64,000 nt of DNA, taken from Nitrospira tepida. GTDB lineage: Bacteria; Nitrospirota; Nitrospiria; Nitrospirales; Nitrospiraceae. A model generated the notes under the pieces. It saw only the letters and a program-made list of their open reading frames with translations, made no database searches and had not been told where the DNA came from. The position numbers and the translations under genes are program-made. Below are positions 1 through 64,000 of the stretch, piece by piece (the first letter of the stretch is position 1; the number at the start of each line of letters is the position of its first letter). The stretch spans positions 4,374,461-4,438,460 of the forward strand of contig NZ_OX365700.1 of assembly GCF_947241125.1 (NCBI RefSeq), read 5' to 3'.

Positions 1-227
1 AGCCGCGCATGGTGGCGGAGGCGCTTGATCTGTCCCTTTTCCTCGGACGGTTGGGCCAAGCCCAGCCGATTGAGCATGCGAAGAGACTTGGTGTCGATGA
101 CGTGCAGCAGCAGCACCTCGGCCTGATAGAGGCGCGCCAGCGACAGGCCGAGCCGGAACGCCTCCTCCGAACAGGGGGAAAAATCGACGGGGATGAGAAT
201 CCGTTCAAATCGCCGTTCCGCCATCAT
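1..227 (-). CDS. Universal stress protein, N-terminal part (runs off window)
   Basis: Reading the minus strand from 227 gives a protein starting MMAERRFERILIPVDFS, with the usual USP first strand and ATP-loop Asp, then an LLLHVID strand. About 75 residues are inside the window and the rest lies beyond base 1. A GAAAGGTGG ribosome site sits at about 231-238; the second ATG (224) has the better spacing. It belongs to the same family as the USPs at 710, 20276 and 54395. Stress-induced nucleotide-binding role is family knowledge. Confidence 0.8.
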   Translation of the reverse strand, partial: MMAERRFERILIPVDFSPCSEEAFRLGLSLARLYQAEVLLLHVIDTKSLRMLNRLGLAQPSEEKGQIKRLRHHAR

Positions 228-586
228 CGCCACCTTTCGTTCATCGCGCTCGCCTTCTCGGAAAGAGCTGAGCAATCACAATGCCATCCACAAGACTCGG
301 GAGCTGATGAGCGTATTACAGAAAATCGATGCGATTCGGCTACTGGGCCCTTCTCTCCATAGGGAGTCAGGTGGTGTCCTGCTACAGGAGCGGACCAGGC
401 TCTGTAGCGGAAGGCTACAATGGGGTTCGGCTGAATAGGCCATGGGACTACCCGATCGCGCGCACAGCGCTGTTGCCTGACCGAGGCCGACTACGGGAGA
501 AGGCACCGGTCTTGCTCTCTCAACCCATGGTGGGCATAAGCGCCCTGTGTGGTTTCCGCAGGGACGCTCGGCAGGGGGATCACAGG
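228..586. other. Intergenic stretch without recognised gene
   Basis: It lies between the divergent partial USP and the small membrane protein at 587. Only short ORFs with no family signature are present, and a short palindrome TCCTGCTACAGGA lies near 377-389. It presumably holds the promoters for both directions; no sigma70 box is clear enough to call. Confidence 0.5.
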
Positions 587-682
587 ATGAGTCGAGCGCA
601 ATGGTTTCTGTTCGGAGCGGTCGTGATCGGTCTTGCGGTCTTTGTCTATTTGACCTTCTTCTGCCCCACTGACTGTCACTAA
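587..682 (+). CDS. Small single-pass membrane protein (31 aa)
   Basis: ATG at 587 follows a GGGGG purine tract (574-578). The 31-residue product has a short polar N-terminus (MSRAQW), one hydrophobic segment of about 18 residues and a Cys/His-containing tail ending CPTDCH. It ends 27 bases before the USP at 710, so it may be co-transcribed with it. Function is not recognised. The two cysteines and terminal His could bind metal or form a disulfide, which is inference. Being very short, it could also be chance coding. Confidence 0.45.
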   Translation: MSRAQWFLFGAVVIGLAVFVYLTFFCPTDCH

Positions 683-709
683 CCGCGTGTTCAGCGACAG
701 GGAGGCTCC

Positions 710-1573
710 ATGCGGATCATCTTGGCTGTAGACGGGTCGGATCAATCACATGCAGCGACCCAAGCGCTGGCCCATCTGGCGCGGGCCGAACAGGTCACGG
801 TCGTTCACGTGTTGGATGTCCCGGTTCCGGCCTTTCCCATGGTCGTGCCGGAAGCCTCTCAAGCGCTCTTCCAAAACATTCAGAAGACGATGCAGGAGGA
901 GGGTGAGCGCATGCTCGCGACCGCGAACGCCAGCCTCCCGATGAACGTGGGTCCCAGTCAGACGAGGCTGGAAACGGGCAAGCCCGCCGATGTGATCCTG
1001 GCCCTGGCTGCCGAGACCCATGCCGACCTGATCGTGCTGGGCAGCCGTGGCCTCAACCCCGTGAAGGAACTCCTGCTCGGCAGCGTGTCCCATCGTATCG
1101 TGGCCCACGCGCCCTGTTCCGTCTTCGTGGTCAATCGCCCCGTTCGGACCTGTGACCAGGTCCTGTTGGCGATTGAAGGGAAGTGGGACGGGGAAGCCGC
1201 GATCCGATGGCTCAAGGCCAAGCCCTTCCGTGCCATGCCGGAGATCTCGGTGCTCACCGTGCTGCCGTTTTCTCCGCCACCCTGGCCGGCCGGCGCCGCC
1301 GTGAGCAAAGCCATGGAACAGGAGGTGGTCGAGCGAGCCTCCTGGTTCCTGGAGGACCTGGTGAAGCAGCTCGTAGCCATGGGGTATCGAGCCAAGCCGC
1401 TCGTCCTGGTTGGCTCTCCCGCGGTCGCGATCACGGAACAGATCCAGAAGGCCAAACCGGACCTGTTGTTGATCGGCTGTCGGCAACGAGAGGGTCTGAC
1501 CCGTTTCGTGCTCGGAAGCGTCTCCCATACATTGCTCCACCGTGCTCCCTGCCCGGTGCTGTTGTTCCATTGA
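710..1573 (+). CDS. Tandem-domain universal stress protein
   Basis: 287 residues with two USP domains. Domain 1 (about 1-145) begins MRIILAVDGSD and carries the ATP-binding GSRGLNPVKELLLGSVS pattern (G-2x-G-9x-G-S). Domain 2 (about 147-287) keeps LLIGCRQREG...LGSVS, so the first glycine pattern is altered there and nucleotide binding may be weaker. AGGGAGG just upstream fixes the ATG at 710. Such cytoplasmic proteins typically bind ATP or AMP and help survival under stress. It lies next to another USP at the window edge. Confidence 0.9.
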   Translation: MRIILAVDGSDQSHAATQALAHLARAEQVTVVHVLDVPVPAFPMVVPEASQALFQNIQKTMQEEGERMLATANASLPMNVGPSQTRLETGKPADVILALAAETHADLIVLGSRGLNPVKELLLGSVSHRIVAHAPCSVFVVNRPVRTCDQVLLAIEGKWDGEAAIRWLKAKPFRAMPEISVLTVLPFSPPPWPAGAAVSKAMEQEVVERASWFLEDLVKQLVAMGYRAKPLVLVGSPAVAITEQIQKAKPDLLLIGCRQREGLTRFVLGSVSHTLLHRAPCPVLLFH

Positions 1574-1631
1574 CGAGAAGCAGTGCTGAGTGCTCAGTGC
1601 TGAGGTCATGCCCCAAGTTCGGCGCAGCCAG

Positions 1632-2726
1632 TCATTCCAGACAGTAGCGGTTGACCATGGCCGGGTCGAACCGTTCGGCCGCGAGCACGTTCTGCACGAA
1701 CCGGAAGATCGTGCGGCGCATGGAGATCGTGAGATTGGGATACCAGAGCGGGCTCGCGATCACGAGCCCGCGAAAGGCAAAGAAGGGCGCCGTCGTTTCA
1801 AGGATATGATGATCCCCGCTGGCCTCCAGGTACCTGTCCCAAAAGTGGCGGAACAGCACCTCGAACGGACCGGCCAATCTCCCCGACCGCTGGAGCGAGA
1901 AGAAGAGGTAGTTGATCGACAGGGAGGTGACATCGTCCGCCGGCTCCCCCCATTCACCCCGCGAGCGATCCAGCACACTAAAATCAGTGCCGGCGCGGAA
2001 CAGGATGTTCCAGGGGTGGAAGTCCCCGTGGACCTGAGCCAGCCGGGAAGCCCGAGAGCGGAGCCGCCAGCGCCACCGATTGCAGGCCTCCTCGATCGAG
2101 CGGAGCAGGGTTTCGTCGATAAACCGGTAGCGGTCCGGATAGCTGTCGGTCAACCCCATGATGCACTCGCCATGGCCGATCAGCTCGCGCATGCGGCGGC
2201 GATAGAGCGCCGGGTCGCGCTGTTTCACCCGGTGGATCGAAACCAAATACCGGGCCAGGGCCCCGGCTCGCTGCCGGTCCAGCGTTCTCAATCGCCCGCC
2301 GGCCAGCAACCGCTCGAAATCGACGTGGTAACTCTGCCCCTTGACCCATTCGATCAAAACAAAGAATTCCCGCGCGTCCGCCACGGAGAAGAGCGATCCG
2401 TCCCCTGCGAAGGCCCCGACGTCCACGGCCTTCACATGGCGAGGCAGCTTGCCGTAGGTATCGTAGTCCATCAACATGGCCTGTGCCCGGTCGGCCGGAT
2501 GCTCATGGCCGAAAGGCCCCGGGCTCATGGTCGAGAGGACGACGCTCCTAACCTGCCCACCCATGCGGTAGGTCACGCGGATCGGCTTGCCATAGCCGAA
2601 CCCCTTCAGGTCCGATTCGGACGATTCCTGCCCGATTCTTCCATAGGACAGCAACTCGGTTCCCCGCCCGAACCGCTGCCGCAAATACTGTTCAAGGTGG
2701 CGTTTCTTCAGGGTCGGCATGCCCAT
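1632..2726 (-). CDS. Aminoglycoside phosphotransferase/kinase-fold family protein
   Basis: 364 residues in the APH/choline-kinase fold. The catalytic loop reads HGDFHPWNILF, followed by a metal-binding stretch SVLDRSRGEWGEPADD and a C-terminal helical region. The family phosphorylates small molecules or proteins using ATP; the real substrate cannot be told from the sequence and need not be an antibiotic. The gene stands alone, facing away from the hibernation factor at 2963. The start at 2726 (MGMPTLKKRH) has an alternative Met two codons later. Confidence 0.75.
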   Translation of the reverse strand: MGMPTLKKRHLEQYLRQRFGRGTELLSYGRIGQESSESDLKGFGYGKPIRVTYRMGGQVRSVVLSTMSPGPFGHEHPADRAQAMLMDYDTYGKLPRHVKAVDVGAFAGDGSLFSVADAREFFVLIEWVKGQSYHVDFERLLAGGRLRTLDRQRAGALARYLVSIHRVKQRDPALYRRRMRELIGHGECIMGLTDSYPDRYRFIDETLLRSIEEACNRWRWRLRSRASRLAQVHGDFHPWNILFRAGTDFSVLDRSRGEWGEPADDVTSLSINYLFFSLQRSGRLAGPFEVLFRHFWDRYLEASGDHHILETTAPFFAFRGLVIASPLWYPNLTISMRRTIFRFVQNVLAAERFDPAMVNRYCLE

Positions 2727-2962
2727 TCCTTTCGCAAGTCACCTGTTGTGCGGACGATCCGGACGGACGATCCAGTGAATGACGCATAGGGCTGCATGGA
2801 TCGTCGATGGACTGTGGAGAAATGCGCCACAGGACGACTGTTCCAACGCCAGTTCCCACAGCAGGACGGTCCCTTTATGCCGATCCAAGACGAGACCGGC
2901 CAAGGGCACAGGCCTTGCTGTGTGAGAAGGTTGTCAACTGGACGAGACAGGAGGAGACCATC

Positions 2963-3511
2963 ATGGACCTTGAAATTCAAAGCCGCAATGTCGCCATGAC
3001 GCCACGATGGAAAACCGAGATCGAAGAGCGGATGGCGGACCTTCAACGCGGGCATGCGGACATGTTGCATGCTCGGGTCAGCCTGATCAAGAACCGGCGT
3101 CACAAAAAGCTGAAGAATGTCGCCGAGGCGACGGTCGTGATCACGCTCCCGAGACGGCAGGTGGTCACGGCGCGCAAGGAGGACAAGACCTTCGAGGAGG
3201 CGATCCGGGCCGCTTTTGCCGCGGTCCAGACCGAGTTGCAGAAGTTTCGCGACAAGCGGACCAGCAAAGACCTGCGCCTTCCGCCCCTGCCGCCGTCGCG
3301 CGGCGTGGTCTGCAAGCTCTTTCCCAAGTCCGGCTACGGGTTCATTCTTCAGGAAGGGGGCGGGGAAGTCTACTTTCATAAGAACGCCTTACGGGGCTTG
3401 GCCTTTGACGAGCTGGAGGACGGCACGGAAGTCCTCTTCAACGTCGAGCAGGGGGAGAAGGGGCCGCAGGCGACGACGGTCCAGCCCCTGCCCGCCCTTT
3501 CCCACGTGTAA
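2963..3511 (+). CDS. HPF/RaiA-type ribosome-associated protein with C-terminal cold-shock domain
   Basis: 182 residues. The N-terminal part (about 1-100) is a hibernation-factor-like domain beginning MDLEIQSRNVAMTPRWK, with basic RNA-facing residues (KNRRHKKLKN). The C-terminal part (about 112-175) is a cold-shock-type fold: GVVCKLFPKSGYGFI, then EVYFHKNAL, the classic RNP1/RNP2 positions. AGGAGG at 2949-2954 fixes the ATG at 2963, so the upstream in-frame codons are not used. Inferred role: binding stalled or idle ribosomes under stress. It lies 29 bases before the Lon-like gene. Confidence 0.85.
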   Translation: MDLEIQSRNVAMTPRWKTEIEERMADLQRGHADMLHARVSLIKNRRHKKLKNVAEATVVITLPRRQVVTARKEDKTFEEAIRAAFAAVQTELQKFRDKRTSKDLRLPPLPPSRGVVCKLFPKSGYGFILQEGGGEVYFHKNALRGLAFDELEDGTEVLFNVEQGEKGPQATTVQPLPALSHV

Positions 3512-3540
3512 GCGACTGTCCCTGCAGGAGTCCCGGCGCC

Positions 3541-6036
3541 ATGGATAAATTCAAACTGCCGCCCTCGTTGCTGACTCCCGTCATTGACCCGGAGGGGTTG
3601 GGCTTTGAACAAACGGGCGAGTTGACGCCGCTCGATGAGACGATCGGCCAGGAGCGCGCGGTCGAGGCCTTGGAATTCGGACTCCACATGAAGGGTCCCG
3701 GCTTCAACCTCTACGTCGCCGGCCCGGCCGGCACCGGCAAGGCCTCCTTGGTGCGCCGCATGGTCCGGCGGATGGCGCGAGAGGAGCCGCCCCCGCCGGA
3801 TTGGTGCTATGTGAACAATTTCCAGGATCCCTCTCAGCCAAGCTGCTTGCGCTTTCCCGCCGGACAGGGCCGCGTCTTTGCACAGGCCATGGCGGTCTTC
3901 GTCCAAGGCCTTCGCCGGGACATTCCTACGACCTTTGAAAGCAAACCCTACCTGGACGCCAAGGCCAAGATTCACGACGAAACGGAAGCGAAAAAGAAGG
4001 CGCTGTTCCGGGAGCTGCATGAATTCGGCCGCGAGCACGGGTTCGGCTTTGAGGAGCTGCCGATGGGCTTCGGCCTGGTCCCGTTGAGATCCGGCCGGCC
4101 CATGACCGAGGAAGAGATCGAGCAGCTTTCCGATCACGAACGGCGTGCCCTCAGCGAGCAGCGCAAGGCGCTCGAAAGCGAGATCCGTGAGTTTCATGTC
4201 CGCATCCATGCGCTCGACCATGAGGCGGAGCGGCGGCTGTTGGACCTGGACCGGCAGGTCGTGCAGACGGTCATGGAAGATCGCTTTGCGGCGGTGCGGC
4301 AGGCCTATCAGGCCATGCCGGATGTCCGCGCTTATCTCGACCGCCTGCATGAAGACGTGGTGACGCATTATCGGGACTTCCTGCCGAAAGACAAGCCGGC
4401 GCTGCCCTTTCTTGCGATCGACGGGGCCTCGCCCAGAACCGACCTGACCCGCTACCAGGTCAACCTGCTGGTGGAACATGCCGCGGACCAGGGCGCGCCG
4501 GTGATTGATGAATCGCATCCGACCTATGCCAACTTGATCGGAAAGATCGAGCGGAAGGCCCATATGGGCGTCATGTACACGGACTTCACGGAGATCAAAG
4601 CCGGCGCGCTGCTGCGGGCGAACGGCGGCTATCTCGTCCTGAGCGCGGTCGACGTCCTGCGCCAGCCGTTCTCCTGGGATGCGTTGAAGCGGGTCCTGAA
4701 GACCGGCCACCTCACGATCGAGGACGCGAGCGAATACGTCGGCTTCTCGACCATCGGGCTCAAGCCGGAGCCCATACCCGTCGACGTGAAGGTCATTCTC
4801 GTGGGCCCGCCGATCGTGTACCAGCTCTTGCAGGCCTACGAGGAGGACTTTCGCAAGATCTTCAAGGTCAAGGCCGACTTCGATGTGGATATCGAGCGGA
4901 GCGAGCAACAGGACCGCCAATATGCCCGCTTCATCGCTCGGGTCTGCCGCGACGAGCAGCTTCCCCACTTCAGCAAGGAGGCGGTCGCCGCGGTCATCCA
5001 CCGGGGATTCCGCCTGGCCGAGCGGCACGATCGCCTGTCCCTGCGCTTCAGCCTCATCTCGGACCTGATCCGCGAGGCCGGATTCTGGGCGCAGCGGGAC
5101 GGCCGCCGGTTGGTGACCGACGCCGATGTCGAAACCGCGATCGACCACAAGCGCCGCCGCTCGAATCTCGCCGAACAATGGATTCAGGATGAGATCCGCG
5201 AAGGCACCTTGCTGGTGGACGTGGACGGCGAGGTGATGGGCCAGGTCAACGGGCTCTCCCTGCACCTGCTCGGCGACTATGCCTTCGGGCGGCCCTGCCG
5301 GATCACCGCCCGCGTGTCGGTCGGGACCAAAGGCGTGATCGACATCCAACGGGAAGCCGAGCTGGCCGGCCACGTGCACAGCAAGGGCGTGCTCACGCTC
5401 GCCGGTTATCTGGCCGGCAAATTCGCCGGCACGCACCCCTTCGCGCTGAACGCCACCTTGACCTTCGAACAGACCTACTCCGAAGTCGAAGGCGACAGCG
5501 CGGCGGCGGCCGAATTGATCGCGATCCTGTCGAGCCTGGCCGAGGTGCCGGTGAAACAGTCGCTCGCCATCACCGGGTCCGTGAATCAATTGGGAGAGAT
5601 CCAGCCGATCGGCGGGGTCAACGAGAAGATCGAGGGCTTCTTCGAGACCTGCCGGCGGCGCGGGTTGACCGGCCGGCAAGGGGTCATCATTCCCGCCCGC
5701 AACATCAAGCACCTGGCGCTGCGGCCCGAGGTCGTGAAGGCCGTGGAAACCGGGACCTTCGCGGTGTACGGCGTGAACAGCGTGGAAGAAGCTGTGGAAC
5801 TCATGACGGGCCTCGCCGCAGGAGAACGGGATCGGGAAGGGTTCTATCCGGAGGAGAGCCTCTTCGGCCGCGTCGATCTGCGGATGGAGGAACTCGCCCA
5901 GATCGTCGCAAGCTGGGGCGAGATGGTCGCCAAAGCAAGCTCGGGGCCGGTTGAAACCGGAAAGGAATCGGCCCGTCCTTCGTCCCCCGCCCGGCTCCGG
6001 TCGAGACACTTACCTACCACACCACATCCGGAGTAA
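3541..6036 (+). CDS. Lon-like ATP-dependent protease (AAA_32 / Lon C-terminal domain)
   Basis: 831 residues. The AAA part has a Walker A GPAGTGKAS at residues 61-69, followed by a long coiled insertion (about 140-260, charged). The C-terminal Lon protease domain has catalytic Ser in EGDSAAAA (Ser653) and Lys in GGVNEKIEG (Lys696). Their 43-residue spacing equals that of E. coli Lon Ser679/Lys722, so the dyad is intact. It lacks the N-terminal LAN domain of classical Lon and fits the shorter Lon-related family. Likely a cytoplasmic quality-control protease. The stop overlaps the ribosome site of the zinc-ribbon gene at 6042. Confidence 0.9.
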   Translation: MDKFKLPPSLLTPVIDPEGLGFEQTGELTPLDETIGQERAVEALEFGLHMKGPGFNLYVAGPAGTGKASLVRRMVRRMAREEPPPPDWCYVNNFQDPSQPSCLRFPAGQGRVFAQAMAVFVQGLRRDIPTTFESKPYLDAKAKIHDETEAKKKALFRELHEFGREHGFGFEELPMGFGLVPLRSGRPMTEEEIEQLSDHERRALSEQRKALESEIREFHVRIHALDHEAERRLLDLDRQVVQTVMEDRFAAVRQAYQAMPDVRAYLDRLHEDVVTHYRDFLPKDKPALPFLAIDGASPRTDLTRYQVNLLVEHAADQGAPVIDESHPTYANLIGKIERKAHMGVMYTDFTEIKAGALLRANGGYLVLSAVDVLRQPFSWDALKRVLKTGHLTIEDASEYVGFSTIGLKPEPIPVDVKVILVGPPIVYQLLQAYEEDFRKIFKVKADFDVDIERSEQQDRQYARFIARVCRDEQLPHFSKEAVAAVIHRGFRLAERHDRLSLRFSLISDLIREAGFWAQRDGRRLVTDADVETAIDHKRRRSNLAEQWIQDEIREGTLLVDVDGEVMGQVNGLSLHLLGDYAFGRPCRITARVSVGTKGVIDIQREAELAGHVHSKGVLTLAGYLAGKFAGTHPFALNATLTFEQTYSEVEGDSAAAAELIAILSSLAEVPVKQSLAITGSVNQLGEIQPIGGVNEKIEGFFETCRRRGLTGRQGVIIPARNIKHLALRPEVVKAVETGTFAVYGVNSVEEAVELMTGLAAGERDREGFYPEESLFGRVDLRMEELAQIVASWGEMVAKASSGPVETGKESARPSSPARLRSRHLPTTPHPE

Positions 6037-6041
6037 CCACC

Positions 6042-6206
6042 ATGCCGATGTACGATTACAAATGCCTGGATTGTGGAAAGGAATCGCTGATCGCCTTGAC
6101 CCTGAAGGATCATGAGGCGAAGAACGCGACCTGCCCCCATTGCGGGAGCAAGCGCCTGGAGCAGATCATCACCTCCTTCATGGCCAAGACGACGAAGAAG
6201 AGCTGA
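6042..6206 (+). CDS. FmdB-type zinc ribbon protein (54 aa)
   Basis: MPMYDYKCLDCGK begins the product and CPHCGSKRL follows, giving two CxxC knuckles that form a zinc ribbon as in the FmdB regulatory family. The ATG at 6042 uses a GGAG inside the end of the protease gene (6029-6032), which suggests translational linkage. It has a Lys-rich tail. The exact job is unknown; the family is often found beside stress and chaperone genes. Confidence 0.85.
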   Translation: MPMYDYKCLDCGKESLIALTLKDHEAKNATCPHCGSKRLEQIITSFMAKTTKKS

Positions 6207-6233
6207 GCCGCGCGACAAGGTGGAGGTTGTTCT

Positions 6234-6722
6234 ATGCCCATTATCCTCCAATCGATCCCCATTGACCGCCCGGAGGGAACCAACGTCATCCTTGGGCAGG
6301 CCCATTTCATCAAGTCGGTCGAGGACCTGCACGAGGCGCTGGTCAATGCCGTGCCCCGGATTGCCTTCGGCCTGGCGTTCTGCGAAGCTTCAGGTCCCTG
6401 TCTGGTGCGGACGAGCGGGACCGACGAGGCGCTGGTGGAATCGGCCGGGCGCAATGCGATCGCGATCGGAGCGGGGCACTCGTTTCTCATCCTGTTGAAG
6501 GACTGCTATCCGATCAACGTCCTCCCGGCCATCCGGCAGGTTCCGGAGACCTGCACGGTCTTCTGCGCCACAGCCAACCCGGTGCAGGTCATCGTGGCGG
6601 AAACGGAGCTTGGCCGCGCGATTCTCGGCGTGGTGGACGGGCAGGGACCGAAGGGGATCGAAGGACCGGAGGATGTCCTCAAGCGGCGGGCGTTCCTTCG
6701 CACGATCGGCTATAAATTTTGA
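6234..6722 (+). CDS. Adenosine-specific kinase-family protein (PF04008 type)
   Basis: 162 residues matching the small family annotated as adenosine-specific kinase (formerly DUF355). The hallmark is the NAIAIGAGHSFLILLKDCYP block (about residues 75-94) and the EDVLKRRAFLR tail. It begins at ATG 6234, 27 bases after the zinc ribbon stop, with GGTGGAGG upstream. Enzymatic activity rests on few studied members, so the substrate is uncertain. Confidence 0.75.
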   Translation: MPIILQSIPIDRPEGTNVILGQAHFIKSVEDLHEALVNAVPRIAFGLAFCEASGPCLVRTSGTDEALVESAGRNAIAIGAGHSFLILLKDCYPINVLPAIRQVPETCTVFCATANPVQVIVAETELGRAILGVVDGQGPKGIEGPEDVLKRRAFLRTIGYKF

Positions 6723-6770
6723 GCGCGGCGCGCAGGAGACCTGCGCGCTGCGGCTGACGGAGTCGTCGCC

Positions 6771-7352
6771 ATGATTGCGCTCACCGCCGGCGATGCCCTG
6801 CTCATCGCCGACATTCAGAACGATTTTCTGCCGGGCGGCGCACTTGGGATCACAGGCGGCGACCGGATCCTGCCGGCGCTGCACCGCTACATGGAACGGT
6901 TCCAGGCCAAAGGCTTGCCGATCTGGCTCTCCCGGGACTGGCACCCTTCTGACCACTGTTCCTTCAAGGAGCGGGGCGGCCCCTGGCCGGTCCATTGCGT
7001 AGCCGACACAGCCGGAGCGTTGCCGCCCCCGTCGTTTCACCCTCCTTCACAGGCCTTCACTATCTACAAGGCAACCGCGCGCGATCGCGAAGCCTATTCG
7101 GCGTTTCAAGAGACCTCGCTCGACCGGGAGCTGCGCGCGCAGGGCGTGCGGCGACTCTTCATCGGCGGGCTCGCCACCGACTACTGCGTCCTCAACAGCG
7201 TGAAGGACGGATTGAGGCTCGGCTACACCGTCCACCTGCTCATGGACGGGATCTGTGCGGTCAATGCCAGCCCAACCGATGGAAAGCAGGCAGAGGATGA
7301 GATGATCCGACTGGGCGCCCGTCCGACCAGACTCGAGGACCTGGCATCATGA
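6771..7352 (+). CDS. pncA: Nicotinamidase
   Basis: 193 residues of the isochorismatase fold. The catalytic triad is visible: Asp14 in ADIQNDF, Lys100 in IYKATARD and Cys139 in LATDYCVL. Metal ligands are Asp56, His58 and His62 in RDWHPSDH. It hydrolyses nicotinamide to nicotinate plus ammonia, the first salvage step. The stop overlaps the start of the nicotinate phosphoribosyltransferase gene (ATGA at 7349-7352), so the two salvage steps are translationally coupled. Confidence 0.93.
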   Translation: MIALTAGDALLIADIQNDFLPGGALGITGGDRILPALHRYMERFQAKGLPIWLSRDWHPSDHCSFKERGGPWPVHCVADTAGALPPPSFHPPSQAFTIYKATARDREAYSAFQETSLDRELRAQGVRRLFIGGLATDYCVLNSVKDGLRLGYTVHLLMDGICAVNASPTDGKQAEDEMIRLGARPTRLEDLAS

Positions 7353-8686
7353 CCCCTTCCGCCGGCGTCCTGCTGACCGATCTGTACCAACTGACCATGG
7401 TACAGGCCTACGTCGAGCAGGGCATGGTGGAGCAGGCCGTGTTCGAGTTCTTCGTCCGGCGCTTGCCGCCACGCCGGAATTTCTTGATGGCCGCCGGGCT
7501 TGAGCAGGTACTGGAGTTCCTTGAACACCTCCGCTTGACCGCCGACGAGATCGACTGGCTGGCCTCAACCGGCCGGTTCAGCCAGACCTGCCTGGATTAT
7601 TTGCGCAGGTTGCATTTCACGGGCGACGTCCAGGCCATGCCGGAAGGCACCGTCTTCTTTCCGCATGAACCGATCCTGCGCGTGATCGCGCCGCTGCCGC
7701 TCGCCCAGCTCGTCGAGACGCGCGTGATGAACCTTCTCAACTTTCAATGCTTGATCGCCTCAAAGGCGGCACGATCCGTCCTGGCGGCTGAAGGGAAACC
7801 GCTGATCGACTTCGGGCTGCGGCGCGCGCACGGAGCCGAGGCTGGGCTGTTTGCGGCCCGTGCCAGCTATCTTGCAGGGTTTGCCGGCAGCGCCACCGTG
7901 TTGGCCGGGCGGCAGTATGGCATTCCGCTCTATGGCACGATGGCCCACTCCTTCGTCCAAGCCCACAAGGACGAAGTCACGGCCTTCGAGCATTTCGCGC
8001 TGGCGCAGCCGGACAATGTGGTGTTGTTGATCGACACCTACGACACGGAAGCGGCGGCCCACAAGGTCGTCAAGCTGGCCCAGACGCTGAAAACCAAAGG
8101 CATCATTGTGAAAGGCGTACGGCTCGACAGCGGAGACCTGGCGCAGCATGCATGGAATGTCCGGAAAATTCTCGATGAAGGCGGCATGCGCGAGGCCAAG
8201 ATCCTTGCGAGCGGCAATCTGGACGAATATCGGCTGCGTGACCTGGCGGCGAGCGGCGCCCCGATCGACAGCTTTGCCGTGGGGACCGCCATGACGACGT
8301 CATCCGACGCCCCGTCACTCGACTGCGCCTATAAGCTGCAAGAGTATGCGGGACGACCCTGCCGAAAGCGATCCGAAGGGAAGGCGACCTGGCCGGGCCG
8401 CAAACAGGTGTATCGGCATGGTGATGGGCCGGAGGGCCGGCTGGCCTACGATATCGTGACGACGCTGGAGGACCGGCAGGAGGGCCGCCCGCTGTTGCAG
8501 GAGGTGATGAAGCAGGGCCGGCGCGTCGGTTCGCCTGAGTCGCTCTCCGAGATCCGCGCGCGCGCCCAACGGGAGCTGGCCTCCCTCCCCGCTCCGCTCC
8601 AGAGCCTCGATGAAGCCCCGCCCTTCGATGTCCGCATCTCCCCAACGCTGCAGGACTTGGCAAAAACCGTGGATGAGCGCGGGTAG
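7349..8686 (+). CDS. pncB: Nicotinate phosphoribosyltransferase
   Basis: 445 residues. It opens with the typical LLTDLYQLTMVQAY segment and contains RRAHGAEAG and YGTMAHSFVQAH active-site blocks, then GVRLDSGDLAQ, all characteristic of the type II phosphoribosyltransferase fold. It makes nicotinate mononucleotide from nicotinate and PRPP (with ATP hydrolysis), feeding NAD synthesis. It overlaps the upstream nicotinamidase by 4 bases. The TIR protein at 9906 and SIR2-like protein at 58937 are possible NAD consumers in the same window, though no operon links them. Confidence 0.93.
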   Translation: MTPSAGVLLTDLYQLTMVQAYVEQGMVEQAVFEFFVRRLPPRRNFLMAAGLEQVLEFLEHLRLTADEIDWLASTGRFSQTCLDYLRRLHFTGDVQAMPEGTVFFPHEPILRVIAPLPLAQLVETRVMNLLNFQCLIASKAARSVLAAEGKPLIDFGLRRAHGAEAGLFAARASYLAGFAGSATVLAGRQYGIPLYGTMAHSFVQAHKDEVTAFEHFALAQPDNVVLLIDTYDTEAAAHKVVKLAQTLKTKGIIVKGVRLDSGDLAQHAWNVRKILDEGGMREAKILASGNLDEYRLRDLAASGAPIDSFAVGTAMTTSSDAPSLDCAYKLQEYAGRPCRKRSEGKATWPGRKQVYRHGDGPEGRLAYDIVTTLEDRQEGRPLLQEVMKQGRRVGSPESLSEIRARAQRELASLPAPLQSLDEAPPFDVRISPTLQDLAKTVDERG

Positions 8687-8779
8687 GCCTTGTCGTTCAA
8701 GGAAGGTCAACCTGTTTCAGATGCCCACTCGTCCCGATTGCGCCGCCCCGCCGCGCGAGCAGAACTGTGTTCAAGGAGA

Positions 8780-8992
8780 CTACGCGGCTGGACCGATGCC
8801 TTCAAGTACCACGTGGCGGAGTGTCTCCTGGTCGCCGAACCGCTTCACCGCGTCCAAAATCTCAATCCCCGCCAACCTTCCATCACTGTCATAATCGGCA
8901 GCAATGCCTTCGGCCAAGTGTTTTGTGGTGACGGTCGCGTCTCGGAAGAGGATGCTGAGGGCATCAACTTCTGCGTCGTAACTGATTCTCAT
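8780..8992 (-). CDS. DUF2283-family small protein
   Basis: 70 residues starting MRISYDAEVDALSILF, then YDSDGRLAGIEILDA: the DUF2283 pattern. The ATG at 8992 has a GGGAG site 7 bases upstream; the longer frame to 9010 would need TTG. It overlaps nothing but lies 14 bases after the DUF4258 stop on the same strand, forming a two-gene unit of the kind often described as toxin-antitoxin-like. No activity is proven for the pair. Confidence 0.75.
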   Translation of the reverse strand: MRISYDAEVDALSILFRDATVTTKHLAEGIAADYDSDGRLAGIEILDAVKRFGDQETLRHVVLEGIGPAA

Positions 8993-9006
8993 GAAACGAT
9001 CTCCCT

Positions 9007-9261
9007 TCAAAAATAGTACGTGTAGACGGTCACAACCAAGATCTCAGATGGTTCGTCAACGAACACCGGCCTGACCTGTTTGGTGGCGTAGGTTTTCCCA
9101 TTCCATTCTCGGCCAAAAGGAAAGTCTTTCCGGCACTGAAGTCGCCCCAATTCTGCCTGTTCCCATGAACTGTTTCGGATCGTGTCGATGACCTCCTCGA
9201 CGGTGAATCCTCGACGATGAGTATATCCCATTGCATGCGCAGAGAGGCGAATCGGCTTCAT
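9007..9261 (-). CDS. DUF4258-family protein (toxin-like partner)
   Basis: 84 residues: MKPIRLSAHAMGYTHRRGFT, then EEVIDTIRNSSWEQAELGR and a C-terminal VRPVFVDEPSEILVVTVYTYYF-like strand pair. DUF4258 proteins have a small RelE-like fold and commonly precede DUF2283 genes, as here. The conserved SxHAxxR-type opening is seen as LSAHAMGYTHRR. Toxicity is inference from family context. Confidence 0.75.
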   Translation of the reverse strand: MKPIRLSAHAMGYTHRRGFTVEEVIDTIRNSSWEQAELGRLQCRKDFPFGREWNGKTYATKQVRPVFVDEPSEILVVTVYTYYF

Positions 9262-9905
9262 ACTTGGACCGGACCTTACTCGATCACCATCCCTTTGTCC
9301 AACAAGCTATAGATTTCATGGCTCTTCGGGAAATCGTGTGGGTGACTCAAGTTGAGTGCCGGCATGGGGTCTGTGCTGCCGCGCTTCTCGGAGCGACCCT
9401 TCCGGGGCCTTGCCGAACGGAAGACCTTCCGAAATTCCAGCGGCCACGGCCTGCGACCATGGTGCCTTGATCAGTTTCGGCTTTCTTGCTCGACAAGCCC
9501 TCGGTGGGTCCCCGCTCCTGCAGCGAAGGCCGCGTCACCCCCATGCCGACCCTGAAGCATCCGAACGCCTGCAGAGCAGATCAGGGGCTTTATCGGAAAT
9601 TGCGCGGGTCATCGGACGAGGTGCCATCATGCCGGCCCCGGCTGGAAGGGTGGACACGGAGGGTTCGCGTCATGGCGGAAACGGGGCGAACGCAGGCTGA
9701 TCCTGGTGCCACCGCGACGGCTTGACGTTCTGGCGTCGCCTCACAGTTGCGGTGGCCGACGGAACGATCAGGAACGGCCTTCTGACGCCAGCGCATCATG
9801 ACGCAACCCCGAGTGTCTGCACCTCGAAGCTATGGTCCGTTGGCCAGTTAATTGCCCGTTTTAATGACAGAAGGCAGTATCACTGTCCCTTGATCGACGT
9901 GTGAT
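9262..9905. other. Gene-free stretch of about 640 bases
   Basis: Between the DUF4258 gene and the stop of the HEAT-TIR gene. Several open frames exist on both strands, but none has a plausible start with ribosome site or a recognisable motif. Composition stays GC-rich until about 9830, then becomes AT-richer toward the TIR gene. It could contain decayed genes; nothing could be assigned. Confidence 0.5.
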
Positions 9906-11921
9906 CTATTTGCTTCGCATCCGCTCAATTTTTACTCTCAGTTCTCTCACGATCGCCTCGAACGCGGCATCATGGTTAGGCCAACGCCCGCTCGCCACAG
10001 GCCGGTTATCCCGCGGTAAGGCTTGCGTTTTGTAATCGCCCTGATTAAACACACTGACCCAATCGCAAGGGCGCAAGATGATCGGAATTGGCACCGACTT
10101 CCCAACGGTACGCTGCCCAATCGCCCGCAAGAGCTCCTCTCGACAATACCGGGACTGAAGGAAGGACGCGCTGACGAGCAATAAGATGAGATCCGCTTCC
10201 CCGATCTCCTTATTGATCTCTCCTTCCCAATTAGCACCTGCTTCAATCTCCCGGTCGTGCCAGATCCTGATCAAACCCTCATCCACCAGAGGTGCCAGAT
10301 GCTCGCCTAACTTAGCACGCATTTTTTCATCTCTGTGGCTGTACGAGATGAAGAGCTTGAGGGGACCCCTACCAACTTGAGCCGGCCCACCATGGCCCTC
10401 GCTAGGCACGTTCTTTGCCACAGGCACTGGTCTAGTTGAAGGCGGTGCCGAACCTGGCATTGCCAATTCAACGGGCCTTAGAACTGGATCAAGTGGCTCC
10501 ATTTCAGCCCGCCAAGCGGTCAGATGGTTCTTAGATTGTTCACCCCCGGTTGCAAGTCCATCCAGTACAGCCAACTGAAGAAAGCGATGCACAAAGAAAA
10601 GGTCCACACGTTTGAAATAATCCTCCGAGTTGGCCGCAGCAACAAGTTCGGAGTTTAGTCTTATCGCACCGTTGGGTCGCCCAAGTATGGCCGCCGCCGC
10701 AGCAAGTCCGATACGCTCAAGAGGAGTAGCGGCTTCACGCTGCATGGTAAGAACACTCTCCAACAATGCTCTGTCACCAATGTAAGCAACTGCGAGCGCA
10801 GCATTCAGCCGCCAGTAGTCGTCATGCGAATCAAGCAATCTGGGAAGCTGCGGATGTCGTTGGCCCAGACGAGCGAGCGATACCACTGCTTCTGCGGAAG
10901 TGGGATCATCCCCTTTTACAACCGCGTTTAATACTGCCAGCGCCCGGTTCTTGTCGCTTGCTCGCCATGCAGCTTTGGCTATATGGGGCTGCCCCTCTTG
11001 GCGAGATGAAGTGAAGTGATCGATCAAGGCGTCAGTACCAGATACTGTTTCACTCCGCTCCAAAGTATGAAGGAGTGAGATCCGCACCGATTGAACCGGT
11101 TCACGCTGAAGCCACTCCGTCACTGGCCTCACGGTTCGCTGAAAACCGAGGCTCGCAAGAATTTGAGCGCCGAAGTCACGGACGCGCCAGTGCGCATGTT
11201 TAGACCAACGGGCAAGAATGTGGTCGGCAACCTTCCCATGACGCCATGTCAGAAATACATTATGAGCTTCTCCTGCTAATTCAGCACCATGAAGCGCTTC
11301 ATTAGAAAGCCTCGTGTCAGGTTGGTCACTGATCTCGGTAAGCTTGTACCCCGGCCATTCATGAGTGATGAGTTGCTCGATCGCCCATCTATGATGATCT
11401 TCGCCGGTTCTCGCAAACGCGGCGCAGGCGCCACGAAATGCAGATGTACGTAGCTTTTCCCACGCGAAACGGCTGCCGCTTACATTGTCCCACAGCATTG
11501 CGGCACCACCCCCAGCGTAGCCCCACGCCAGCAAGCGGTTCCAGGCTGGATCGTAGTCGAGAAGCGTGGCTCTGGTGGGTTGTGAATCCTTGAAGTCGTT
11601 CGAAAGTTGTGCATATAACGCGCGCATGACCCCAGGATTTTCGCTGATTCCAGCGAAAAGGTACGCCGCTACATGGGCATCCTTGAATCGGTCCTGGTTC
11701 TCCATCCGATCGATGAGCCGGACCGTCCCCACATTAGGACGGGAGGCAACGTATTGCAGCCAGCGACGACGCACTTGCATCGTCTTCGGATCTTCGATCC
11801 TACGTGAAAACAACGCGTCTTCTCCAGAGTTCCCAAGCACCAGTAGGTCACGAAGCGCCTGCGTACCGGCTATTGGATCACCACCAAGAAAGCGCTCGAC
11901 GAGCTGATCCGGATTCGACAC
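9906..11921 (-). CDS. HEAT-repeat protein with C-terminal TIR domain
   Basis: 671 residues. Residues about 1-480 are helical HEAT-like repeats (for example RLNAALAVAYIGDRALLESV). After a Pro-rich hinge (about 488-518) comes a TIR domain, 521-671. It begins LKLFISYSHRDEKMRAKLGE and has an IWHDREIEAG loop and SRYCREELLRA, where Glu596 sits at the catalytic position of TIR NADases. Bacterial TIR proteins often act in defence by cleaving NAD or making cyclic ADP-ribose signals. Here the repeats would sense or scaffold. Standalone gene, 226 bases from the acuI stop. NADase activity is inference. Confidence 0.8.
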   Translation of the reverse strand: MSNPDQLVERFLGGDPIAGTQALRDLLVLGNSGEDALFSRRIEDPKTMQVRRRWLQYVASRPNVGTVRLIDRMENQDRFKDAHVAAYLFAGISENPGVMRALYAQLSNDFKDSQPTRATLLDYDPAWNRLLAWGYAGGGAAMLWDNVSGSRFAWEKLRTSAFRGACAAFARTGEDHHRWAIEQLITHEWPGYKLTEISDQPDTRLSNEALHGAELAGEAHNVFLTWRHGKVADHILARWSKHAHWRVRDFGAQILASLGFQRTVRPVTEWLQREPVQSVRISLLHTLERSETVSGTDALIDHFTSSRQEGQPHIAKAAWRASDKNRALAVLNAVVKGDDPTSAEAVVSLARLGQRHPQLPRLLDSHDDYWRLNAALAVAYIGDRALLESVLTMQREAATPLERIGLAAAAAILGRPNGAIRLNSELVAAANSEDYFKRVDLFFVHRFLQLAVLDGLATGGEQSKNHLTAWRAEMEPLDPVLRPVELAMPGSAPPSTRPVPVAKNVPSEGHGGPAQVGRGPLKLFISYSHRDEKMRAKLGEHLAPLVDEGLIRIWHDREIEAGANWEGEINKEIGEADLILLLVSASFLQSRYCREELLRAIGQRTVGKSVPIPIILRPCDWVSVFNQGDYKTQALPRDNRPVASGRWPNHDAAFEAIVRELRVKIERMRSK

Positions 11922-12148
11922 GTTTGTAAACCTCTTATGACATTTCAGTCTTGTAGACGAGCATGTTATAGCCGCTCAACTTCACACTGCAACCAAAGCA
12001 TCTACGGGTGACCTAGGGGGCACAGAGTCTGACCGACGACAGGAGATGCCGTCCAGATTCATTCGACGAGAAGGTGGAACGACTGACAAGGTTTAAGGCA
12101 TGAATCTCAGCTTGATCTCATCTATCTGGTGCCATATCTGGTTTCAGA

Positions 12149-13135
12149 TTAGATTTTGACCACAGTTCTGCCCCGATGCGTTCCCGCCAGCATCTGCTGG
12201 GAGACCGCCGACACAGCATCCAAGGGCACCGTGGCAGTGACGATGCGGGTGAGATGCCGGGGGCGCAGATCCGTCGCCAGCCGCTGCCAGATACGGCGGC
12301 GCAGGGGCATCGGGCAATTGGCCGAAGAAATGCCCAACAGGCTCACCCCTCGCAGGATGAACGGCATCACGGTCGTATGCAGCTCGCTTCCGCCTGCCAA
12401 GCCGATGCTGGCGATGTTGCCCCAGAGAGAGATGGTCCTGGTGAGCCAGGCGAGCAGGTCGCCGCCGACGTTATCGATCGCCCCGCCCCATTGCATCTTT
12501 TCCAGCGGTTGTCGCCCCATGCTCAACTCCTCGCGGAACAGGACCTGCCGCGCGCCAAGTTCCTCCAAGTCTTTCACGGCTTCCCGCTTGCCCGTGACAG
12601 CCACCGCCTCATAGCCTCGTCCCGCCAACAGGTCGATGGCGAAATTCCCGACCCCGCCCGTCGCGCCGGTGACCACGATGGGACCCTGATCCGGACATTG
12701 CCCGTTATCTTCCATCCGCTGAATCGCCAGGGCGGCGGTGAACCCGGCGGTGCCGAGCGCCATCACGTCAAAGAGGCTCAAGCTCTCCGGCACCGGCACG
12801 ACCCAGTCGGCGGGAACCCGCACATATTCGGCATAGCCGCCGTCATGGTCCTGGCTCAGGCCATAGCCGGTGACCAGCACCTGATCGCCGATATGAAACC
12901 GGGAGTCGTCCGACGCCTCGACCGTTCCGGCGACGTCAATGCCGCCCACGAGCGGGAAGCGCCGGAGGATCTTCCCCTTCCCAGTGACGGCCAAGGCATC
13001 CTTGTAGTTGACGCTGGAATACCGGCCGCGGATCAACACGTTACCGGATGACAGGTCTTCCAGGCGCAGGGTTTCCAGGCTGGCGCGGCTCACGCCCTGA
13101 TCTTGATGAATCCGCAAGGCTCGGAAGGGTTTCAT
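12149..13135 (-). CDS. acuI: Acrylyl-CoA reductase / YhdH-AcuI family quinone oxidoreductase
   Basis: 328 residues of the zinc-free medium-chain dehydrogenase family. Marks are SSVNYKDALAVTGKGKI, FPLVGGIDVAGTV, then the NADPH-binding VTGATGGVGNFA and DNVGGDLL. AcuI/YhdH enzymes reduce acryloyl-CoA or related enoyl compounds with NADPH; the actual substrate is not certain. Its start is 6 bases after the stop of the unknown gene at 13142, so it may be the last gene of the RM-Fic operon, an odd partner for a defence locus. Confidence 0.85.
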   Translation of the reverse strand: MKPFRALRIHQDQGVSRASLETLRLEDLSSGNVLIRGRYSSVNYKDALAVTGKGKILRRFPLVGGIDVAGTVEASDDSRFHIGDQVLVTGYGLSQDHDGGYAEYVRVPADWVVPVPESLSLFDVMALGTAGFTAALAIQRMEDNGQCPDQGPIVVTGATGGVGNFAIDLLAGRGYEAVAVTGKREAVKDLEELGARQVLFREELSMGRQPLEKMQWGGAIDNVGGDLLAWLTRTISLWGNIASIGLAGGSELHTTVMPFILRGVSLLGISSANCPMPLRRRIWQRLATDLRPRHLTRIVTATVPLDAVSAVSQQMLAGTHRGRTVVKI

Positions 13136-13141
13136 GAGATT

Positions 13142-13582
13142 TCAGCCAAGTGGAAACGTGCCAGAGATTGTCGTACTCCTACCTACCGTAGGCGCAATCT
13201 CGATTTGAAACTTTCCACCTTCTGTCGGTTGCTCGCTTTCGTCCAGAGGGAAAACCAGGTCATGCACTTGTATCTCATGTGAATCGAGTCGTATGAAGGA
13301 GTCTACTCTCACCTGCTGATATGCCTTCTGTTGCCCGATGGCGAGCGAAATTGTCTTAATATAGACAACTCGACTGTTACGGTTCGTCAAAGCAAGCCTT
13401 ACATGATAGCGACGTGGCCAAGGACTGATCACAACTATCGAGTCATTAGAGTTGATCCGCCTCTCCTCATATCGCAGGCATGAGACTTCACCTGCTATCG
13501 GGGACCGAAGCCAACCAATCAGTTTTGGCAGAAGCTGAATGAGGCTGTTGAGAAGCGATCCAATCGGAGTCAGTGGATCCAT
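13142..13582 (-). CDS. Unknown protein coupled to the RM-Fic gene
   Basis: 146 residues, not recognised. The ATG at 13582 overlaps the Fic stop as TGATG, a strong sign of coupled translation. The N-terminal 30 residues (MDPLTPIGSLLNSLIQLLPK...) form an amphipathic or membrane-associating helix. The remainder is beta-rich (VVISPWPRRYHVRLALTN, VVYIKTISLAIG), like an Ig-type sandwich. No catalytic motif is visible. Its location suggests it serves the RM-Fic system, perhaps as membrane anchor or accessory factor (inference). Confidence 0.6.
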   Translation of the reverse strand: MDPLTPIGSLLNSLIQLLPKLIGWLRSPIAGEVSCLRYEERRINSNDSIVVISPWPRRYHVRLALTNRNSRVVYIKTISLAIGQQKAYQQVRVDSFIRLDSHEIQVHDLVFPLDESEQPTEGGKFQIEIAPTVGRSTTISGTFPLG

Positions 13583-16500
13583 CAAAGTGCTTCAGAAAGG
13601 CGATGAGACCATATGCTTGTTAGACGGGTGAGGTCTCCACTGTCGGCGGTCTGCAACGCATCGAGATAATTGCGCCTGGATAATGGTTCAATTGGAGCGG
13701 TTTCAATATGTGGGAGGGAAAGCTTGTATAACAGTGCACCAAGGAGCACTCGGCCGATGCGGCCATTGAAATCTTTGAAGGGGTGAATCCATTGGAAGCG
13801 CCAGTCTGCCCAGGCGAGGAATTCTGCCGCACGCCTGACAGTCGCACCGGGATCATGTCGCAGACGTTCGGCTAGGTCATCGCAGAAGGTCCGCATGTGA
13901 ATCGGTACTTCATAGAACGGCGGTGGGTTGTGGGAACCAACCTGCACATTCACATCACGGAACCGTCCGGCCCAATCAGGATACAGGTGACCGGCTAGTC
14001 GCTTGTGCCGAATACAGAGCCACTCCGAGGTAATGACAATCTGATCCGGGTTCGTTTGCAGGATCTCGTCGTAGATCGCGACAAGGGGGACGGCCAGCCG
14101 CTCAGAGAGTTCCGGATAGGAAAGGCGACCTTCGGCGGTGTCGAACTCGCGAGTGGAGCTTAGCTCGCTTTGCTCTTCAGTCCCGTCAGGGTCCTCAGGC
14201 GTTCCGTACTGACCGGTTGGTTCTCGAACGCCATGGACTGGCTCACGCGCTCCAAAAGGACTTTCCGGTGTGCTGCCGCCACCTTCGCGGGCGTATCGTG
14301 CTGCTTCCGCCACTGTTGTAGCCATGCCTGGACCTGGGCCAGGTCGATCGGTTGGTTCGGGTTCTGTTTCATGGTCTTCATTCTCCTTCAGCTTCGGCGA
14401 AGATGCAACCGACGCCGCTTCGACGATCCTGATCTCCTCCTCCGTCAAACCATAGAGGTCATACACCAAGCGGTCGATCTCCTGATCGGTTGCGTTGATC
14501 TGGCGCTGGAGACGGTCCTTGTCGGCAGGTGTCTTGCCCTCTGGGAGACGCTTGTGCAAATCCAACATGCGCTCGACCAACGAGACCATCTGATCATGCC
14601 TGCTTTTATCCGCCTTGTCACACAGGCTTAGAATTCTTATTGGAAGCCGCTCGACATTTGTCTTTTTAACTTCGGCTAGAGCCTCACCGGCTTCTGGATT
14701 CAATGCTTGGTAGCACCAGTTAAGAAGCTTCGAGTTGATCACCCCGAGCAGAAACTTAGCTGAAACCTCATTCTCATGTGGGACCAAAACGTGCATGTTG
14801 TTAAGACAGAGATACTGTCTGTCGTCCAATGCAGCAACAAGGCTGTCACCTGTCTGCCGCATTACAATCTTCACTGGTGCGTCAAAGTCAGCAGCTGGCC
14901 TTGGCTCGGCAAGCCATGGACCGTACCTTAAAAAGCGTGGCTGTAATGGCGCAATGACAAAACGGTTTATGTCGGAACCTCGGAGATAAGGCCGAAATGA
15001 GGTGGTCTTCTGTCGATTACTATCAAATGGCCGACTCTGAACAATCGCTTTGGTTTGTGGAGGAGTACCTTTCCCAACTTGGTAAGGCTTGATTCCCACG
15101 TTGATTTCACAAAGTGAACCTAGTGCGGCACTGTTCGATTTGCATTTTTCAAGCAAAGTCTCCTCTTTTGGACTTGCGAAAATATTGACCGTGTCACCTT
15201 TCAGCTTTTCCCACTTCTTTTGATTGTGAAGAATCGTTCTAAGGCCTTGGCCATTAGCACCAAAGAGAAATGTTCCCAAGGACTCGAACACTTTTATTAC
15301 AACCTCCCCATCTTGAGCGCGTGCATTCTGTAGGAGAACAATTTCGGTATCGACTGTCACCTTTGGGAACACAGAGAATTTGAAGTGCACAATCTCTCGA
15401 ACTCGTGTTTCTTCAAATACAAACCGCCTGATTTTGGTCTGCAGCAGGTTCGTAAGCCAGGGATTGGGAATGATCATCCCATAAAATCCTTCGTGTCGAA
15501 CGAGGCTTCTCATGCTACGTTCTAGAAAGAGAAGGTAGCTATCAAGTTGATAAGTCTGACTTGGATATTTTGAACTCAAGTAGGCTTTGTCCTGCCCATA
15601 AAAGTAAGCACCGTACGGCGGATTCCCGATCACCGCATCAAAGCCTCCTGCTTTCATGATTTCCGGGAACTCCGCCTGCCAATCGAACGGGTTCACTCGG
15701 CGCACTTCGTCTTCATCCGGTATCAGTTGCCCGGCAAAGTAATCCGGCCCGATGAGGCTGTTGCCGCATTTGATGTTTTTGCCCAGGTCGGGCAGTACGC
15801 GCACTCGTCCAAATAACAACTCTTGCAGGGACTCCTGGTTCTCCCCCTCCAAAACCTTCAACAGCAGGCTGAGCTTGGTGACTTCGACAGCCTGGGGGTC
15901 AATGTCCACGCCATATATGTTGCTCAGGAGAATGCGTTTTTTCTCCTCGGTCCTGAGACGCCAATCGCCGCCAGTGGCCTTAAAAAGCTCTTTCTTGTGC
16001 TTGTCAGTCCCGTCCTTCACATACCAATCACGATGGTAGGTCAGCAGGAATTGATAGGCGCCGATCAGGAACGATCCCGATCCGCAGGCGGGATCTAGAA
16101 TCCTGAGCTTCGCAATCTGCTTCGGCGTCTTGCCCTGGCACAAGGTACCGACGGTGTGCTTGACGATGTACTCCACGATGTACGCGGGGGTGTAATAGAC
16201 GCCTCCGGCTTTCCTCACCTCCGGTTTCTCTTCGATCCTGGCCTGATGGCTTGCGGTTAGCCGAATCACTTTCCCGAGGAATTGCTCGTAGACCTGCCCG
16301 AGGATTTCCACAGGCAAGACCGAGAACTCGTAGGGGCTCTCCGGGTAGTACAGGCGCCCGATGATGTCTTTGAGTACCTTGTCATCGATCTTCAGCCGCG
16401 GTGTCAGATCGTCCGGCGATTCAGCCCGGTCCTTTTCAGGATGAAAATGAAAGAGGCCAGAGTTGTAACGGTCGTCGGCTCGGTCGTAGAGATAGCGGAG

Positions 16501-17292
16501 CCGGCTGTAGATGTTCTGGCCGTTCTGCAGCCCCTGAAGCTGCCCATAGGACTCGACGCCGCGATCCTCGCAGATCCGGAGAAAGATGAGGCGATCAATG
16601 GTGCGCTGGACCGAAAAGTTCAGCTCTTGGACGGACAGTTTGGGATTGCGCAGGGCCAGGTTCTTAGCCAGAGCTTCCCGCCAACTCTCAATCTCTTTGA
16701 GAAATTCGGCATCGACGGTGGCCGTGCCCCGCTTCCTCTCGGCACCCGCATACTTGTCGAAGGAACCTTTGAGGACCGAATCCTTCGAGAAGATGGCCGC
16801 AATCTTGTGCCATTCCGCTGGATAGTCTTTGTATGTCCAGTAGTGGATGCGGCCGATGCCCGGCTTGTCGGAGGGGTTCGGGCGTGTCCGGCAGTCGTAG
16901 ACTGCGAATTCTTCGAAGTCGGTCAGGATCGAGAGCGGGAGCTTGGCCGACCAGGCATAGCGGCGGAGTTGATAGGCGGGAGGAATCTCGTCCTTAACGT
17001 TGACAGCCGGCTTCTTGGCTTCGAGGAAAAACTTGCGCGCCCCACCGATGCGAAAGCAGTAGTCCGGCGCTTTGGATGCGCCGCCGATCTTGATGGCATC
17101 CTCGTGGATGACATCCTTATAGGCTTCGGCATGACCGGCCTTGTTGGCGACATCCCAGCCGAGGGCCTCGAAAAACGGATCGAGGAATTCTCGCCGCAGT
17201 TGGGTCTCGTTGTAGCCTTGGCTTTTGTAGGCCTCCCGGTTTCGATCAAACCGCTCGATCAGGTCTGAGATGATACCCGGAGCCTGCCCCAT
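13582..17292 (-). CDS. Type IIG restriction-modification enzyme reading into a C-terminal Fic domain
   Basis: 1236 residues in one frame. N-terminal nuclease-like domain: Asp77 in APDYCFRIGG with Glu91-Ala-Lys93 in FLEAKKP (PD-ExK pattern). N6-adenine methylase: motif I ILDPACGSGSFLIGA near residue 400 and NPPY near 555 (Eco57I type). A target-recognition region follows, with the RM part seeming to end near YDLYGLTEEEIRIVE (about 960). Residues 974-1044 are an odd low-complexity linker. Residues about 1050-1236 form a Fic domain with HPFKDFNGRIGR near 1168-1181 (usual HPFxxGNGRxxR; Phe replaces the first Gly). The linker coincides with a nested out-of-frame gene at 14160-14372. The fusion may be real or the result of a lost stop. 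Confidence 0.85.
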   Translation of the reverse strand: MGQAPGIISDLIERFDRNREAYKSQGYNETQLRREFLDPFFEALGWDVANKAGHAEAYKDVIHEDAIKIGGASKAPDYCFRIGGARKFFLEAKKPAVNVKDEIPPAYQLRRYAWSAKLPLSILTDFEEFAVYDCRTRPNPSDKPGIGRIHYWTYKDYPAEWHKIAAIFSKDSVLKGSFDKYAGAERKRGTATVDAEFLKEIESWREALAKNLALRNPKLSVQELNFSVQRTIDRLIFLRICEDRGVESYGQLQGLQNGQNIYSRLRYLYDRADDRYNSGLFHFHPEKDRAESPDDLTPRLKIDDKVLKDIIGRLYYPESPYEFSVLPVEILGQVYEQFLGKVIRLTASHQARIEEKPEVRKAGGVYYTPAYIVEYIVKHTVGTLCQGKTPKQIAKLRILDPACGSGSFLIGAYQFLLTYHRDWYVKDGTDKHKKELFKATGGDWRLRTEEKKRILLSNIYGVDIDPQAVEVTKLSLLLKVLEGENQESLQELLFGRVRVLPDLGKNIKCGNSLIGPDYFAGQLIPDEDEVRRVNPFDWQAEFPEIMKAGGFDAVIGNPPYGAYFYGQDKAYLSSKYPSQTYQLDSYLLFLERSMRSLVRHEGFYGMIIPNPWLTNLLQTKIRRFVFEETRVREIVHFKFSVFPKVTVDTEIVLLQNARAQDGEVVIKVFESLGTFLFGANGQGLRTILHNQKKWEKLKGDTVNIFASPKEETLLEKCKSNSAALGSLCEINVGIKPYQVGKGTPPQTKAIVQSRPFDSNRQKTTSFRPYLRGSDINRFVIAPLQPRFLRYGPWLAEPRPAADFDAPVKIVMRQTGDSLVAALDDRQYLCLNNMHVLVPHENEVSAKFLLGVINSKLLNWCYQALNPEAGEALAEVKKTNVERLPIRILSLCDKADKSRHDQMVSLVERMLDLHKRLPEGKTPADKDRLQRQINATDQEIDRLVYDLYGLTEEEIRIVEAASVASSPKLKENEDHETEPEPTDRPGPGPGMATTVAEAARYAREGGGSTPESPFGAREPVHGVREPTGQYGTPEDPDGTEEQSELSSTREFDTAEGRLSYPELSERLAVPLVAIYDEILQTNPDQIVITSEWLCIRHKRLAGHLYPDWAGRFRDVNVQVGSHNPPPFYEVPIHMRTFCDDLAERLRHDPGATVRRAAEFLAWADWRFQWIHPFKDFNGRIGRVLLGALLYKLSLPHIETAPIEPLSRRNYLDALQTADSGDLTRLTSIWSHRLSEAL
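14160..14372 (-). CDS. Nested class I Fic antitoxin-like protein (VbhA/FicA type)
   Basis: 70 residues in the +1 frame inside the RM-Fic gene. ATG at 14372 has AAGGAG 10 bases upstream; an in-frame ATG at 14381 is too close to that site. The stop TAA is at 14160-14162, just before the Fic domain coding begins in the other frame. The product is helical and basic, and contains SMAFEN, an exact match to the inhibitory [S/T]xxxE[G/N] helix motif of Fic antitoxins, set in LLERVSQSMAFENQPVSTER. By hand count 55 of 70 codons here end in G or C, against 29 of 70 for the RM-Fic frame over the same DNA. That points to this frame as the selected one. Antitoxin-then-Fic order matches vbhA-vbhT. Confidence 0.7.
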   Translation of the reverse strand: MKQNPNQPIDLAQVQAWLQQWRKQHDTPAKVAAAHRKVLLERVSQSMAFENQPVSTERLRTLTGLKSKAS

Positions 17293-17524
17293 AAAGACCC
17301 TCCCTGCACCGATTCGCGGGCGAGTCTAGGGAGAAGCCCACCACTTGTCAATTTGTCAGAGTCCGCGGCGATCGATCGTCGCCGGCCGCAGTTGAAGAGT
17401 CGAACGTGATGGAGGGTGCCTTGCAACTGAAGATCCTGCGGAAGCTTAGCGCACCTTACCCTCGGTGCCAAGGCGCCCGCGTTCGGGAAGCGATTGTAGG
17501 GAACTCCGTTCGCCTGCGTCGTTT

Positions 17525-18016
17525 TTAGTACGCCGACTCCGCCGGCGCCCGATGGAACTCGGCCACCTTGGGCTCGACGGCCCGCGCGAAGTCGTCGTAG
17601 CGGAGCTTCACCGCCCGGGAATGAAATCCCGCCTGGACGACGATCTCCTCGTCCTCGGTGAGCGACCGATCCACGTAGACGTCCAATCCGTACAGGTTGC
17701 CGAACGGCGGCATGCTGCCCGTTTCGCAGTCGGGGAAGAGGCCTTTGAATTCGGATTCGCTGGCCAATCGCACGTACCGGGCTCCCAGCACCTCTTGCAG
17801 GCGGGCCAAGTCCACCTGCCAAGTAGAGGGCAGCACCGTCATCAGCAACTTTCCATCGGCGCTCACCATCACCACCTTGGCGAGCATTTTCCCGGGCACG
17901 TGGAGCGTATGCGCCACTTCCGGGGCCGTATAGGCCTCGTGGTGGTCGAGCACTTCATAATGAATGCGTTGCGCGTCCAAGAAATCTTGGAGCCTTCTCA
18001 GCAGCAGGGGTGGCAT
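17525..18016 (-). CDS. ybaK: YbaK/EbsC-type aminoacyl-tRNA deacylase
   Basis: 163 residues with the YbaK editing fold: MPPLLLRRLQDFLDAQRIHY, then HVPGKMLAKVVMVSADGKLL (the conserved Lys of the active site) and GSMPPFGNLYGLDVYVD near residues 97-113. The family hydrolyses mischarged aminoacyl-tRNAs such as Cys-tRNA(Pro). A C-terminal extension (AVEPKVAEFHRAPAESAY) is present. It is a single gene; the 232 bases to the RM gene hold nothing recognised. Confidence 0.85.
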   Translation of the reverse strand: MPPLLLRRLQDFLDAQRIHYEVLDHHEAYTAPEVAHTLHVPGKMLAKVVMVSADGKLLMTVLPSTWQVDLARLQEVLGARYVRLASESEFKGLFPDCETGSMPPFGNLYGLDVYVDRSLTEDEEIVVQAGFHSRAVKLRYDDFARAVEPKVAEFHRAPAESAY

Positions 18017-18046
18017 GGCACGACTCCTTTCTCAATCGGAGATTGT

Positions 18047-18170
18047 CGTCATACGCCACACGTCAAGCGTCAATCGTGCAAGGACAGGTGACGCTCACGT
18101 GAGGATTGCTCCTTGCTTCTTGATCGTTCATCTTTCCGCGGCCGACGACTGACGGTTGACCGTTGACGCC
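18047..18170. repeat. Intergenic CGTCA-type short repeats
   Basis: ACGTCAAGCGTCAATCG at 18060-18076 and GACTGACGGTTGACCGTTGACG around 18147-18168 are inverted relatives of each other. The same style of repeat occurs near 29964 and 46557. No coding. Confidence 0.5.
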
Positions 18171-18182
18171 TTCTCATGAGCC

Positions 18183-18620
18183 TCACGGCCAATAGGTTGC
18201 CGTCGCTTTGACGTAGCCGAACAACACGTCCCGTCGCGCCACGATGCCGATGAGCTTCTTCCCTTGCACGACCGGCACGCGGATCAAATGCCGCTCCTGC
18301 AGCAGCGCGATCAGATCCATCACGGGCATCTCCTCGTGAACCGTGATCACGTGGGGGGTCATCACTTCGCGCGCGGTCACGTCCCGCAGGTTCTTGCCTT
18401 CCTGGAGCGCTCGCAGCAGGTCAAACTCGGTCACCAGCCCCAATAGGGTCCATTCGTCGTCCACCACCGGCACGCTGCCGAACCCGTGCTCGCTCAGGAT
18501 GTCGGCGATCCGGACGCCGTTCGTCTGGGGTCCGACGGTGTACACGGCATCCTGCATCAAACTGTGGACTGTCAAGGTCTTGGGATCGCACGCCTTCACC
18601 ATGTACTCCGTCGCTCTCAT
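18183..18620 (-). CDS. CBS-domain pair protein
   Basis: 145 residues, almost entirely a CBS pair. Domain 1 carries SVPVVDDEWTLLGLVTEFDL; domain 2 carries REVMTPHVITV...IRVPVVQGKKLIGIVARRD. Tandem CBS domains bind adenosyl nucleotides and act as energy sensors. No attached effector domain is present, so it should work through a partner. The protein at 19050 is a close structural relative in the same orientation. Confidence 0.85.
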   Translation of the reverse strand: MRATEYMVKACDPKTLTVHSLMQDAVYTVGPQTNGVRIADILSEHGFGSVPVVDDEWTLLGLVTEFDLLRALQEGKNLRDVTAREVMTPHVITVHEEMPVMDLIALLQERHLIRVPVVQGKKLIGIVARRDVLFGYVKATATYWP

Positions 18621-19049
18621 GGCTCACCTCCCGCGCCTGCGCGCTGTCAATCGGTCTGGGACTAGGAATAATGGCAAGAGGGCAAGAGATAATCGAGATC
18701 GGAGCCGATTCATCGGGAACCGGACGGCGAACGGAAGGGACCACGAGGGAGCATCTGCAGAGCGGACAGCCATGACCGCCCCCGCTGAAGGATCAACTCG
18801 GGCAGGTGGCGCTCGCAGTTGGACGAAACCCACCTGCCACGATGTCACGACGTTATACGAGACGCAAGGAAAATGCCAGGCCTTGATGGGGCGGTTTCTA
18901 CGAACCGCGCAGCTATCTGCCGAGAATCTATATTGCCGCTCCAGCGGGCAGGCCATCGTCACCATGTCACGTGGCGAAACGGGACAGGATCGCCCTCCGG
19001 ACTGTGCCCAATTGCCACGGAGCCGGCTATCCAAGCATGCCGATGCCGG

Positions 19050-19484
19050 TCAGCCCCGCGAGGCCAGATAGCCCTGGAGCACATCGCGCCTGGCGACAAT
19101 GCCGGTCAACAGACCGTCCCGATTCACGACGGGCACACGGATGACGTGGTTGGTTTGGAGAACATAGAGGAGCGTGCGCACGTCGGTATGCTCGTCTACG
19201 CTCACCACGGTCCTGGTCATGATGTCGCCCGCGGAGAGATCTCCGAGCCGTTTGCCCTGGTCCAGCGCCGCCAACAGATCGAACTCGGTCACGATCCCGA
19301 CCAGCCTCCGCCGATCGTCGATGATCGGCACCCCGCCGAACCCCTCAATCATCATCGAGGCGATCACGTCGGCTTTGGTCTGCACATGCGCCGACTGCAC
19401 CGCCCGCTCCATGAGATCCGCTGCCTTGAGTTGGTCGAATGCGGCAGGCCCGGCTCCGGCTTGCTGTGTCCTCTCGTTGGCCAT
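19050..19484 (-). CDS. CBS-domain pair protein
   Basis: 144 residues. Two CBS motifs: GGVPIIDDRRRLVGIVTEF and IRVPVVNRDGLLTGIVARRD, with AGDIMTRTVVSVDEHTD between them. ATG at 19484 has GGAG 9 bases upstream; the ATG at 19493 directly abuts that site and is less likely. Its paralogue is the CBS protein at 18183. Probable cytoplasmic nucleotide sensor. Confidence 0.85.
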   Translation of the reverse strand: MANERTQQAGAGPAAFDQLKAADLMERAVQSAHVQTKADVIASMMIEGFGGVPIIDDRRRLVGIVTEFDLLAALDQGKRLGDLSAGDIMTRTVVSVDEHTDVRTLLYVLQTNHVIRVPVVNRDGLLTGIVARRDVLQGYLASRG

Positions 19485-19524
19485 GGGTCTCATCTCCTTC
19501 CTGTCTCGCCGCCGCCGGCATGGG

Positions 19525-19836
19525 TCACTCCAACGTCTGCCAGGTTCCGTTCCAGACATAGACTTGCTTGGCCGGATCGCGCAACGGTCGCTGGGTCAGG
19601 ATGAGCCGGCAACCGCTGCGCCGATAGAGGTAGTCGGATTTATGCGCCATCAACATCGCCAATGACAAGGAGGGCCGTTCGGCATCCATCGTCACCGGGA
19701 CGAGGATCTGGCCGTCAGGACAACGGCGTAACCCTGCTGCATCCAGCGAGGGACGGGGGGTGATGGTCGACAGGCGCAACACATCGACAAATCGGCGATA
19801 GACGCCTTGTTCCAGGTCATCCAATAAGATCGACAC
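19525..19836 (-). CDS. Hypothetical protein (103 aa, GTG start)
   Basis: Starts at GTG 19836 with an AGGG site 7 bases upstream. The product (MSILLDDLEQGVYRRFVDVL...) has no motif I recognise; its middle is hydrophobic (SLSLAMLMAHKSDYLYRR) and it ends QVYVWNGTWQTLE. It lies 40 bases upstream of the CBS gene on the same strand and could be in the same transcript. Codon use is like its neighbours. Moderate confidence that it is real. Confidence 0.5.
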   Translation of the reverse strand: MSILLDDLEQGVYRRFVDVLRLSTITPRPSLDAAGLRRCPDGQILVPVTMDAERPSLSLAMLMAHKSDYLYRRSGCRLILTQRPLRDPAKQVYVWNGTWQTLE

Positions 19837-20275
19837 CGCTTCACCCTCGCGCGGACGGTCGGGCTGATTGTTGCTGGATGACGCAAAGCGAGTGCCATCG
19901 TCCGACCTTCCAAGCTCCGTTCCAAACCCTTTGCGGGCCCTTTGTCGGCCTTTTTGTTAGGAGTGGCGACCCTCCCCGTTCTCCACATTCCTGGCGACAA
20001 TTGCCCCAGCGATCCCCTTTCAACCTGACGCAAAAGGCCGCAGGCGTGCTTCTGACAGAATCCCTTTTGACTTCATGACAGGACCATCGGCTCCAATCGC
20101 GCCGTTTCCGTTATGCTTCCCTGACTCGGGCACGTGTGATGCAGGCTTTCGCCGGGAGGCCTGAACGGCGAGGCAGGGAAGGGCATTCCCATTTCAACCG
20201 AGCGATCGTTTCGTTTCATGGATGTCGCCCTTCGCCAGGAGCCGATGAGCCGAGCGCAAGAACGGGAGGACCGCC
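19837..20275. other. Gene-free stretch between divergent genes
   Basis: About 440 bases between the GTG-start hypothetical gene and the tandem USP. No credible frame is seen. It should contain the divergent promoters for both; no exact boxes are called. Confidence 0.5.
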
Positions 20276-21181
20276 ATGAACATCCTGTGCGCCGTCGATG
20301 GGTCCGAGTATTCACGTTGGGGAGTGGAGGCCTTGCGAGTGCTGGCAGACCGGCCTCCGGAGCGGGTGCTGTTGCTCCACACCGTTGAGCCGCGCCTGCC
20401 GAGATCGTCCGGGTCCCCCAGCCCGGCGCGAGTGGCTCGGGTCATCCGTGCGCTGGATGAGCGAGGGACGACCCTGCTGCGTCAGATGGCCCAGGCGGCA
20501 TCGGTGGCGCTGGGCCAGGGTGGCACCAGCGCCAAGACCAAGATCGAAACCGCCCTTGCTCATGGTCGTCCGGCTGCCAGCATCGTGGCGCAAGCGAGAC
20601 GGCGCCGGACCGATCTCGTGATTCTCGGTTCACGGGGACTCAGCGATATCCGGGGATTTCTTTTGGGCAGCGTCTCGCGTCACGTGCTCACGCAGGCGCC
20701 CTGTCCCGTTCTGATCGTCAAACGCCCGCTTGCCTCGCTCGGCCGGGTCGTGCTCGCCGTGGACGGCTCCAAACATTCCCGGCGCGCCTGCGAGTTCGCC
20801 TGCCAGCGGTTGCTTCAGGAGGCGACTCATGTGTCGGTGCTCTCCGTCGCAGGCGACGGGTTGACGGAGATGGCGGCGCAGGTTCTGCCAGCCTCTCAAC
20901 TTCAAGACCTCACTCGCCCTCAACTCGACCGAGCTCAGGAACTGGTGAATCAGTATCGGGACCAGGTCTTGAAAACCGGGTGCAGCGTCACAACGGAGGT
21001 GCGCACCGGACATACGAGCGAGCAGATTCTCCAGCATGCCGAGCAACTCAAAGCCGACCTCATCATCGTCGGTTCACGCGGGCTCGAGGGCACGGAGCGG
21101 CTCGAACTGGGCAGCGTGGCGGAAAACGTATTGAAGTATGCGCCCTGCTCGGTCTTGGTCGTGAAACGCCGGCAGATCTAG
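20276..21181 (+). CDS. Tandem-domain universal stress protein
   Basis: 301 residues. Domain 1 begins MNILCAVDGSEYSRWGVEAL and has ILGSRGLSDIRGFLLGSVSRHV. Domain 2 begins RVVLAVDGSKHSRRACEFA and has IVGSRGLEGTERLELGSVAENV. Both G-2x-G-9x-G-S/T ATP loops are intact, unlike the protein at 710 where only domain 1 is. GGGAGGACCGCC lies just upstream of the ATG. Confidence 0.9.
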   Translation: MNILCAVDGSEYSRWGVEALRVLADRPPERVLLLHTVEPRLPRSSGSPSPARVARVIRALDERGTTLLRQMAQAASVALGQGGTSAKTKIETALAHGRPAASIVAQARRRRTDLVILGSRGLSDIRGFLLGSVSRHVLTQAPCPVLIVKRPLASLGRVVLAVDGSKHSRRACEFACQRLLQEATHVSVLSVAGDGLTEMAAQVLPASQLQDLTRPQLDRAQELVNQYRDQVLKTGCSVTTEVRTGHTSEQILQHAEQLKADLIIVGSRGLEGTERLELGSVAENVLKYAPCSVLVVKRRQI

Positions 21182-21411
21182 AACCGCCCTGCGACAACCC
21201 GGGGGGAGGCATTCTTCTTTGACGAGAACCCGCATGCTTCGGCTGGCCAGTTCAACGGGTGTGATGGCCGTTCGCATCATTCATCGGCCGACCGTGAAAA
21301 GCACGCCAATCCCTGCCTGGTATCTCCTTGGCGTGACCTGTCGGACCGCGTCGCGTCTGATTGTGCCTGAATGGTCCGGTGTTGACCGTTTTTCAGTTGG
21401 AGCCTTTGTCT

Positions 21412-23178
21412 GTGGCTTGGCCTGTCATCATTAAATCCCGGCGAGAGTGGGAAGTCGTTCCACATCTGTTCGACTATGCGGCGGTGCGCGAGCGCTTCAC
21501 CTGGGAGGAGGCCCGTCGCGAGCTGGAGGGGCTCCCGGATGACCGGGGCCTCAACATCGCGCATGAGGCGGTGGTGCGACATGCGCTCGGTCCAAAGAGT
21601 CACCATGTCGCCCTTCGCTGGATCTCGAAGGACGGGCGCGTCGAAGACTATTCCTATGACCTGCTGCATCGGCTGAGCAATCGGTTCGCGAACGTCCTGC
21701 GGGCATTGGACGTTGAGAAAGGAGACCGTGTGTATGTGCTGGCCGGCCGCATCCCCGAACTCTATATCGCGGCGCTCGGCACGCTGAAACAGGGCGCCGT
21801 GTTCTGTCCCCTGTTCTCCGCCTTCGGGCCGGAGCCGATTCGGGCCAGGATGAGCATCGGCGGCGCGACGGCGCTGGTGACCACGGAACCGCTCTATCAG
21901 CGCAAGGTCGCCGGCCTGCGCAACAGCCTGCCGGATCTGCGCCACGTGCTGCTCGTCGGGCCGGATCGCCGACGGACCGACCTCCCCGGCACGCTGGACT
22001 TTCATCGGCTGCTCGAATCCGCGTCGGAGAGCCACGCCATCGCTCCCACCGATCCGGAAGACCGCGCCTTGCTGCATTTCACCAGCGGCACGACCGGCAG
22101 GCCCAAGGGGGCGATTCACGTCCACAAGGCCGTGGTCGCGCACCATATCACCGGCAAGCTCGCGCTCGACCTGCACAGGGACGATATCTTCTGGTGCACC
22201 GCCGATCCCGGCTGGGTCACTGGGACCTCCTACGGCATCATCGCGCCCCTCGCCAACGGCGTCACCAGCATCGTGGACGAGGGCGACTTCGACGCGGAAC
22301 GCTGGTACCGCCTCTTGCAGGATCATCGCGTGACCGTCTGGTACACAGCCCCCACGGCGATTCGCATGCTGATGAAAGCGGGGCTCGATCTGCCGCGCAA
22401 GTTCGACCTCTCGCGGTTGCGCTTCTGCGCGAGCGTCGGTGAGCCGTTGAATCCGGAGGCGGTCCTGTGGGGCCGGCAGGCGTTCGGCCATCCCTTTCAC
22501 GACAACTGGTGGCAGACGGAAACGGGCGGCATCATGATCGCCAACTTCGCGGCGATGGACGTGCGGCCCGGTTCCATGGGGAAGCCGTTGCCCGGGATCG
22601 AGGCCGCGATCGTGCGGAAGACCGAAGCCGGCCGGGTGGAAGTCGTCGACCGTCCGGACGTCCAGGGCGAGCTGGCCCTGCGACCAGGGTGGCCGTCGAT
22701 GTTCCGCGGCTACTGGAACGAAGAAGCCCGGTACCAAAAATGTTTCGCCGGCGGCTGGTACCTCACGGGAGACCTCGCGAAGCGGGACGCCGACGGCTAT
22801 TTCTGGTTCGTCGGCCGGTCGGACGACGTCATCAAGACCTCCGGACACTTGATCGGTCCCTTCGAAGTCGAGAGCGTGCTGATGGAACACCAGGCGGTGG
22901 CCGAAGCGGGCGTCATCGGCAAGCCGGACCCGGTCGCGATGGAAATCGTCAAGGCCTTCGTCTCGTTGAAGGACGGCTATGAGGCCTCTCCTTCGCTTCA
23001 GAAGGAATTGCTCGGCTTCGCCCGAACCAGGCTGGGCGCGGTCGTGGCGCCGAAGGAGATTGCGTTTCTTCCCTCCCTGCCGAAAACCCGAAGCGGAAAA
23101 ATCATGAGGCGCCTCCTGAAGGCCCGCGAGCTCGGGCTCCCGGAGGGCGACCTTTCGACCTTGGAGGGCTCGTCGTGA
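21412..23178 (+). CDS. acsA: AMP-forming acetyl-CoA synthetase
   Basis: About 588 residues of the ANL adenylating family. P-loop [12 protein letters not shown], the [10 protein letters not shown] motif typical of acetyl-CoA synthetases, [19 protein letters not shown], and the C-terminal [14 protein letters not shown] lysine that is the acetylation site. It activates acetate to acetyl-CoA. Start uncertain: GTG 21412 has GGAG 9 bases upstream; TTG 21361 is also in frame. The stop overlaps the GTG of pdhA (23175-23178), tying acetate activation to the pyruvate dehydrogenase genes. Confidence 0.88.
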
Positions 23179-24143
23179 CCCGCGCCGTCGATCGCCTGAC
23201 CGCCTTGGATCTGCTGTACCAGATGCTGCGCATCCGGCGCTTCGAGGAGAAGTGCGTCGAGCTGTACAGCCTGGGCAAGATCCGCGGGTTCTTGCACCTG
23301 TATATCGGCGAAGAGGCGGTCGCGGCCGGGGCCGTTCGTTGCTTGGCGCCCGCCGACGCCGTCGTCGCGACCTACCGGGAGCACGGCCATGCGCTCGTGC
23401 GGGGCACGCCGATGAGGAGCCTCATGGCGGAACTGTTCGGCAAAGTGACCGGGTGTGCCAGGGGGCGCGGCGGCTCGATGCATTTCTTCGACGCATCGCG
23501 GCGCTTCTACGGCGGCCTCGCGATCGTCGGCGGCGGCCTCCCGGTCGCGGTCGGCCTCGCGCTGGCGGACCGGATGCAGCATCGACCGCGCGTGACCGCC
23601 TGCTTTTTCGGCGACGGGGCGGTGGCCGAGGGAGAGTTCCACGAATCCTTGAATCTGGCTTCGCTCTGGAACCTGCCGGTGCTGTTCCTGTGCGAAAACA
23701 ACCTCTATGCGATGGGGACGGCGCTCGCCCGCCATCAGGCGCAGACGGACTTGGCGGCCAAGGCCCGCGCCTACGGGATGCCGGCCCAGGCGGTGGACGG
23801 CATGGATGTGTTGGCGGTCATGGAGGCGACGCAAGCCGCCGTGGACGAGGTCCGGCGCGGAGCCGGACCCCGCTTTCTCGAATGCCAGACCTATCGGTTT
23901 CGCGCGCACTCGATGTACGACCCGGAGCTCTACAGAAGCAAGGCGGAGGTGGAGGAGTGGAAGGCGCGCGATCCGATCCCCGCCCTCGAGGGGCTCATGC
24001 GGGAATGGAAGGCCATCGGTTCCGAAGATCTTCCGAAACTGGAGCGGCAGATTGCGGGCGAAATCGACGAGGCCGTGGCCTTTGCCGACGCAAGCCCCTG
24101 GGAGCCGGTCGAGGACCTGGAGAAGGATGTGTACACGGAATAG
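23175..24143 (+). CDS. pdhA: Pyruvate dehydrogenase E1 component, alpha subunit
   Basis: 322 residues starting at GTG 23175, overlapping acsA by 4 bases. It shows [36 protein letters not shown] and the thiamine-diphosphate motif [10 protein letters not shown]...ENN, the family pattern for E1 alpha. With E1 beta it decarboxylates pyruvate (or a related 2-oxo acid) and passes the acyl group to E2. The neighbours E1 beta (24250) and E2 (27235) support pyruvate dehydrogenase. Confidence 0.92.
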
Positions 24144-24155
24144 CAAGGAGTGAGG

Positions 24156-24241
24156 AGTGAAAAGTGAAGAGCCGGAAGTGAGAGGCGAGAGAATCGAAAG
24201 TGAGGATGTCCCTCCTCGCTTTCCACTTTCCACTTTTCACT
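24156..24241. repeat. Nested inverted repeat between pdhA and pdhB
   Basis: Outer arms AGTGAAAAGTG (24156-24166) and CACTTTTCACT (24231-24241) are perfectly complementary. Inner arms at 24196-24206 and 24213-24223 pair with one mismatch. The RNA would form a long hairpin in the 106-base pdhA-pdhB gap, possibly affecting mRNA stability or read-through. It could also simply be an intergenic repeat element. Confidence 0.7.
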
Positions 24242-24249
24242 GAGACGAC

Positions 24250-25227
24250 ATGCCTACCATCACCTACCGAGGGGCTGTCCGCGCCGGATTGCGCGAGGCG
24301 CTCGTGAATGATCCGCGCGTGTTCCTCATGGGCGAAGACGTCGGGAAATACGGCGGCACCTATGGCTGCAGCAAAGGATTTGTGGACGAGTTCGGCCCGG
24401 ATCGCATCCGCGACACGCCGCTCTCGGAATCGACCTTTGTCGGGGCCGGGATCGGGGCCGCGCTGGGAGGGTTGCGCCCGATCGTCGAGGTCATGACGGT
24501 GAACTTCAGCCTGCTGGCCTTGGATCAGATCCTCAACAATGCCGCGACCATCCGCCACATGTCCGGCGGCCAGTTCAACGTCCCGTTGGTCGTCCGCATG
24601 GCCACCGGCGGAGGCCGGCAGGTGGCGGCGCAACATTCCCACAGTTTGGAAGGCTGGTACGCGCACATTCCCGGGATCACGGTGCTGACCCCCGCCACCG
24701 TGACCGACGCGAAGGGGATGCTCTTGAGCGCGCTGCAACAGCCAGACCCGGTCTTCATCTTCGAACATGCGTTTTTGTATCCGATGGAAGGTGAGCTGGA
24801 TGAGACAGCCGGACCGGTGGACATCCGATCGGCGGCCGTGCGACGGCCGGGACACGATATCTCGCTCATCACTTTCGGCGGGTGCCTCTGGAAGGCCCTG
24901 GCCGCGGCGGAGCAACTGGCCGGGGATGGCATCGACGCCGAGGTGATCGACCTGCGCCTCTTGCGGCCGCTCGATGAGGCGACGATGCTGGCGTCGGTGA
25001 CCAAGACCCATCGTGCCGTCATCGTGGACGAGGCCTGGCGGACCGGCAGTTTTGCCGCCGAGATCAGCGCCCGGATCATGGAAGGGGCGTTCTATGCGTT
25101 GGACGCGCCGGTCACGCGGGTCTGCAGCGCGGAGGTGCCCTTGCCCTATCCCAAGCATCTCGAAGATGCGGCGCTCCCGCAGGTGGCGACGATCGTCAAG
25201 ACGGCACGGTCGATGGTCTCCAAATGA
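24250..25227 (+). CDS. pdhB: Pyruvate dehydrogenase E1 component, beta subunit
   Basis: 325 residues: [18 protein letters not shown], then [19 protein letters not shown], the E1 beta signature with its conserved Glu in GED, and [19 protein letters not shown]. The C-terminal transketolase domain has [16 protein letters not shown]. It pairs with E1 alpha upstream, separated by a hairpin-forming gap. Confidence 0.92.
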
Positions 25228-25269
25228 TCGGCAAGCGTCCCTGACAAGACAGGCGCAGAGGTCAACAGG

Positions 25270-27210
25270 ATGTCCCATGCATCGTCAGCGACGGAACCGG
25301 GCGCGACTCATCCCGATCCGCTCAGGGAGAAATTGGTCTCGTTGTTCCAGGACATCACCCGAAAGGCCGCACAGGCTCAAGGACGTTTTCCCTCCTCCGA
25401 TCCCGATTGTCAATGCAGCCGGGATAATTTGCTGGCCTACCTGGCGCTGCGAGAGCACGACTTACAGGACCTGCAACTGGAATTGGTCGAGCGGGGCCTC
25501 TCCTCGCTCGGTCGGCTGGAAGGGTCCGTGATCGCGAGCCTGAGAAAAGTATTGCAGAACCTTGGCTACCAGCCGCCGGATATTCCGCTCAAGGCTCCGG
25601 ACTTTGCCCAAGCGCGTTCGTTGCTGTCCCAGCGTGCCACGAGGTTGCTCGGTCGTCCCCGTCCCCATCACCAGACCCGCATCATGGTCACGTTGGATCT
25701 CGACACCCTGCGGCAACCGGAATTGCTGGAGCAACTCCTGCTCAAGGGCATGGACATCGCGCGGATCAACTGTGCGCACGACAGCAGCCGCGAGTGGCTG
25801 AGGCTGATTCAAGCCGTTCGGGATGCCGAGGAGCGGCTGGCACGACGGGGCGAGAGCGTCGGACGGCGCTGCCGCATCGTCATGGACTTGGCCGGGCCGA
25901 AAGTTCGGACCGGCCCCCTCCGGCCCACTACCCGCCCCTTGAAACTCTCGGTCGAGAAGGATCTGCGAGGGCGACCCCGTTGCGTCCTTGAAGGCTATCT
26001 GACGACCGAGACCGAGCAGACCAGGCGCGTCCGTGAACCCGGGGAACCGTCCCGATTCATCATCGCCCTCCCTCAACAGGACCGGGTGGCGAGCCTTTCG
26101 CTTGGCGAGGACCTCACGTTCACGGACACGCGCGGGCGCAGGCGAGCGCTGCGGGTGCTTGAGCGAGTGAGCCCGATGCGGGTGCGCGTCGGACTGAACC
26201 GGACCGCCTACATCGAGGAAGGCACCGAATTGGTATCCGCGCAGGGGCACCTGTTCCGGGTCGGACCGGTGGTTTCACAGCCGGTCGCGCTGCGGGTGCA
26301 GGCCGGAGACCGGTTACGCCTGTATCGAGATCCCGCCCGCCTCGGACATCCGGCGGAGGCCGATGGACCGGCCGGGATCAGTTGCACGTTGCCGGCCGTG
26401 TTGGAATCGGTCGCGCTTGGCCATCGAATCTTCATCGATGATGGGAAGATCGCGGGGGTCGTGCGGAGCATCGAAGCGGATTATCTTGAGCTCGAGATCA
26501 CGGCTCCTCATCACATCCCCGCCCGCATCCGCGCCGAAAAGGGGCTGAATTTTCCTGATTCCCCGATCGATATCCCGGCCTTGACCGAGAAGGACCAGGA
26601 TGACCTGCGGTTTGTCGTCGGCCATGCCACCGCGGTCGGTCTCTCCTTCGTCCATCAGCCGCGCGACCTCGATGATCTGCGCTCGGCCCTCAAGGAGCTC
26701 GGCGATCCGGATATCGGGATCGTGATCAAGATCGAAACGCGAGAGGCCATTCATCGGCTGGCTCAACTGATTATGGCAGGCTTGGACCTGCCGAGGTTCG
26801 GGGTAATGATTGCGCGGGGGGATCTGGCCGTCGAGGTCGGCTTCGAACACTTAGCTCTGGTTCAGGAAGATATTCTCTGCATCTGCGAAGCCGCCCACAT
26901 CCCCGCCATCTGGGCTACGCAGGTGCTTGAGAACCTGGCCAAGAGCGGCCTGCCCGCCAGAGCCGAAATCACCGACGCGGCGACGGGCCAACGGGCGGAA
27001 TGCGTCATGCTGAACAAGGGCGAATATGTCCTTGAAGCCGTCAAGACGCTGGCGGACCTGTTGGGCTCCCGAGAGCGGCAACGGATCAAGAAACGGCAGG
27101 TCTTTCGCGAGATCACCGCGCAGCATGGTCTGTTCGACCGGTTCGGTGACGAGTCCGCTCGTGAGGCTGCGCCTCAGGCCGCACGGTATGCCGGCTCGGA
27201 GAATGCGTGA
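25270..27210 (+). CDS. Pyruvate-kinase-like protein inside the pdh cluster
   Basis: 646 residues. Residues 1-125 are an N-terminal helical extension unlike normal pyruvate kinase. The barrel follows: [47 protein letters not shown] and [19 protein letters not shown] keep the Arg, Lys, Glu, Asp and Thr positions of the active site. The inserted B-type region is unusually long and the allosteric C-terminal domain is absent. It could interconvert PEP and pyruvate beside the complex that consumes pyruvate. Lacks the SHG of typical enzymes (CAH instead), so activity is not certain. Confidence 0.82.
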
Positions 27211-27234
27211 GAACGGCGATGTGTAGGGCGCTCC

Positions 27235-28473
27235 ATGGCTGAATTCGTGATGCCCACCTTGGGCGCGGACATGACTGAAGGGACGTTGATCGCCTGGAAG
27301 AAGCAGGTGGGCGATCGAGTCGAGAAGGGCGACATCATTGCGGAGGTGGAGACGGACAAGGCCGCGATCGAGATCGAGGTTTTCACCAGCGGCACGATCG
27401 AACGGCTGTCGGCGCAGCCGGGGGACAAAGTGCCGGTCGGGACGGTGATGGCGATCATCAGGGAAGAGGCGGCTGCCGCGCCGGCACCGGCTCCCCCGCC
27501 GACCAAGCCGGCCGTTCAGCCGGAGGGACCTGCGCTCGCCGCACCGGAACAGGTTCAGATCGCGAAGCCGCCCTCCATCTCGGCCGAAGCCTCGGCCACC
27601 GTATCGGCGCGGCCTCAGGAGCCCAGGCTCCGCATCTCGCCGGCAGCCCGCCGGTTGGCCGATCAACTGGGCATCGATCCGACCGCCGTGACCGGTACCG
27701 GACCGGACGGCGCAATCACTCTCGACGATGTCCAGCGAGCGGCTCCTAGAACGGAGCCCGCCCCTCCCGAAGCCCTTCCCCCGGCAACAGCGGCGCCGCA
27801 AGCCGACCGCATGGCCCGCATGAGGCAGGCGATCGCCACGGCCATGGCCCGTTCCAAGCGGGAGATTCCCCATTACTACCTCAGCACGACGATCGACCTG
27901 CACAAGGCCCTGTCCTGGCTCGCGGCGGAAAATGCCGCGCGATCGGTTGCCGATCGGCTGTTGCCGAGCGCCCTGCTGATCAAGGCCGTGGCGCTGGCAT
28001 TGAAGGAGGTCCCCGAGCTTAATTCGGTCTGGAAAGACGGGCGGGCCGTCACGAGTCAATCCGTCCACATCGGCGTCGCGATCGCGTTGCGGGGCGGCGG
28101 GCTCGTGGCTCCGGCGCTCCACGATACCGACCGGTTGAGTGTTACGGACCTGATGGGGAAGCTCCAGGACTTGGTGAGGCGGGCGCGCGCCGGGTCCCTG
28201 CGGAGTTCGGAGTTGTCCGACCCGACCATCACCGTGACCAATTTGGGCGATCTGGGCGTCGACAGCGTGCTCGGCGTCATCTATCCTCCCCAGGTGGCGC
28301 TGGTGGGATTCGGAAAGGTGGCGGAGCGGCCCTGGGTGGTGGAAGGGCTCGTGGTCGCCAGACCGTTGATGACGGCCAGCCTTTCGGCGGATCATCGGGT
28401 GAGCGACGGCCACCGCGGAGGCCGCTTCCTCGCTGCGGTGGACCGGCTGCTTCAGAACCCCGGCGGGTTGTGA
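27235..28473 (+). CDS. pdhC: Dihydrolipoamide acetyltransferase (E2) of pyruvate dehydrogenase
   Basis: 412 residues. The lipoyl domain (1-80) has lipoylated Lys42 in [10 protein letters not shown]. An Ala/Pro linker follows, then a peripheral subunit-binding domain ([20 protein letters not shown]) and the catalytic domain ending with [11 protein letters not shown], whose His near 387 is the acyltransfer base. It transfers the acetyl group to CoA. No E3 gene follows, so dihydrolipoamide dehydrogenase must be encoded elsewhere. Confidence 0.93.
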
Positions 28474-28564
28474 GAGGATAGCTGGAGAGGGCCGATGAGG
28501 CGAAGAGACTCATCCTGAAGAGGATCGCGAGGCCGCGATCATCCTGTCGAAAAGGGGTGGACCA

Positions 28565-29110
28565 ATGACGCGAACAGAGACAATACGGCGCGCGAGCGTC
28601 CGGTGCCTGGTGGTCGGACTCCTCATGATGCCTCTGCCGGCGGCGGGCATGACTCAAATTTTGCCCGATGCCACGGTGGAGGCGGATCGGCAAACCGTCC
28701 TTGAGCTCACCAGTGCCTTCGACCAGGCGCAGGAAGCCATCCGTTCGCGCAATCTCGATGAATTGATGGGCATCTACAGCGAGCGATACAACCATCATGG
28801 ATTCAAGAAGGAAGACCTCAGAAAGATCTGGGCCGAGCTCCTGAGCGATTACGAATTCATCGCCAACATCCATACCTTTTCTGCAATCCGGACTTCAGGA
28901 GAGGGCAACAACATGACGGTGGAGATCACCTGCAGCGGCGCGCTCTGGGCCACCAGCAAGAACTCGAAGGAACGTATCCCGATTGACAGTTGGCATCAGG
29001 AAGTGCATCACCTCGCCAAAGAAGATGGGGAGTGGCGAATCGTGGGCTCGTCCAAAGGCGCTTCCGCGAGACCGCGCCTCTTCGGCAGCGCGCCGCATCC
29101 GTTGTTCTAA
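28565..29110 (+). CDS. Exported NTF2-like/SnoaL-fold protein
   Basis: 181 residues: basic N-terminus plus hydrophobic stretch (CLVVGLLMMPLPAAG) as a signal peptide, then an NTF2-like domain with LDELMGIYSERYNHHGF, VEITCSGALWAT and IDSWHQEVHHLAKEDGEWRI. It closely resembles the protein at 53778, including the C-terminal APHPLF. Function unknown; the cone-shaped fold often binds small hydrophobic ligands. Confidence 0.75.
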   Translation: MTRTETIRRASVRCLVVGLLMMPLPAAGMTQILPDATVEADRQTVLELTSAFDQAQEAIRSRNLDELMGIYSERYNHHGFKKEDLRKIWAELLSDYEFIANIHTFSAIRTSGEGNNMTVEITCSGALWATSKNSKERIPIDSWHQEVHHLAKEDGEWRIVGSSKGASARPRLFGSAPHPLF

Positions 29111-29133
29111 CCCACCTGGGAGCGGATCGGACC

Positions 29134-29382
29134 ATGACGACGCCGGCCACGGACATACGGGAGACGATCATCCGATTGCTCGGCGAGATTGCCCCGGAGG
29201 CGGACATGGCGTCGCTTCGGTCCGACCTAAACCTTCGCGACCAATTGGACATCGATTCCATGGATTTTCTGAACTTCGTGATCGCGCTGCACAAGACGTT
29301 CGAGATCGAGATCCCGGAAACCGATTATCCCCGTCTCTCCACCCTGGACGGTTGCGTCGCCTACGTCGCGGAGCGCCGGTGA
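29134..29382 (+). CDS. Acyl carrier protein
   Basis: 82 residues with LDIDSMDFLNFVIAL: Ser42 is the 4'-phosphopantetheine attachment site. The start at ATG 29134 follows GGGAG. It could carry an acyl or lipoyl-precursor chain; an ACP beside a lipoyl-dependent complex may supply octanoyl for lipoylation (inference). It is distinct from a fatty-acid gene cluster ACP, since no fab genes are near. Confidence 0.85.
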   Translation: MTTPATDIRETIIRLLGEIAPEADMASLRSDLNLRDQLDIDSMDFLNFVIALHKTFEIEIPETDYPRLSTLDGCVAYVAERR

Positions 29383-29494
29383 GCTGCGGGGGCTTGCCTG
29401 GTCAGCCTCCAGCGCTTGTGAGGACGGTTGTGAGACAATCTTCGCAACACACGGCCTTTTCAATCTCGTCATCGTCATAGAAGGAGCCTCGTCC

Positions 29495-29950
29495 ATGCCA
29501 CAGCCTATTCGGATCCTGTTCACCGCTGTCATCTCGCTGCTCGTCTGGTTGACCCAAGCTTCGGCCTCCGGCGAGGCCGTCCGCGTTGTCGGCACCCCGG
29601 CGGCTCAACCGGTCGATGTCCAGCGGATCGAAATTACCATGCAGGAATATGCCTTCATGCTCGGGAAGCCTGGCACGGTCCGCCTCGGCGTCCCGACCGC
29701 GATCATCCTGCGTAACCACGACATCGTCCGGCACGGCTTCACGGCGCCGGTGCTCGCGCAACTGGGGCTCAGCGTGGAGGGCGAGGGCGTGTCTGCTTAC
29801 GGCACGGGCATCGAAGGGGTCTATGTCGATCCCGGCAAGACGCTGGTGATTTATTTCACGCCGGAGCGCGGCGGCAATTATTCGTTTCGCTGCGATCTTC
29901 ACCAGCAGATGAAGGGAGAGTTGTATACGCTGGAACTGCCCTCGGCGTAG
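29495..29950 (+). CDS. Periplasmic cupredoxin-domain protein
   Basis: 151 residues. Signal peptide 1-25 (ILFTAVISLLVWLTQASA). Copper ligands are visible: His80 in RNHDIVRHGF, then Cys133, His136 and Met139 in FRCDLHQQM, the type 1 copper C-x2-H-x2-M arrangement. Likely a mobile or accessory electron carrier in the periplasm. Its partner is not evident from the neighbours. Confidence 0.85.
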   Translation: MPQPIRILFTAVISLLVWLTQASASGEAVRVVGTPAAQPVDVQRIEITMQEYAFMLGKPGTVRLGVPTAIILRNHDIVRHGFTAPVLAQLGLSVEGEGVSAYGTGIEGVYVDPGKTLVIYFTPERGGNYSFRCDLHQQMKGELYTLELPSA

Positions 29951-29959
29951 GGCGCCCTT

Positions 29960-29995
29960 TTCGTCAACCGTCAAGCGTCATGCGTCACTCGCAGG
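29960..29995. repeat. CGTCA-type intergenic repeat
   Basis: The run CGTCAACCGTCAAGCGTCAT followed by GCGTCACTCG has four CGTCA units at 7-base spacing. Similar runs lie at 18060 and 46557. Confidence 0.55.
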
Positions 29996-30139
29996 CCGCA
30001 GGCATGTTTGTTCTTTGGAGCATGTGTTTGGCGAGCCGCAGGGAGGCGCGTTCGGCTCACGCCGCGGGCCGTCACGACAACCCACTCGCGGGCAAGTTTC
30101 AGAAGGAGTAGACTGAAGCTGTCAATCGAGGTGATCGCG

Positions 30140-30541
30140 ATGGCGGACAGAAAATACGGCCAGCGAGGGTATCGGGACTCCGAAAAGGCAGGAGGAGGAA
30201 AGCCGGAGGGGCCGTCCCTGTCGCGCACGCCCGCTCCGCTTCAGAGCCGCACCGTCGTCCGCTGCGCAGATTGCGGGACGCAGCTCCCGCCGGTGACCGA
30301 TACGCTCGGCCAATGTCCCAAGTGCAAAGCCGAGCTGCATGCCTGCCAGCAGTGCGCTCACTTCGCTCCTGGGCAGCGGTTCGAATGCACCCAGCCGATC
30401 CCGGAGCGCATCGCCGACAAGCGCGCCCGCAACGACTGCACTTTCTTTGGGCTGCGCACAACCGTTGAGCGCGAAACCTCGGCGGGATCAGGGCACCTTC
30501 AGGATGCTCGCCGCGCTCTCGACAATCTTTTCAAGAAGTAG
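30140..30541 (+). CDS. Zinc-ribbon protein of unknown function
   Basis: 133 residues. ATG 30140 follows GAGGTG. Cysteine knuckles CADCGTQ, CPKCKAE, CQQC and a further FECTQP/DCTFFG pair suggest two zinc sites at about 43-105. The C-terminus is a helix ending DARRALDNLFKK. A 15-residue copy of this tail lies at 34246-34293, so a paralogue once existed there. Role unknown; may bind nucleic acid or protein. Confidence 0.75.
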   Translation: MADRKYGQRGYRDSEKAGGGKPEGPSLSRTPAPLQSRTVVRCADCGTQLPPVTDTLGQCPKCKAELHACQQCAHFAPGQRFECTQPIPERIADKRARNDCTFFGLRTTVERETSAGSGHLQDARRALDNLFKK

Positions 30542-30755
30542 CCTGCCGGGGCGAGTGCCTACCGCGCACACACGCACCGGACCGCAAGGGGCGGGTTTTC
30601 TCACCAACGTGGAGCCGTACAGGGGCGAGGCTATCCAACATGGATTCCCGACCCCTTTCCACTCGGTAGCGTGCTGAACCACCCACCAGCTCCGGCAAGA
30701 TGACTTGAGTCCCCGAGAAGGTCTTGCTACAGTTTCCACAGAAGGAAGCCTGCGG

Positions 30756-30980
30756 ATGACGAAAGCCATTGAAACCGCGATCAAGCTGCTCGAGACGCTG
30801 CCTGAATCAACTCAAGAACATCTGGTCGAGGAGCTTCGTCGTCTCGCGTTGGATGCGCAAGACGAGGCCAAATGGGATGAGCTGTTCGCTCGCAGCGATC
30901 GATTACAGGCCGCTGCGCGGAAAGCTCGGCAAGAGATTGCAGCGGGCAACGCCTCTGATATGGACTTCGACAGATTGTGA
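30756..30980 (+). CDS. Antitoxin-like protein of a RelE/ParE-type pair
   Basis: 74 residues, charged and helical: MTKAIETAIKLLETLPESTQ...AKWDELFARSDRLQAAARKA. AAGGAAG lies 8 bases upstream of the ATG. The next gene (30977) overlaps its stop, the usual antitoxin-toxin arrangement. No DNA-binding motif is clear. Confidence 0.7.
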   Translation: MTKAIETAIKLLETLPESTQEHLVEELRRLALDAQDEAKWDELFARSDRLQAAARKARQEIAAGNASDMDFDRL

Positions 30981-31255
30981 AGTCCAAGACCATCCCCAGC
31001 TTCTGGGAAGCCTATGATCGCCTACCCGAGCCTGTAAAGAAGGCCGCTCGCAAGTCCTTCTCCCTCTGGCGAGAGAATCCGTTCCACCCTTCCTTGCACT
31101 TTAAATGCGTAAACCAGGAAGAAAAGACCTGGTCCGTTGGCGTTACGTTGGGCTATCGCGCACTCGGCATATTGGACGGCGACACCGTGACATGGTTCTG
31201 GTCGGAGGGCATCAGGACTACGAACGGGAGGTCTGATTGCTCGCTATGCTCATAG
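30977..31255 (+). pseudogene. RelE/ParE-type toxin with frameshifted C-terminus
   Basis: GTG at 30977 overlaps the antitoxin stop. Residues 1-75 follow the family closely (PSFWEAYDRLPEPVKKAARK, NPFHPSLHFKCVN, GYRALGILDGDTVTWFW). After WFW the frame ends SEGIRTTNGRSDCSLCS, which is not family-like. Adding one G near 31198-31201 restores WFWVGGHQDYEREV and a stop at 31234-31236. A single-base deletion has therefore probably altered the last active-site strand. Sequencing error is an alternative. Confidence 0.7.
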
Positions 31256-31394
31256 AATCTTGATCTTGAGCCAACCTCAGCAGATTGCCGTTCTTGATAC
31301 CGGCCCAACCGGCTTGTGGCACGGTGACCACGTCATGGCCTTCAATCTCCTTGGCCAAACGACGGTCAATGCACTCGTCCAGGAGAACCTTCAC
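31218..31394 (-). pseudogene. DUF5615 PIN-like toxin, C-terminally truncated
   Basis: GTG at 31394 overlaps the shifted stop of the DUF433 remnant. The product begins VKVLLDECIDRRLAKEIEGH and VPQAGWAGIKNGNLLRLA, as in intact DUF5615 proteins with the Asp-Glu metal pair. After about residue 43 the homology stops (QDQDSMSIASN...). About half of the domain, including later acidic residues, is missing. The break coincides with the end of the convergent RelE-type gene near 31260. Confidence 0.65.
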
Positions 31395-31647
31395 GAGGCG
31401 ATGGCCACCATTCGGGCCTTGGCCTCTTCGAGGAAGGCGATGATCTGCTCACGAGTGACAGTCGGAAATCCTTCAAGGAAGTCGTCGATCGTCTGCCCCT
31501 CTCCAAATACTCGATGAGGGTTTGGACAGGTACGCGGGTCCCGCGAAACACAGGTGTGCCGCCCATGATATCAGGGCTCAAGGTGATGAGAGGATGTGCT
31601 GGCTGGGCGGTAGAAATTCCTGTGGCGGGTGAAATTCTAACCTGCAT
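31391..31647 (-). pseudogene. DUF433 antitoxin, frameshifted
   Basis: The first frame gives LITLSPDIMGGTPVFRGTRV and PVQTLIEYLE, the DUF433 start. Then the good coding switches frame: GQTIDDFLEGFPTVTREQII, AFLEEAKARMVAIAS, stop at 31391-31393. The frameshift is near 31514. The ATG at 31647 lies inside the terminal repeat of the neighbouring MITE-like element, so the native 5' end has been replaced. Confidence 0.7.
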
Positions 31648-31880
31648 TATTCATGACGGTTCGTCGCGTTGCACCCGTTGCATCGGGAAGAGCAACGGGT
31701 ACCCGGCAGTCGCCAAGCGAGACGGGCGCGTGGAGCCGCGAGGGAGTGAGGCGTACTTGAAACAGTACGTCGAACCGACCGAGTGGCGAGCCCGCCCGCT
31801 GGCAGGCCGTGAAACTGCATGCCAGCTTGTCGCAGCGGCGAATCCGCGATTGCAGCAGAAGCGTTCATGAATAATGCAGG
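31641..31880. mobile_element. 240-bp MITE-like element
   Basis: Perfect 16-bp terminal inverted repeats: CCTGCATTATTCATGA at 31641-31656 and TCATGAATAATGCAGG at 31865-31880. Both ends are flanked by CTAA (31637-31640 and 31881-31884), a 4-bp target duplication. No transposase is encoded. End sequence and 4-bp duplication are compatible with an IS1380-like parent, which is a guess. Confidence 0.8.
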
Positions 31881-31911
31881 CTAAGCAAGAAGGATCTTTC
31901 CATTCACGGAG

Positions 31912-32472
31912 TTACTCGAACAGGTCGGCGAGCGGGAGGCGGAACTCCGGAAGGAGGGGCGTGGTGAGCGTGTCGTGCGCTTCGGTCGAAAGCTCAGCCG
32001 TCCGAATATACTGGTGGTGGCCGAGCCGAAACACTTTCACTGTCTCAAGCTCCGGATCCACGATCCAGTATTCGCTCACGCCGAAGCGCTCATAGAGCTT
32101 GCGCTTGGTCACTTCGTCCTTCTTGCGGGTGGCATCGGAGAGGATTTCCACGACGAGATCCGGCACTCCCTTGATGTTGTCGTCGGTCACGATGCCCTTC
32201 CTGGCCGAAGTGACGAATAGGACATCCGGCTGGACCACGTCTTCATCGGACAAGATGACGTCGCAGGGGGCATCGAACAGTTCCCCAAGTGCGTGCTGGC
32301 GGATAAACGCGCCCATGGCGATTACGAGATTGCGCGAGATGCGCTGGTGCTTGGTACTCGGCGCAGGAGTCATGGAGTGATCTCCCTGGATCAGCTCGTG
32401 ACGCTTCCCGTCATCGGGGAAGAGGAGATAATCCTCGTACGTCAGCCTCGTTGAGCGGGGTTGCGTGGACAT
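31912..32472 (-). CDS. Uma2-family putative endonuclease (DUF820)
   Basis: 186 residues from ATG 32472 (GGAGG upstream). Restriction-like fold: LTYEDYLLFPDDGKRHELIQGD, VVQPDVLFV, PDLVVEILSDATRKKDEVTKRKLYE-type core with Asp, Glu and Lys, then GVSEYWIVDPE. The family is abundant in mobile-rich genomes and its natural substrate is unknown. The gene looks intact. Confidence 0.85.
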   Translation of the reverse strand: MSTQPRSTRLTYEDYLLFPDDGKRHELIQGDHSMTPAPSTKHQRISRNLVIAMGAFIRQHALGELFDAPCDVILSDEDVVQPDVLFVTSARKGIVTDDNIKGVPDLVVEILSDATRKKDEVTKRKLYERFGVSEYWIVDPELETVKVFRLGHHQYIRTAELSTEAHDTLTTPLLPEFRLPLADLFE

Positions 32473-32853
32473 GGGACCTCCGCGTGGCTCGTTTGTGACC
32501 TGATCGTAGCAGGGGGGGTACAAAAGCTCAAGGAAAGCGGTCCGCTACTTCGCCGACGTGTCGTGCCGGCCAATAGGCTGATAGGCTGCCGAGGCGGGGC
32601 TCATTGGAAGACACCCTCTTGCATTTCACCGGCAACCCACCTGATTGTTCGTGTTTGGGAATCAGGGGCCACGCGAGAGAGGAGCGGACCAATGGAGGTC
32701 ATATTGCAGGAACTGCCGTCTGATTGAGTCAAATACGAGTCAGAGTCCAATTTCAGGCGGTCCCCCCTGGTTCCCCATTCAGCCACCTTCTGACCGCGTG
32801 GCCGATTTCGTCGTGAAACGCCTCATTCCCTGCGACCACGCCCCGGAAAGTCA
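32473..32853. other. Intergenic stretch without recognised gene
   Basis: About 380 bases between the Uma2 gene and the IS110 left flank. Short frames only; nothing recognised. Confidence 0.45.
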
Positions 32854-34238
32854 CTAGTCATGCCTGATTAAATGAAAACGGCTGCACCGTCGGGGCCGAG
32901 GTAGAATGCGGTCTCGATGGACCACGGAGCGGAAGCGAAAGCTCCGAAGGTGCTCGCTCCCACGGACGGGAGGGCACAACCCTCAACCAGGAGGTGCAGC
33001 CGTGAGCCAGTATATCGGGATCGATCTCCACAAGGCAAAGTCCTTCGTGACCCGGCTCGATCATCGGGGCCGCGTGCTGGAGCAGCGCGAACTCACCCAC
33101 GCCACCGGCGAGTTGCAACAGTATTTGGAGCGGTTGCCGGCGGAGACGCGCATTGCGGTGGAGGCGACGGGCAATTGGATGTGGTTGTATGAACTGATCG
33201 AGGAGCGGCATCCGGATCTGGTGTTGGCGCACCCGCTGAAGACCAAGGCCATCGCCAGTGCGCGCATCAAGACGGATAAGATCGATGCGACGACGTTGGC
33301 GCAGTTGCTGCGCGCGGACTTGGTCCCGGCGGCCTACATTCCGCCGCGCGACGTGCGGGATACTCGGGAGGTGCTTCGGTATCGAGCCTCCTTGGTGCGG
33401 CTGCGGACGCAGGTGAAGAACAAGATCGCGGCGGTCGTCAGTAAGACCGGGCTCCAGACGCCGACGCGGATGGCCTGCGGCGTGAAGAGCCGCCGCTTTC
33501 TGGCGACCGTTTCGGTGCGGTCGTGCTACCGACTCGGGCTCGACGGGTATCTCCGCACCTTGGAGCATCTGACCACTGAGATTCGCCAGGTCTCCAAGAC
33601 CATTGAGACCCAGGCGGCGGCTGAGCCCCAGGCGCGCTTGCTCCAGACGATGCCGGGCATTGGTGCGTACTCGGCGCTGTTGATCTTGAGTGAGATCGGC
33701 GACATTCAGCGATTCCCGGACAGTCGCCATCTGTGTTCGTATGCCGGGCTGGGGCCCTCGGTCCATGCCTCCGGCGGGAAGACCCGCCTGGGACGTCTGA
33801 CGAAACAGGGCTCGTCGTGGTTGCGGTGGATTCTGGTGGAGCTCTCCGTCCACGCGATCAACGCTGCTCCCCAGTTTCGGAGTCTCTACTATCGGGTGGC
33901 GAAGAAACATGGGCGGAACGTGGGCCGGGTGGCGGTGGCACGGGCCATGTTGAAGACGATCTACGCGATGTTAAAAAAGCAGGAGGCATTTCGCCCGATG
34001 GCGAAGGGCAGCACCGGTCAGCGCCCCGGGGTCATGGTCGGCTGACCATCCGCGGTGAGCCAGATCCGAAGTGCCTGATTGCGCGACCGGTGTCCCATTT
34101 CATCCTGGGCTATGAGCCCGCATAGGTGACTGACTCGTCGTCCACTGAGACGCGCGGGGGACCGAATCGCGGACGGGCATGCTCGCTCTTGACAGTCGTT
34201 TTCATAGGTGACCCTAATTTGCATCTAGTCATGCCTGA
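32854..34238 (+). mobile_element. IS110-family insertion sequence
   Basis: Contains the transposase at 33002-34045. Both outer limits are the 14-bp direct repeat CTAGTCATGCCTGA (32854-32867 and 34225-34238). A third copy of the core, TAGTCATGCCTGACCCCA, is at 34433-34450 without an element. IS110 elements lack terminal inverted repeats, and the 5' non-coding 134 bases (32868-33001) are where a target-guiding (bridge) RNA would be expected in this family. Exact ends are inferred. Confidence 0.7.
33002..34045 (+). CDS. IS110-family DEDD transposase
   Basis: 347 residues. GTG at 33002 follows AGGAGG (32989-32994). N-terminal RuvC-like domain: Asp in YIGIDLHKAK, Glu in IAVEATGNW, two Asp in KTDKIDATTLA. 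C-terminal Tnp_20 domain: MPGIGAYSALLILSEIGDI, LCSYAGLGPS and KQGSSWLRW, whose Ser acts as nucleophile in the family. It appears complete. It could move the element with a guide RNA encoded in its flanks. Confidence 0.93.
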   Translation: MSQYIGIDLHKAKSFVTRLDHRGRVLEQRELTHATGELQQYLERLPAETRIAVEATGNWMWLYELIEERHPDLVLAHPLKTKAIASARIKTDKIDATTLAQLLRADLVPAAYIPPRDVRDTREVLRYRASLVRLRTQVKNKIAAVVSKTGLQTPTRMACGVKSRRFLATVSVRSCYRLGLDGYLRTLEHLTTEIRQVSKTIETQAAAEPQARLLQTMPGIGAYSALLILSEIGDIQRFPDSRHLCSYAGLGPSVHASGGKTRLGRLTKQGSSWLRWILVELSVHAINAAPQFRSLYYRVAKKHGRNVGRVAVARAMLKTIYAMLKKQEAFRPMAKGSTGQRPGVMVG

Positions 34239-34245
34239 CCCCAAG

Positions 34246-34293
34246 ATGGCTGACGATGCTCGACGCGCGCTCGACAATCTCTTCAAGAAGTAG
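34246..34293 (+). pseudogene. C-terminal remnant of a zinc-ribbon paralogue
   Basis: ATG GCT GAC then DARRALDNLFKK and TAG: identical in protein to the tail of the gene at 30140. Similarity continues past the stop to about 34330. It sits 8 bases after the IS110 right flank, so the upstream part may have been lost on insertion. A short frame reading CDFQNNPGCHKFRFKQHCH follows at about 34340-34400 and is not assigned. Confidence 0.6.
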
Positions 34294-34432
34294 CGGCTAG
34301 AGCGAGCGCCTGGCGCGCACGGACGTGCGCCGTGCGGTCATCTGCGATTTCCAGAACAACCCCGGCTGCCACAAGTTCCGGTTCAAACAACACTGCCATT
34401 GAGGCCTACGTAACAGACTCACCAAAAGTCAA

Positions 34433-34545
34433 TAGTCATGCCTGACCCCAATGAGACCCCAATGATGCTGGTAAAATTCTAAGTAAGAAGGGGTGAGAAA
34501 GCAACGTGGAGCCGCCCTCGGACGAGGCGATCCAACAAGGACTCC
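34433..34545. repeat. Dispersed repeats matching 30600-30650 and IS110 flanks
   Basis: TAGTCATGCCTGACCCCA (34433-34450) matches the IS110 right flank. From about 34500, CAACGTGGAGCCG and then GCGATCCAACAAGGA resemble CAACGTGGAGCCG and GGCTATCCAACATGGA at 30605-30645. Non-coding. Confidence 0.55.
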
Positions 34546-34592
34546 TGAGCTGGCCGCTTCTTCCCCCTTTTTTCTCCTTCCTTCTGGTACCT

Positions 34593-35588
34593 TTACGCCT
34601 CCGTCTTGTCCGCAAAATTAGCGAGAAACAGGCGCGCAATTTCTTTGCCATTTATCAATAACACGCCGTTGGCCTCAGCTAGCTTCTTCGCCTCCTCCGA
34701 GAAATGATCGGCCAGGCTCATTACGCATCCCTCGGCACCCGGATTTCTAGCCATCATCTTAACCACTTGATCAACCCCTTGTTGATCGCTGGTCCCTTTG
34801 TGCTTTTTTACCTGGGCAAACAGAATTGTCTCTCCTGGCTCAAAAGGTGATAGAGATCTTCTAAGCCGTCTACAGCGGAGATCTAGATCACCTCCTTGTC
34901 CATCAAAACTATTGCGCCCTTCGATGCTGTAGCCATCTGCTTTAAGCAGATATTCACAGATTGCTTCGAATGATATGGCAGTTTTTGAAGGAGCTACCTT
35001 GTTCAGCTCCTCTTGAATAAAAGCAACAACACGCTCTCTCGTGCTACTTAAGAAATCCTCCAGGCTCGATTTGTCATATCTGACGTGTGGATTTTCCTTG
35101 AGTGCCACTAGGATCTTTTGAAAATGGTTCTCGTAGCTTGGAATCTGTAAAATTGGAAGTCTCATCCACGGCAACTTGCCACGCCAAGCTGCTAACTCAT
35201 GGTTATCAATAGAAAGATTGCCATCGAGTCCATGAGATTCCCTTATTTTAATCCGATGATTTTGGCAGGTCGTGTCACCGTCCTCGTATTCATAGCAGTT
35301 CGGAAAATCACCATCCACCACGTGAATACTTACCTTGTTCTCTTCGGGGAGATGAGGAACTACCAAGAGATCTCCGTTCCTGAAAGCTTTTATCCACGTC
35401 AGATTCGTAGGGACTCGAGTGGTGGCCAGCTGATGATAGAGCTTGCATTCTTCAACAAAGTTCTCTCCATCGACTCTTAGGTCTCTCTCTCCTCCACCTC
35501 CCCATCCTTGGGACAACCGCCTTTGCTCCACCACTCGTCTTAAAATTTCACTTCTATGAGAACGATCGAATCTAAAGTTGTATATCAT
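34593..35588 (-). CDS. Mrr-like restriction endonuclease-fold protein
   Basis: 331 residues. The C-terminal part (about 205-325) is Mrr-like: FEAICEYLLKADGYSIEGR, GGDLDLRCRR with the catalytic Asp, then ILFAQVKKHKG giving the Gln-x-Lys pair. The N-terminal 200 residues are not recognised and may read the target or a partner. Codon use is more AT-rich than its neighbours, a sign of transfer. Probably attacks modified or foreign DNA (inference). Confidence 0.78.
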   Translation of the reverse strand: MIYNFRFDRSHRSEILRRVVEQRRLSQGWGGGGERDLRVDGENFVEECKLYHQLATTRVPTNLTWIKAFRNGDLLVVPHLPEENKVSIHVVDGDFPNCYEYEDGDTTCQNHRIKIRESHGLDGNLSIDNHELAAWRGKLPWMRLPILQIPSYENHFQKILVALKENPHVRYDKSSLEDFLSSTRERVVAFIQEELNKVAPSKTAISFEAICEYLLKADGYSIEGRNSFDGQGGDLDLRCRRLRRSLSPFEPGETILFAQVKKHKGTSDQQGVDQVVKMMARNPGAEGCVMSLADHFSEEAKKLAEANGVLLINGKEIARLFLANFADKTEA

Positions 35589-35715
35589 GGACTATCTCCC
35601 TCCCCAATACAAAGTATGTACCTATATCCTGCTGAGGCACTTACCTCCTAATTTAAAGACCTGCGACACACGAATTCATTTTGTTCTCCTGGAACTTCTT
35701 TTGGCACCCCTCACC

Positions 35716-35952
35716 TCACGGCTTCACGCCGCAGCGTATTAACACTTGGATCCGCACCTTGTCCAGGGCGTTGAACCGGGCCACGGGGTCGTCAATCCAC
35801 GAGGCCTTCTCGAAGTCGGGCCTGGCCTCCTCGAACTCTTTTCGGCAGATGTACTCCTGTACAACCTGCTTGAGCGACTTGTTCATCGTGACCCGCATGA
35901 GCGCATCTCCTTGCACCACGATTTCGATGATCAAGGCGAAAATCCATTCCAT
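35716..35952 (-). CDS. Small unknown protein downstream of the Tat-primase gene
   Basis: 78 residues: MEWIFALIIEIVVQGDALMR (hydrophobic N-terminus), then a charged helical region (EYICRKEFEEARPDFEKASW). GAGGAGGTGACCC directly upstream is an excellent ribosome site. It follows the primase-like gene on the same strand after 28 bases, so they probably form one operon. Not recognised. Confidence 0.65.
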   Translation of the reverse strand: MEWIFALIIEIVVQGDALMRVTMNKSLKQVVQEYICRKEFEEARPDFEKASWIDDPVARFNALDKVRIQVLIRCGVKP

Positions 35953-35980
35953 GGGTCACCTCCTCTTGTGAGATGACTGA

Positions 35981-37276
35981 TTAGGCCATGAGAAGCCGGG
36001 TGATGGGCTGCGCGCTGGCTACGAGCTTGGCGATACGGGAGGAGCCTTCCGATTGCAGCAGTCGTCCGAGGCTCGTCCCGCTCGGCAGCGTAAGGAAACG
36101 GACTCGATCCCCGTAAGGCGCAACGACCTTCAGCAGATCGTCCAGCAGGAGCGAATCCATGGGACCTACCGATACGTGGATCAGATGATCCGCCATCGCA
36201 CAGGCCGTGCGAAGCACAGCCCGCTTGTCCCAGCTTCTGGCTCCGACCGGGCAGACGACATGAGATAGGCCCTGCTGCCGGAGGAGCAGGACATCCAATG
36301 GATGCTGTGTGAGAAAAAGCTGGTCGTGACGCCGGAAGTCTTGCGGCCAACCGGGCGAGGGATAGACCAGTCGGTCGTACCGGTGCGAGTACAGCGGTCC
36401 TTCCCTTGCCCCCCAAAGCACCTCTTGACACGGCCTCCAATCAACAGGCTCATCCAGCAATGACCAGACACGCCCCCGGCCGTCATGGACCGGCACCAGC
36501 AGCACGTCGTTCGCATGACGATCGATGAGACGCTGCTGACCGATCCGATGCCCGATCAGCCCCGCGACTCTCATTTCGTCTTCCGAGTAGCCCTGTTCCT
36601 GAAGATGATCTCGCAACAGGGTGTCCGGCGCGGAAGGACAATAGCCCAACCGGAGTTGCCGAATGGTCGCCTCGGTGAGGCCTTGCCGCTTCGCCCATTC
36701 CCGGCCTCGCTCCCCTTCGGGTCGTTCCAGCAGTATGGAATGATAAAAGTTCGCGGCGTCTTCCATGACGCGCCAGAATCGCGCATATTCGCGTCGAACG
36801 CCTTGAAGCATACCCGCGTCGAGCATCCGCGCGAGTTTCTGCAGGGCCTCGGCCCGTGTCAGAGATTCGGCCTGCGCGATGAACTCCACCGGCGACCCGC
36901 TCGCACGGCAGTCGGTGCAGGCATACAACTCCCGACTAACCTCGAAGCAGCCGGAGTGGCAGAAGGGACATGGTCCGATCCAGGAACTCGCTATCGGCGA
37001 CCATCGTTTCAGGCGTCCGGACGGCGGCAGATAAGACCGCACGACCTCCCGGCAATCGGCCTCGTCACGGACATCTTCCCATCGCTCAATCGCCAGCAAG
37101 TCGTCCAACGCCGATGGATCGTTTCGCGAGCACGGCTCCTCATCGGCCGGTCCACAACCCGATCTCTCGATCCGCGAATGGCTTCTCATGGCGGCCGCAC
37201 CGATCGGCCCGGCCGGCAGGAGCGTGCCCAGGCCCACGAGCCCCGCCTTCTTGATAAACGATCGCCGATTCAGCAT
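35981..37276 (-). CDS. Primase-domain protein with twin-arginine signal peptide
   Basis: 431 residues from ATG 37276 (AAGGAGG upstream). It opens MLNRRSFIKKAGLVGLGTLL, a textbook Tat signal ending near GPIGAAA. Residues about 103-135 are a CHC2-type zinc finger (CPFCHSGCFEV, ACTDCRASGSPVEFI). Residues about 165-285 resemble the DnaG N-terminal core (FYHSILLERPEGERGREWAK, LGYCPSAPDTLLRDHL). The Toprim-like C-terminal part reads TQHPLDVLLLRQQGLSHVVC, without the usual EGYxD acidic residues, and HVSVGPMDS replaces the DGD motif. It is therefore probably catalytically dead and exported, which is paradoxical for a primase. Confidence 0.78.
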   Translation of the reverse strand: MLNRRSFIKKAGLVGLGTLLPAGPIGAAAMRSHSRIERSGCGPADEEPCSRNDPSALDDLLAIERWEDVRDEADCREVVRSYLPPSGRLKRWSPIASSWIGPCPFCHSGCFEVSRELYACTDCRASGSPVEFIAQAESLTRAEALQKLARMLDAGMLQGVRREYARFWRVMEDAANFYHSILLERPEGERGREWAKRQGLTEATIRQLRLGYCPSAPDTLLRDHLQEQGYSEDEMRVAGLIGHRIGQQRLIDRHANDVLLVPVHDGRGRVWSLLDEPVDWRPCQEVLWGAREGPLYSHRYDRLVYPSPGWPQDFRRHDQLFLTQHPLDVLLLRQQGLSHVVCPVGARSWDKRAVLRTACAMADHLIHVSVGPMDSLLLDDLLKVVAPYGDRVRFLTLPSGTSLGRLLQSEGSSRIAKLVASAQPITRLLMA

Positions 37277-37455
37277 GGGGCGCCTCCTTGGTCTCTGGAA
37301 TTCCGCTTTATGCACGTGCGCGCGACCCAATTCCCCTCTCGATTGGTCACGGTGAGCCTCCTCACCTTCTGGAAGGCGAGCTTACACCCGCCCTGTGACG
37401 GAACAGGTCACAGGGCTTCGGTCAGCGGAACAGGCAATGGGCTGGAGACGGTCGG

Positions 37456-38454
37456 CTACGACGAATACTGGCGGGAGGCGGCGGCAAGCTTCGACCGGAC
37501 GGCGACAATGAGAGCCTGGGGACTCAGCACCTTGGCATCCGCGCCCCAGGACAGGACCCAGGAGGCCAGCTCATCCAGGCCGCCGGCTTCGATAGTGGCC
37601 ACCACGGACCCGTCAGCTTGAGCCTCTACATGCTGAGTGGGATGCCAGCGCCGCTCTTTAACGAGGTAGGCGACCTCCGGGCTGAACCAGATCCGCACGG
37701 TATGGACCGGTTCGTCGATCAAGCCGAACAATCGTTCATAGGCCCGCTCGATGGAGAGATCCTCAGGGATGTCACAGATGTCATCGGTCAGCTCCACCGA
37801 AGCAATCCGTTCCACGGCGAACAGGCGTCGGGCCTTGGAGCGATGCGAGTAGCCGAACAGGTACAGCCCATACTGATAGAGGAGCAGCGCATAGGGGTCG
37901 ACGCGATGCTCGACCGGTTCATCGTATCCGGCAGCGGTATGGTTCAGTCGTACCACGCGCTGCAGCAGGAGCGCCCTTTGAATCTGCGCGAGGAGAGGGC
38001 CCTGGTTTTCATACGGCCGGATGGGGGCTTGAAGCGGAACAAAGACCTGGGTGACGCGTTTGAGATGATTCGCGACTTTGGTCGGCAGCCCGGCCTCCAC
38101 CTTCTGTATGAGGTGCTCCAGGCTCTCCACGAAGGGCGTACCGTTCAAGTATGCGAGATGGCTCTTGGCCAAGTGCAGCGCCATGAGCTCGGGAAGCGTC
38201 GCCGGTTCGGGCTTGATGCCCTGATAGCCACCGTCGATGCGCCAGACCCGTTCGCCGCCCCCTTCGTGATCGACGAACACATAGCCGAGTCCCTCAATCG
38301 CTTGAAGATAGTCGTAGATATGCCGCCGGCTGACCTGGAACTCCTCTTCCAGCTCGGCCCTGGTCATCCCCCGCGAGCACAGGGTGCGGATCATCCGCAC
38401 CATCCGTGCGCCAGGATTGGCATCTTTGCGCTCTTTCCTCCCCGGCCCTTCCAT
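37456..38454 (-). CDS. WYL-domain transcriptional regulator
   Basis: 332 residues. N-terminal HTH (about 18-60): MIRTLCSRGMTRAELEEEF, VSRRHIYDYLQAIEGLG. A WYL-type middle: VEHRVDPYALLLYQYGLYLFGYSHRSKARRLF-like segment (only part quoted), then a WCX-type C-terminus RIWFSPEVAYLVKERRWHP. WYL regulators often control defence or DNA-damage genes through ligand or nucleic-acid binding. It is divergently spaced from nothing and lies upstream of the Tat-primase gene on the same strand. Confidence 0.87.
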   Translation of the reverse strand: MEGPGRKERKDANPGARMVRMIRTLCSRGMTRAELEEEFQVSRRHIYDYLQAIEGLGYVFVDHEGGGERVWRIDGGYQGIKPEPATLPELMALHLAKSHLAYLNGTPFVESLEHLIQKVEAGLPTKVANHLKRVTQVFVPLQAPIRPYENQGPLLAQIQRALLLQRVVRLNHTAAGYDEPVEHRVDPYALLLYQYGLYLFGYSHRSKARRLFAVERIASVELTDDICDIPEDLSIERAYERLFGLIDEPVHTVRIWFSPEVAYLVKERRWHPTQHVEAQADGSVVATIEAGGLDELASWVLSWGADAKVLSPQALIVAVRSKLAAASRQYSS

Positions 38455-38478
38455 ACACCCTTTTCCCGTGGATGTGGT

Positions 38479-38682
38479 TCAGCGATTGGTCTTCGCCTCT
38501 GGATTCTCCCACATTTCTTCTAACTGCTTGAATCTTTCCACCTCTTCGAACATAGCGATCGACTCCATAAGACTTTCAGGGGTCATATAAGCTAATTCAG
38601 GATGATTCGCTATTAACTCGTCTAGAATTTCATGGACGTCAAATGACTTGCCTCGCCAGTTCGTATAGATATAATCGCCCAT
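38479..38682 (-). CDS. Small unknown protein (67 aa)
   Basis: MGDYIYTNWRGKSFDVHEIL begins a charged helical product. GAAAGGAGGATACTCG upstream is a strong ribosome site. It is 24 bases before the WYL gene, and likely shares its transcript. Resembles antitoxin-sized proteins but no family is recognised. Confidence 0.6.
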   Translation of the reverse strand: MGDYIYTNWRGKSFDVHEILDELIANHPELAYMTPESLMESIAMFEEVERFKQLEEMWENPEAKTNR

Positions 38683-39129
38683 CGAGTATCCTCCTTTCAG
38701 CGGCGCTCGTTGGCCGGATTCTCCAAGCTCTGGTCTCCTTCCCCTGGTCCCCTTTCCGAATACCCGGGTTGTCGCTAACTCCGCTGATTGTAGCAGCGGA
38801 CTGTGACGGATGAGGTCCTAGCGGTGCAATCCCCCGGAACTCCCGGCAGATGGACCGTCCGACCAGGCAGAGGGGATGGGAACATGCACCCGAAGAGGGC
38901 CAGGACTTGATTTTAGCAACTGGGAATTGAACGCCTTTTCTCACGAGACCGTGGGGTTAGGGCGCGGCGAGTGGGAGACGGCGACGCCTTGCTCGCTTAT
39001 CCTCGGCTGTGGCGGAGTGGATTTCGCCGACACGGACAACGTCGTGGCCGAGGTCGCGGAGAAATTCCAAGAAAGATTCGGAGGGCGAGTCTGGCAATCA
39101 CACACACCCAGGCCACCAGCTCTGCGGGA
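38683..39129. other. Gene-poor stretch of about 450 bases
   Basis: No complete gene. A plus-strand frame reading DFADTDNVVAEVAEKFQERF (about 39026-39085) has decent codon use but no start or end that makes sense, so it may be a gene fragment. Confidence 0.4.
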
Positions 39130-39501
39130 TCACTCGTTTTCGGTGGGACCGAGATGAATACGGATACGGCCGGGCTCCACGATCCACAGTCGGCCGACAG
39201 GCGATTCCTTAGAGACCGCATGAACGATCTGCTCAATGAGTCCCTGCATCCCTGCCAGGGTGGGATGTGGATGACGCAGTATGATGAAACCCGGGGAATG
39301 CTCCGGAGGAAAATCCAAGAGTTGGGCGAAGTCCAGATCTACGGTGATCAGGCACCGCTCTTCTCGCTTGCAGGCTGCGGCGATCGTGTCATCCTCAGCA
39401 CCTTGCAGATCTTCATCGAAGACCGTGCTCACGGCGTGCCCGGCCCTGATGAGCGGCGCCTGCCAGCGGGGATCACAATTCTCGTCGAGCTTGAATTGCA
39501 C
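39130..39501 (-). CDS. DUF5615 PIN-like toxin
   Basis: 123 residues: MQFKLDENCDPRWQAPLIRAG with the Asp-Glu pair, then CLITVDLDFAQLLDFPPE with a further acidic pair; the PIN-like DUF5615 fold. The upstream partner is the DUF433 gene at 39504, two bases away. An intact counterpart of the decayed pair at 31218-31647. Probably a ribonuclease toxin. Confidence 0.85.
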   Translation of the reverse strand: MQFKLDENCDPRWQAPLIRAGHAVSTVFDEDLQGAEDDTIAAACKREERCLITVDLDFAQLLDFPPEHSPGFIILRHPHPTLAGMQGLIEQIVHAVSKESPVGRLWIVEPGRIRIHLGPTENE

Positions 39502-39503
39502 TG

Positions 39504-39740
39504 TCAGGTCGTGACTTCGACCGGGAGCACCCGTTCGCGGGCCATTTCGGCGGCATACGCGAGACAGGCCCGGACATCTTCTCGCGTGAGACTCGGATAA
39601 GCAGCCAGCACCTCTTCGACACTATTCCCATTGGCAAGGTACTGGACGATGAGCCAGACCATGATTCGAGTCCCCTTCACGCAAGGCTGACCATGACAGA
39701 TGCGGGGATTGATGCTAATGCGGTCAAGGAGCGGCTTCAT
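39504..39740 (-). CDS. DUF433 antitoxin
   Basis: 78 residues: MKPLLDRISINPRICHGQPC, then KGTRIMVWLIVQYLANGNS and VEEVLAAYPSLTREDVRACL, the winged-helix-like DUF433 pattern. Upstream in-frame starts exist at 39761 (ATG) and 39779 (TTG); no start has a clear ribosome site. Pairs with the DUF5615 gene. Confidence 0.82.
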   Translation of the reverse strand: MKPLLDRISINPRICHGQPCVKGTRIMVWLIVQYLANGNSVEEVLAAYPSLTREDVRACLAYAAEMARERVLPVEVTT

Positions 39741-39915
39741 TGTGGGTGCATGATAGGCCATGTGCCAGGGCTGGTTCAATGGCCGGCAGGGAAGGGTCTT
39801 AGCTCTTGGAGACTCGCACAGCGATCACGCAGGCGCCCACATCGCACGTCGCTGCAGGTAACTCAGCATGCGCTCGGCGAGCTACGTTTCCCGAGTAATG
39901 CTTCACGAGTTGTCA

Positions 39916-39932
39916 TGAACGCGAAGCGTTCA
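39916..39932. repeat. Short hairpin
   Basis: TGAACGC GAA GCGTTCA, a perfect 7-bp stem with 3-base loop. Purpose unknown. Confidence 0.45.
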
Positions 39933-39951
39933 CCCATGTAGCATGCAAAGC

Positions 39952-39997
39952 CCCCCTCACCTTCTCCTCTCCCCTTCTTGGGGGAGAGGGTGGGGGA
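39952..39997. repeat. Inverted repeat of the CCTCTCCCC type
   Basis: CCTCTCCCC paired with GGGGAGAGG around a TTCTTG loop, extended by CCCCTCAC and GTGGGG outside. This palindromic style is a common dispersed intergenic repeat in GC-rich bacteria. Confidence 0.7.
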
Positions 39998-40008
39998 ACA
40001 GCGACATC

Positions 40009-40068
40009 TCACGCTTTCGGCTGGAAGTCGCGGGCAGCGCAAGCCAGCTGCGCTTCCGCAGGGTCTGG
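40009..40068 (-). pseudogene. 3'-end remnant of a cysC copy
   Basis: TCACGCTTTCGGCTGGAAGT and onward match the last 60 bases of the intact adenylyl-sulfate kinase gene (41199-41257) with one base missing. On the minus strand it would encode LRKRSWLA and, one frame off, RDFQPKA then stop. vapBC lies between the two copies. Confidence 0.6.
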
Positions 40069-40211
40069 TACACCTGGAGTGATGAGGAGGGCCGAAGGGC
40101 TTTAATGACTCTCCCGCTGGCTCGCCACGGCCAGAATGTTTAGGGTAAGCCGAGGGAATGCTACGGGACGCGTTCGGCCGAGCAGGCGGTATTCGAACAG
40201 TGCGAACTGCT

Positions 40212-40652
40212 CTATCCCACGCGTCCGAGGGTAAGCAGTTTGACCGGTAGGCCCAGGCTCCGCGCTTCTATCGCAAGCCGCCGGTCGGCGGTCAGCACCG
40301 ACGCCGCCGCGGACTCGGCCACGGAGAGATGGAGTGCATCAAGCGTGCGGAGCGTCCCTTGGAATTTCCCCAACCAGGACCTGGCCAAACGATAGTCACG
40401 CGCCTTCAGGGACAGCATTTCATAGTACCCCTCCTCGACGTGCGCTTCGAATTGGGCCATCACTCTCACGCCACTTTCGCGAGACAACGTCTTCTCCCGA
40501 ATCTTTCGGGAAACTGCCGAGGTGAATTCGACAAGGGTCAGTTCGCTGATCGCCGGTGCGGTCACACTCCTTAAGGTCCGCTCCGCGACCAGGCTCAACG
40601 GTTCGGGGCAGTAATAGGCGGCGAGAACGCTGGTATCCACATAGACGGTCAC
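40212..40652 (-). CDS. vapC: VapC-type PIN-domain toxin
   Basis: 146 residues. PIN acidic residues: Asp in MTVYVDTSVLAAYY, Glu in ISELTLVEFTSAV, Asp in LRTLDALHLSVAE and VLTADRRLAIEA. VapC toxins are magnesium-dependent RNases, many cutting tRNA. Its start overlaps the antitoxin stop (ATGA, 40649-40652). Confidence 0.9.
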   Translation of the reverse strand: MTVYVDTSVLAAYYCPEPLSLVAERTLRSVTAPAISELTLVEFTSAVSRKIREKTLSRESGVRVMAQFEAHVEEGYYEMLSLKARDYRLARSWLGKFQGTLRTLDALHLSVAESAAASVLTADRRLAIEARSLGLPVKLLTLGRVG

Positions 40653-40885
40653 GCGCGCTCGGTCACGCGCGAGTCAATCACGATCCGACTCAACGTACGC
40701 CCTTTTCGTTTGATCGAACGGCGCAAGGCGACGAGCGACGGGAGTCGACGCCGGCGGCGAGATGGAGGCACCAGCCTGGCGACAACTTCACCGCGCCGCG
40801 CGATTGTGATCGTTTCACCGGCCTCGGCACGATCGAGGAGACTTTTTAAGAGGCGGCGTGTTTCTTTAACATTGATTGATCCCAT
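40649..40885 (-). CDS. vapB: VapB/Phd-type antitoxin
   Basis: 78 residues from ATG 40885: MGSINVKETRRLLKSLLDRA, then ETITIARRGEVVARLVPPSR, a Phd/YefM-like DNA-binding fold, with an Arg/Lys-rich C-terminal half. AGGTGG lies 4 bases upstream. An inverted repeat at 40900-40918 lies just before it, as expected for autoregulation. Confidence 0.87.
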   Translation of the reverse strand: MGSINVKETRRLLKSLLDRAEAGETITIARRGEVVARLVPPSRRRRRLPSLVALRRSIKRKGRTLSRIVIDSRVTERA

Positions 40886-40899
40886 GCATCCACCTGTCA

Positions 40900-40918
40900 T
40901 GTACACCGTCAGTGTACA
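40900..40918. promoter_or_regulatory. Probable vapBC operator
   Basis: TGTACAC CGTCA GTGTACA: perfect 7-bp arms around a 5-base spacer, 15 bases upstream of vapB. Position and symmetry fit an autoregulatory site for the VapBC complex. Possible -10 element TATACC lies upstream on the minus strand. Confidence 0.65.
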
Positions 40919-41198
40919 CAAGGTATATGGGAGAAGCAAACAAGCAAACGGGTTTTCGGCGTTGCTTCTCGAAACGGATCATATTGTGGCGGCCACCAAG
41001 GGGATGTCCGATGGGGCCACGCAAGCGGTTTAGCCTCGGCCTTAAACGCGAGGTCGTGCGGTTGACCCTCAGGCCGGGCGGCACCTTTGCGGGCAGGCGA
41101 TGCAAGGGCTCGACAACTGCCTGAGTCGACATGGTCCTGGGCACGTAAGAAAATCACGCGTGCTCGGTGAGCGAGCGTGGCAACCGCCGAGCTACGGC
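40919..41198. other. Intergenic stretch before vapBC
   Basis: 280 bases between the operator and the end of cysC; no gene recognised. It would hold the vapBC promoter. Confidence 0.4.
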
Positions 41199-41753
41199 TC
41201 ACGCTTTCGGCTGAAAGTCCCGGGCCTGCGAGAGCCAGCCTCGCTTTCGTAGGGTTTGCATGATCGTCTCGGCGGCTGATCCGGCCGATGTGACGGTCGT
41301 ATCGACCGTCACGTCGGGATGGAGCGGCGGCTCATAGTTGACCTGTAGGCCCGGCACCGTCGTGCTCTTGCCGGCATAGCCGCCCCGGTAGGTGCCCTTC
41401 TTGTCCCGCTGCTCACAGACGGCGAGCGGACAGACGATCGCGACCTCCAAGAACTGGGGAATCAGCGACCGAGCCAGCTCGCGATAGGCGCGGCGGTGAC
41501 CCGTGGCATCGAACAGGACCGGCACCCCGTGGGCCACGAGCCGGCTGCCGAAGTACGCGAGCGCCCGGTAAAACAGATCCCGTTCTTCCAGACTGTAGGT
41601 CGGCTCCGGCGTCAGGACCCGGCGCAACGCATCGGATTCGAGCACCTCCGCATTCAGACCCGCCTCCGCCAGCGCCCGTTTCAGCTCGGTCGCAATCGTG
41701 CTTTTTCCCGAAGCAGGGAGCCCGGTCAGCCAGACGGCAAAGGGTTGCGTCAT
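41199..41753 (-). CDS. cysC: Adenylyl-sulfate kinase
   Basis: 184 residues. Walker A GLPASGKST at residues 11-19, ESDALRRVLTP, then KGTYRGGYAGKSTTVPGL and YEPPLHPDVTVDT, which fit the APS kinase lid and substrate site. It makes PAPS from APS and ATP. No sulfurylase gene is adjacent. A remnant of its 3' end is present at 40009. Confidence 0.87.
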   Translation of the reverse strand: MTQPFAVWLTGLPASGKSTIATELKRALAEAGLNAEVLESDALRRVLTPEPTYSLEERDLFYRALAYFGSRLVAHGVPVLFDATGHRRAYRELARSLIPQFLEVAIVCPLAVCEQRDKKGTYRGGYAGKSTTVPGLQVNYEPPLHPDVTVDTTVTSAGSAAETIMQTLRKRGWLSQARDFQPKA

Positions 41754-42115
41754 GGTTTCCTCATTCTCTTGTTTCGGGTGATGTTGTTACGCGGGCACGG
41801 CGCCCCTTCTATGGCCTTCATCTCATTGATGATTGTCTCGCAAGTCGGGTGCCATTATCTTCGATCATATTTTCCACAGGCCGGCGAGCATGATGACGCC
41901 TATCACCCCATAGGAAGCTCGGACCTGGCGCGAAACGCTACAGTGGAGCAGGCGGAATCCTTCTCTCTCCACATATTTTTTGGGGCATTACACTCATCTT
42001 CCTCCGGCCATCTGACAGCTCCGGCCTGCCGGTGAGACAGATCCGCCGCTGGCATTCCCGGTGCACTCGCTTACCATAGGATAGGTCGCGGGTCACATAT
42101 TGAAAGAATGGTCGG
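41754..42115. other. Intergenic stretch between divergent genes
   Basis: 360 bases between cysC and the P-type ATPase; AT-richer than the flanks near 41,960-41,990. It should carry the divergent promoters. No gene recognised. Confidence 0.45.
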
Positions 42116-44971
42116 ATGACCATGTCGTCGAGCGCCGGTCTTCACCAAATATCCGCCACGGATGTGGCCGCCCTTGAGACGGCCGACGTGTATCGACGGC
42201 TGGAGTCATCGCCGGCCGGCCTGGCTCCCGACGAGGTGCCGCGCCGGATTCAACGTTATGGGACGAACAGCCTCGAGGTCTCAAGAGAGACGCCCTGGTC
42301 GCTCCGGTTGCTCCGACAACTCACCCACTTTCTCGCGTTGCTCCTGTGGATTGCGGCCCTGCTCGCGTTTATCGCGGATACGATGCGTCCGGGCGAAGGG
42401 ATGGCCCCGCTGGGCTGGGCCATCGTCGGCGTCATCCTGCTCAACGCCGGCTTTGCCTTCTGGCAAGAGTACCGGGCCGAACGAGCGGTCGCTTCTCTTC
42501 ATAGTCTCTTGCCTTCCACCGCCTGGGTGATTCGAATGGGCCAGCCGCAGCAGGTGCCCCGCGATGAGGTCGTTCCGGGGGATGTCCTCCTGTTGGACGA
42601 GGGAGAGCAGGTGCCGGCCGATGCCCGTCTCGTAGAGGCCACCGGCCTCCGCGTGGACAATTCCGCCTTGACCGGAGAGGCCACGCCCAAACGCTGTACG
42701 GCGGCCGCCTCCAGGGCTGCCCACCCGCTCGACAGCCCCAACCTGGTTTTTGCCGGAACGTCGGTGCTCGCCGGCCACGGCCGCGCCGTCGTCTACGCCA
42801 CCGGCATGGCGACGGAGTTCGGCAGGATCGCGCACCTGGCGACCACGGTCGAACCGGAGCTCAGTCCGTTGCAGAAAGAAATCGTCCGGGTGACGCGGGT
42901 CATCGCGCTCATTTCGCTGGCGATGGGCCTCTTGGTCTTTGCGCTCGGGCTCACGATGAATCTCGGGTTCTGGATCAGCGCGATCTTCGGCATCGGCATC
43001 ATCGCCGCCAACGTCCCGGAAGGGCTGTTGCCGACGGTCACGCTTGCGCTCGCCATGGGCAGCCAGCGCATGGCGAAGCGCAAGGCCTTGATCAAACACC
43101 TGCCGTCCGTCGAGACGCTCGGCTGCGCGACGGTGATCTGCACGGACAAGACCGGCACCCTGACCGAGAACCGCATGAGGGTGGGGTGCCTCTACGTAAA
43201 CGATCTGGCCATGGAATCTCGGGAAGGGCTGCTCCTCGTCAAGGATCACCTCCCCAGCACGGCGGACCCGCGGCAGCTCGGCCCGCTGATCCAGGCCATG
43301 GCCCTCTGCCACAACGCCAAGCGCGTCAGGCAGACTGGAGGCCGGATTGTATGGACGGGCGATCCGACCGAAGTGGCGCTCGTCGAGTTCCTGGACGACC
43401 ATGGGGTGCTGCCTCACCAGCTCCCGGGCCGCATGGGGGAACTGCCGTTCGATGCTGACCGCAAACGCATGGCTACCCTCCACTGGATCAACGGGCGCCT
43501 CACCGCCTACGTCAAAGGCGCGCCGGAATCCGTCCTCGCGCTCTGCAGCCATGTCGGACAGAACGACGAGCGGGCTGCTCTGACTCCGGATGAGCGGCGG
43601 AAGATCCTGGTCCAAAGCCGGGCCTTCGCCCAACAGGCCTATCGGGTGCTCGCGGTGGCGATGCGGGAGATCGTTCCGGATGACAAACGTTTGGATATCG
43701 AGACGGTCGAACAGAATCTCACGTTCTTGGGGCTGGTGGCGATGATGGACCCGCCCCATCGGGAAGTGCCGGAAGCCATCGCGCGCTGCCGGCGCGCGGG
43801 AGTTCGAGTGATCATGATCACAGGCGACCACCCGCTGACGGCGGAGGCCATCGCGCGCAAAATCGGCCTCGCCCCGTCGTCGCCGGCGCTGCTACCGGAT
43901 GCCTTCGTTCCGGTCGTGGAAGGAGCGCAGGTGGAGTCGATGTCCGAGGAGGCCTTGCGCGGCCTGCTGACTCCCGCCCGTCCCGGCCAGCCGGAACCGG
44001 TCTTCGCCCGCATGGCGCCGCGGCACAAGATGCGGGTCGTCTCGACCTTGAAGGAGATGGGCGAGGTCGTGGCCGTAACGGGGGACGGGGTCAACGACGC
44101 GCCCGCCCTGAAGAAGGCCGATATCGGCATTGCGATGGGCGTGGCCGGCACGGACGTGGCGAAGGACACGGCGGACATGATTCTCCTCGACGACAACTTT
44201 GCGACGATCGTGAACGCGATCGAGGAGGGACGGACGGTCTATGCCAACATCAGAAAGTTCTGCACCTATGTCCTGTCGAGCAACGTGCCGGAAATCGTGC
44301 CGTACCTGGGATACGGCCTCGTCGGCATCCCGCTCGCCATCACGGTGCCGCAGATCCTCGCCGTAGACCTCGGCACCGACATCGTGCCGGCGCTCGCGCT
44401 GGGCTCCGAGCCCCCACACCAAAGCGTGATGGATCAGCCGCCGCGCCCGCGGACCGAGCGGTTGATGAACGGGGCGCTGCTCCTGCGCGCCTACCTGTTC
44501 TTGGGCCTGCTGGAATCCCTGGTGGCGCTCGGCGCCTTTTTCTGGTTTCTTCACGTACAGGGCTGGGCCTGGGGAGACCCGTTGCCCTGGTCCGCTCCCT
44601 TGTACAAACAGGCCACGGCTGTCACACTGGCGGCCATCGTCATGAGCCAAGTCGCGAACGTCTTTGCCTGCCGATCCGACCAGGTTTCTTCGTTTCGCCT
44701 GGGACTGTGGACCAATCCGCTGCTCTGGCTGGGCATCGTGGTCGAGCTCACGCTCCTGGCCTTGATCGTCTATAGCCCCTGGGGGCAGGCGGTGTTCGCG
44801 ACGCAGGCCATTCCCTTCTGGGTCTGGCCGGTCCTCGTTCTTGGAGCGCTCGGCCTGTTGCTGGCCGAAGAGCTGCGCAAGCTGGTCCGGCGCCGATGGC
44901 GTCCGGTCACAACCGGAGACGACGGCCGCCTGTCTCAGTCTGAGCGGGATGGCCCGCGGGCGTTCGCATGA
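42116..44971 (+). CDS. Cation-transporting P-type ATPase (P2 type)
   Basis: 951 residues. N-terminal cation ATPase domain; TGEAT actuator motif in SALTGEATPKRC; membrane motif NVPEGLLPTVTLAL (PEGL, typical of P2 pumps); phosphorylation site CTDKTGTLTEN with Asp344; hinge TGDGVNDAPALKKADIG; six C-terminal membrane segments. It pumps a cation at the cost of ATP. The PEGLLPTVT variant leans to Na/K-type rather than Ca pumps, but the ion is not certain. The stop overlaps the cytochrome gene start by 4 bases. Confidence 0.9.
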   Translation: MTMSSSAGLHQISATDVAALETADVYRRLESSPAGLAPDEVPRRIQRYGTNSLEVSRETPWSLRLLRQLTHFLALLLWIAALLAFIADTMRPGEGMAPLGWAIVGVILLNAGFAFWQEYRAERAVASLHSLLPSTAWVIRMGQPQQVPRDEVVPGDVLLLDEGEQVPADARLVEATGLRVDNSALTGEATPKRCTAAASRAAHPLDSPNLVFAGTSVLAGHGRAVVYATGMATEFGRIAHLATTVEPELSPLQKEIVRVTRVIALISLAMGLLVFALGLTMNLGFWISAIFGIGIIAANVPEGLLPTVTLALAMGSQRMAKRKALIKHLPSVETLGCATVICTDKTGTLTENRMRVGCLYVNDLAMESREGLLLVKDHLPSTADPRQLGPLIQAMALCHNAKRVRQTGGRIVWTGDPTEVALVEFLDDHGVLPHQLPGRMGELPFDADRKRMATLHWINGRLTAYVKGAPESVLALCSHVGQNDERAALTPDERRKILVQSRAFAQQAYRVLAVAMREIVPDDKRLDIETVEQNLTFLGLVAMMDPPHREVPEAIARCRRAGVRVIMITGDHPLTAEAIARKIGLAPSSPALLPDAFVPVVEGAQVESMSEEALRGLLTPARPGQPEPVFARMAPRHKMRVVSTLKEMGEVVAVTGDGVNDAPALKKADIGIAMGVAGTDVAKDTADMILLDDNFATIVNAIEEGRTVYANIRKFCTYVLSSNVPEIVPYLGYGLVGIPLAITVPQILAVDLGTDIVPALALGSEPPHQSVMDQPPRPRTERLMNGALLLRAYLFLGLLESLVALGAFFWFLHVQGWAWGDPLPWSAPLYKQATAVTLAAIVMSQVANVFACRSDQVSSFRLGLWTNPLLWLGIVVELTLLALIVYSPWGQAVFATQAIPFWVWPVLVLGALGLLLAEELRKLVRRRWRPVTTGDDGRLSQSERDGPRAFA

Positions 44972-45342
44972 CAGGATCCTGCATGACCGGCCGCATCGCC
45001 GCCATTGCGCTACTCGTGACGATGATCGGGCTCGCGGCGGGCCTGGCGGCGTCATGGGGCGAAGACGGCCGCATCCGCACCGGCCGCATGATTTATGAAG
45101 AGCATTGTTTTCGCTGCCATGGTTTGAATGGCGAGGGGGATGGACCGGAGGCCGACTCGCTCGTCGTGCGCCCGGCCAATTTCCATGCTCCGCGCATCCG
45201 TGCGAAAACGGACTTTGAATTGTGGATGGCCGCCGCCTATGGAGTCGCCTACACGCCGATGCACGGATGGCTGACCCGTCTCACGGATGAAGAAATCCTC
45301 GAAGCGCTGCGGTACATTCGCGAACTGGCGCCGCCTGAATAA
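44968..45342 (+). CDS. Monoheme cytochrome c
   Basis: 124 residues. Signal peptide or anchor (IAAIALLVTMIGLAAGLAAS), then CFRCHGLNGEGDGP with the CxxCH heme site, and a downstream Met in YTPMHGWLTRLTDEEI as likely sixth ligand. Begins at 44968, overlapping the ATPase stop (ATGA), so translation is coupled to the pump. A periplasmic electron carrier. Confidence 0.9.
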   Translation: MTGSCMTGRIAAIALLVTMIGLAAGLAASWGEDGRIRTGRMIYEEHCFRCHGLNGEGDGPEADSLVVRPANFHAPRIRAKTDFELWMAAAYGVAYTPMHGWLTRLTDEEILEALRYIRELAPPE

Positions 45343-45353
45343 AGGAGTCTTCT

Positions 45354-46550
45354 ATGACATCCTCCGGACCACGTTGGCTCATCGGGATCATGATCATCCT
45401 CGGCGCAGGCCTGTTGGACACGTCGCAGCCGCCTCTTGTCCTGGCGGACGAAGAAAGTCAGGAATCGGATGGTTCCCGTGGCCTTGTGACCGTGCCGCGC
45501 GGACAGACCATCAATCGGGATTATTTCGCCGCCGCCGATCAGGTGGAGATCTACGGCACGATCAACGGCGACGCCCATGTGATCGCCCGCCGGATCATCG
45601 TGGATGGAACCATCAACGGCGACCTCCTGGCCGCAGGCGCGATCGTGACGATCTCCGGCACGGTGACGGCTGACGCGCGGGTCGTGGGAGGCCGGGTCTC
45701 GATCAGCGGGCAGATCGGCCGCAACCTCACCGTGGGAGGCGGGATGATCGAAACTGCCGGCACCGGCCGCGTGGAGGGAGCGATGGTCGCAGGCGGAGGC
45801 TCCGTGCATTTAGCCGGGCCGGTCGCAAAGGGTCTGAACGTGGGTGGCGGAGAGGTCATCCTCTCCAATGAAATCGGCGGCCATGTCAACGCCGCCGCCG
45901 GCACGCTTCGCGTGACGTCCAACGCCAGGATCGAGGGGAACCTGAGCTACATGGGACAAGGCTCCCCGATCATCGACGATCCGGGCGTCGTCAAGGGCCG
46001 GGTCACGGAACGGGCCTTCCGCACGCTCCGGATGCCTCAGCCGGAACAGATCCTGGCCGGGCTCGCCATGGGGAAGCTGCTGTTCGCCGGAATCAGTTTC
46101 GTGTCGACGCTCGTGCTGGGGTTGGTGCTCATCCATTTCTATCCGATCGCGACCGAATTGACCGTGGCCAACCTGAGCCGGCGGACGCTCGCCTCCTTCG
46201 GGATGGGCCTGGTGCTGTGCCTGCTGGGACCGATCGTGATTCTCTTGCTGGCGGCCACGTTGCTGGGTATCCCGCTTGCGCTGGTGGCGGCAGCCGGCCT
46301 GTTCCTGCTCCTCTATCTGAGCCGCGTCTTCGCGATCACCTGGCTGGGTTGGGGTCTGTTGCGAGGCCTTGGACGAGCGCCCGGCGCAAGGGGCGCCTTC
46401 CTGACAGGGTTGATCCTCTACTTTGTCCTGGCACTCATCCCGTTCGCCGGGGGTTTCGTCATGCTGCTGGTGACGGTGATCGGAACCGGAGCGGCGCTGT
46501 TGAGCAAGGGAGAGATTTACCGCAAGGCCCGGTACCAGGAATTGATTTAG
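45354..46550 (+). CDS. Bactofilin-like polymer-forming protein with membrane C-terminus
   Basis: 398 residues. Signal sequence, then repetitive beta-solenoid strands (DQVEIYGTINGDAHVIARRI, VDGTINGDLLAAGAIVTISG and so on) to about residue 205, as in bactofilins. The C-terminal 160 residues have four hydrophobic spans (for example LVLGLVLIHFYPIATEL). The beta part is probably periplasmic since a signal precedes it. AAAGGAG lies before the ATG. Confidence 0.82.
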   Translation: MTSSGPRWLIGIMIILGAGLLDTSQPPLVLADEESQESDGSRGLVTVPRGQTINRDYFAAADQVEIYGTINGDAHVIARRIIVDGTINGDLLAAGAIVTISGTVTADARVVGGRVSISGQIGRNLTVGGGMIETAGTGRVEGAMVAGGGSVHLAGPVAKGLNVGGGEVILSNEIGGHVNAAAGTLRVTSNARIEGNLSYMGQGSPIIDDPGVVKGRVTERAFRTLRMPQPEQILAGLAMGKLLFAGISFVSTLVLGLVLIHFYPIATELTVANLSRRTLASFGMGLVLCLLGPIVILLLAATLLGIPLALVAAAGLFLLLYLSRVFAITWLGWGLLRGLGRAPGARGAFLTGLILYFVLALIPFAGGFVMLLVTVIGTGAALLSKGEIYRKARYQELI

Positions 46551-46556
46551 GGGACC

Positions 46557-46640
46557 GTCATGCGTCATACGTCAACCGCCAGCCGGAGGAGGCAGTTCCA
46601 CGATTGACGAATGACGGGTGACGATTGACGAATGCCGTGG
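46557..46640. repeat. CGTCA/TGACG intergenic repeats
   Basis: CGTCATGCGTCATACGTCAA at 46557-46576, then inverted GATTGACGAATGACGGGTG and ACGATTGACGAATGCCG. The pair would form a weak stem around the 25-base core. Like 18060 and 29964. Confidence 0.55.
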
Positions 46641-46712
46641 TTCCCAGGCGCGATGTTGCGGCGAGCCGTCATGAATCCTGTAGCCTAACAACTGCGCTGA
46701 GGAAGTCCCGCC

Positions 46713-47834
46713 ATGCCGACGGACGATGCACAGCGCTTGACGATCGAGAAGGGCACCTGCTTCGCGCTGCTCGCCTATGACATCGGCGCCGCCATCAATC
46801 TCGACCTCGCCGACCGCCGCATCACCGCGCTGAAGGAACGGGCCCAGATCCGCTACAAGCTCCGCGCGCCGCCGCATTTGGAATACCGCCCCGCGCCGTT
46901 GCGGATATTGCAGGAGACCGCTCCGATCAAGCTCTGGCACTATGCCACGAGCCCGAGCATCGAGCTGATGCTCTACGACTTCGGCGCCTTGACGGTCACC
47001 TATAAGATCCCGATCGAAGGTCCCTTCGCCGGCCTGTTGGGGCTGAGCGAAGCCCTCTACGACAACCCCTCGCTCTTGACCGATTCGCGCCGATGGGTCG
47101 ATCAGTTGGCCGAGGCGCTCGGGGAAGCCATCGAGAAGCCGGCGCTGGCCGGGGAGGTCGAGGACTACGCGATCTTCCATATCGAAGCGTCCAGCGCCCC
47201 GAACCGCCCTTTTCTCTGGACGGCGTTTGAGCACGAGCTGGCGCAGATCCTCCGGTGCGAGCGGGCCCCGCTCTCCGAGCAGGAAATCCGCGACGCCATG
47301 TCCTACCGTCTCTCCTTCAGCCCCGAGGACCTCGCGGTGATCGACTGGAACGCCGCCTTTCTGTTCGGGTCCGACATGGAAGACGTGCGGGCGGTGATCG
47401 AGTTCGCCAATGTCGAACTGCTGGAAATGCGCCTGCTCGACCGCCAACTCGATCTCGCGCTGGACCAGGCCTATGAGGCGCTGGCCAGGACCCCGTGGAG
47501 CCGGCTGCCCCTGCCTCGTTCGCTCGAAACCAGCTCCACCCGCATCGCGGAAATGCAGGTGGACAGCGCCATCCTCTTCGAGCGCGTCACCAACACGCTC
47601 AAGCTGTTGGGAGACCAGTACCTCGCGCGGCTGTATCGCATGATCTCGCAGCGCTTTCATCTGGAGGACTGGGACGCGAGCATCATCCGCAAGCTCCAGA
47701 CGTTGGACAGCATTTACGGCAAGATGACCGACCGGGCCGCCAATCGCCGGATGGAATTGTTGGAATGGATCATCGTGGTGCTCATCGCCATTTCCATCGT
47801 GATTTCGTTCATCCCGATGGGTTCATCGCAGTGA
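46713..47834 (+). CDS. RMD1/DUF155-like protein with C-terminal membrane anchor
   Basis: 373 residues. The C-terminal region (AILFERVTNTLKLLGDQYLA, RLQTLDSIY-like helix, then MELLEWIIVVLIAISIVISF) resembles the RMD1 family, where one or two membrane spans follow a coiled helix pair. The N-terminal two-thirds is alpha/beta. Family assignment is tentative. Function is unknown in bacteria. Confidence 0.6.
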   Translation: MPTDDAQRLTIEKGTCFALLAYDIGAAINLDLADRRITALKERAQIRYKLRAPPHLEYRPAPLRILQETAPIKLWHYATSPSIELMLYDFGALTVTYKIPIEGPFAGLLGLSEALYDNPSLLTDSRRWVDQLAEALGEAIEKPALAGEVEDYAIFHIEASSAPNRPFLWTAFEHELAQILRCERAPLSEQEIRDAMSYRLSFSPEDLAVIDWNAAFLFGSDMEDVRAVIEFANVELLEMRLLDRQLDLALDQAYEALARTPWSRLPLPRSLETSSTRIAEMQVDSAILFERVTNTLKLLGDQYLARLYRMISQRFHLEDWDASIIRKLQTLDSIYGKMTDRAANRRMELLEWIIVVLIAISIVISFIPMGSSQ

Positions 47835-47862
47835 TCGCTTGATCAATGGGAACGTGCTGCTC

Positions 47863-48528
47863 ATGGAACAGGATCGGACCATCCTGAAAGTCTTGATCGG
47901 ATCGCAGGCGCATGGGTTGGCCGGCCCGGAGAGCGATGCCGACTATCGAAGCGTCTACGTCATGCCGACCGCGGATCTCTTCCGGGTCGGGTTCCGGTAT
48001 CAGGGCACGAGGATGACGAAGGAAACGGCGGATGAGACGGCTTGGGAAATCGGCCTCTTCCTCTCGCTCGCGCTCGAATGTTACCCCCTGGTCCTCGAAA
48101 CCTTTCTCGCGCCGGTCGTCTCGGCGGACGAGTGGGGACGGGAGTTGCGCGATCTCTTCCCATCCGTCTGGTCCCCGCGCCTGGCCTACGAGGCCTTCAT
48201 GACCTATGCGGCGAACCAACGCAAGAAGTTCCTCGACAAGAAAGACGGGAGGCCGGCCAAGTATGCGGCGGCCTACGTGCGCGTCCTCTACAACCTCTGC
48301 GAACTCCTCGACCGGGGAACTTTTACCGTGCGGATCGCCGAGACGGAGGTCGGGGCCGATCTCGCTCGGCTGAAGGCCGGCCAGGTCCGGCCCGGAGAGG
48401 TCATCGACATGGGCGAGCACTGGGCCGGCGTCGCCACGCAGCGCCTGAGCGCCTGTGTTCATCGGTCCGATCCCAACGCGGTCGACGCCTTCGCCCTCCG
48501 CATCCGTAAGGCCTTCCTGTCTTCCTAG
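47863..48528 (+). CDS. Predicted nucleotidyltransferase (YcgL/RlaP type)
   Basis: 221 residues from ATG 47863 (GTG 47854 possible). IGSQAHGLAGPESDADYRSV is the GS...DxD nucleotidyltransferase core near residues 12-31. Long helical C-terminal region follows with KFLDKKDGRPAKYAAAYVR. The family transfers nucleotides to RNA or protein; the target is unknown. Confidence 0.78.
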   Translation: MEQDRTILKVLIGSQAHGLAGPESDADYRSVYVMPTADLFRVGFRYQGTRMTKETADETAWEIGLFLSLALECYPLVLETFLAPVVSADEWGRELRDLFPSVWSPRLAYEAFMTYAANQRKKFLDKKDGRPAKYAAAYVRVLYNLCELLDRGTFTVRIAETEVGADLARLKAGQVRPGEVIDMGEHWAGVATQRLSACVHRSDPNAVDAFALRIRKAFLSS

Positions 48529-48538
48529 CGATCCACGC

Positions 48539-49507
48539 ATGGACAGTCCACCTCGCGACGATCGACGACGGGCGGCGGAACTGATGACGGCGGCTGTTCC
48601 GCGCGCCGCTCCCACTGACCATGTGGCCCGCACCCTCTCGATGTTGAGGGAAGGCAAGCTCGAAGAAGCCGGGCACCTCTATTTGGTGGATGAACAGGGC
48701 CGGCTGCTCGGCCAGGTGCCGATTGAACGGCTGCTGGCCGCCGGTCCCGAGCAGGTCCTGGCCGATCTTCAAGGTCCGCCGCCGCTGGAGGTGAGTCCGG
48801 ACGAGGTCGCCGAATCGGCCGCGTTGCTGGCGGTTGAACGGCACGAGGCGGACGTGACCGTGGTCGATGAGAGGCGCCGGTTGCTGGGGGCCATCCCGAT
48901 CGGCAGGCTGCTCGCCCTGTTGCACGAAGAGCACGTGGACGATCTGCTCCGAAAAGGCGGCGTGGGCTCGACCCATCCGGCTCCCACCGAACCGCACCGC
49001 ACGGTCGATGCCTTCCGGGCCAGGATTCCCTGGCTGATTCTCGGATTGGCCGGCGGGTGGGTGGCCGCGGGAATAGCCCGCGCCTTTGAAGCAGCCTTGC
49101 AGCAGGAGATCGCGCTGGCCTTCTTTCTTCCGCTCGTCGTCTACATGGCGGACGCGGTCGGCACGCAAACGGAGACGGTGCTGGTCCGGACCCTGGCCTA
49201 CGGCCGGGTCTCCCTGTTCCTGCACCTCTGGCGCGAAGGACTCCTGGGACTTTTGATCGGAGCCACCGTCGGCGCCGTTGCGGGGCTCGGATTGTATCTC
49301 TTTGGAGGCCATCGCCAACTCGCGCTGGTCGTTTCGATCACGCTCCTCGCCACCTCCTGCGTCGCGACGCTGGTCGCCACCTTGCTCCCGCTCGCCCTGG
49401 ACCGGCTGGGTGTCGATCCGGCGCTTGCCAGCGGGCCGATCGCCACCGTGCTCCAGGACCTCCTGAGCGTGGCCATGTATTTGGGCATCGCCACCGCCCT
49501 CCTTTGA
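48539..49507 (+). CDS. mgtE: MgtE-type magnesium transporter-like protein
   Basis: 322 residues. CBS pair (HLYLVDEQGRLLGQVPIERL, VTVVDERRRLLGAIPIGRLL), then an MgtE-type membrane domain with five spans: PWLILGLAGGWVAAGIARA, FFLPLVVYMADAVGTQTET, DLLSVAMYLGIATALL. Short for MgtE because the N-terminal superhelical domain is missing, as in some homologues. It probably imports divalent cations. Confidence 0.87.
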   Translation: MDSPPRDDRRRAAELMTAAVPRAAPTDHVARTLSMLREGKLEEAGHLYLVDEQGRLLGQVPIERLLAAGPEQVLADLQGPPPLEVSPDEVAESAALLAVERHEADVTVVDERRRLLGAIPIGRLLALLHEEHVDDLLRKGGVGSTHPAPTEPHRTVDAFRARIPWLILGLAGGWVAAGIARAFEAALQQEIALAFFLPLVVYMADAVGTQTETVLVRTLAYGRVSLFLHLWREGLLGLLIGATVGAVAGLGLYLFGGHRQLALVVSITLLATSCVATLVATLLPLALDRLGVDPALASGPIATVLQDLLSVAMYLGIATALL

Positions 49508-49694
49508 CAGGAGGCTGTACCGCTCTCCGGGCCTGCCGGGCACGCCTCCTCGCCCAAAAAATTGCCCGTCCATCTTGGCATCTTCCGCACAGAAGAGTAT
49601 AAGGGACAACATTCTCTACGCCGCACATCGTAGAAACCAGCGTCGCTCGATCCCGCGACGGCTGACCCAGTCGACACATGGAATGGAGGTCTCA

Positions 49695-50036
49695 ATGAGG
49701 AGCGTCCTAAGACTTTGTTGTGTGCTCTGGCTTGCGGTGGGAATGGCCGGCACGCCTGCGTCCCTCTTCGCCGCAAATCAGAAGGGAGCGGTTCACACGG
49801 TCCGCGGACAGGTCGTGGCCACGAACCTGAAGGACGAGCCGCACACGATCGTCATCCGATCCGGCCGGCCCAATAAAGAAGAGCTGATCGTCGGCGCGTC
49901 GGTTCCGCCCGAGGCCAAGATCACCAAAGGCACGCGCGCCATCACGCTGGCCGATGTCAAAGTAGGAGACGTTGCCGACCTCACCTATTCGAAGAACCCT
50001 GACGGACTGGTCGCCCAGTCCATTCACATCCGCTAA
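49695..50036 (+). CDS. Exported small beta protein
   Basis: 113 residues. Signal peptide MRSVLRLCCVLWLAVGMAG, cleavage near LFAANQ. The mature part (VRGQVVATNLKDEPHTIVIR, then TLADVKVGDVADLTYSKN) looks like an OB-type or DUF5666-like fold. GGAGG 5 bases before ATG 49695. Sits directly upstream of pal. Function unknown. Confidence 0.75.
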   Translation: MRSVLRLCCVLWLAVGMAGTPASLFAANQKGAVHTVRGQVVATNLKDEPHTIVIRSGRPNKEELIVGASVPPEAKITKGTRAITLADVKVGDVADLTYSKNPDGLVAQSIHIR

Positions 50037-50050
50037 GGAGAACCACACTC

Positions 50051-50746
50051 ATGTATGGATTGATCGCAACGACAGCATGTCGAGTCCTGCTGGGATTCCT
50101 CATACTGGGGATCGTTACGGGCTGTTCGGGTAAAAAACTGTCGTCCGGTTCCGGAGACCAATCGTTCATTGCCGGGCCGAAGCCCGAAGCGCCGGCCGTG
50201 CAGGCGACGCCGGAACCGGTGCCGCCCCCGCCGCCGCCAATGGAAGAGGCGAAAGTCGAACCGCCTGTGGCCCAGCCGGTTCCTGCTCCAACTCCGGAAC
50301 CGGTTCAGCCGGCCCCTGCTCCCGCTCCCGAACCACCTGCGGCGCCGGAGCCGCCCATAGTCGCCCAGGCGCCCGCGGCGCTGCCGGTGGAACCGCCTCC
50401 CCCTCCGGCTCCCTCTCCCTCGCTGGAGGACATCTATTTCGACTATGACCAATCGGTCTTGCGCGCCGACGCGCGGACGACGTTGGAAGAGAACGCCAAG
50501 GTCCTGCGGGCCAACGATGGACAGAAAATCGTCATCGAAGGCCATTGCGACGAGCGCGGCACGCTGGCTTATAATCTGATCCTTGGCGAGCGCCGGGCCC
50601 AATCGGTCAAACGTTACCTGGAAAATCTCGGCGTGCCCGGTTCGCAGATGCAGATCATCAGTTACGGCAAAGAGCGGCCCTTCTGCACCGACCACAGCGA
50701 AGCCTGCTGGCAGTCCAACCGCCGGGCCCATTTTGTCGCCCGATAA
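50051..50746 (+). CDS. pal: Peptidoglycan-associated lipoprotein
   Basis: 231 residues. Lipoprotein signal with lipobox IVTGCSGKK, a long Pro/Ala/Glu linker (about 40-125), then an OmpA-like domain: IYFDYDQSVLRADARTTLEE, IEGHCDERGTLAYNLILGER, QIISYGKERP. Links outer membrane to peptidoglycan as part of Tol-Pal. The linker is unusually long and repetitive. No tol genes adjacent. Confidence 0.92.
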   Translation: MYGLIATTACRVLLGFLILGIVTGCSGKKLSSGSGDQSFIAGPKPEAPAVQATPEPVPPPPPPMEEAKVEPPVAQPVPAPTPEPVQPAPAPAPEPPAAPEPPIVAQAPAALPVEPPPPPAPSPSLEDIYFDYDQSVLRADARTTLEENAKVLRANDGQKIVIEGHCDERGTLAYNLILGERRAQSVKRYLENLGVPGSQMQIISYGKERPFCTDHSEACWQSNRRAHFVAR

Positions 50747-50753
50747 CCGAACA

Positions 50754-50783
50754 GGGCGGCCCTTTTCCATTTAAGGGCCGCCC
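50754..50783 (+). terminator. Stem-loop after pal
   Basis: Perfect 11-bp stem GGGCGGCCCTT / AAGGGCCGCCC around an 8-base loop, 8 bases after the pal stop. A short T-containing stretch follows (TTCAGTTCTCT), so termination strength is not certain. Confidence 0.75.
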
Positions 50784-50851
50784 TTCAGTTCTCTGTCCCC
50801 CGCCAGCATATCGCACGCCTACCTGGCCTGCCTGTTGCTTGTCCAACGGGC

Positions 50852-52063
50852 ATGGGCATGCGTTTCTTTCGTCTCTTGGTGTTGTTGCTCGCCTGCTGCC
50901 TGGGTGACCCCATCCCCGCTTCAGCCGACAACAGGCTGGCCGCCACCTGCGCCGCGGACATCGAAGTCTTCGTCAGAGAAGGCTGCCCCCACTGTACCCG
51001 AGCCAAATCCTTTCTGGAGCAACTGAAACAGGAACGGCCGTCCCTTCAGATTGTCATCCGCGACGTTGGGCGATCGCCGGAGGCGACGGAGCGATTGCAC
51101 GTGCTGGCAGCTGCCCGGGGTATTCGGACACTCGGCGTGCCGGCCTTTCTGGTGGGAGGAGAACTCCTGATCGGCTACGACGAGGCTGGTACGACCGGCT
51201 CGCTGATCCGATCGCTGCTCGACCGAACTTCACGCGATCGCGACGACGAGCTGCCTCCCGATGCCTGCCGATCCGAGATCGAGGAGCCTTGTCGCTCCTC
51301 GTCCGATCAAGCGAGCGATCCGGACACAGTGACGGTCTCGTTTTTCGGCCGTTTGAGCGCGCGGGATCTCGGGCTCCCGCTCTTCACCCTGGTCCTCGGC
51401 CTCTTGGACGGGTTCAATCCCTGCGCCATGTGGGTCCTGCTGTTTCTCCTGTCCCTGTTGGTGAACTTGCGAGACCGGAAGAAAATGGCTCTGATCGCCG
51501 GGACGTTCGTCCTGGTCAGCGGTCTGGTGTATTTCGCGTTCATGGCGGCCTGGCTCAACCTGTTCCGGTTCGTCGGCTATTCGCGCGTCACGGAAATCCT
51601 GCTTGGCGGAGTGGCCCTGCTGATCGGCGCCCTCAACCTACACGATGCGTCTTCAACCGAAGGTGGGTGGTCGATCGGAATCCCGGAATCGGCCAAGCCG
51701 GACCTCTACGCCAGAACGAGACGGATTCTTCAGGCCGACAATATGGCCGGGGCGGTCGTCGGAGTCGTCCTGCTCGCCGTTCTGGTCAATGTCATCGAAT
51801 TGCTTTGTACGGCGGGGTTGCCCGCCGCCTATACCAGAATCCTGACCTTACGCGACCTGACTTGGTGGCAGTACTACGGCTATCTCGCCCTCTATAACCT
51901 TGCCTATATCGCCGACGACAGTCTGATGGTCGCGATCGCCGTCGTGACGCTCAGCCGCCATAAGCTACAAGCTCGTCAAGGACGCCGGCTCAAGCTCCTG
52001 AGCGGAGCCGTCATGGCCGGCCTGGGCCTCATCCTGCTGTTGAAACCGGACTGGCTGCAATAA
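50852..52063 (+). CDS. Thioredoxin-like plus DsbD-like membrane protein
   Basis: 403 residues. Signal, then a glutaredoxin/thioredoxin-like domain with CPHC at EGCPHCTRAK (about residue 46) and GVPAFLVGG; a short acidic linker; then a DsbD/CcdA-like membrane part with six spans, containing GLLDGFNPCAMWVLLFLLS and an ELLCTAGLPAAYT segment, the two membrane cysteines. It would move reducing power across the membrane into the periplasm, serving cytochrome maturation. Confidence 0.82.
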   Translation: MGMRFFRLLVLLLACCLGDPIPASADNRLAATCAADIEVFVREGCPHCTRAKSFLEQLKQERPSLQIVIRDVGRSPEATERLHVLAAARGIRTLGVPAFLVGGELLIGYDEAGTTGSLIRSLLDRTSRDRDDELPPDACRSEIEEPCRSSSDQASDPDTVTVSFFGRLSARDLGLPLFTLVLGLLDGFNPCAMWVLLFLLSLLVNLRDRKKMALIAGTFVLVSGLVYFAFMAAWLNLFRFVGYSRVTEILLGGVALLIGALNLHDASSTEGGWSIGIPESAKPDLYARTRRILQADNMAGAVVGVVLLAVLVNVIELLCTAGLPAAYTRILTLRDLTWWQYYGYLALYNLAYIADDSLMVAIAVVTLSRHKLQARQGRRLKLLSGAVMAGLGLILLLKPDWLQ

Positions 52064-52299
52064 CAACACCCTTTCCCACAGGCGGACCGACTCAATCGGT
52101 CGTTCCCTTCCGCTGTGGCTTTTGGCAACAACCGCTATCTCCCCGCTGGTCTGAAACGCAACATCGTGCCGGCCTCGCTGTTGTTCTAAGTGCTTGTTCG
52201 GCTTGCTGGGACTTCGCCTCAGGCCGGGCTCCTCTCTCTGGCACCTTGCATGCACACTCGCAAGAGCATTGCGTCCGGATTATCCAGGAGGGGTGTCTG

Positions 52300-52608
52300 A
52301 TGGATACCGCCACACCGACCGCTCGCATCATTCTGGAGGCGATCGCGCGCCTGCCCGGTTGCCGCATGGAGGAGGTGCTGAGCCTGCATCCCGATCTCAC
52401 GTGGAATCAGGTCTTTGCGGAAATCGATCGGCTGAGCCGGGAGGGCGCGCTGCTCGTCACGCTGAAGGGGCGAGGAGAATATGCCCTGTCGCTTCCACCT
52501 CACAAAGAAGCGGCGCAGTATCCACGGTGCGACATCGCCCTGGAGAGCGAAGCGGCCCGGACGCCGCTGGAGGGCGGGGAACCGCAGAGGAAGGTTGAAG
52601 CGGCTTAG
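52300..52608 (+). CDS. Small winged-helix-like protein
   Basis: 102 residues from ATG 52300 with AGGAGGGG upstream. RIILEAIARLPGCRMEEVL and TWNQVFAEIDRLSREGALL, VTLKGRGEYALSL form a compact wHTH. Acidic C-terminal tail. No operator found. The same strand as Hsp20, 71 bases away. Confidence 0.65.
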   Translation: MDTATPTARIILEAIARLPGCRMEEVLSLHPDLTWNQVFAEIDRLSREGALLVTLKGRGEYALSLPPHKEAAQYPRCDIALESEAARTPLEGGEPQRKVEAA

Positions 52609-52679
52609 CGGGAATGACGATGGAGGCCGCCGTTCACACCATTCACCGTTCGTATTGAGACGGAAAGGAGGGGAGCGCC

Positions 52680-53153
52680 ATGGGAGAACTGACTCGCTGG
52701 GATCCGATCACCAGATGGAATCCCGTGAAAGAATTGGAGGAGATGGAAAAGCGGCTGGCTACCCTCTTCGGTCGCACGGCCGCGCGGAAAGAAGGCGAAC
52801 GAGAGGAGGCCATGACGGTCGCCGAGTGGTCCCCGTTAGTGGACATCTCGGAGGACGACAAGGAATACCTCATCAAGGCCGAGCTGCCGGAGGTGAAGAA
52901 GGACCAGATCAAGCTGACCGTCCACAACGGCGTCATGACCATCTCCGGGGAACGGACCTATGAGAAAGAGGAAAAGGGCAAGAAATTCCATCGCGTGGAG
53001 CGCGCGTACGGGAGCTTTACCCGAAGCTTCACCGTCCCGGACGATGCCGACGCCGCCAAAATTTCCGCCGAGTCCAAGGACGGGGTGTTGTGGGTACACC
53101 TGCCGAAAACCGCGAAGCCCGCGTCCAAGAGCGTGGAGATCAAGGTGGGGTGA
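52680..53153 (+). CDS. Small heat-shock protein (Hsp20)
   Basis: 157 residues. N-terminal RWDPITRWNPVKELEEMEKR; alpha-crystallin domain about 45-145 with PLVDISEDDKEYLIKAELPE, GVMTISGERTYEK and GVLWVHLPKTAKP. ATP-independent chaperone. AAAGGAGGGG precedes the start. Next gene BCAM0308-type overlaps in one candidate start. Confidence 0.9.
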   Translation: MGELTRWDPITRWNPVKELEEMEKRLATLFGRTAARKEGEREEAMTVAEWSPLVDISEDDKEYLIKAELPEVKKDQIKLTVHNGVMTISGERTYEKEEKGKKFHRVERAYGSFTRSFTVPDDADAAKISAESKDGVLWVHLPKTAKPASKSVEIKVG

Positions 53154-53242
53154 TGAGTGTCCTCAACCCACGCCGGAGGAGGACCTCATTTTCCGATTGC
53201 CGTGCCGAGCGGGCGCCACTCGGCAGAACGGAGGCCGACCGT

Positions 53243-53743
53243 ATGAAAGCCAAGACCGCCGCCGCAAGCGGACGACCAGCAAGACGAGACAGGGATGTCC
53301 GCGAATACGAGCACGATACCTACAAGACCAAGCGCAAGCTGAAGGAGCCCACCGCCTGCCCGCAATGCGGCGCGGTTTTCCATCGTGGCCGTTGGTCCTG
53401 GGGCCCCAAACCGGAGAACGCGCACGAAGCGTTGTGCCCGGCCTGCCAGCGGATCGAAGACAAGTATCCCAAAGGGCTGGTCACCTTGATGGGACCGTAC
53501 CTGCCATCACACGAGCATGAACTGGTCGGACTCATCCGGAACGCGGAAGCCAGTGAAAAGGAAGAGCATCCGCTCTCGCGGATCATGGCGATCGAAAAAA
53601 AGAAGGACAAGGTGGTGATCTCGACCACGGACTCGCACCTGGCCCGCCGGATCGGGTCGGCCTTGAAGGACGCGCACCAGGGCGAGTTGGACGTGCACTA
53701 CAACAAGGCCGAGGACTTTGTGAGAGTCCAATGGACTCGTTGA
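53243..53743 (+). CDS. BCAM0308-family zinc-ribbon protein
   Basis: 166 residues from ATG 53243 (GGAGG 8 bases upstream; ATG 53153, overlapping the Hsp20 stop, also possible). CPQCGAVFHRGRWSWG and LCPACQRIEDKYP give the zinc-binding cysteine pairs, then ISTTDSHLARRIGSALK and DVHYNKAEDFVRVQWTR, the family's typical ending. Function unknown; resembles the NMD3-like ribbon. Confidence 0.8.
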   Translation: MKAKTAAASGRPARRDRDVREYEHDTYKTKRKLKEPTACPQCGAVFHRGRWSWGPKPENAHEALCPACQRIEDKYPKGLVTLMGPYLPSHEHELVGLIRNAEASEKEEHPLSRIMAIEKKKDKVVISTTDSHLARRIGSALKDAHQGELDVHYNKAEDFVRVQWTR

Positions 53744-53777
53744 CGGCTCCGCGGGACCAGGAGGGCATCCCTATGCT

Positions 53778-54380
53778 ATGATGGCGCGCGGCGCCATAGG
53801 ACCGCACCGCTTCTTGTCTCCCGTGCAAGCCGGGCTTCTCCTCCTGACGCTCGGCCTGTTCGGCGTGATAGTTTGGCTGGGGCTCCTCGGATTACCGGCA
53901 GCGATCGAATCGGTCGGAGCGGAGACCAGAATCCTGCCCGATGCCATGATCGAAGCGGACCGGGACACGGTGGACGAGTTGCTCGCGACCTTTCATCGGG
54001 CGGACGAAGCGGTGGTCCGGCGAGACCTGGACGGCGTGATGAGCCTCTACTCCAAGCGGTACAACTACCACGACCTCGCGAAGTCCGATGTGGAACAGAT
54101 CTGGATGGCGCTCTTCAAGGACTATCGGGAGATCACCAGTAGCCATACATTTTCCGTGATTCGCGTCACAACCACGCCGGAAGGACTGCTCGCGGAGATC
54201 ACCTGCACGGGGGCTTTGTGGGCCACCTCCGAGCGGGGGAACCTCCGCGTTCCCATCGACAGTTGGCATGAAGAAGTCCATCAACTCGTCAAAGAGGACG
54301 GAGCTTGGCGCATTCGCGGGAACGCCGGAGAAGCCCCGACGGTCCTGCCCTTCGGCACCGCACCCCATCCGTTGTTTTAG
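53778..54380 (+). CDS. Exported NTF2-like/SnoaL-fold protein (paralogue)
   Basis: 200 residues. Hydrophobic N-terminus (LLLLTLGLFGVIVWLGLLGL), then DAMIEADRDTVDELLATFHR, VMSLYSKRYNYHDLAKSD, ITCTGALWATSER and IDSWHEEVHQLVKEDGAWRI. Ends TAPHPLF. Close to the protein at 28565; the shared GALWAT and HPLF marks suggest duplication. Directly upstream of the USP at 54395. Confidence 0.75.
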   Translation: MMARGAIGPHRFLSPVQAGLLLLTLGLFGVIVWLGLLGLPAAIESVGAETRILPDAMIEADRDTVDELLATFHRADEAVVRRDLDGVMSLYSKRYNYHDLAKSDVEQIWMALFKDYREITSSHTFSVIRVTTTPEGLLAEITCTGALWATSERGNLRVPIDSWHEEVHQLVKEDGAWRIRGNAGEAPTVLPFGTAPHPLF

Positions 54381-54394
54381 GACACAGGAGACCC

Positions 54395-55252
54395 ATGCGT
54401 ATCGTCATCGCCGTCGACTGGTCGGATCAAACGTTCAATGCCGTCCAGGTGGCCGGCCGGCTCTTCACGCCGGACGAACTCACGCTGATCCACGGCATCG
54501 ACATGCGGCCGTTCGAGAGCCCGTTCACGCCGGTTCCGCTGGCGAAACAGGCGCACGAAGAGCTGCGACAGGCCCTCATCGATGCCGGCGAGAAATTGTT
54601 AGACCAGACCGCGGCCTTGGTCCCCTCCACGGTGAAGTCGGTTCGGCGCCTGTATCAATTCGGGAATCCCGCGGATGTCGTGCTCGAAACAGCCAAGTCC
54701 GCCAAGGCCGACCTGATCGTGCTCGGCAGCCGCGGTCGAGGCCGCATGGCTGAAGCCGTGCTGGGCAGCGTCTCCCACCGTGTGGTTCAGCACGCCTCCT
54801 GCTCCACCTTGATCGTCCGCGGCGATCCCGGCGCGGTGACGCATGCCGTCTTGGCCATCGAAGGGGTGGAGGATGCCGCCCGCCTGCGAGGCTGGCTCTC
54901 GACCAATCGCCTCGCCCGGTCGGTTTCCTGGTCGGTGATCAGCGTCGTGCCGACGCCCCATGTCGGCGATCCCACCCTCGCCTACGGGTATGCGGCCTGG
55001 ACGGAGGAGATGGAACTCTACGCCCAGGGGCAGGTGCGCGAGACCGCGACCGCGCTCGGCGGCATCTATCACATCTCATCCACCCAGGTGCTGAAGGGCG
55101 ATCCGGCGGATCAGATTGCCGAGGCCGCGAAGGACGCGCAGCTCGTCGTGATCGGCTCGCACGGCAGACGAGGCGTGGAGCGGTTTCTTCTCGGCAGCGT
55201 TTCGCATGCGGTGCTGCACCATGTCAGTTGTCCGGTGCTCGTCATTCGGTGA
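54395..55252 (+). CDS. Tandem-domain universal stress protein
   Basis: 285 residues. MRIVIAVDWSDQTFNAVQVA, LGSRGRGRMAEAVLGSVSHR, and second domain VIGSHGRRGVERFLLGSVSH. AGGAG 4 bases upstream fixes the ATG. Both nucleotide loops intact. Fourth USP in the window. Confidence 0.9.
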   Translation: MRIVIAVDWSDQTFNAVQVAGRLFTPDELTLIHGIDMRPFESPFTPVPLAKQAHEELRQALIDAGEKLLDQTAALVPSTVKSVRRLYQFGNPADVVLETAKSAKADLIVLGSRGRGRMAEAVLGSVSHRVVQHASCSTLIVRGDPGAVTHAVLAIEGVEDAARLRGWLSTNRLARSVSWSVISVVPTPHVGDPTLAYGYAAWTEEMELYAQGQVRETATALGGIYHISSTQVLKGDPADQIAEAAKDAQLVVIGSHGRRGVERFLLGSVSHAVLHHVSCPVLVIR

Positions 55253-55337
55253 TCTTGTCGAGTCGGTCTGAGCGGACGGCCGGCGTGTTTCTCAAGACCT
55301 TCATTCAAAACCCTCTTCCTCGCCAACACAATCACGG

Positions 55338-58088
55338 ATGAGCCGCTTCGGATCAGATCAACCGGATGCCATTCCTTCGGTTGCGGGTGAGCCGTCGCCG
55401 GTGCTCTTGCGCGACGGCACCACAGCCACGCTCTACGTGGCGAACCAGGCCCACCAGACCGCCCTGCTCGACTTTTTTACGCGGCTTTCTCCCGCGGCGC
55501 GCCGGCGGCGGTTTTTCATGGAGTCGGCCCCGCCGGAGGAATTGGTTCGGGACATGTGCGACTCGTCGAACCAGGCGCGGCAGCTTACCTTCTTTGTCGC
55601 GCGACAAGGAGGAGACCGCCTGCACATCCTGGCGGTCGCCTCCTACGAAGCGAAGGACGAACGGACGGTGGAGGTGGCTTTCGCCGTGGACGACGAATTT
55701 CACGGCATGGGATTGGGGACGCTGCTGTTGGAACGGTTGGCCTTCGCCGCCCATGACGCCGGTTTCACGAGACTCTGGGCCGTGACCCAGCCGGACAATC
55801 TGGCCATGCGCGAGGTGTTTCGCGAATCGGGATTCGAGATGCGCGAGCGGTTCGACGGAGATGAAATGGAGGTCGAGCTTCAGTTCCGCCAACCGGGACC
55901 GGAAACGACGAAGATGGACCTGAGGGAACGGGTCGCCACGGTCGCATCGCTCAAACCCCTGTTTCATCCGCTGCACGTGGCGGTGATCGGCGCCTCGCGC
56001 GATCCCTCCCGCATCGGCGCCAAGTTGCTCGACGCCCTGCTCTCGGCGGGATTTCGCGGCGCGCTCCACCCGGTGAACCCGTCGGCTTCGTCCATCCGCG
56101 GGCTGACGTCCTACCCCTCCATCACGAAGGTGCCGGCGCGCGTGGATGTCGCGGTCATTGCCGTCCCGGCCGAAAAGGTGCTCCAGGTCGTGGACGAATG
56201 TGGAGCCGCCAAGGTGCGGACGCTGGTCGTCATCACGGCCGGGTTCGCCGAGGTGGGGGCGGACGGAGCGAGGCTCCAACAGATGCTCGCCCAGAAGGCA
56301 CGCGACTACGGCATGAGGCTGGTCGGGCCTAACTGTTTCGGGGTGGTCAACACCGACGACTCGATCCGGCTGAACGCCACCTTCACCTCATCCTTTCCGC
56401 CCGCGGGACGGGTGGCCATGTCGTCCCAAAGCGGGGCGCTGGGGCTGGCCGTGCTAGCGGCGGCGCGCCGCCTGCAAGTCGGCATCTCCACCTTCGTGAG
56501 CGTCGGCAACAAGGCCGACGTGTCGGTCAACGACCTGCTGCAATATTGGGAAGAGGATCGGGCCTCGGACGTCATCCTCCTCTACGTCGAGTCGTTCGGG
56601 AATCCCAGGCGATTTTCCCGGATCGCGCGGCGCGTGAGTAGACAGAAACCGATCGTGACGGTGAAGGCCGGCCGAACCTCGTCAGGGCGCCGCGCGGCCA
56701 GCTCGCACACCGCGTCGCTGGCCGCGAGCGACAGGGCCGTCGATGCCCTGTTCCAGCAGACCGGCGTGATCCGCGCCGACACGTTGGATGAGATGTTCGC
56801 GCTCGCCTCGGGCCTCTCGAATCAACCGTTGCCGCCCGGCCGTCGCGTGGCAATCCTGACGAATGCCGGAGGACCGGGCATCCTCTGCGCCGACGCCTGC
56901 GAAGCCAATTGTCTGATCGTGCCGGAACTGTCACCGGCGACGAGAGAACGCTTGGCTGTCTTCACCCCGGCCGCAGCCTCGCTCAAGAACCCTGTGGATC
57001 TGATCGCCTCGGCGACCCCGGACCAGTACCGGCAGGCGATCGCCACGCTCATGGCATCCCCGGACATCGACGCGCTGATCATCCTCTATATCTCGGTCAG
57101 CCCATCGGACACGGCGCCGATCGCCGAGGGCATCCTCGAAGGCATCAGGCAGGCGCGGGAAACCGGCATCACGAGCAAGCCGGTGATGATCACCTGGATG
57201 GCGGAGGGCGATCTGGATCGGCGCTTTTCAACATCCAGCGAAGCGATCCCGACCTTCAACCTGCCCGAGACGCCCGGCCTGGTCTTGAGCAAAGCTGCGG
57301 GCTACGCCGAATGGCGGAGGGAGCCGGTCGGGCTGGTGCCGCTCCATCCCGATGCCGATCTTCAGCTTGCGAGAGGCATTTGTACCAGGGCGCTGCGACA
57401 AAAAGGATCCGGCTGGCTGAGCGCCGAAGACACCCGTTCCGTCCTGGCCGCGATGGGCCTCCCATTGCCTGCGGGCGGGGTTGCCAAATCGGACGAGGCG
57501 GCGATTGCCTTGGCCGAGCAGGTGGGGTTTCCGGTCGCCGCCAAGTTGGCCAGCCGTACGATCGTTCACAAGACCGAGGTCGGAGGCGTGCGCCTCTCGC
57601 TTCAGAATGCTGAGGACGTCCGCCAAGCCTATCGCGACATCCGCGAACAACTCCAGCGGCGCAATCAGCTCGAGGCGATGGAAGGGGTCGTCATCCAACC
57701 AATGCTTGCCGGGGGCGTCGAAGTGATGGTGGGGGCCACGCACGATCCCTCCTTCGGTCCATTGGTCGCCTTCGGCCTCGGCGGCATCCATGTGGAAATC
57801 TTGCAGGACGTGCAGTTCCGCGTGGCTCCGCTGACGGATCGCGACGCGCGCGCGATGGTGCGGGAAATCAGAGGCTTTCGCCTGCTGGAAGGCTATCGCG
57901 GCCATCCCCCCGCGGACATATCAGCGCTCGAAGCGCTGCTGCTGCGCATCTCCACGCTCGTGGAAGAAGTCGGTGAGATCAGCGAGCTCGACCTCAATCC
58001 GGTCTTCGCCCTGCCGCCCGGCCAAGGCTGCCGAATCGTGGATGCGAGAATTCGGGTGGGCGCAAACACGCTCCGGGTTGGATTATAG
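55338..58088 (+). CDS. GNAT acetyltransferase fused to ADP-forming acyl-CoA synthetase
   Basis: 916 residues. N-terminal GNAT domain (about 20-185): DDEFHGMGLGTLLLERLAFA is the acetyl-CoA loop. CoA-binding and ligase domains follow (HVAVIGASRDPSRIGAKLLD, GPNCFGVVN, MSSQSGALGLAVL), then ASSHTASLAASDRAVDALF and a C-terminal ATP-grasp (FPVAAKLASRTIVHKTEVGG, ATHDPSFGPLVAFGLGGIHV, ISELDLNPVFAL). This resembles Pat/YfiQ-like protein acetyltransferases but with the GNAT at the N-terminus. It may acetylate proteins or make ATP from acetyl-CoA. Confidence 0.87.
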   Translation: MSRFGSDQPDAIPSVAGEPSPVLLRDGTTATLYVANQAHQTALLDFFTRLSPAARRRRFFMESAPPEELVRDMCDSSNQARQLTFFVARQGGDRLHILAVASYEAKDERTVEVAFAVDDEFHGMGLGTLLLERLAFAAHDAGFTRLWAVTQPDNLAMREVFRESGFEMRERFDGDEMEVELQFRQPGPETTKMDLRERVATVASLKPLFHPLHVAVIGASRDPSRIGAKLLDALLSAGFRGALHPVNPSASSIRGLTSYPSITKVPARVDVAVIAVPAEKVLQVVDECGAAKVRTLVVITAGFAEVGADGARLQQMLAQKARDYGMRLVGPNCFGVVNTDDSIRLNATFTSSFPPAGRVAMSSQSGALGLAVLAAARRLQVGISTFVSVGNKADVSVNDLLQYWEEDRASDVILLYVESFGNPRRFSRIARRVSRQKPIVTVKAGRTSSGRRAASSHTASLAASDRAVDALFQQTGVIRADTLDEMFALASGLSNQPLPPGRRVAILTNAGGPGILCADACEANCLIVPELSPATRERLAVFTPAAASLKNPVDLIASATPDQYRQAIATLMASPDIDALIILYISVSPSDTAPIAEGILEGIRQARETGITSKPVMITWMAEGDLDRRFSTSSEAIPTFNLPETPGLVLSKAAGYAEWRREPVGLVPLHPDADLQLARGICTRALRQKGSGWLSAEDTRSVLAAMGLPLPAGGVAKSDEAAIALAEQVGFPVAAKLASRTIVHKTEVGGVRLSLQNAEDVRQAYRDIREQLQRRNQLEAMEGVVIQPMLAGGVEVMVGATHDPSFGPLVAFGLGGIHVEILQDVQFRVAPLTDRDARAMVREIRGFRLLEGYRGHPPADISALEALLLRISTLVEEVGEISELDLNPVFALPPGQGCRIVDARIRVGANTLRVGL

Positions 58089-58119
58089 AAAACGCGCCAA
58101 CGACGCCGCAGTAAACGAC

Positions 58120-58476
58120 TCAGGCCGCACGGCGTTTGGTCATTCGTCCGCGTGAACGGGCTCTTGAGTCACGAAGCCGGCCACTGGTTGCTTGGGCATG
58201 TAATTTCAGCCCCAGCGCTCCAATCACCTTGAGGATCGTGTCGAATCCAGGGCTCCGGTCACCGGAAAGCGCCTTGTAGAGGCTTTCGCGAGACAGACCG
58301 GCATCCCGCGCCACCTGTGCCATGCCTTGAGCACGGGCAATATCACCCAGCGCCTTGGCGATCAACGTTGCATCGCCATCGGCTTCCTCCAGGCAGGCTT
58401 CCAGATAGGCCGCCATTTCCTCCGGAGTTCGAAGGTGCTCGGCGACATCGTAACGAGTGGTCTTGGTTCTGCCCAT
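58120..58476 (-). CDS. higA: HigA-type (COG3636) antitoxin
   Basis: 118 residues. HTH: MAQVARDAGLSRESLYKALS, then GFDTILKVIGALGLKLHAQA. Begins at ATG 58476 with AGGAG 6 bases upstream. No RelE-type partner gene is seen next to it, so it is an orphan or its toxin was lost. Divergent from the antitoxin at 58574. Confidence 0.82.
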   Translation of the reverse strand: MGRTKTTRYDVAEHLRTPEEMAAYLEACLEEADGDATLIAKALGDIARAQGMAQVARDAGLSRESLYKALSGDRSPGFDTILKVIGALGLKLHAQATSGRLRDSRARSRGRMTKRRAA

Positions 58477-58494
58477 CATGCGCTCCTGTCTCTC

Positions 58495-58573
58495 CAATTC
58501 AGGACATTCCCGTTTCTCTCACCCTGTTTCTCTCACCCTTGCCAATGTCCTCAACTCAGGACATACTGTCGTC
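58495..58573. promoter_or_regulatory. Shared intergenic region with direct repeats
   Basis: TTCAGGACAT near 58498 and CTCAGGACAT near 58554 repeat the same 8-base core in direct orientation; between them a 14-base unit TTTCTCTCACCCTG is repeated twice. They lie between divergent antitoxin genes and could be operator sites for either. Confidence 0.5.
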
Positions 58574-58876
58574 GTGAAGACCAGAAAGACCGTGACGGTT
58601 CGGACCGCTGACGAGCTTGGGCGTGCCCTGGGGTTGTCTCAGGCCGATACGGCCGAAATGGAATTTCGCTCCGAGCTTACCCTCGCGCTGGCCGAGATCA
58701 TTCAAGCAGGACGGCTCACCCATGCCGAAATCGCCAGGCTCGCCGGAACTTCGAGAACCCGAGTGACCGGCATTGCCAATGGCAACACCCACGGCGTCTC
58801 GATCGACGTGCTCATCCGGGTGCTGGCCGCAACAGGTCATCGCGCTGAAGCTCGGGTGAAGAAGGCCGCCGCCTAG
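58574..58876 (+). CDS. XRE-family antitoxin-like protein (GTG start)
   Basis: 100 residues from GTG 58574. MKTRKTVTVRTADELGRALG, LTLALAEIIQAGRLTHAEIA, LAGTSRTRVTGIANGNTHGV: HTH with antitoxin-like opening. Ribosome site weak. Partner toxin not seen. Divergent from higA. Confidence 0.72.
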   Translation: MKTRKTVTVRTADELGRALGLSQADTAEMEFRSELTLALAEIIQAGRLTHAEIARLAGTSRTRVTGIANGNTHGVSIDVLIRVLAATGHRAEARVKKAAA

Positions 58877-58936
58877 CCTGACTGAATCCTTATTACGACT
58901 CCCGGTATAGCTTCTCAGTTAATAGGTCATTCGGAA

Positions 58937-60004
58937 ATGAAAGCAAAGAGAGTTTTCCTGCTTGGAGCTGGAGCCTCACATGGAGCACGGACACCGAGAC
59001 CACCTTTAGGCACGACACTCCATCAATATCTGATTAGGTACCTTAAGGCTGCCTGGGATGAACTCAAGCAGCTAGAGGACGACGACGGTACGATTTCTTC
59101 ATCCGTTCGAGATGAACTACAAAAGCATCTTGCTTCTACAACATCATTCGAAGTGCTTGCAGGTGCACTTCAAGATTCTGGAAATTTTCAGCTTTTGCAA
59201 AAACTTAACTTTTTAGCGGCTTGTGCCCTCGCTCCTCCTGTCAATGATGACCCTCGATATGATGATGCATTTATCGAAAAGCCTGATGTTTACGACAGGT
59301 TACTATCTCATGTCTTCGCAACTTGCGGATCCGCAAAAGATATCTCTTTCATCACACTCAATTATGACTGCCTTCTCGAACGGGCGATTTGTCGATATAT
59401 GGAAGCAGTAGATGGAAGCGCAGGGCTAGGATGCCGATGTGCGTTGGTGAATTATATGCTACCGGGATACGGAGGCAAGGTTGAAGTACTAAAACCGCAC
59501 GGATCGATCAATTGGATGCCGGATATCTTGATGGGTGACGGTACGCTTACAGAAAACCAGCCGGTTCCTCTTACGATGAGGATTAGGCATGATGGATCGC
59601 AAAGTTACAAGAGGATCGCTGTTGTAGACTCGCCAAAACATGGCGAGTCGGAAGATGTGTTGATAGCCTATTACGCCCCTCGGAAATGGTCTAAGGTTAA
59701 TCTCGACACGCTTGAAATCGTCCGAGGAATCGCGTGCGAACGTATCTCACATGCGCAGGAAGTCACTGTAATCGGCGTGAAACTTCGCTCTGACCCGCTC
59801 GATGATCCTTTCCTAAGCCGAGTCCAGGTGTTACTGCAAGCAAAGGCACGGAAGTTTTCTGGATCGGTTACATATGTTTCTCCTTTACGCGATGATGCTC
59901 TGACTGCCCAGGCTTTTGATTTTTCCACTCAAGAGGTCACTTTTGAAGAATATGTGGAACTTTTGGAAAGATCTTGGGGCTCGAGTGGTCTATCGAAAGC
60001 ATGA
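58937..60004 (+). CDS. SIR2-like domain protein
   Basis: 355 residues. FLLGAGASHGARTPRPP gives the GAGAS nucleotide loop; ITLNYDCLLERA is the Asn-x-Asp pair; VEVLKPHGSINWMPD has the catalytic His. This fits SIR2-like NAD-consuming proteins found in defence systems (for example with Argonaute or Thoeris-like partners). No partner gene is next to it. Lower GC and different codon use than its flanks imply recent acquisition. Confidence 0.8.
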   Translation: MKAKRVFLLGAGASHGARTPRPPLGTTLHQYLIRYLKAAWDELKQLEDDDGTISSSVRDELQKHLASTTSFEVLAGALQDSGNFQLLQKLNFLAACALAPPVNDDPRYDDAFIEKPDVYDRLLSHVFATCGSAKDISFITLNYDCLLERAICRYMEAVDGSAGLGCRCALVNYMLPGYGGKVEVLKPHGSINWMPDILMGDGTLTENQPVPLTMRIRHDGSQSYKRIAVVDSPKHGESEDVLIAYYAPRKWSKVNLDTLEIVRGIACERISHAQEVTVIGVKLRSDPLDDPFLSRVQVLLQAKARKFSGSVTYVSPLRDDALTAQAFDFSTQEVTFEEYVELLERSWGSSGLSKA

Positions 60005-60033
60005 CGGGTGAAGATTTCTTGTGTCTATCGAAT

Positions 60034-60315
60034 CTACCCGGCTGCCCTCTTTCGGGCAGGCCTGGAGGCGCGAGCGGATGGGCCATGAGATTGTGTCTCG
60101 ACGTAGGCATCGAGGAGCCGGCGAATCATGCGCTGGTACTGAGTATGGTGCCGCGCTGCTTCGGCCTTGAAGAACGCCACCGACTTCTTGCTCAAGGCCA
60201 ACGTGACTTTGACGCCCTCCTCCCGAAAAGCCAAGTCGGCTGGAGAAGGAAGAAAATCCGGGATCACGCGAACTTCGCCTAGCGGCTCATCGGTGTATTT
60301 GATTTTCGTGCTCAT
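60034..60315 (-). CDS. brnA: BrnA-type CopG antitoxin
   Basis: 93 residues from ATG 60315. MSTKIKYTDEPLGEVRVIPD, VKVTLALSKKSVAFFKAEAA, RHHTQYQRMIRRLLDAYVET: ribbon-helix-helix. Overlaps the toxin gene by 29 bases, typical brnTA. C-terminal basic tail. Confidence 0.85.
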   Translation of the reverse strand: MSTKIKYTDEPLGEVRVIPDFLPSPADLAFREEGVKVTLALSKKSVAFFKAEAARHHTQYQRMIRRLLDAYVETQSHGPSARASRPARKRAAG

Positions 60316-60577
60316 AGATCGCCTTTCCTTTACGCCAGTAACCGGCTCCGATGATCCGAACAATCGAGGCTCTGTACACGAACCGCACAGTCAGTATGCC
60401 GCCATCGACTTCACCAAAGCAGTAGAACCGATCTTCTGACCGACTATGTGTGAGATCCTTCGCGATCACACGTCGAGGGTCGGCAAAGGCATACTGAGCG
60501 CGTTCGAATGAGACACCATGCTTCTTCTGGTTTTCGGCATTCTTGTCCGGGTCCCACTCAAACCGTGTCCTGTCCAT
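60287..60577 (-). CDS. brnT: BrnT-type toxin
   Basis: 96 residues: RFEWDPDKNAENQKKHGVSF, AQYAFADPRRVIAKD, RFYCFGEVDGGILTVRFVYR and RIIGAGYWRKGKAIYEHE, the RelE-like BrnT signature. ATG 60577; GAGG just upstream. Upstream of brnA, normal order. Confidence 0.88.
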   Translation of the reverse strand: MDRTRFEWDPDKNAENQKKHGVSFERAQYAFADPRRVIAKDLTHSRSEDRFYCFGEVDGGILTVRFVYRASIVRIIGAGYWRKGKAIYEHENQIHR

Positions 60578-60777
60578 CAGCCTCAACAAAGGCTAGCACG
60601 GAGCCATACATAATTCCATACTATAATATGGCCAGTTCCGTAATGTTCATGCCGGGCATTTCGAGCTGTTCAAGGAATTCATTACTGGCTCGCATCCCGA
60701 TCTCATCCCCAATTTGAAAGAGGGCTGTTGTCGAGGGATTGGTCCGGTGCTTTGCGTCTCAGAACTGCTGCTGCGCC

Positions 60778-61356
60778 TCACCTATCATTCCCGTCCTGCC
60801 CGACTTCCGTCACGCCTCCTGCATGACACCTCAGGCAGTCGGCCATCCGCCTACGGCGATGCGCCCCTTTGCCTTGCTCCAGGAGTTGCCGGACCGGCTG
60901 ATTGTCCCGCAGGCTGGGCTGGCCTCCTTCCGGCGAGATGATATGGCACACGCCGCAGGTCCGCGCGCCGGTCGCGCGAAAAATGAACTCGCCGTGCGGA
61001 TTGTGCAGCGCGCCGATCGTGATGGGAGCCAGCACGCCCCGATGCTCGGTGTGACAGGCGAGGCAGGTTCCCTTCCGACGCAGGACCTCCGCATGGGCCG
61101 TAGCCACCTCCGGTGACGCAGTCCTGAAAAATTGCGTCTCGCCGTGGCAGGCGACACAGTTTCGGCTCACCGCGCCCTTGAATGGCTGGTGGCAATGGAG
61201 ACAGGACCCGACATCCACGTGAGCCCGGCTCAGGTCCCCGGGCGCCCACCAGGTTTCCGGGGCGCGGTAGGACTCCCATCCAAGCCAGGCCAGGAACAAG
61301 AGGGTCCCGATGAAGACGCTCGGCATCACCGAGCCCGGCAACGGCACATAGCGCAT
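60778..61356 (-). CDS. Pentaheme cytochrome c with N-terminal anchor
   Basis: 192 residues from ATG 61356. One membrane span (VFIGTLLFLAWLGWESY). Five CxxCH sites: Cys52 CLHCH, Cys67 CVACH, Cys98 CLACH, Cys134 CGVCH, Cys174 CLRCH. The last two are within NPHGEFIFRATGARTCGVCH and GKGAH...ADCLRCH, which resemble the di-heme protein at 63193. Faces the periplasm. ATG 61416 in frame is less likely. Confidence 0.85.
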   Translation of the reverse strand: MRYVPLPGSVMPSVFIGTLLFLAWLGWESYRAPETWWAPGDLSRAHVDVGSCLHCHQPFKGAVSRNCVACHGETQFFRTASPEVATAHAEVLRRKGTCLACHTEHRGVLAPITIGALHNPHGEFIFRATGARTCGVCHIISPEGGQPSLRDNQPVRQLLEQGKGAHRRRRMADCLRCHAGGVTEVGQDGNDR

Positions 61357-61432
61357 CAGTGAGCCGTCTTCCTTACCATGAATCCTGCTTGAGCCGGTCC
61401 AACCATAGCGCGGCACCCTTGCCGATCAGTCG

Positions 61433-62026
61433 CTACCATCCTCCGAAGAAGAGCGCCCCGATGATGTGCAGAAGCGTCAGCGCGACAAACGGAATGGTGA
61501 CGGGCGCGTGAACGAGCTGCCAGAAGCGAAAGGCTTCCTCCTGCGCCGCCCGTTCCCCCAATCGCTCCTCGATCTCTGCCTCGGAGAGGCCCTGTTCATG
61601 AAGCTCGCGCCATTGTTGATTCAACTGCCGCACCGCGAGGGAATGGAGCGTCTGGCCGACGATGCCGCTCACGGTCACGAGTGCCAGCGCGATCAACGCG
61701 AGCACCGGCACGAGGGCATGAAAATGCGCCCCGGCATGGACGAGGATCAGGACAGGTCCGAGTAGGCCGGCAATCATGTGGAATCCAAACCAGCGTTGAA
61801 GCCAGCCCCGCCTCGAGGCTTCCGGAGCATAGCGCTTCTTCAGGGGATAGATGAAGACGGGCAGAAGCACCAGCAGCCCCACCCAACCGAGGAGATGGCC
61901 GCGCCGGCTGTGGCCGAACTCCGTTTCCTCACCGAGGCTGAGCAGGAATTCAATACCGAATGCCGATCCGACAACGAAGGCGGCCGCCGTCGCCACCAGC
62001 CTGGCTCGCGATCCCAGCGAGTTCAT
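61433..62026 (-). CDS. b-type cytochrome-like membrane protein
   Basis: 197 residues, four hydrophobic spans; His residues in HMIAGLLGPVLILVHAGAHF, GQTLHSLAVRQ and VHAPVTIPFVALTLLHIIGA are suitable heme ligands. Start overlaps the upstream stop (62023-62026). Probably passes electrons between quinone and the cytochromes beside it (inference). Confidence 0.72.
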   Translation of the reverse strand: MNSLGSRARLVATAAAFVVGSAFGIEFLLSLGEETEFGHSRRGHLLGWVGLLVLLPVFIYPLKKRYAPEASRRGWLQRWFGFHMIAGLLGPVLILVHAGAHFHALVPVLALIALALVTVSGIVGQTLHSLAVRQLNQQWRELHEQGLSEAEIEERLGERAAQEEAFRFWQLVHAPVTIPFVALTLLHIIGALFFGGW

Positions 62027-62583
62027 GCGGCCCCTTCATCGGAAAGATCGGCAGCCTGCCGCGCCTTGGCCTCACAGGTCTCGGGAGAGGGTTGAGCCGG
62101 AGTAGCCTCCTCGTCCCACCGCTTCCACCTGGCTCCCAGGCTCTTGAGCAGACATTCGACCGTGTCGAGGATATCGCTCACCCGCCGGTCGGCGGGCCAA
62201 CCGAAATGGGAACGGTCAAACACGGGAATCTGCACACAGACATCGGCTCGATAGTTCCGCTCCGGACTATAGACAATTCGATCCGCGGGTGGGTCCGGAT
62301 ATTCGCAGGGTTTCAGGACGTCAAGCGACTGGAAGAACACGCGGCAGATCCCGTGCAGGTCCCGGAGGATCTCGCGCTGTTCCTGATCGTCACTGTGCGG
62401 AAGATGACGAGGATCGTTAAAGGCTGCGTAGAGGTTCAGTTGGAATCCGATCTGCACCATATCGCCGGCGGCGTTTCGGACATAAAAGGGATCATGGTCG
62501 AAACAGACCTTCCGCGCAAGGATCATCCGGCGCAACGCCTCTTCCGATGGAAACGCCCCCGCGAGCGTGAGGGCCATCGTCAT
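62023..62583 (-). CDS. Unknown protein of the redox operon
   Basis: 186 residues, not recognised. MTMALTLAGAFPSEEALRRM, CFDHDPFYVRNAAGDMVQIG, and His/Cys scattered. No signal peptide or membrane span, so likely cytoplasmic. Four bases from the cytochrome upstream and overlapping the b-type gene, so part of the same operon. Confidence 0.65.
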   Translation of the reverse strand: MTMALTLAGAFPSEEALRRMILARKVCFDHDPFYVRNAAGDMVQIGFQLNLYAAFNDPRHLPHSDDQEQREILRDLHGICRVFFQSLDVLKPCEYPDPPADRIVYSPERNYRADVCVQIPVFDRSHFGWPADRRVSDILDTVECLLKSLGARWKRWDEEATPAQPSPETCEAKARQAADLSDEGAA

Positions 62584-62587
62584 AGCA

Positions 62588-63073
62588 TTACCCTCCGCGG
62601 TTGTCCCGTTCCACACGAAAGGCCAAATGACAGGCTGAGCAGGCTTGCAATACCGCGCTCAGCCGTGGAAGGATCTGGACGAGATCACGTGATGGAATAA
62701 CGCGGGCCAACTCGTCGGCCGCCGCCTGATGCGCGACGGCTAGTTCCTGAAAGGCCAGCGGGTAGGTCTCCATGCGCTGCCGGACCAAGGCCATCCGCCG
62801 TTCGAAAAACATAGGATGGGCTTCCGCTCGCATCTGCGCCAGCCAGAAGTCACCCGCCGCCAGCGCATTGACGATGCCCTCCATCGTCTGCAGGTGCTGA
62901 ACCATCGCCCCCTGATGCTCAGTCTGCGCTGCGGGTGATAGGCGGATGGCTTGCCTGGTATCGGGGATCACCGGCAGGGATTCGGCTGCTTCGCCACGCT
63001 CGTACTGCCTGATGTCCTTGAGTCCGTCACCGCAACCGCCGATCATGAAGCCCGGCCGCAGAGCAAACAGCAC
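62588..63073 (-). CDS. Cytochrome c'-like protein
   Basis: About 161 residues from GTG 63073 (alternative ATG 63196 overlaps the upstream stop). Helical, with C-terminal heme site ACSACHLAFRV as in cytochromes c'. Possible lipobox FMIGGCG near the start. The start is uncertain because no choice gives a standard signal peptide. Confidence 0.7.
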   Translation of the reverse strand: MLFALRPGFMIGGCGDGLKDIRQYERGEAAESLPVIPDTRQAIRLSPAAQTEHQGAMVQHLQTMEGIVNALAAGDFWLAQMRAEAHPMFFERRMALVRQRMETYPLAFQELAVAHQAAADELARVIPSRDLVQILPRLSAVLQACSACHLAFRVERDNRGG

Positions 63074-63192
63074 GACCGGTGACTGCCTCCCGGGCGTCAG
63101 GCCCGGATGGGCGGCTGCTAGTCCATTGCCTGCACGCTCCTTTCCTGTCTTCCGGATCCTTCCGGTCCCCTCGCCGGTCGCCTCGTCAACGA

Positions 63193-63567
63193 TCATGGCC
63201 GCTCGCTCGGGAGCCTGCCGCCGGGATGGCATCGAAAACAGTCGGCAAATCTCCCGGCATGCGCGCCCTTCCCTTTGGCCACGAGCACCCGCACCAGTTC
63301 GTTGTCCAGCACAGGCCAGGCCGACGAGGATCGGCCGGCGGCATGACAATCGCGGCAAGAGGTGGCACCGGTCACGCGGAAGACCAAATTGCCATGGGGA
63401 TTGAACGGAGGCTCGGCCGAGTCCTGACCTCCCATTCCTTCGCCGACCTTCTGCCCGTCGCTGACGGGTGCGCCGATAACCGGCGCCGGCAATCCCAACG
63501 CGCCGCTCATGCCGGCCATCCCGACGAAGCCGAATGCAAGGGTGAGGAACAGCGCCGGTCTCCTCAT
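63193..63567 (-). CDS. Di-heme cytochrome c
   Basis: 124 residues from ATG 63567 (GGAG upstream; alternative 63591). Signal peptide RRPALFLTLAFGFVGMAG. CRDCH and CFRCH heme sites. NPHGNLVFRVTGATSCRDCH parallels the pentaheme protein's C-terminal part. Secreted to periplasm. Confidence 0.83.
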   Translation of the reverse strand: MRRPALFLTLAFGFVGMAGMSGALGLPAPVIGAPVSDGQKVGEGMGGQDSAEPPFNPHGNLVFRVTGATSCRDCHAAGRSSSAWPVLDNELVRVLVAKGKGAHAGRFADCFRCHPGGRLPSERP

Positions 63568-63590
63568 TCCACTCCCTCGTCCCATCGCCA

Positions 63591-64000
63591 TCAGGCTCCC
63601 TCGCAACAGGCGTGATAGCGCTCTTCCGGCAGATCCTTCATCGCCTGGAAGATGTCGGCCCGCTCCTCCATGCTCATGATCTGATCGATGGCCGGATAAA
63701 GAATCCGCTCTTCTTTCATATTGTGCGAGGCCAACAGCTCGACCAGTTGACGCTCTTCCTCCTCCGTGCCGATATTGCCCGCCTGGACCTTCTCGTGAAT
63801 GGCGTGCAACAGGTCTGCGATCCGCCGATGCTCCAGCCGCATGACTTGCGTCGGGCCTCCGCCCGTCATGCCGCTCTTCCGTTCCCACAGGGGAAACAAC
63901 AGCTCCTCTTCCCAGATGATATGCCGCTTAAGGCCGGTCAGAACCCGTTTGAACGAGTCCTTAGCCGCCTGAACATGTGTCTGCTTCAGGCTGCGATACT
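63591..64000 (-). CDS. Hemerythrin HHE domain protein (5' end beyond window)
   Basis: At least 136 codons, open to the window edge. HIIWEEELLFPLWERKS, MRLEHRRIADLLHAIHEKV, LLASHNMKEERILYPAIDQI place the His and Glu ligands of the di-iron centre. Binds oxygen or senses redox. Stop overlaps the next gene's first possible start. Confidence 0.83.
   Translation of the reverse strand, partial: YRSLKQTHVQAAKDSFKRVLTGLKRHIIWEEELLFPLWERKSGMTGGGPTQVMRLEHRRIADLLHAIHEKVQAGNIGTEEEERQLVELLASHNMKEERILYPAIDQIMSMEERADIFQAMKDLPEERYHACCEGA

Follow-up and report, generated by a model that had tools for sequence, protein, structure and literature searches.

A type IIG restriction-modification enzyme fused to a Fic domain, with a candidate class I Fic antitoxin gene nested out of frame in the linker

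In Nitrospira tepida, one gene of the window (the 64 000-nucleotide stretch of DNA analysed here) joins a restriction-modification (RM) enzyme to a C-terminal Fic domain, and the DNA of the linker between the two encodes, in another frame, a 70-residue protein that looks like an antidote to the fused Fic domain. We read this arrangement as a putative class I Fic toxin-antitoxin module: a type IIG RM enzyme carries the toxin at its C-terminus, and the antitoxin gene lies in the +1 frame within the linker DNA (probability roughly 0.78). The features on which this reading draws are as follows.

13582..17292, minus strand: RM-Fic fusion ORF, 1236 aa; frame kept in at least 22 genomes
14413..17292, minus strand: type IIG RM part by domain content, ~aa 1-960 (PD-ExK nuclease, Eco57I/N6 methylase, TaqI_C specificity domain)
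14160..14372, minus strand: nested gene for the candidate antitoxin (70 codons and a stop), in +1 to the fusion frame
13729..14034, minus strand: Fic domain, aa 1087-1188, from Pfam, alignment and predicted fold; motif HPFKDFNGRIGR at ~13750-13785
14383..14388, minus strand: AAGGAG Shine-Dalgarno-like site, 10 nt before the antitoxin ATG
17323..17351, minus strand: promoter-like TTGACA-17-TAGACT, 31 nt upstream of the fusion ATG (weak)

One frame joins a type IIG RM enzyme to a Fic domain

The fusion is a single unbroken frame of 1236 codons with zero Ns, in a genome assembled as one contig of 4.73 Mb, and its predicted product has a mass of 140.7 kDa. Pfam matches along the chain are HSDR_N (aa 61-139), N6_Mtase/Eco57I (aa 329-642, E 1.6e-38), TaqI_C (aa 768-885, E 3.5e-20) and Fic (aa 1087-1188, E 1.1e-11). 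The nuclease motif PD(x)nExK (~aa 75-93), DPACGSGSF at 400 and NPPY at 557 share their frame with the FIC motif HPFKDFNGRIGR at aa 1170. A PD-(D/E)xK nuclease, a gamma-type N6-adenine methylase and a specificity domain thus share one chain, which by domain content is that of a type IIG RM enzyme; the PADLOC type IIG model matches at E 3.9e-203. The natural end of the RM part (14413) was placed by comparison with an RM-only relative (L168), which terminates at ...EDEIAIVEAS*, equivalent to the start of the linker in the fusion. The linker itself (~aa 960-1045) is of low complexity and rich in Pro, Gly, Ser and Glu because the same DNA encodes the second gene in another frame. No obvious start codon of its own was found for the Fic part in the window, so a frameshift or stop that inactivated the RM enzyme would also remove Fic. 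Promoter-like matches of the kind listed above numbered three against 2.3 expected in shuffled sequence, so the listed one is weak evidence.

The fusion is conserved in independent genomes

We searched 395 genomes of the phylum with the Fic part (threshold E<=1e-10) and obtained matches in 61, many of them in frames of 1150-1600 aa. Regions around 37 places were retrieved, and a scan of GTDB genomes yielded 80 named loci. An unbroken RM-Fic frame is present in at least 22 distinct genomes, and five more such frames reach a contig end. Carriers are mostly Nitrospirota, with one in Nitrospinota (L088, at a contig end) and two known from single metagenome-assembled genomes (MAGs), one labelled Deltaproteobacteria (L096) and one Nitrosospira (L117). 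Two further candidates (L134 and L138) were excluded from the count, their upstream frames resembling non-coding readings. At least three subfamilies can be told apart among the fused RM parts; identity between them is roughly 20-40% where they align, and all are of Eco57I/TaqI_C type. A search for viral relatives found none.

The claim of the sequence-only reading that RM and Fic share one chain is therefore borne out by the open frame, by the presence of all motifs and by conservation far beyond the source genome. That reading had also considered a one-base error near the junction, with a TGA at 14378-14380 as the RM enzyme's own stop, and homologues that are always separate. Such an error does not account for the fusion: more than 20 other assemblies also have RM and Fic in a common frame. 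In many of these the stretch with the TGA, AAGGAGAATGA, is conserved too, likewise in the unused frame, where it forms part of the ribosome-binding region of the antitoxin gene. Single relatives are indeed broken or frameshifted (L036, L053, L061 and L167, the last retaining the RM enzyme with a broken antitoxin and no Fic), as one might expect if the frame reflected a mistake in sequencing or assembly, or a single chance fusion. We give such an explanation virtually no credence: the frame recurs in many independent assemblies, the window comes from a single-contig genome, selection acts on both frames (see below), and bacteria of several phyla share the arrangement.

The linker DNA encodes a class I antitoxin-like protein

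The predicted translation of the nested gene is MKQNPNQPIDLAQVQAWLQQWRKQHDTPAKVAAAHRKVLLERVSQSMAFENQPVSTERLRTLTGLKSKAS, with an alternative in-frame ATG at 14381. Residues 46-51, SMAFEN, fit [S/T]xxxE[G/N], the inhibitory motif of class I Fic antitoxins, and in an alignment of 29 homologues S46, M47, F49 and E50 are invariant. The residue after the motif Glu is Arg or Lys in about one-third of the family, whereas the protein of the window has the canonical Asn. An AlphaFold2 model (pLDDT 84.7) has three helices, the second of which ends in SMAFEN. Sites resembling Shine-Dalgarno sequences precede 26 of 33 antitoxin starts in fused loci, compared with 17% of background ATGs.

The relation between the two genes is constant as well. 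The antitoxin gene lies in +1 to Fic in 92/97 loci; of the remaining five, four have broken or partial Fic frames and one is a distant Nocardia locus with separate genes. SMx[FLM]E is kept in 95/97 antitoxins. Pfam, PDB-profile and fold searches gave no match of the antitoxin to VbhA or FicA, a weak negative for so short a protein, and Foldseek and VIA searches returned no matches; the assignment as an antitoxin therefore rests on motif, position and conservation. A Pfam hit to T3SS_needle_F (0.0023) was below the cut-off and was judged spurious.

Both overlapping frames are under selection

Comparison of the loci demonstrates selection on the fusion frame and on the antitoxin frame alike, and several different tests agree. 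First, we grouped loci by the presence or absence of a separate Fic start close to the end of the antitoxin. Within the antitoxin, the Fic frame contains stops in 0/63 loci without a local Fic start and in 22/28 loci with one (p=5e-16), and in 0/34 against 12/16 of a thinned set (p=1.5e-8), although, given the shared ancestry of the loci, the p-values make each single test look stronger than it is. Such stops arise from a third-position T preceding AA, AG or GA codons of the antitoxin. In loci without a local Fic start this T is found at none of 882 sites at risk and at 446 of 2035 safe sites, whereas its avoidance is not significant where Fic has its own start. Second, variability by codon position of the RM/Fic frame was measured in RM-fused loci of Nitrospira type. 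At the three positions, divergence is 0.36/0.30/0.54 for the RM part, 0.33/0.11/0.12 for the antitoxin region and 0.20/0.14/0.55 for Fic; the pattern switches to the antitoxin frame in the overlap and then returns to the RM/Fic frame. Lastly, synonymous divergence at conserved residues, antitoxin against Fic, is 0.28 vs 0.49 in fused loci and 0.31 vs 0.54 in Verrucomicrobial nested loci, compared with 0.30 vs 0.29 and 0.32 vs 0.22 in separate-gene loci. Synonymous change in the antitoxin is about halved, and this only in overlapping loci. An open frame can arise by chance in GC-rich DNA (P up to 0.45 for some betaproteobacterial loci), an effect that is real for single loci, so we draw the evidence from the whole set.

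These counts bear on whether RM and Fic might be separate proteins with an incidental open frame between them. In the window, ATG 14325 or GTG 14313, both internal to the antitoxin gene, would then serve as the Fic start, or Fic would be reached by a -1 frameshift from the antitoxin. Most loci do have an NTG codon in the Fic frame at antitoxin position +59, a codon that the invariant Trp codon creates, and in separate loci the Fic start does overlap the antitoxin end. Yet the NTG is absent from several loci (L062, L067, L092 and L119), and stop avoidance extends upstream of it: in loci without a local Fic start, the stop-making T upstream of this recurrent candidate start occupies 0/83 risk sites against 34/142 safe sites where there is no RM partner, and 0/103 against 55/193 where there is one. 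At every locus with an adjacent intact RM gene, moreover, that gene is in the Fic frame. We therefore consider separate proteins improbable and retain the fused chain.

RM partners come and go while the Fic-antitoxin unit persists

On a tree of the Fic domains, the fused, nested-only and separate states require 17 changes, and supported branches force at least 11 for the fused state, with L039, a fusion by its frame but lacking the NPPY pattern, wrongly scored as nested. It follows that gain or loss of the RM partner has happened repeatedly. Separate loci fall into three groups on this tree, and the +1 relation of antitoxin to Fic stays constant while the RM partner varies.

Many loci carry the Fic-antitoxin unit with no RM partner at all. 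In RM-less Verrucomicrobial loci (L128-L142) the 5' end of fic contains the whole antitoxin gene, some 60-130 codons ahead of the Fic domain; the Fic ATG in Verrucomicrobiota typically precedes the antitoxin ATG by 4-22 nt, so the antitoxin is nested even without a fusion partner. Separate loci (L049, L051, L083, L087, L091, L094, L097-L099 and others) have a recurrent leader like CATGCAAGAATRCRCGCTATG before the antitoxin start. In a Burkholderiales MAG (L108:5263-6579) a Schlafen AlbA_2 domain is in frame with this same Fic domain and nested antitoxin, and the tail at the joint resembles an RM C-terminus. In a betaproteobacterial MAG (L119:5146-6558) the Fic frame is 471 aa long, and its first ~170 residues, domain-like and with no Pfam match, are possibly a further fusion partner.

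A proposed mechanism and its rivals

Class I Fic antitoxins are encoded beside the toxin gene and occupy the Fic active site through [S/T]xxxE[G/N], and the class I toxin VbhT adenylylates gyrase and topoisomerase IV (PMC5033356). By analogy with this biology, ribosomes initiating at 17292 would produce the ~140 kDa RM-Fic chain, and others initiating on the same message at the internal AAGGAG-ATG (14388-14370) would produce the 70-residue antitoxin. Its SMAFEN helix may enter the Fic active site, with Glu50 pairing with the last Arg of the FIC motif, Arg1181, and would keep Fic inactive for as long as the antitoxin is supplied. Because the frames overlap, neither inheritance nor translation of the toxin domain is possible without the antidote sequence. 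Should the message or the antitoxin be lost, through gene loss or phage shut-off, whatever RM-Fic is left would turn into an active nucleotidyl-transferase and arrest the cell, in what may be an addiction or abortive-infection role.

The linker encodes a class I antitoxin-like protein, and it is therefore more likely that a separate small protein from the same mRNA controls Fic than that the RM domain does. The guard proposed in the sequence-only reading, in which a toxic Fic is set free once RM function is lost, may be compatible with the data but calls for revision; its sharper rival is DNA-triggered release by the RM domain. Here the RM domain would be a sensor, unmethylated or phage DNA would shift the conformation of the chain and eject the antitoxin, and Fic would be a restriction-regulated effector and not an addiction toxin. 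The repeated pairing of Fic with Eco57I/TaqI_C enzymes of at least three subfamilies fits such a role, as does a fusion that holds sensor and effector together, and a PADLOC candidate family, PDC-S04, has a match in the Fic part (E 1.9e-22). The Fic-antitoxin unit nonetheless does without an RM partner in many loci, so an RM sensor is not needed by the unit, and we regard sensing by the RM domain as a minority possibility, worth keeping in mind.

The FIC motif itself raises a further doubt. A Fic fold is predicted for the domain, whose relatives include the class I toxins VbhT and EcFicT, and the Fic part is probably AMP-adding; the label 'AMPylator' of the sequence-only reading is best kept as putative, for the motif HPFKDFNGR departs from the canonical HPFxDGNGR by a Phe in the Gly position. 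Against the class I consensus HPFx[D/E]GN[G/K]R, HPFKDFNGRIGR has every listed residue but this Gly, and the substitution is found in nearly the whole family. The domain might accordingly be inactive as a toxin, a regulatory or structural appendage with the small protein as its stabilising partner, and class I EcFicT is seemingly unable to adenylylate (PMC5033356). In our alignment of 20 Fic sequences, however, the catalytic His, the Asp, Asn and Gly and both Arg of the motif are invariant, and the inhibitory Ser and Glu of the antitoxin are conserved as well. An inhibitor maintained by selection suggests an activity worth inhibiting, and we think an inert Fic domain unlikely; the toxin-antitoxin reading is preferred.

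Relation to known systems

Class I FicTA modules, type IIG RM enzymes and in-frame gene-within-gene antitoxins such as Rpn are already known. With class I FicTA (VbhTA, EcFicTA/YhfG-Fic, FicTA; PMC5033356) the present system shares a small [S/T]xxxE[G/N] antitoxin encoded with a Fic protein, the Fic fold and the catalytic His, Asn and Arg residues. It differs in that the antitoxin is out of frame inside the toxin gene, the toxin is fused to an RM enzyme, the motif reads DFNGR instead of DGNGR, and the antitoxin has no detectable similarity to VbhA or FicA. In the Rpn system, RpnS is the C-terminal part of RpnL, made in the same frame from an internal start in a toxic anti-phage gene (PMC10327210). 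Our candidate is likewise predicted to arise from an internal start within its toxin gene, but in the +1 frame and with a sequence unrelated to the host protein, and is thus not a member of that in-frame class. Type IIG enzymes of the Eco57I/TaqI_C kind likewise combine nuclease, methylase and specificity domain in a single chain, and their natural end is kept before the linker, to which the fusion adds the C-terminal Fic domain and nested antitoxin. PDC-S04 is a 205-aa profile that covers the Fic part, while the RM part and nested antitoxin fall outside the model.

In the open-access literature we found no description of an RM-Fic fusion, nor of an out-of-frame antitoxin nested in its Fic toxin gene. 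To our knowledge, conserved out-of-frame gene overlaps have rarely been demonstrated in bacteria; here selection is seen on both frames in several phyla, and loci without the overlap serve as natural controls. Tentatively, we see in these loci what could be a new kind of defence or addiction gene, in which one message sets enzyme, poison and antidote, and gene loss, shut-off or engagement of DNA frees the toxin. The arrangement suggests a route by which a toxin could be joined to a restriction enzyme without death of the host, the antidote being encoded in the joint, and it makes a possible connection between RM enzymes and back-up toxins testable. We expect annotation pipelines to overlook the antitoxin and to report the fused protein as an ordinary RM enzyme or as chimeric.

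Neighbouring genes

Directly downstream, a 146-aa gene of unassigned family (13142-13582, minus strand) has an ATG that overlaps the Fic stop (TGATG); no relatives were found among the loci fetched, and it was therefore left out of the system. About 2 kb from the RM-Fic gene, a further gene (9906-11921, minus strand) encodes a TIR domain (TIR_2, E 2e-15; ThsB-like, E 4e-34) fused to a HEAT-repeat region, and is likely a second defence gene.

Follow-up and report, generated by a model that had tools for sequence, protein, structure and literature searches.

A gene for a Type IIG restriction-methylation (RM) enzyme with a C-terminal Fic domain is located on the minus strand of the analysed window, a stretch of 64,000 nucleotides from the complete 4.73-Mb genome of Nitrospira tepida. 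The nearest relatives at the locus are from Nitrospira. The gene (nt 13582–17292) is a single open reading frame (ORF) encoding 1236 residues, and all the features described for it are on the same strand. PADLOC assigns the ORF to REase_MTase_IIG (E 3.9e-203), and the Pfam domains matched are HSDR_N, Eco57I, TaqI_C and Fic. The HSDR_N-like nuclease region (nt 16876–17112, E 2.5e-9) harbors PDYCF...FLEAK, which resembles a PD-(D/E)xK site. It is followed by the Eco57I methylase domain (nt 15367–15921, E 1.6e-38), with NPPY at nt 15613–15624, and by the TaqI_C specificity domain (nt 14638–14991, E 3.5e-20). Nuclease, methylase and specificity parts in one chain characterize the Eco57I-like Type IIG enzymes that PADLOC lists as REase_MTase_IIG. 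The present protein, the host of the small gene described below, differs from them by the Fic domain and by that nested gene. The same RM-Fic fusion is present in many Nitrospirota loci.

The Fic domain is encoded by nt 13729–14034 (Pfam Fic, E 1.1e-11). Its structure model has a pLDDT of 89, and Foldseek matches it to FICD, EcFicT and VbhT. The FIC motif, HPFKDFNGRIGR, covers host residues 1170–1181 (nt 13750–13785) and agrees with the catalytic pattern HxFx[D/E]xNGRxxR; the H, D, N and both R residues are invariant in 25 homologues. The sixth position of the motif in these homologues is F or L (L in L042), not the usual G or A. The domain is a probable AMP-transferase. Because F stands where G is usual, its chemistry may be other than AMPylation. 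A motif scan revealed no [S/T]xxxE[G/N] in the whole 1236-residue host protein or in any of the 25 Fic domains. Such a Fic protein, free of an inhibitory motif of its own, is typical of class I FicTA modules.

Several other genes in the window are worth recording. An ORF of 147 residues, of unknown family, lies at nt 13142–13585 (minus strand), and its TTG start overlaps the Fic stop codon by 4 nt; the ORFs 3′ of Fic in other loci looked unlike it. About 1.7 kb from RM-Fic, nt 9906–11921 (minus strand) encode a protein with HEAT repeats and a TIR domain at its C-terminus (Pfam TIR_2, ThsB-like in PADLOC), and the region around the two genes may be a small defence cluster. An IS110-type transposase gene (nt 32906–34045, plus strand) adjoins a gene for an Mrr-type restriction endonuclease (nt 34593–35588, minus strand) in a pocket of low GC content (0.51), which is likely acquired DNA. 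A second low-GC pocket (0.53) holds a 355-residue ORF without a Pfam match (nt 58937–60004, plus strand).

The nested small frame

Within the host gene, on the same strand and one base out of phase with it, nt 14160–14372 encode a protein of 70 residues, from an ATG at nt 14372 to a TAA at nt 14160–14162. An alternative in-frame ATG at nt 14381 would extend it by 3 residues to 73. A Shine-Dalgarno-like AAGGAG (nt 14383–14388) is found 10 nt before the 14372 ATG. An earlier note on this DNA had proposed that these 70 codons, preceded by a ribosome site and spelling SMAFEN, are a Fic antitoxin gene, and both the frame and the site are present. Its hand count of G or C at third codon positions, 55/70 in the small frame versus 29/70 in the host frame, agrees with the computed values of 0.79 and 0.41.

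A search with the peptide identified 10 loci, all in Nitrospirota, with 49–82% identity. A profile search extended the family to 39 of the 296 Nitrospirota genomes sampled. The peptide had no match in the viral contigs and plasmids that were searched. Many of the loci are closely related, and many are from metagenome-assembled genomes. The sequence AGGAG is retained in most fused Nitrospira loci, the exceptions being L056, L061, L064, L008 and L010, and it is retained even where the overlying host residue is altered (K to Q in L005, L057 and L066).

Among 12 fused Nitrospira loci, compared in 66 pairs, substitutions at positions 1, 2 and 3 of the small-frame codons number 322, 334 and 1134. 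Across the nested stretch, pN/pS is 0.21 for the small frame, 1.86 for the host frame and 1.90 for the third frame. Upstream and downstream of it, pN/pS is 0.09–0.25 for the host frame and 1.4–3.6 for the other frames. Thus selection switches to the other frame at the nested gene and then switches back. The earlier note had regarded the host linker as the shadow of a real gene. As far as the amino acids are concerned this holds; judged by these ratios, the host residues across the nested stretch are nearly free to vary, and the reading that is retained is open and linker-like.

The nested family also occurs apart from the host. Intact genes without host or Fic are present in L059, L062 and L065, and L060 carries one beside a decayed Fic gene. 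On a Rhodococcus plasmid (L075), a 63-residue hypothetical protein (...VIHSMAMEGEPVS...; ...SMAMEGEPVS...) is encoded shortly before a Fic gene. This homologue is located beside Fic, not inside it, and the Rhodococcus Fic protein shares the N-terminal GSTRQFET with the Nitrospirota Fic.

The window is GC-rich and 277 ORFs in it are 70 codons long or longer, so the nested ORF alone proves nothing. One could suppose that it is untranslated and owes its conservation solely to constraint on the host linker; such an explanation is close to impossible, since the substitutions gather at small-frame third positions, which are host first positions, the host residues evolve freely while the small protein is constrained, and the protein persists without the host frame and, in Rhodococcus, as a gene of its own. 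Conservation among homologues, whose absence the earlier note would have taken as a refutation, and selection at the codon level raise the nested frame above chance. On these grounds the small frame is a real gene.

The host frame across the nested gene

Whether the host frame is kept open was examined through its stop codons. Expected stop codons were estimated by resampling the synonymous codons of the small protein according to local codon use, with the third frame and the loci where Fic is separate or lost as controls. In 19 loci with RM-Fic or a remnant of it, the host frame contains no stop versus 63.7 expected, a comparison to be read as a count only, since many loci are closely related and stop probabilities must not be multiplied across them. 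The third frame of the same loci contains 82 stops, with 58.4 expected. In nine loci with Fic separate or lost, 24 host-frame stops are observed versus 33.6 expected.

The fusion also recurs with other enzymes. L072 encodes a divergent RM enzyme of 1480 residues with the same fusion and a nested gene. In L042, L047, L050, L073 and L074 the RM part is absent, and the Fic frame is still open over the antitoxin; L073 and L074 retain a tail that resembles, by eye, that of the L072 RM enzyme. As a test of prediction, a further search was made with the Fic profile only, independent of the nested peptide. It revealed three new loci (L081–L083), and all three harbor a nested gene in the same relative frame. 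In L081 the Fic domain is fused to an RM enzyme.

It could be argued that the fusion is illusory, the locus being an ordinary operon in which an RM gene is followed by overlapping antitoxin and Fic genes, with Fic started separately and the host frame open by chance. Class I ficA and ficT are normally adjacent genes, and L067, L069 and L070, in which Fic is separate, do look so, with an ATG 7 codons before the antitoxin–Fic junction. Against this, no ATG, GTG or TTG common to the fused loci is found near the junction, stops are absent from the host frame in all 19 fused or remnant loci while the separate loci carry them, and the pattern recurs with the divergent enzymes of L072 and L081. The illusory fusion is therefore very improbable. 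In a tree of Fic sequences L069 and L070 are placed among the fused forms, indicating that their separation is probably secondary; the relevant fork is weakly supported. Some copies are decaying, as seen from RM frameshifts in L005 and L007 and stops in the RM part of L066. The pattern of stop codons shows that the host frame of the RM-Fic fusion is kept open over the antitoxin.

A programmed frameshift from the antitoxin into Fic was also considered. It was rejected, as inspection of the junction by eye revealed no conserved slippery sequence.

A candidate inhibitor of the tethered Fic domain

In class I Fic modules, inhibition is provided by a separate small protein, in which a helix carries [S/T]xxxE[G/N] and the Glu forms a bridge with the second FIC-motif Arg (PMC5033356). 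VbhA, one such protein, consists of three helices (PMC5033356). The nested protein is likewise predicted to fold into three helices (pLDDT 84). Its SMAFEN (nt 14220–14237) is situated at the end of the second predicted helix, residues 31–52. Across 40 homologues of the nested protein, four residues of the motif (S, M, F and E) do not vary. With S and E fixed and the gene beside or inside Fic, the inhibitor motif recognized in the earlier note stands. The motif is relaxed in one clade (L042 and L072–L074), which has SMEFEK, with K instead of G or N after the inhibitory Glu; this variant may tune or alter the inhibition.

The same note had suggested a search against the VbhA family (PF18495), and here the outcome went against it. 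VbhA is absent among the families listed for the 40 members, and the full list of Pfam matches of the window member does not contain it, nor is there any VbhA match at the locus. The Rhodococcus homologue reaches only E 0.18 with the VbhA profile. The small protein is outside Pfam VbhA as that model stands. Profile searches of Pfam, NCBIfam and PDB with the nested family gave no credible match, and Foldseek and VIA-align identified no structural relative of the nested-protein model, as is expected for a short helical chain. Weak Pfam matches to T3SS_needle_F and PROCN fell below the cut-off and were taken as chance. By every sequence criterion tested, the small protein fits class I FicA.

Alternatively, the small protein might be a partner of Fic with another function, such as an activator, a chaperone or a regulator of the restriction enzyme. 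The E-K motif of one clade and the missing VbhA match would suit such a protein. This reading is rather improbable in view of the invariant S-x-x-x-E at a helix end, the hallmark of class I inhibitors, and of a Fic domain without any internal inhibitor motif. The inhibitory motif that is missing from Fic itself most likely comes from the nested protein, which, by analogy with FicA and VbhA of class I, most likely acts as the inhibitor of Fic.

We propose that the locus very probably encodes toxin and antitoxin in overlapping frames, as a dual-coding module within the gene of a Type IIG restriction enzyme. A single mRNA would yield two proteins. Full-length translation would produce the restriction-methylation enzyme with its C-terminal Fic domain, and internal initiation at the 14372 ATG, one frame over, would produce the small three-helix antitoxin. 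The SMAFEN helix would enter the Fic active site, with Glu50 (in the 70-residue form) opposite Arg1181, the second FIC-motif Arg, and ATP would be blocked. When the antitoxin falls short, whether because the locus is lost, synthesis is shut off during infection or the antitoxin is degraded by proteases, the tethered Fic domain would become active and arrest the cell. Internal initiation, binding, inhibition, AMPylation, the target and the role in defence or addiction are what we infer from the gene arrangement and the motifs. Because the antitoxin is encoded just 5′ of Fic, it can precede the finished Fic domain. Because one DNA stretch is read in two frames, the toxin and its candidate antidote are hard to separate genetically.

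The Fic domain might instead regulate its own restriction enzyme by self-modification and not be a cell-arresting toxin, with the small protein setting the switch. The physical tethering of Fic to the RM enzyme and the unusual FIC motif would fit such a role, and similar Fic domains that occur without an RM enzyme (L069, L070 and L075) speak against it; we consider self-regulation unlikely. The toxin-antitoxin module may have a still wider meaning, as a dual-coding defence module spread across the phylum. Restriction would be the first line, and the tethered Fic the second, cell-arresting one, set free once the short-lived nested antitoxin is no longer translated. This extension is a real possibility rather than a probability. 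The orphan antitoxin genes, at nt 5034–5255 in L059 and likewise intact after Fic loss in L062 and L065, could protect their hosts against incoming RM-Fic modules.

Comparison with known systems shows what is particular here. VbhT-VbhA and EcFicT-EcFicA also combine a Fic protein devoid of its own inhibitory helix with a small helical [S/T]xxxE[G/N] protein encoded just 5′. Theirs are adjacent genes, whereas the present antitoxin is wholly inside and out of frame, and its host is also a restriction enzyme. The absence of a Pfam VbhA match and the F for G in the FIC motif further distinguish it from class I modules. In Rpn (RpnL/RpnS), a defence protein, internal initiation within the toxin gene likewise yields the antitoxin (PMC10327210). 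To the knowledge of its authors, writing in 2023, no earlier within-gene protein had been characterized as an antitoxin; RpnS is encoded in frame (PMC10327210). As in Rpn, the antitoxin gene is entirely inside the toxin gene (nt 14160–14372 within 13582–17292), and here both frames are under selection. RpnS is the C-terminal part of its own toxin, read in the same frame, whereas the nested protein is unrelated to its toxin and read in another frame; the toxin chemistry of Rpn is also unlike that of Fic. Sofic-AS1 pairs a defence protein of the Fic type with a small antitoxin, but Sofic belongs to class II, its inhibitory helix being internal, and AS1 is a separate downstream gene (PMC12249575). 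Another functional gene lying within a large bacterial gene, on the same strand and out of frame, is comS inside srfA (cited in PMC12350097); the two are not toxin and antitoxin.

The antitoxins known to be encoded within a gene, those of Rpn, are read in frame. Neither an out-of-frame nested antitoxin nor this RM-Fic fusion was found described in the open literature, a scope that leaves most subscription papers outside. If the proposal is true, this is an out-of-frame nested antitoxin with visible selection on both frames, for which the separate, orphan and decayed copies are natural controls. It would link Fic toxins to Type IIG restriction enzymes and suggest a role for hypothetical small proteins adjoining Fic genes. 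Annotation pipelines tend to drop nested out-of-frame ORFs, and more nested genes may therefore hide in the linkers of defence genes.

Small ORFs of similar type were observed near Fic genes in other arrangements. The Bacteroidota plasmids L077 and L076 each carry a short ORF (nt 4440–4610 and nt 4536–4727, respectively, both minus strand) that encodes SM.LEN..VS, is convergent to the Fic gene and overlaps its 3′ end. These ORFs may represent a different organization of this antitoxin type; the neighbour of the pair in L077 is a gene for a TaqI_C restriction enzyme. In L045 (nt 3988–5199), an antitoxin-like ORF is directly 5′ of a different Fic gene, of the HPFIDGNGR type, which has a STAIEGN motif of its own.

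Follow-up and report, generated by a model that had tools for sequence, protein, structure and literature searches.

A predicted twin-arginine signal on a primase-like protein encoded in a putatively WYL-regulated accessory cassette of Nitrospira

What could a primase relative that has lost its catalytic residues do with an export signal at its N-terminus? This question is raised by gene B, located in a 64,000-nucleotide stretch of the genome of Nitrospira tepida, the whole of which is referred to here as the window. An earlier note, made from the letters of the window, had described its product as an exported, inactive relative of DNA primase with a possible new role outside the cytoplasm. 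The features discussed below are collected in Table 1.

Table 1. Positions of gene B, its sequence elements, its neighbours and related loci (plain numbers are positions in the window; L numbers are other loci).
Feature	Position	Strand	Basis or remark
Gene B, Tat-signal pseudo-primase (putative), 431 aa	35981..37276	-	domain matches and 21 intact homologues
Shine-Dalgarno AAGGAGG of gene B	37283..37289	-	
Predicted twin-arginine signal MLNRRSFIKKAGLVGLGTLLPA, residues 1-22	37211..37276	-	motif 21/21; top pairwise identity 0.52
Linker, residues 23-58, AxA-like sites	37103..37210	-	identity 0.13; near-neutral evolution, dN/dS ~1 in most close pairs
Cys4 zinc ribbon, residues 103-123 (C103, C106, C120, C123)	36908..36970	-	PF01807; invariant in A1 and A4
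DnaG-type polymerase core, degenerate Toprim, residues 156-431	35984..36811	-	PF08275; model and Foldseek
Gene C, small protein of 78 aa; N-terminus hydrophobic, cysteines 36 and 74 (C36, C74) invariant	35716..35952	-	own ribosome site
HTH-WYL-WCX regulator, 332 aa	37456..38454	-	PF13280, PF25583; nearest solved relative DriD
Gene D, 67-aa small protein (YIYTNWRGK)	38479..38682	-	
Putative DriD-like operator and -10 box, GTGAC-N7-GTCAC-N10-TAAGCT	37379..37411	-	exact match
Site before gene D with weaker resemblance to the operator, plus TACAAT	38787..38819	-	2 mismatches
Mrr-type restriction endonuclease adjoining cassette	34593-35588	-	weak PADLOC PDC-S02 match
Genes on either side of cassette: IS110-family transposase, PIN/DUF5615 toxin-antitoxin-like genes	33002-34045, 39130-40885		
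Insertion hotspot, uvrA/NAT to 112-aa gene	L108-L117, L033-L037		varying defence, toxin-antitoxin, tyrosinase cargo
WYL-AAA ATPase cassettes	L081:5895-7147, L098:11468-12439, L105:7557-8858		AAA N-terminal domain of unknown type
NP-repeat small proteins	L133, L134, L142, L143, L146, L155 (about 1570-2000); own genome L125:8325-8690		
Hma-type defence operon, own genome	L124:5921-16821 (G000)		PADLOC HmaA, HmaC; same operator and -10 spacing

The start of gene B is secure: the ATG at 37276 is preceded at 6 nt by AAGGAGG, and the twin-arginine motif also opens each of the 21 intact homologues; an alternative TTG start, 54 nt further upstream, is not needed. The protein matched the primase zinc ribbon PF01807 (E 8.4e-8, residues 67-153) and PF08275 DNAG_N (E 4.3e-8, residues 178-270), both above the Pfam cut-offs. 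TIGR01391 dnaG matched with E 4.9e-24, at 84.9 bits, which does not reach the equivalog cut-off of 283.6 bits, and the same was found for 10 of 10 homologues. The AlphaFold2 model (12 rows; pLDDT 74.5, pTM 0.69) had the DnaG fold, with residues 15-53 at pLDDT <50, and its top Foldseek matches, 2au3 (E 1.2e-17) and 3b39, are both DnaG. These results bear out the DnaG-like core proposed in the earlier note. The zinc finger proposed there was recovered as a primase zinc ribbon, but with ligands of the Cys4 type (CPFC...CxxC) and not CHC2.

Residues of 12 DnaG proteins were mapped onto 21 gene B family members, with numbering according to the DnaG of the same genome. Toprim D291 and D324 are kept in none of the 21 members, D322 in two, D289 in eight and E245 in 15, and position D249 is D or E in all of them. 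The basic residues K209 and K221 of DnaG have disappeared throughout the family, and R181 is found in two members. The gene B protein keeps one Toprim acid, D/E328, which corrects the statement in the earlier note that the Toprim motifs have lost their acidic residues; most of the catalytic residues of the core are lacking. The mature family proteins are acidic, with pI 4.9-6.7 and net charges of -2 to -17, as compared with pI 7.0-9.2 for DnaG cores. Judged by its sequence, the gene B protein appears to be a pseudo-primase.

A family alignment of 11 rows separates gene B from DnaG. In 395 genomes of the phylum, full-length B proteins scored >420 bits, with one more full-length member, in G448, at 361 bits, and the best DnaG-like match scored 137. 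The 21 intact homologues, a set that leaves out broken copies and duplicate contigs (L041 = L033, L046 = L078), all come from Nitrospira and close relatives. Within the order, 18 of 235 genomes matched gene B, 15 with a full-length copy (G017, G041 and G438 hold partial copies only), in 5 of 37 genera. A scan of genome contigs with the alignment gave seven loci, all titled Nitrospira or Nitrospiraceae, and a scan of genome contigs with the single gene B sequence gave no match; among the named records with the gene are that of N. moscoviensis NSP M-1 and those of several MAGs of Nitrospira. No relative was found in the viral contigs scanned, and among the 12 phage and 12 plasmid matches listed, all start at residue 40 or later and the annotated ones are called DNA primase. 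Several genomes carry two tandem copies, one beside the WYL gene and one usually beside gene D.

The N-terminus of the protein, MLNRRSFIKKAGLVGLGTLLPAGPIGAAA, resembles a Tat signal. The pattern M-x-[STN]-R-R-x-[FL]-[FIL]-[KQ] stands at residue 1 in all 21 intact homologues, each with consecutive RR and K/Q at +4, and the composition-based chance of this pattern is about 1.7e-6 per N-terminus. None of these homologues begins downstream of the motif, the ATG of which mostly has a GGAGG-like ribosome site on its 5′ side. The h-region is moderately hydrophobic (mean KD 1.0-1.9 over residues 10-21), with no strong TM-like stretch, and 18 of the 21 have an AxA-like site. Mean pairwise identity was highest in the signal (0.52, residues 1-22), as compared with 0.13 in the linker, 0.42 in the zinc domain and 0.39 and 0.34 in the core. 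In the 14 closest gene B pairs, dN/dS was 0.09-0.58 for the signal (12 measurable pairs), mostly 0.8-1 for the linker (range 0.33-1.11) and 0.09-0.34 for the zinc domain. The source genome holds two TatC genes, indicating that the Tat machinery is present. The scores of both Tat models were below their cut-offs (PF10518, 12.5 against 22.7 bits; TIGR01409, 13.2 against 16.7 bits), and PF10518 matched at E<=1 in just 3 of 11 family members. The signal predicted in the earlier note, and the shared N-terminus expected of its homologues, are thus supported by motif, h-region, AxA-like site and conservation, but not by the model scores. The conserved signal and the lost catalytic residues support its description of an exported, inactive primase relative, export of B being a prediction. 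Each family protein contains 8-14 cysteines, four of which are zinc ligands and the remainder mostly unconserved; this content would suit a reducing cytoplasm better than the periplasm, which counts against export.

Gene B belongs to a cassette with the minus-strand order D, WYL regulator, B, C, with gaps of 24, 179 and 28 nt and a GGAGG-type ribosome site before each of B, C and D. In all 13 genomes where the first B copy is intact, its immediate upstream neighbour is the WYL gene, the gap being 1.2 kb in L079. Gene C is present in 8 of 147 relatives, each with a B gene or B remnant, suggesting that B and C may be partners; a C gene adjoining B was not seen in three genomes (L038, L045 and L079). 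Gene D is present in 5 of the 147, and four of these also have B. In the remaining one, G032, D and a WYL gene are followed about 3 kb further by an AAA ATPase in place of B, and in G356 such an ATPase lies between the WYL gene and C. The AAA gene, whose product has weak IetA similarity in PADLOC, was downstream of a WYL gene in all five loci with enough sequence. With the WYL gene upstream and the operator described below present at one mismatch in two of four cases, the AAA ATPase seems to serve in place of B as the effector of one kind of cassette. Neither C nor D matched a Pfam family, PADLOC gave no system for B, C or D, and B gave only weak primase-like matches to PADLOC families, so that no known anti-phage system was matched. 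The model of C, two helices with pTM 0.49, was little informative.

In many Nitrospira genomes the cassette is found between uvrA/NAT and a 112-aa gene, and that of the window lies elsewhere. Syntenic sites in genomes lacking B had no trace of B, C or D in 10 of 10 cases. Without B, the hotspot is empty in G047 and holds a TIR-nSTAND protein gene in G076, and others contain toxin-antitoxin-like genes, a tyrosinase or a transposase. In G074, the PADLOC candidate PDC-M15B lies between the two B copies.

The regulator matched WYL and WCX above cut-off; HTH_11 scored 20.2 bits, below the cut-off of 25, and was above it in two other copies of the regulator. The R-x-F-x(3)-R stretch typical of the WYL domain was found in 15 of 17 WYL proteins under the strict pattern. 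The closest solved match of the regulator is DriD (8tp8/9pfq, E 3e-18, residues 27-329). PMC11804915 and PMC12340889 describe the WYL proteins PafBC and DriD as ssDNA-activated, and PMC12340889 gives the DriD sites as ATACGAC-N7-GTCGTAT, overlapping the -35 element and serving didA, bapE, recJ and dnaG. Upstream of B, we found GTGAC-N7-GTCAC-N10-TANNNT exactly in 18 of the 21 intact genes and with one mismatch in the other three, as compared with 0 matches at <=1 mismatch in 4,400 plain base shuffles of the B upstreams (22 x 200). It is absent upstream of the truncated L039 copy (6 mismatches). Eight D genes had the operator exactly (four), with two mismatches (three) or with four (one), and four AAA genes had it with one mismatch (two) or with three and five. 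The 4.73-Mb genome of the window contains three exact operators and six at <=1 mismatch, against three for the reversed control. In related genomes there were 37 exact operators in 12 of 15, against 0 for the reversed control, and 12 of the 37 are promoters of B, second-copy B or D. The PafBC promoter motif is TGTCRGTG-N8-TANNNT; DriD is the better fit. Gene B is presumably regulated by the adjoining WYL protein, for which ssDNA may be the inducer.

Among the 37 sites, 25 are non-B operators, of which 22 were inspected. Nine lie <=1 kb upstream of HsdM genes (two share one gene), one lies upstream of a Cas3-HD protein gene and three are beside a divergent caspase-like gene. Pfam confirmed seven of seven HsdM proteins scanned, the Cas3_HD and one caspase, and gave no match for the one VWA-like gene scanned. 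An exact operator also heads the Hma operon of the genome to which the window belongs (HmaA 8.5e-172, HmaC 2.2e-87 in PADLOC). The operator class thus marks defence operons in Nitrospira. The spacer is of the CCCGGAT type at defence operons and mostly of the TTCTCT type at B, and owing to this difference the defence-operon sites may be read by a paralogous WYL protein; the case for B's own WYL protein acting at the Hma and HsdM sites is weakened by it. The first gene after at least 10 of the 22 inspected operators encodes a small protein that has NP repeats and begins like a signal sequence. In several Nitrospira genomes, the genes of such proteins (FNPINQYxPxNPLNP) stand immediately before those of type I restriction HsdM; they would be exported leader proteins of restriction operons.

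The gene B protein is best read as a putatively neofunctionalised, catalytically dead DnaG paralogue with a predicted twin-arginine signal, and as the effector of an accessory cassette consisting of a WYL regulator, B, C and often D and a second B copy. That it is a Tat-signal pseudo-primase under selection is highly likely from these sequence comparisons, and its place in an ssDNA- and WYL-controlled stress or defence cassette is reasonably likely. For the combined mechanism, a WYL-switched, Tat-carried, non-catalytic envelope effector, we estimate a probability of about 0.5. Here, ssDNA produced when a phage or plasmid enters, or when DNA is damaged, would activate the DriD-like WYL protein, which would bind GTGAC-N7-GTCAC over the -35 region and turn on B, C and D. 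B would fold and take up zinc in the cytoplasm, and Tat would then move it across the inner membrane to the outer side, where it would be either released or still anchored. There, B and C might have a non-catalytic binding or scaffold role within a stress or anti-phage response, so that B may contribute to defence. A more tentative proposal is that these proteins form a new effector class against phage or genotoxic stress, in which a dead Tat-exported primase is under an ssDNA-sensing WYL switch and interchangeable with an AAA ATPase. If this is true, the envelope has gained a new use of a core replication fold, and a replication enzyme has been recruited outside the cytoplasm, for example to block phage genome entry or, alternatively, to remodel the envelope after foreign DNA is sensed.

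A different explanation is that the N-terminus, with its RR and hydrophobic stretch, serves as a membrane anchor or as an amphipathic helix for docking. The primase-like body would then stay at the membrane on the cytoplasmic side, where under ssDNA stress it might, for example, hold the machinery of replication or division. This would account for the many, largely unconserved cysteines, for a signal better conserved than an ordinary cleaved signal requires and for the sub-threshold Tat scores; PMC12340889 also describes control of a division inhibitor by DriD, with DidA in Caulobacter as a parallel. However, the invariable consecutive RR with K/Q at +4, the moderate hydrophobicity of residues 10-21, the AxA-like sites and the unconserved linker after the N-terminus speak against an anchor, which we consider unlikely. 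Also rather unlikely is a WYL-controlled envelope effector unrelated to phage, which might, for example, arrest division or act in competition between bacteria, C being its partner or an immunity protein. Its attraction lies in C, small with a hydrophobic end and found only with B, and in the tandem copies and patchy distribution, but B has no toxin fold and its operator class is common to restriction and CRISPR genes.

The earlier note had suggested DNA or nucleotide binding during uptake. B does retain the zinc ribbon and the core fold of an enzyme that binds DNA; nevertheless, the acidic proteins, the missing basic residues, the patchy distribution with a hotspot and a cassette that lacks competence genes but has a WYL regulator and an operator of the DriD-like kind speak against this suggestion, which we regard as improbable. 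If B were a primase gene duplicate in decay, its N-terminus having arisen by chance, this would explain the broken copies (L034 third copy, L039, L040, L042 third copy, L080 and L081), but whole-gene dN/dS of 0.20-0.43 in the 14 closest pairs, zinc cysteines invariant across the gene B alignments, and the kept operator and ribosome sites refute it for the intact copies and leave it scarcely credible as a general account.

In nitrite-oxidising Nitrospira, genetics is difficult, and the DriD-like operator, if our preferred reading of an envelope effector is true, offers a computable map of a WYL defence regulon. A search of 5.39 million open-access papers, outside which most subscription papers lie, turned up neither a primase described as exported or as having a Tat signal nor any account of WYL defence control in Nitrospira. 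Among known systems, the RTasDnaG-like family (DRT, PADLOC PDLC03800) shows weak primase similarity to B (E 3.4e-9), but the match spans the primase part only, and no reverse transcriptase gene was noticed in passing. BrxR/CapW defence loci resemble the B cassette in that an accessory cassette is headed by a WYL regulator and shares its hotspot with defence genes, although B belongs to no known defence family; moreover, the operator of B lies upstream of the -10 box, as for an activator, whereas PMC9122601 places that of BrxR downstream of it, repressing. DnaG primase shares with B the order of zinc ribbon and RNA-polymerase core and the fold (E 1.2e-17), but B differs in its Tat signal, Cys4 ligands and acidity, in having no helicase-binding C-terminal domain, in the loss of catalytic and basic residues, and in lying far under the TIGR01391 equivalog cut-off. 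DriD, the WYL activator of Caulobacter, differs in the outer half-site bases (ATACGAC/GTCGTAT, as compared with GTGAC/GTCAC here), but is the nearest solved relative of the cassette regulator and shares the GAC-N7-GTC palindrome over the -35 region.
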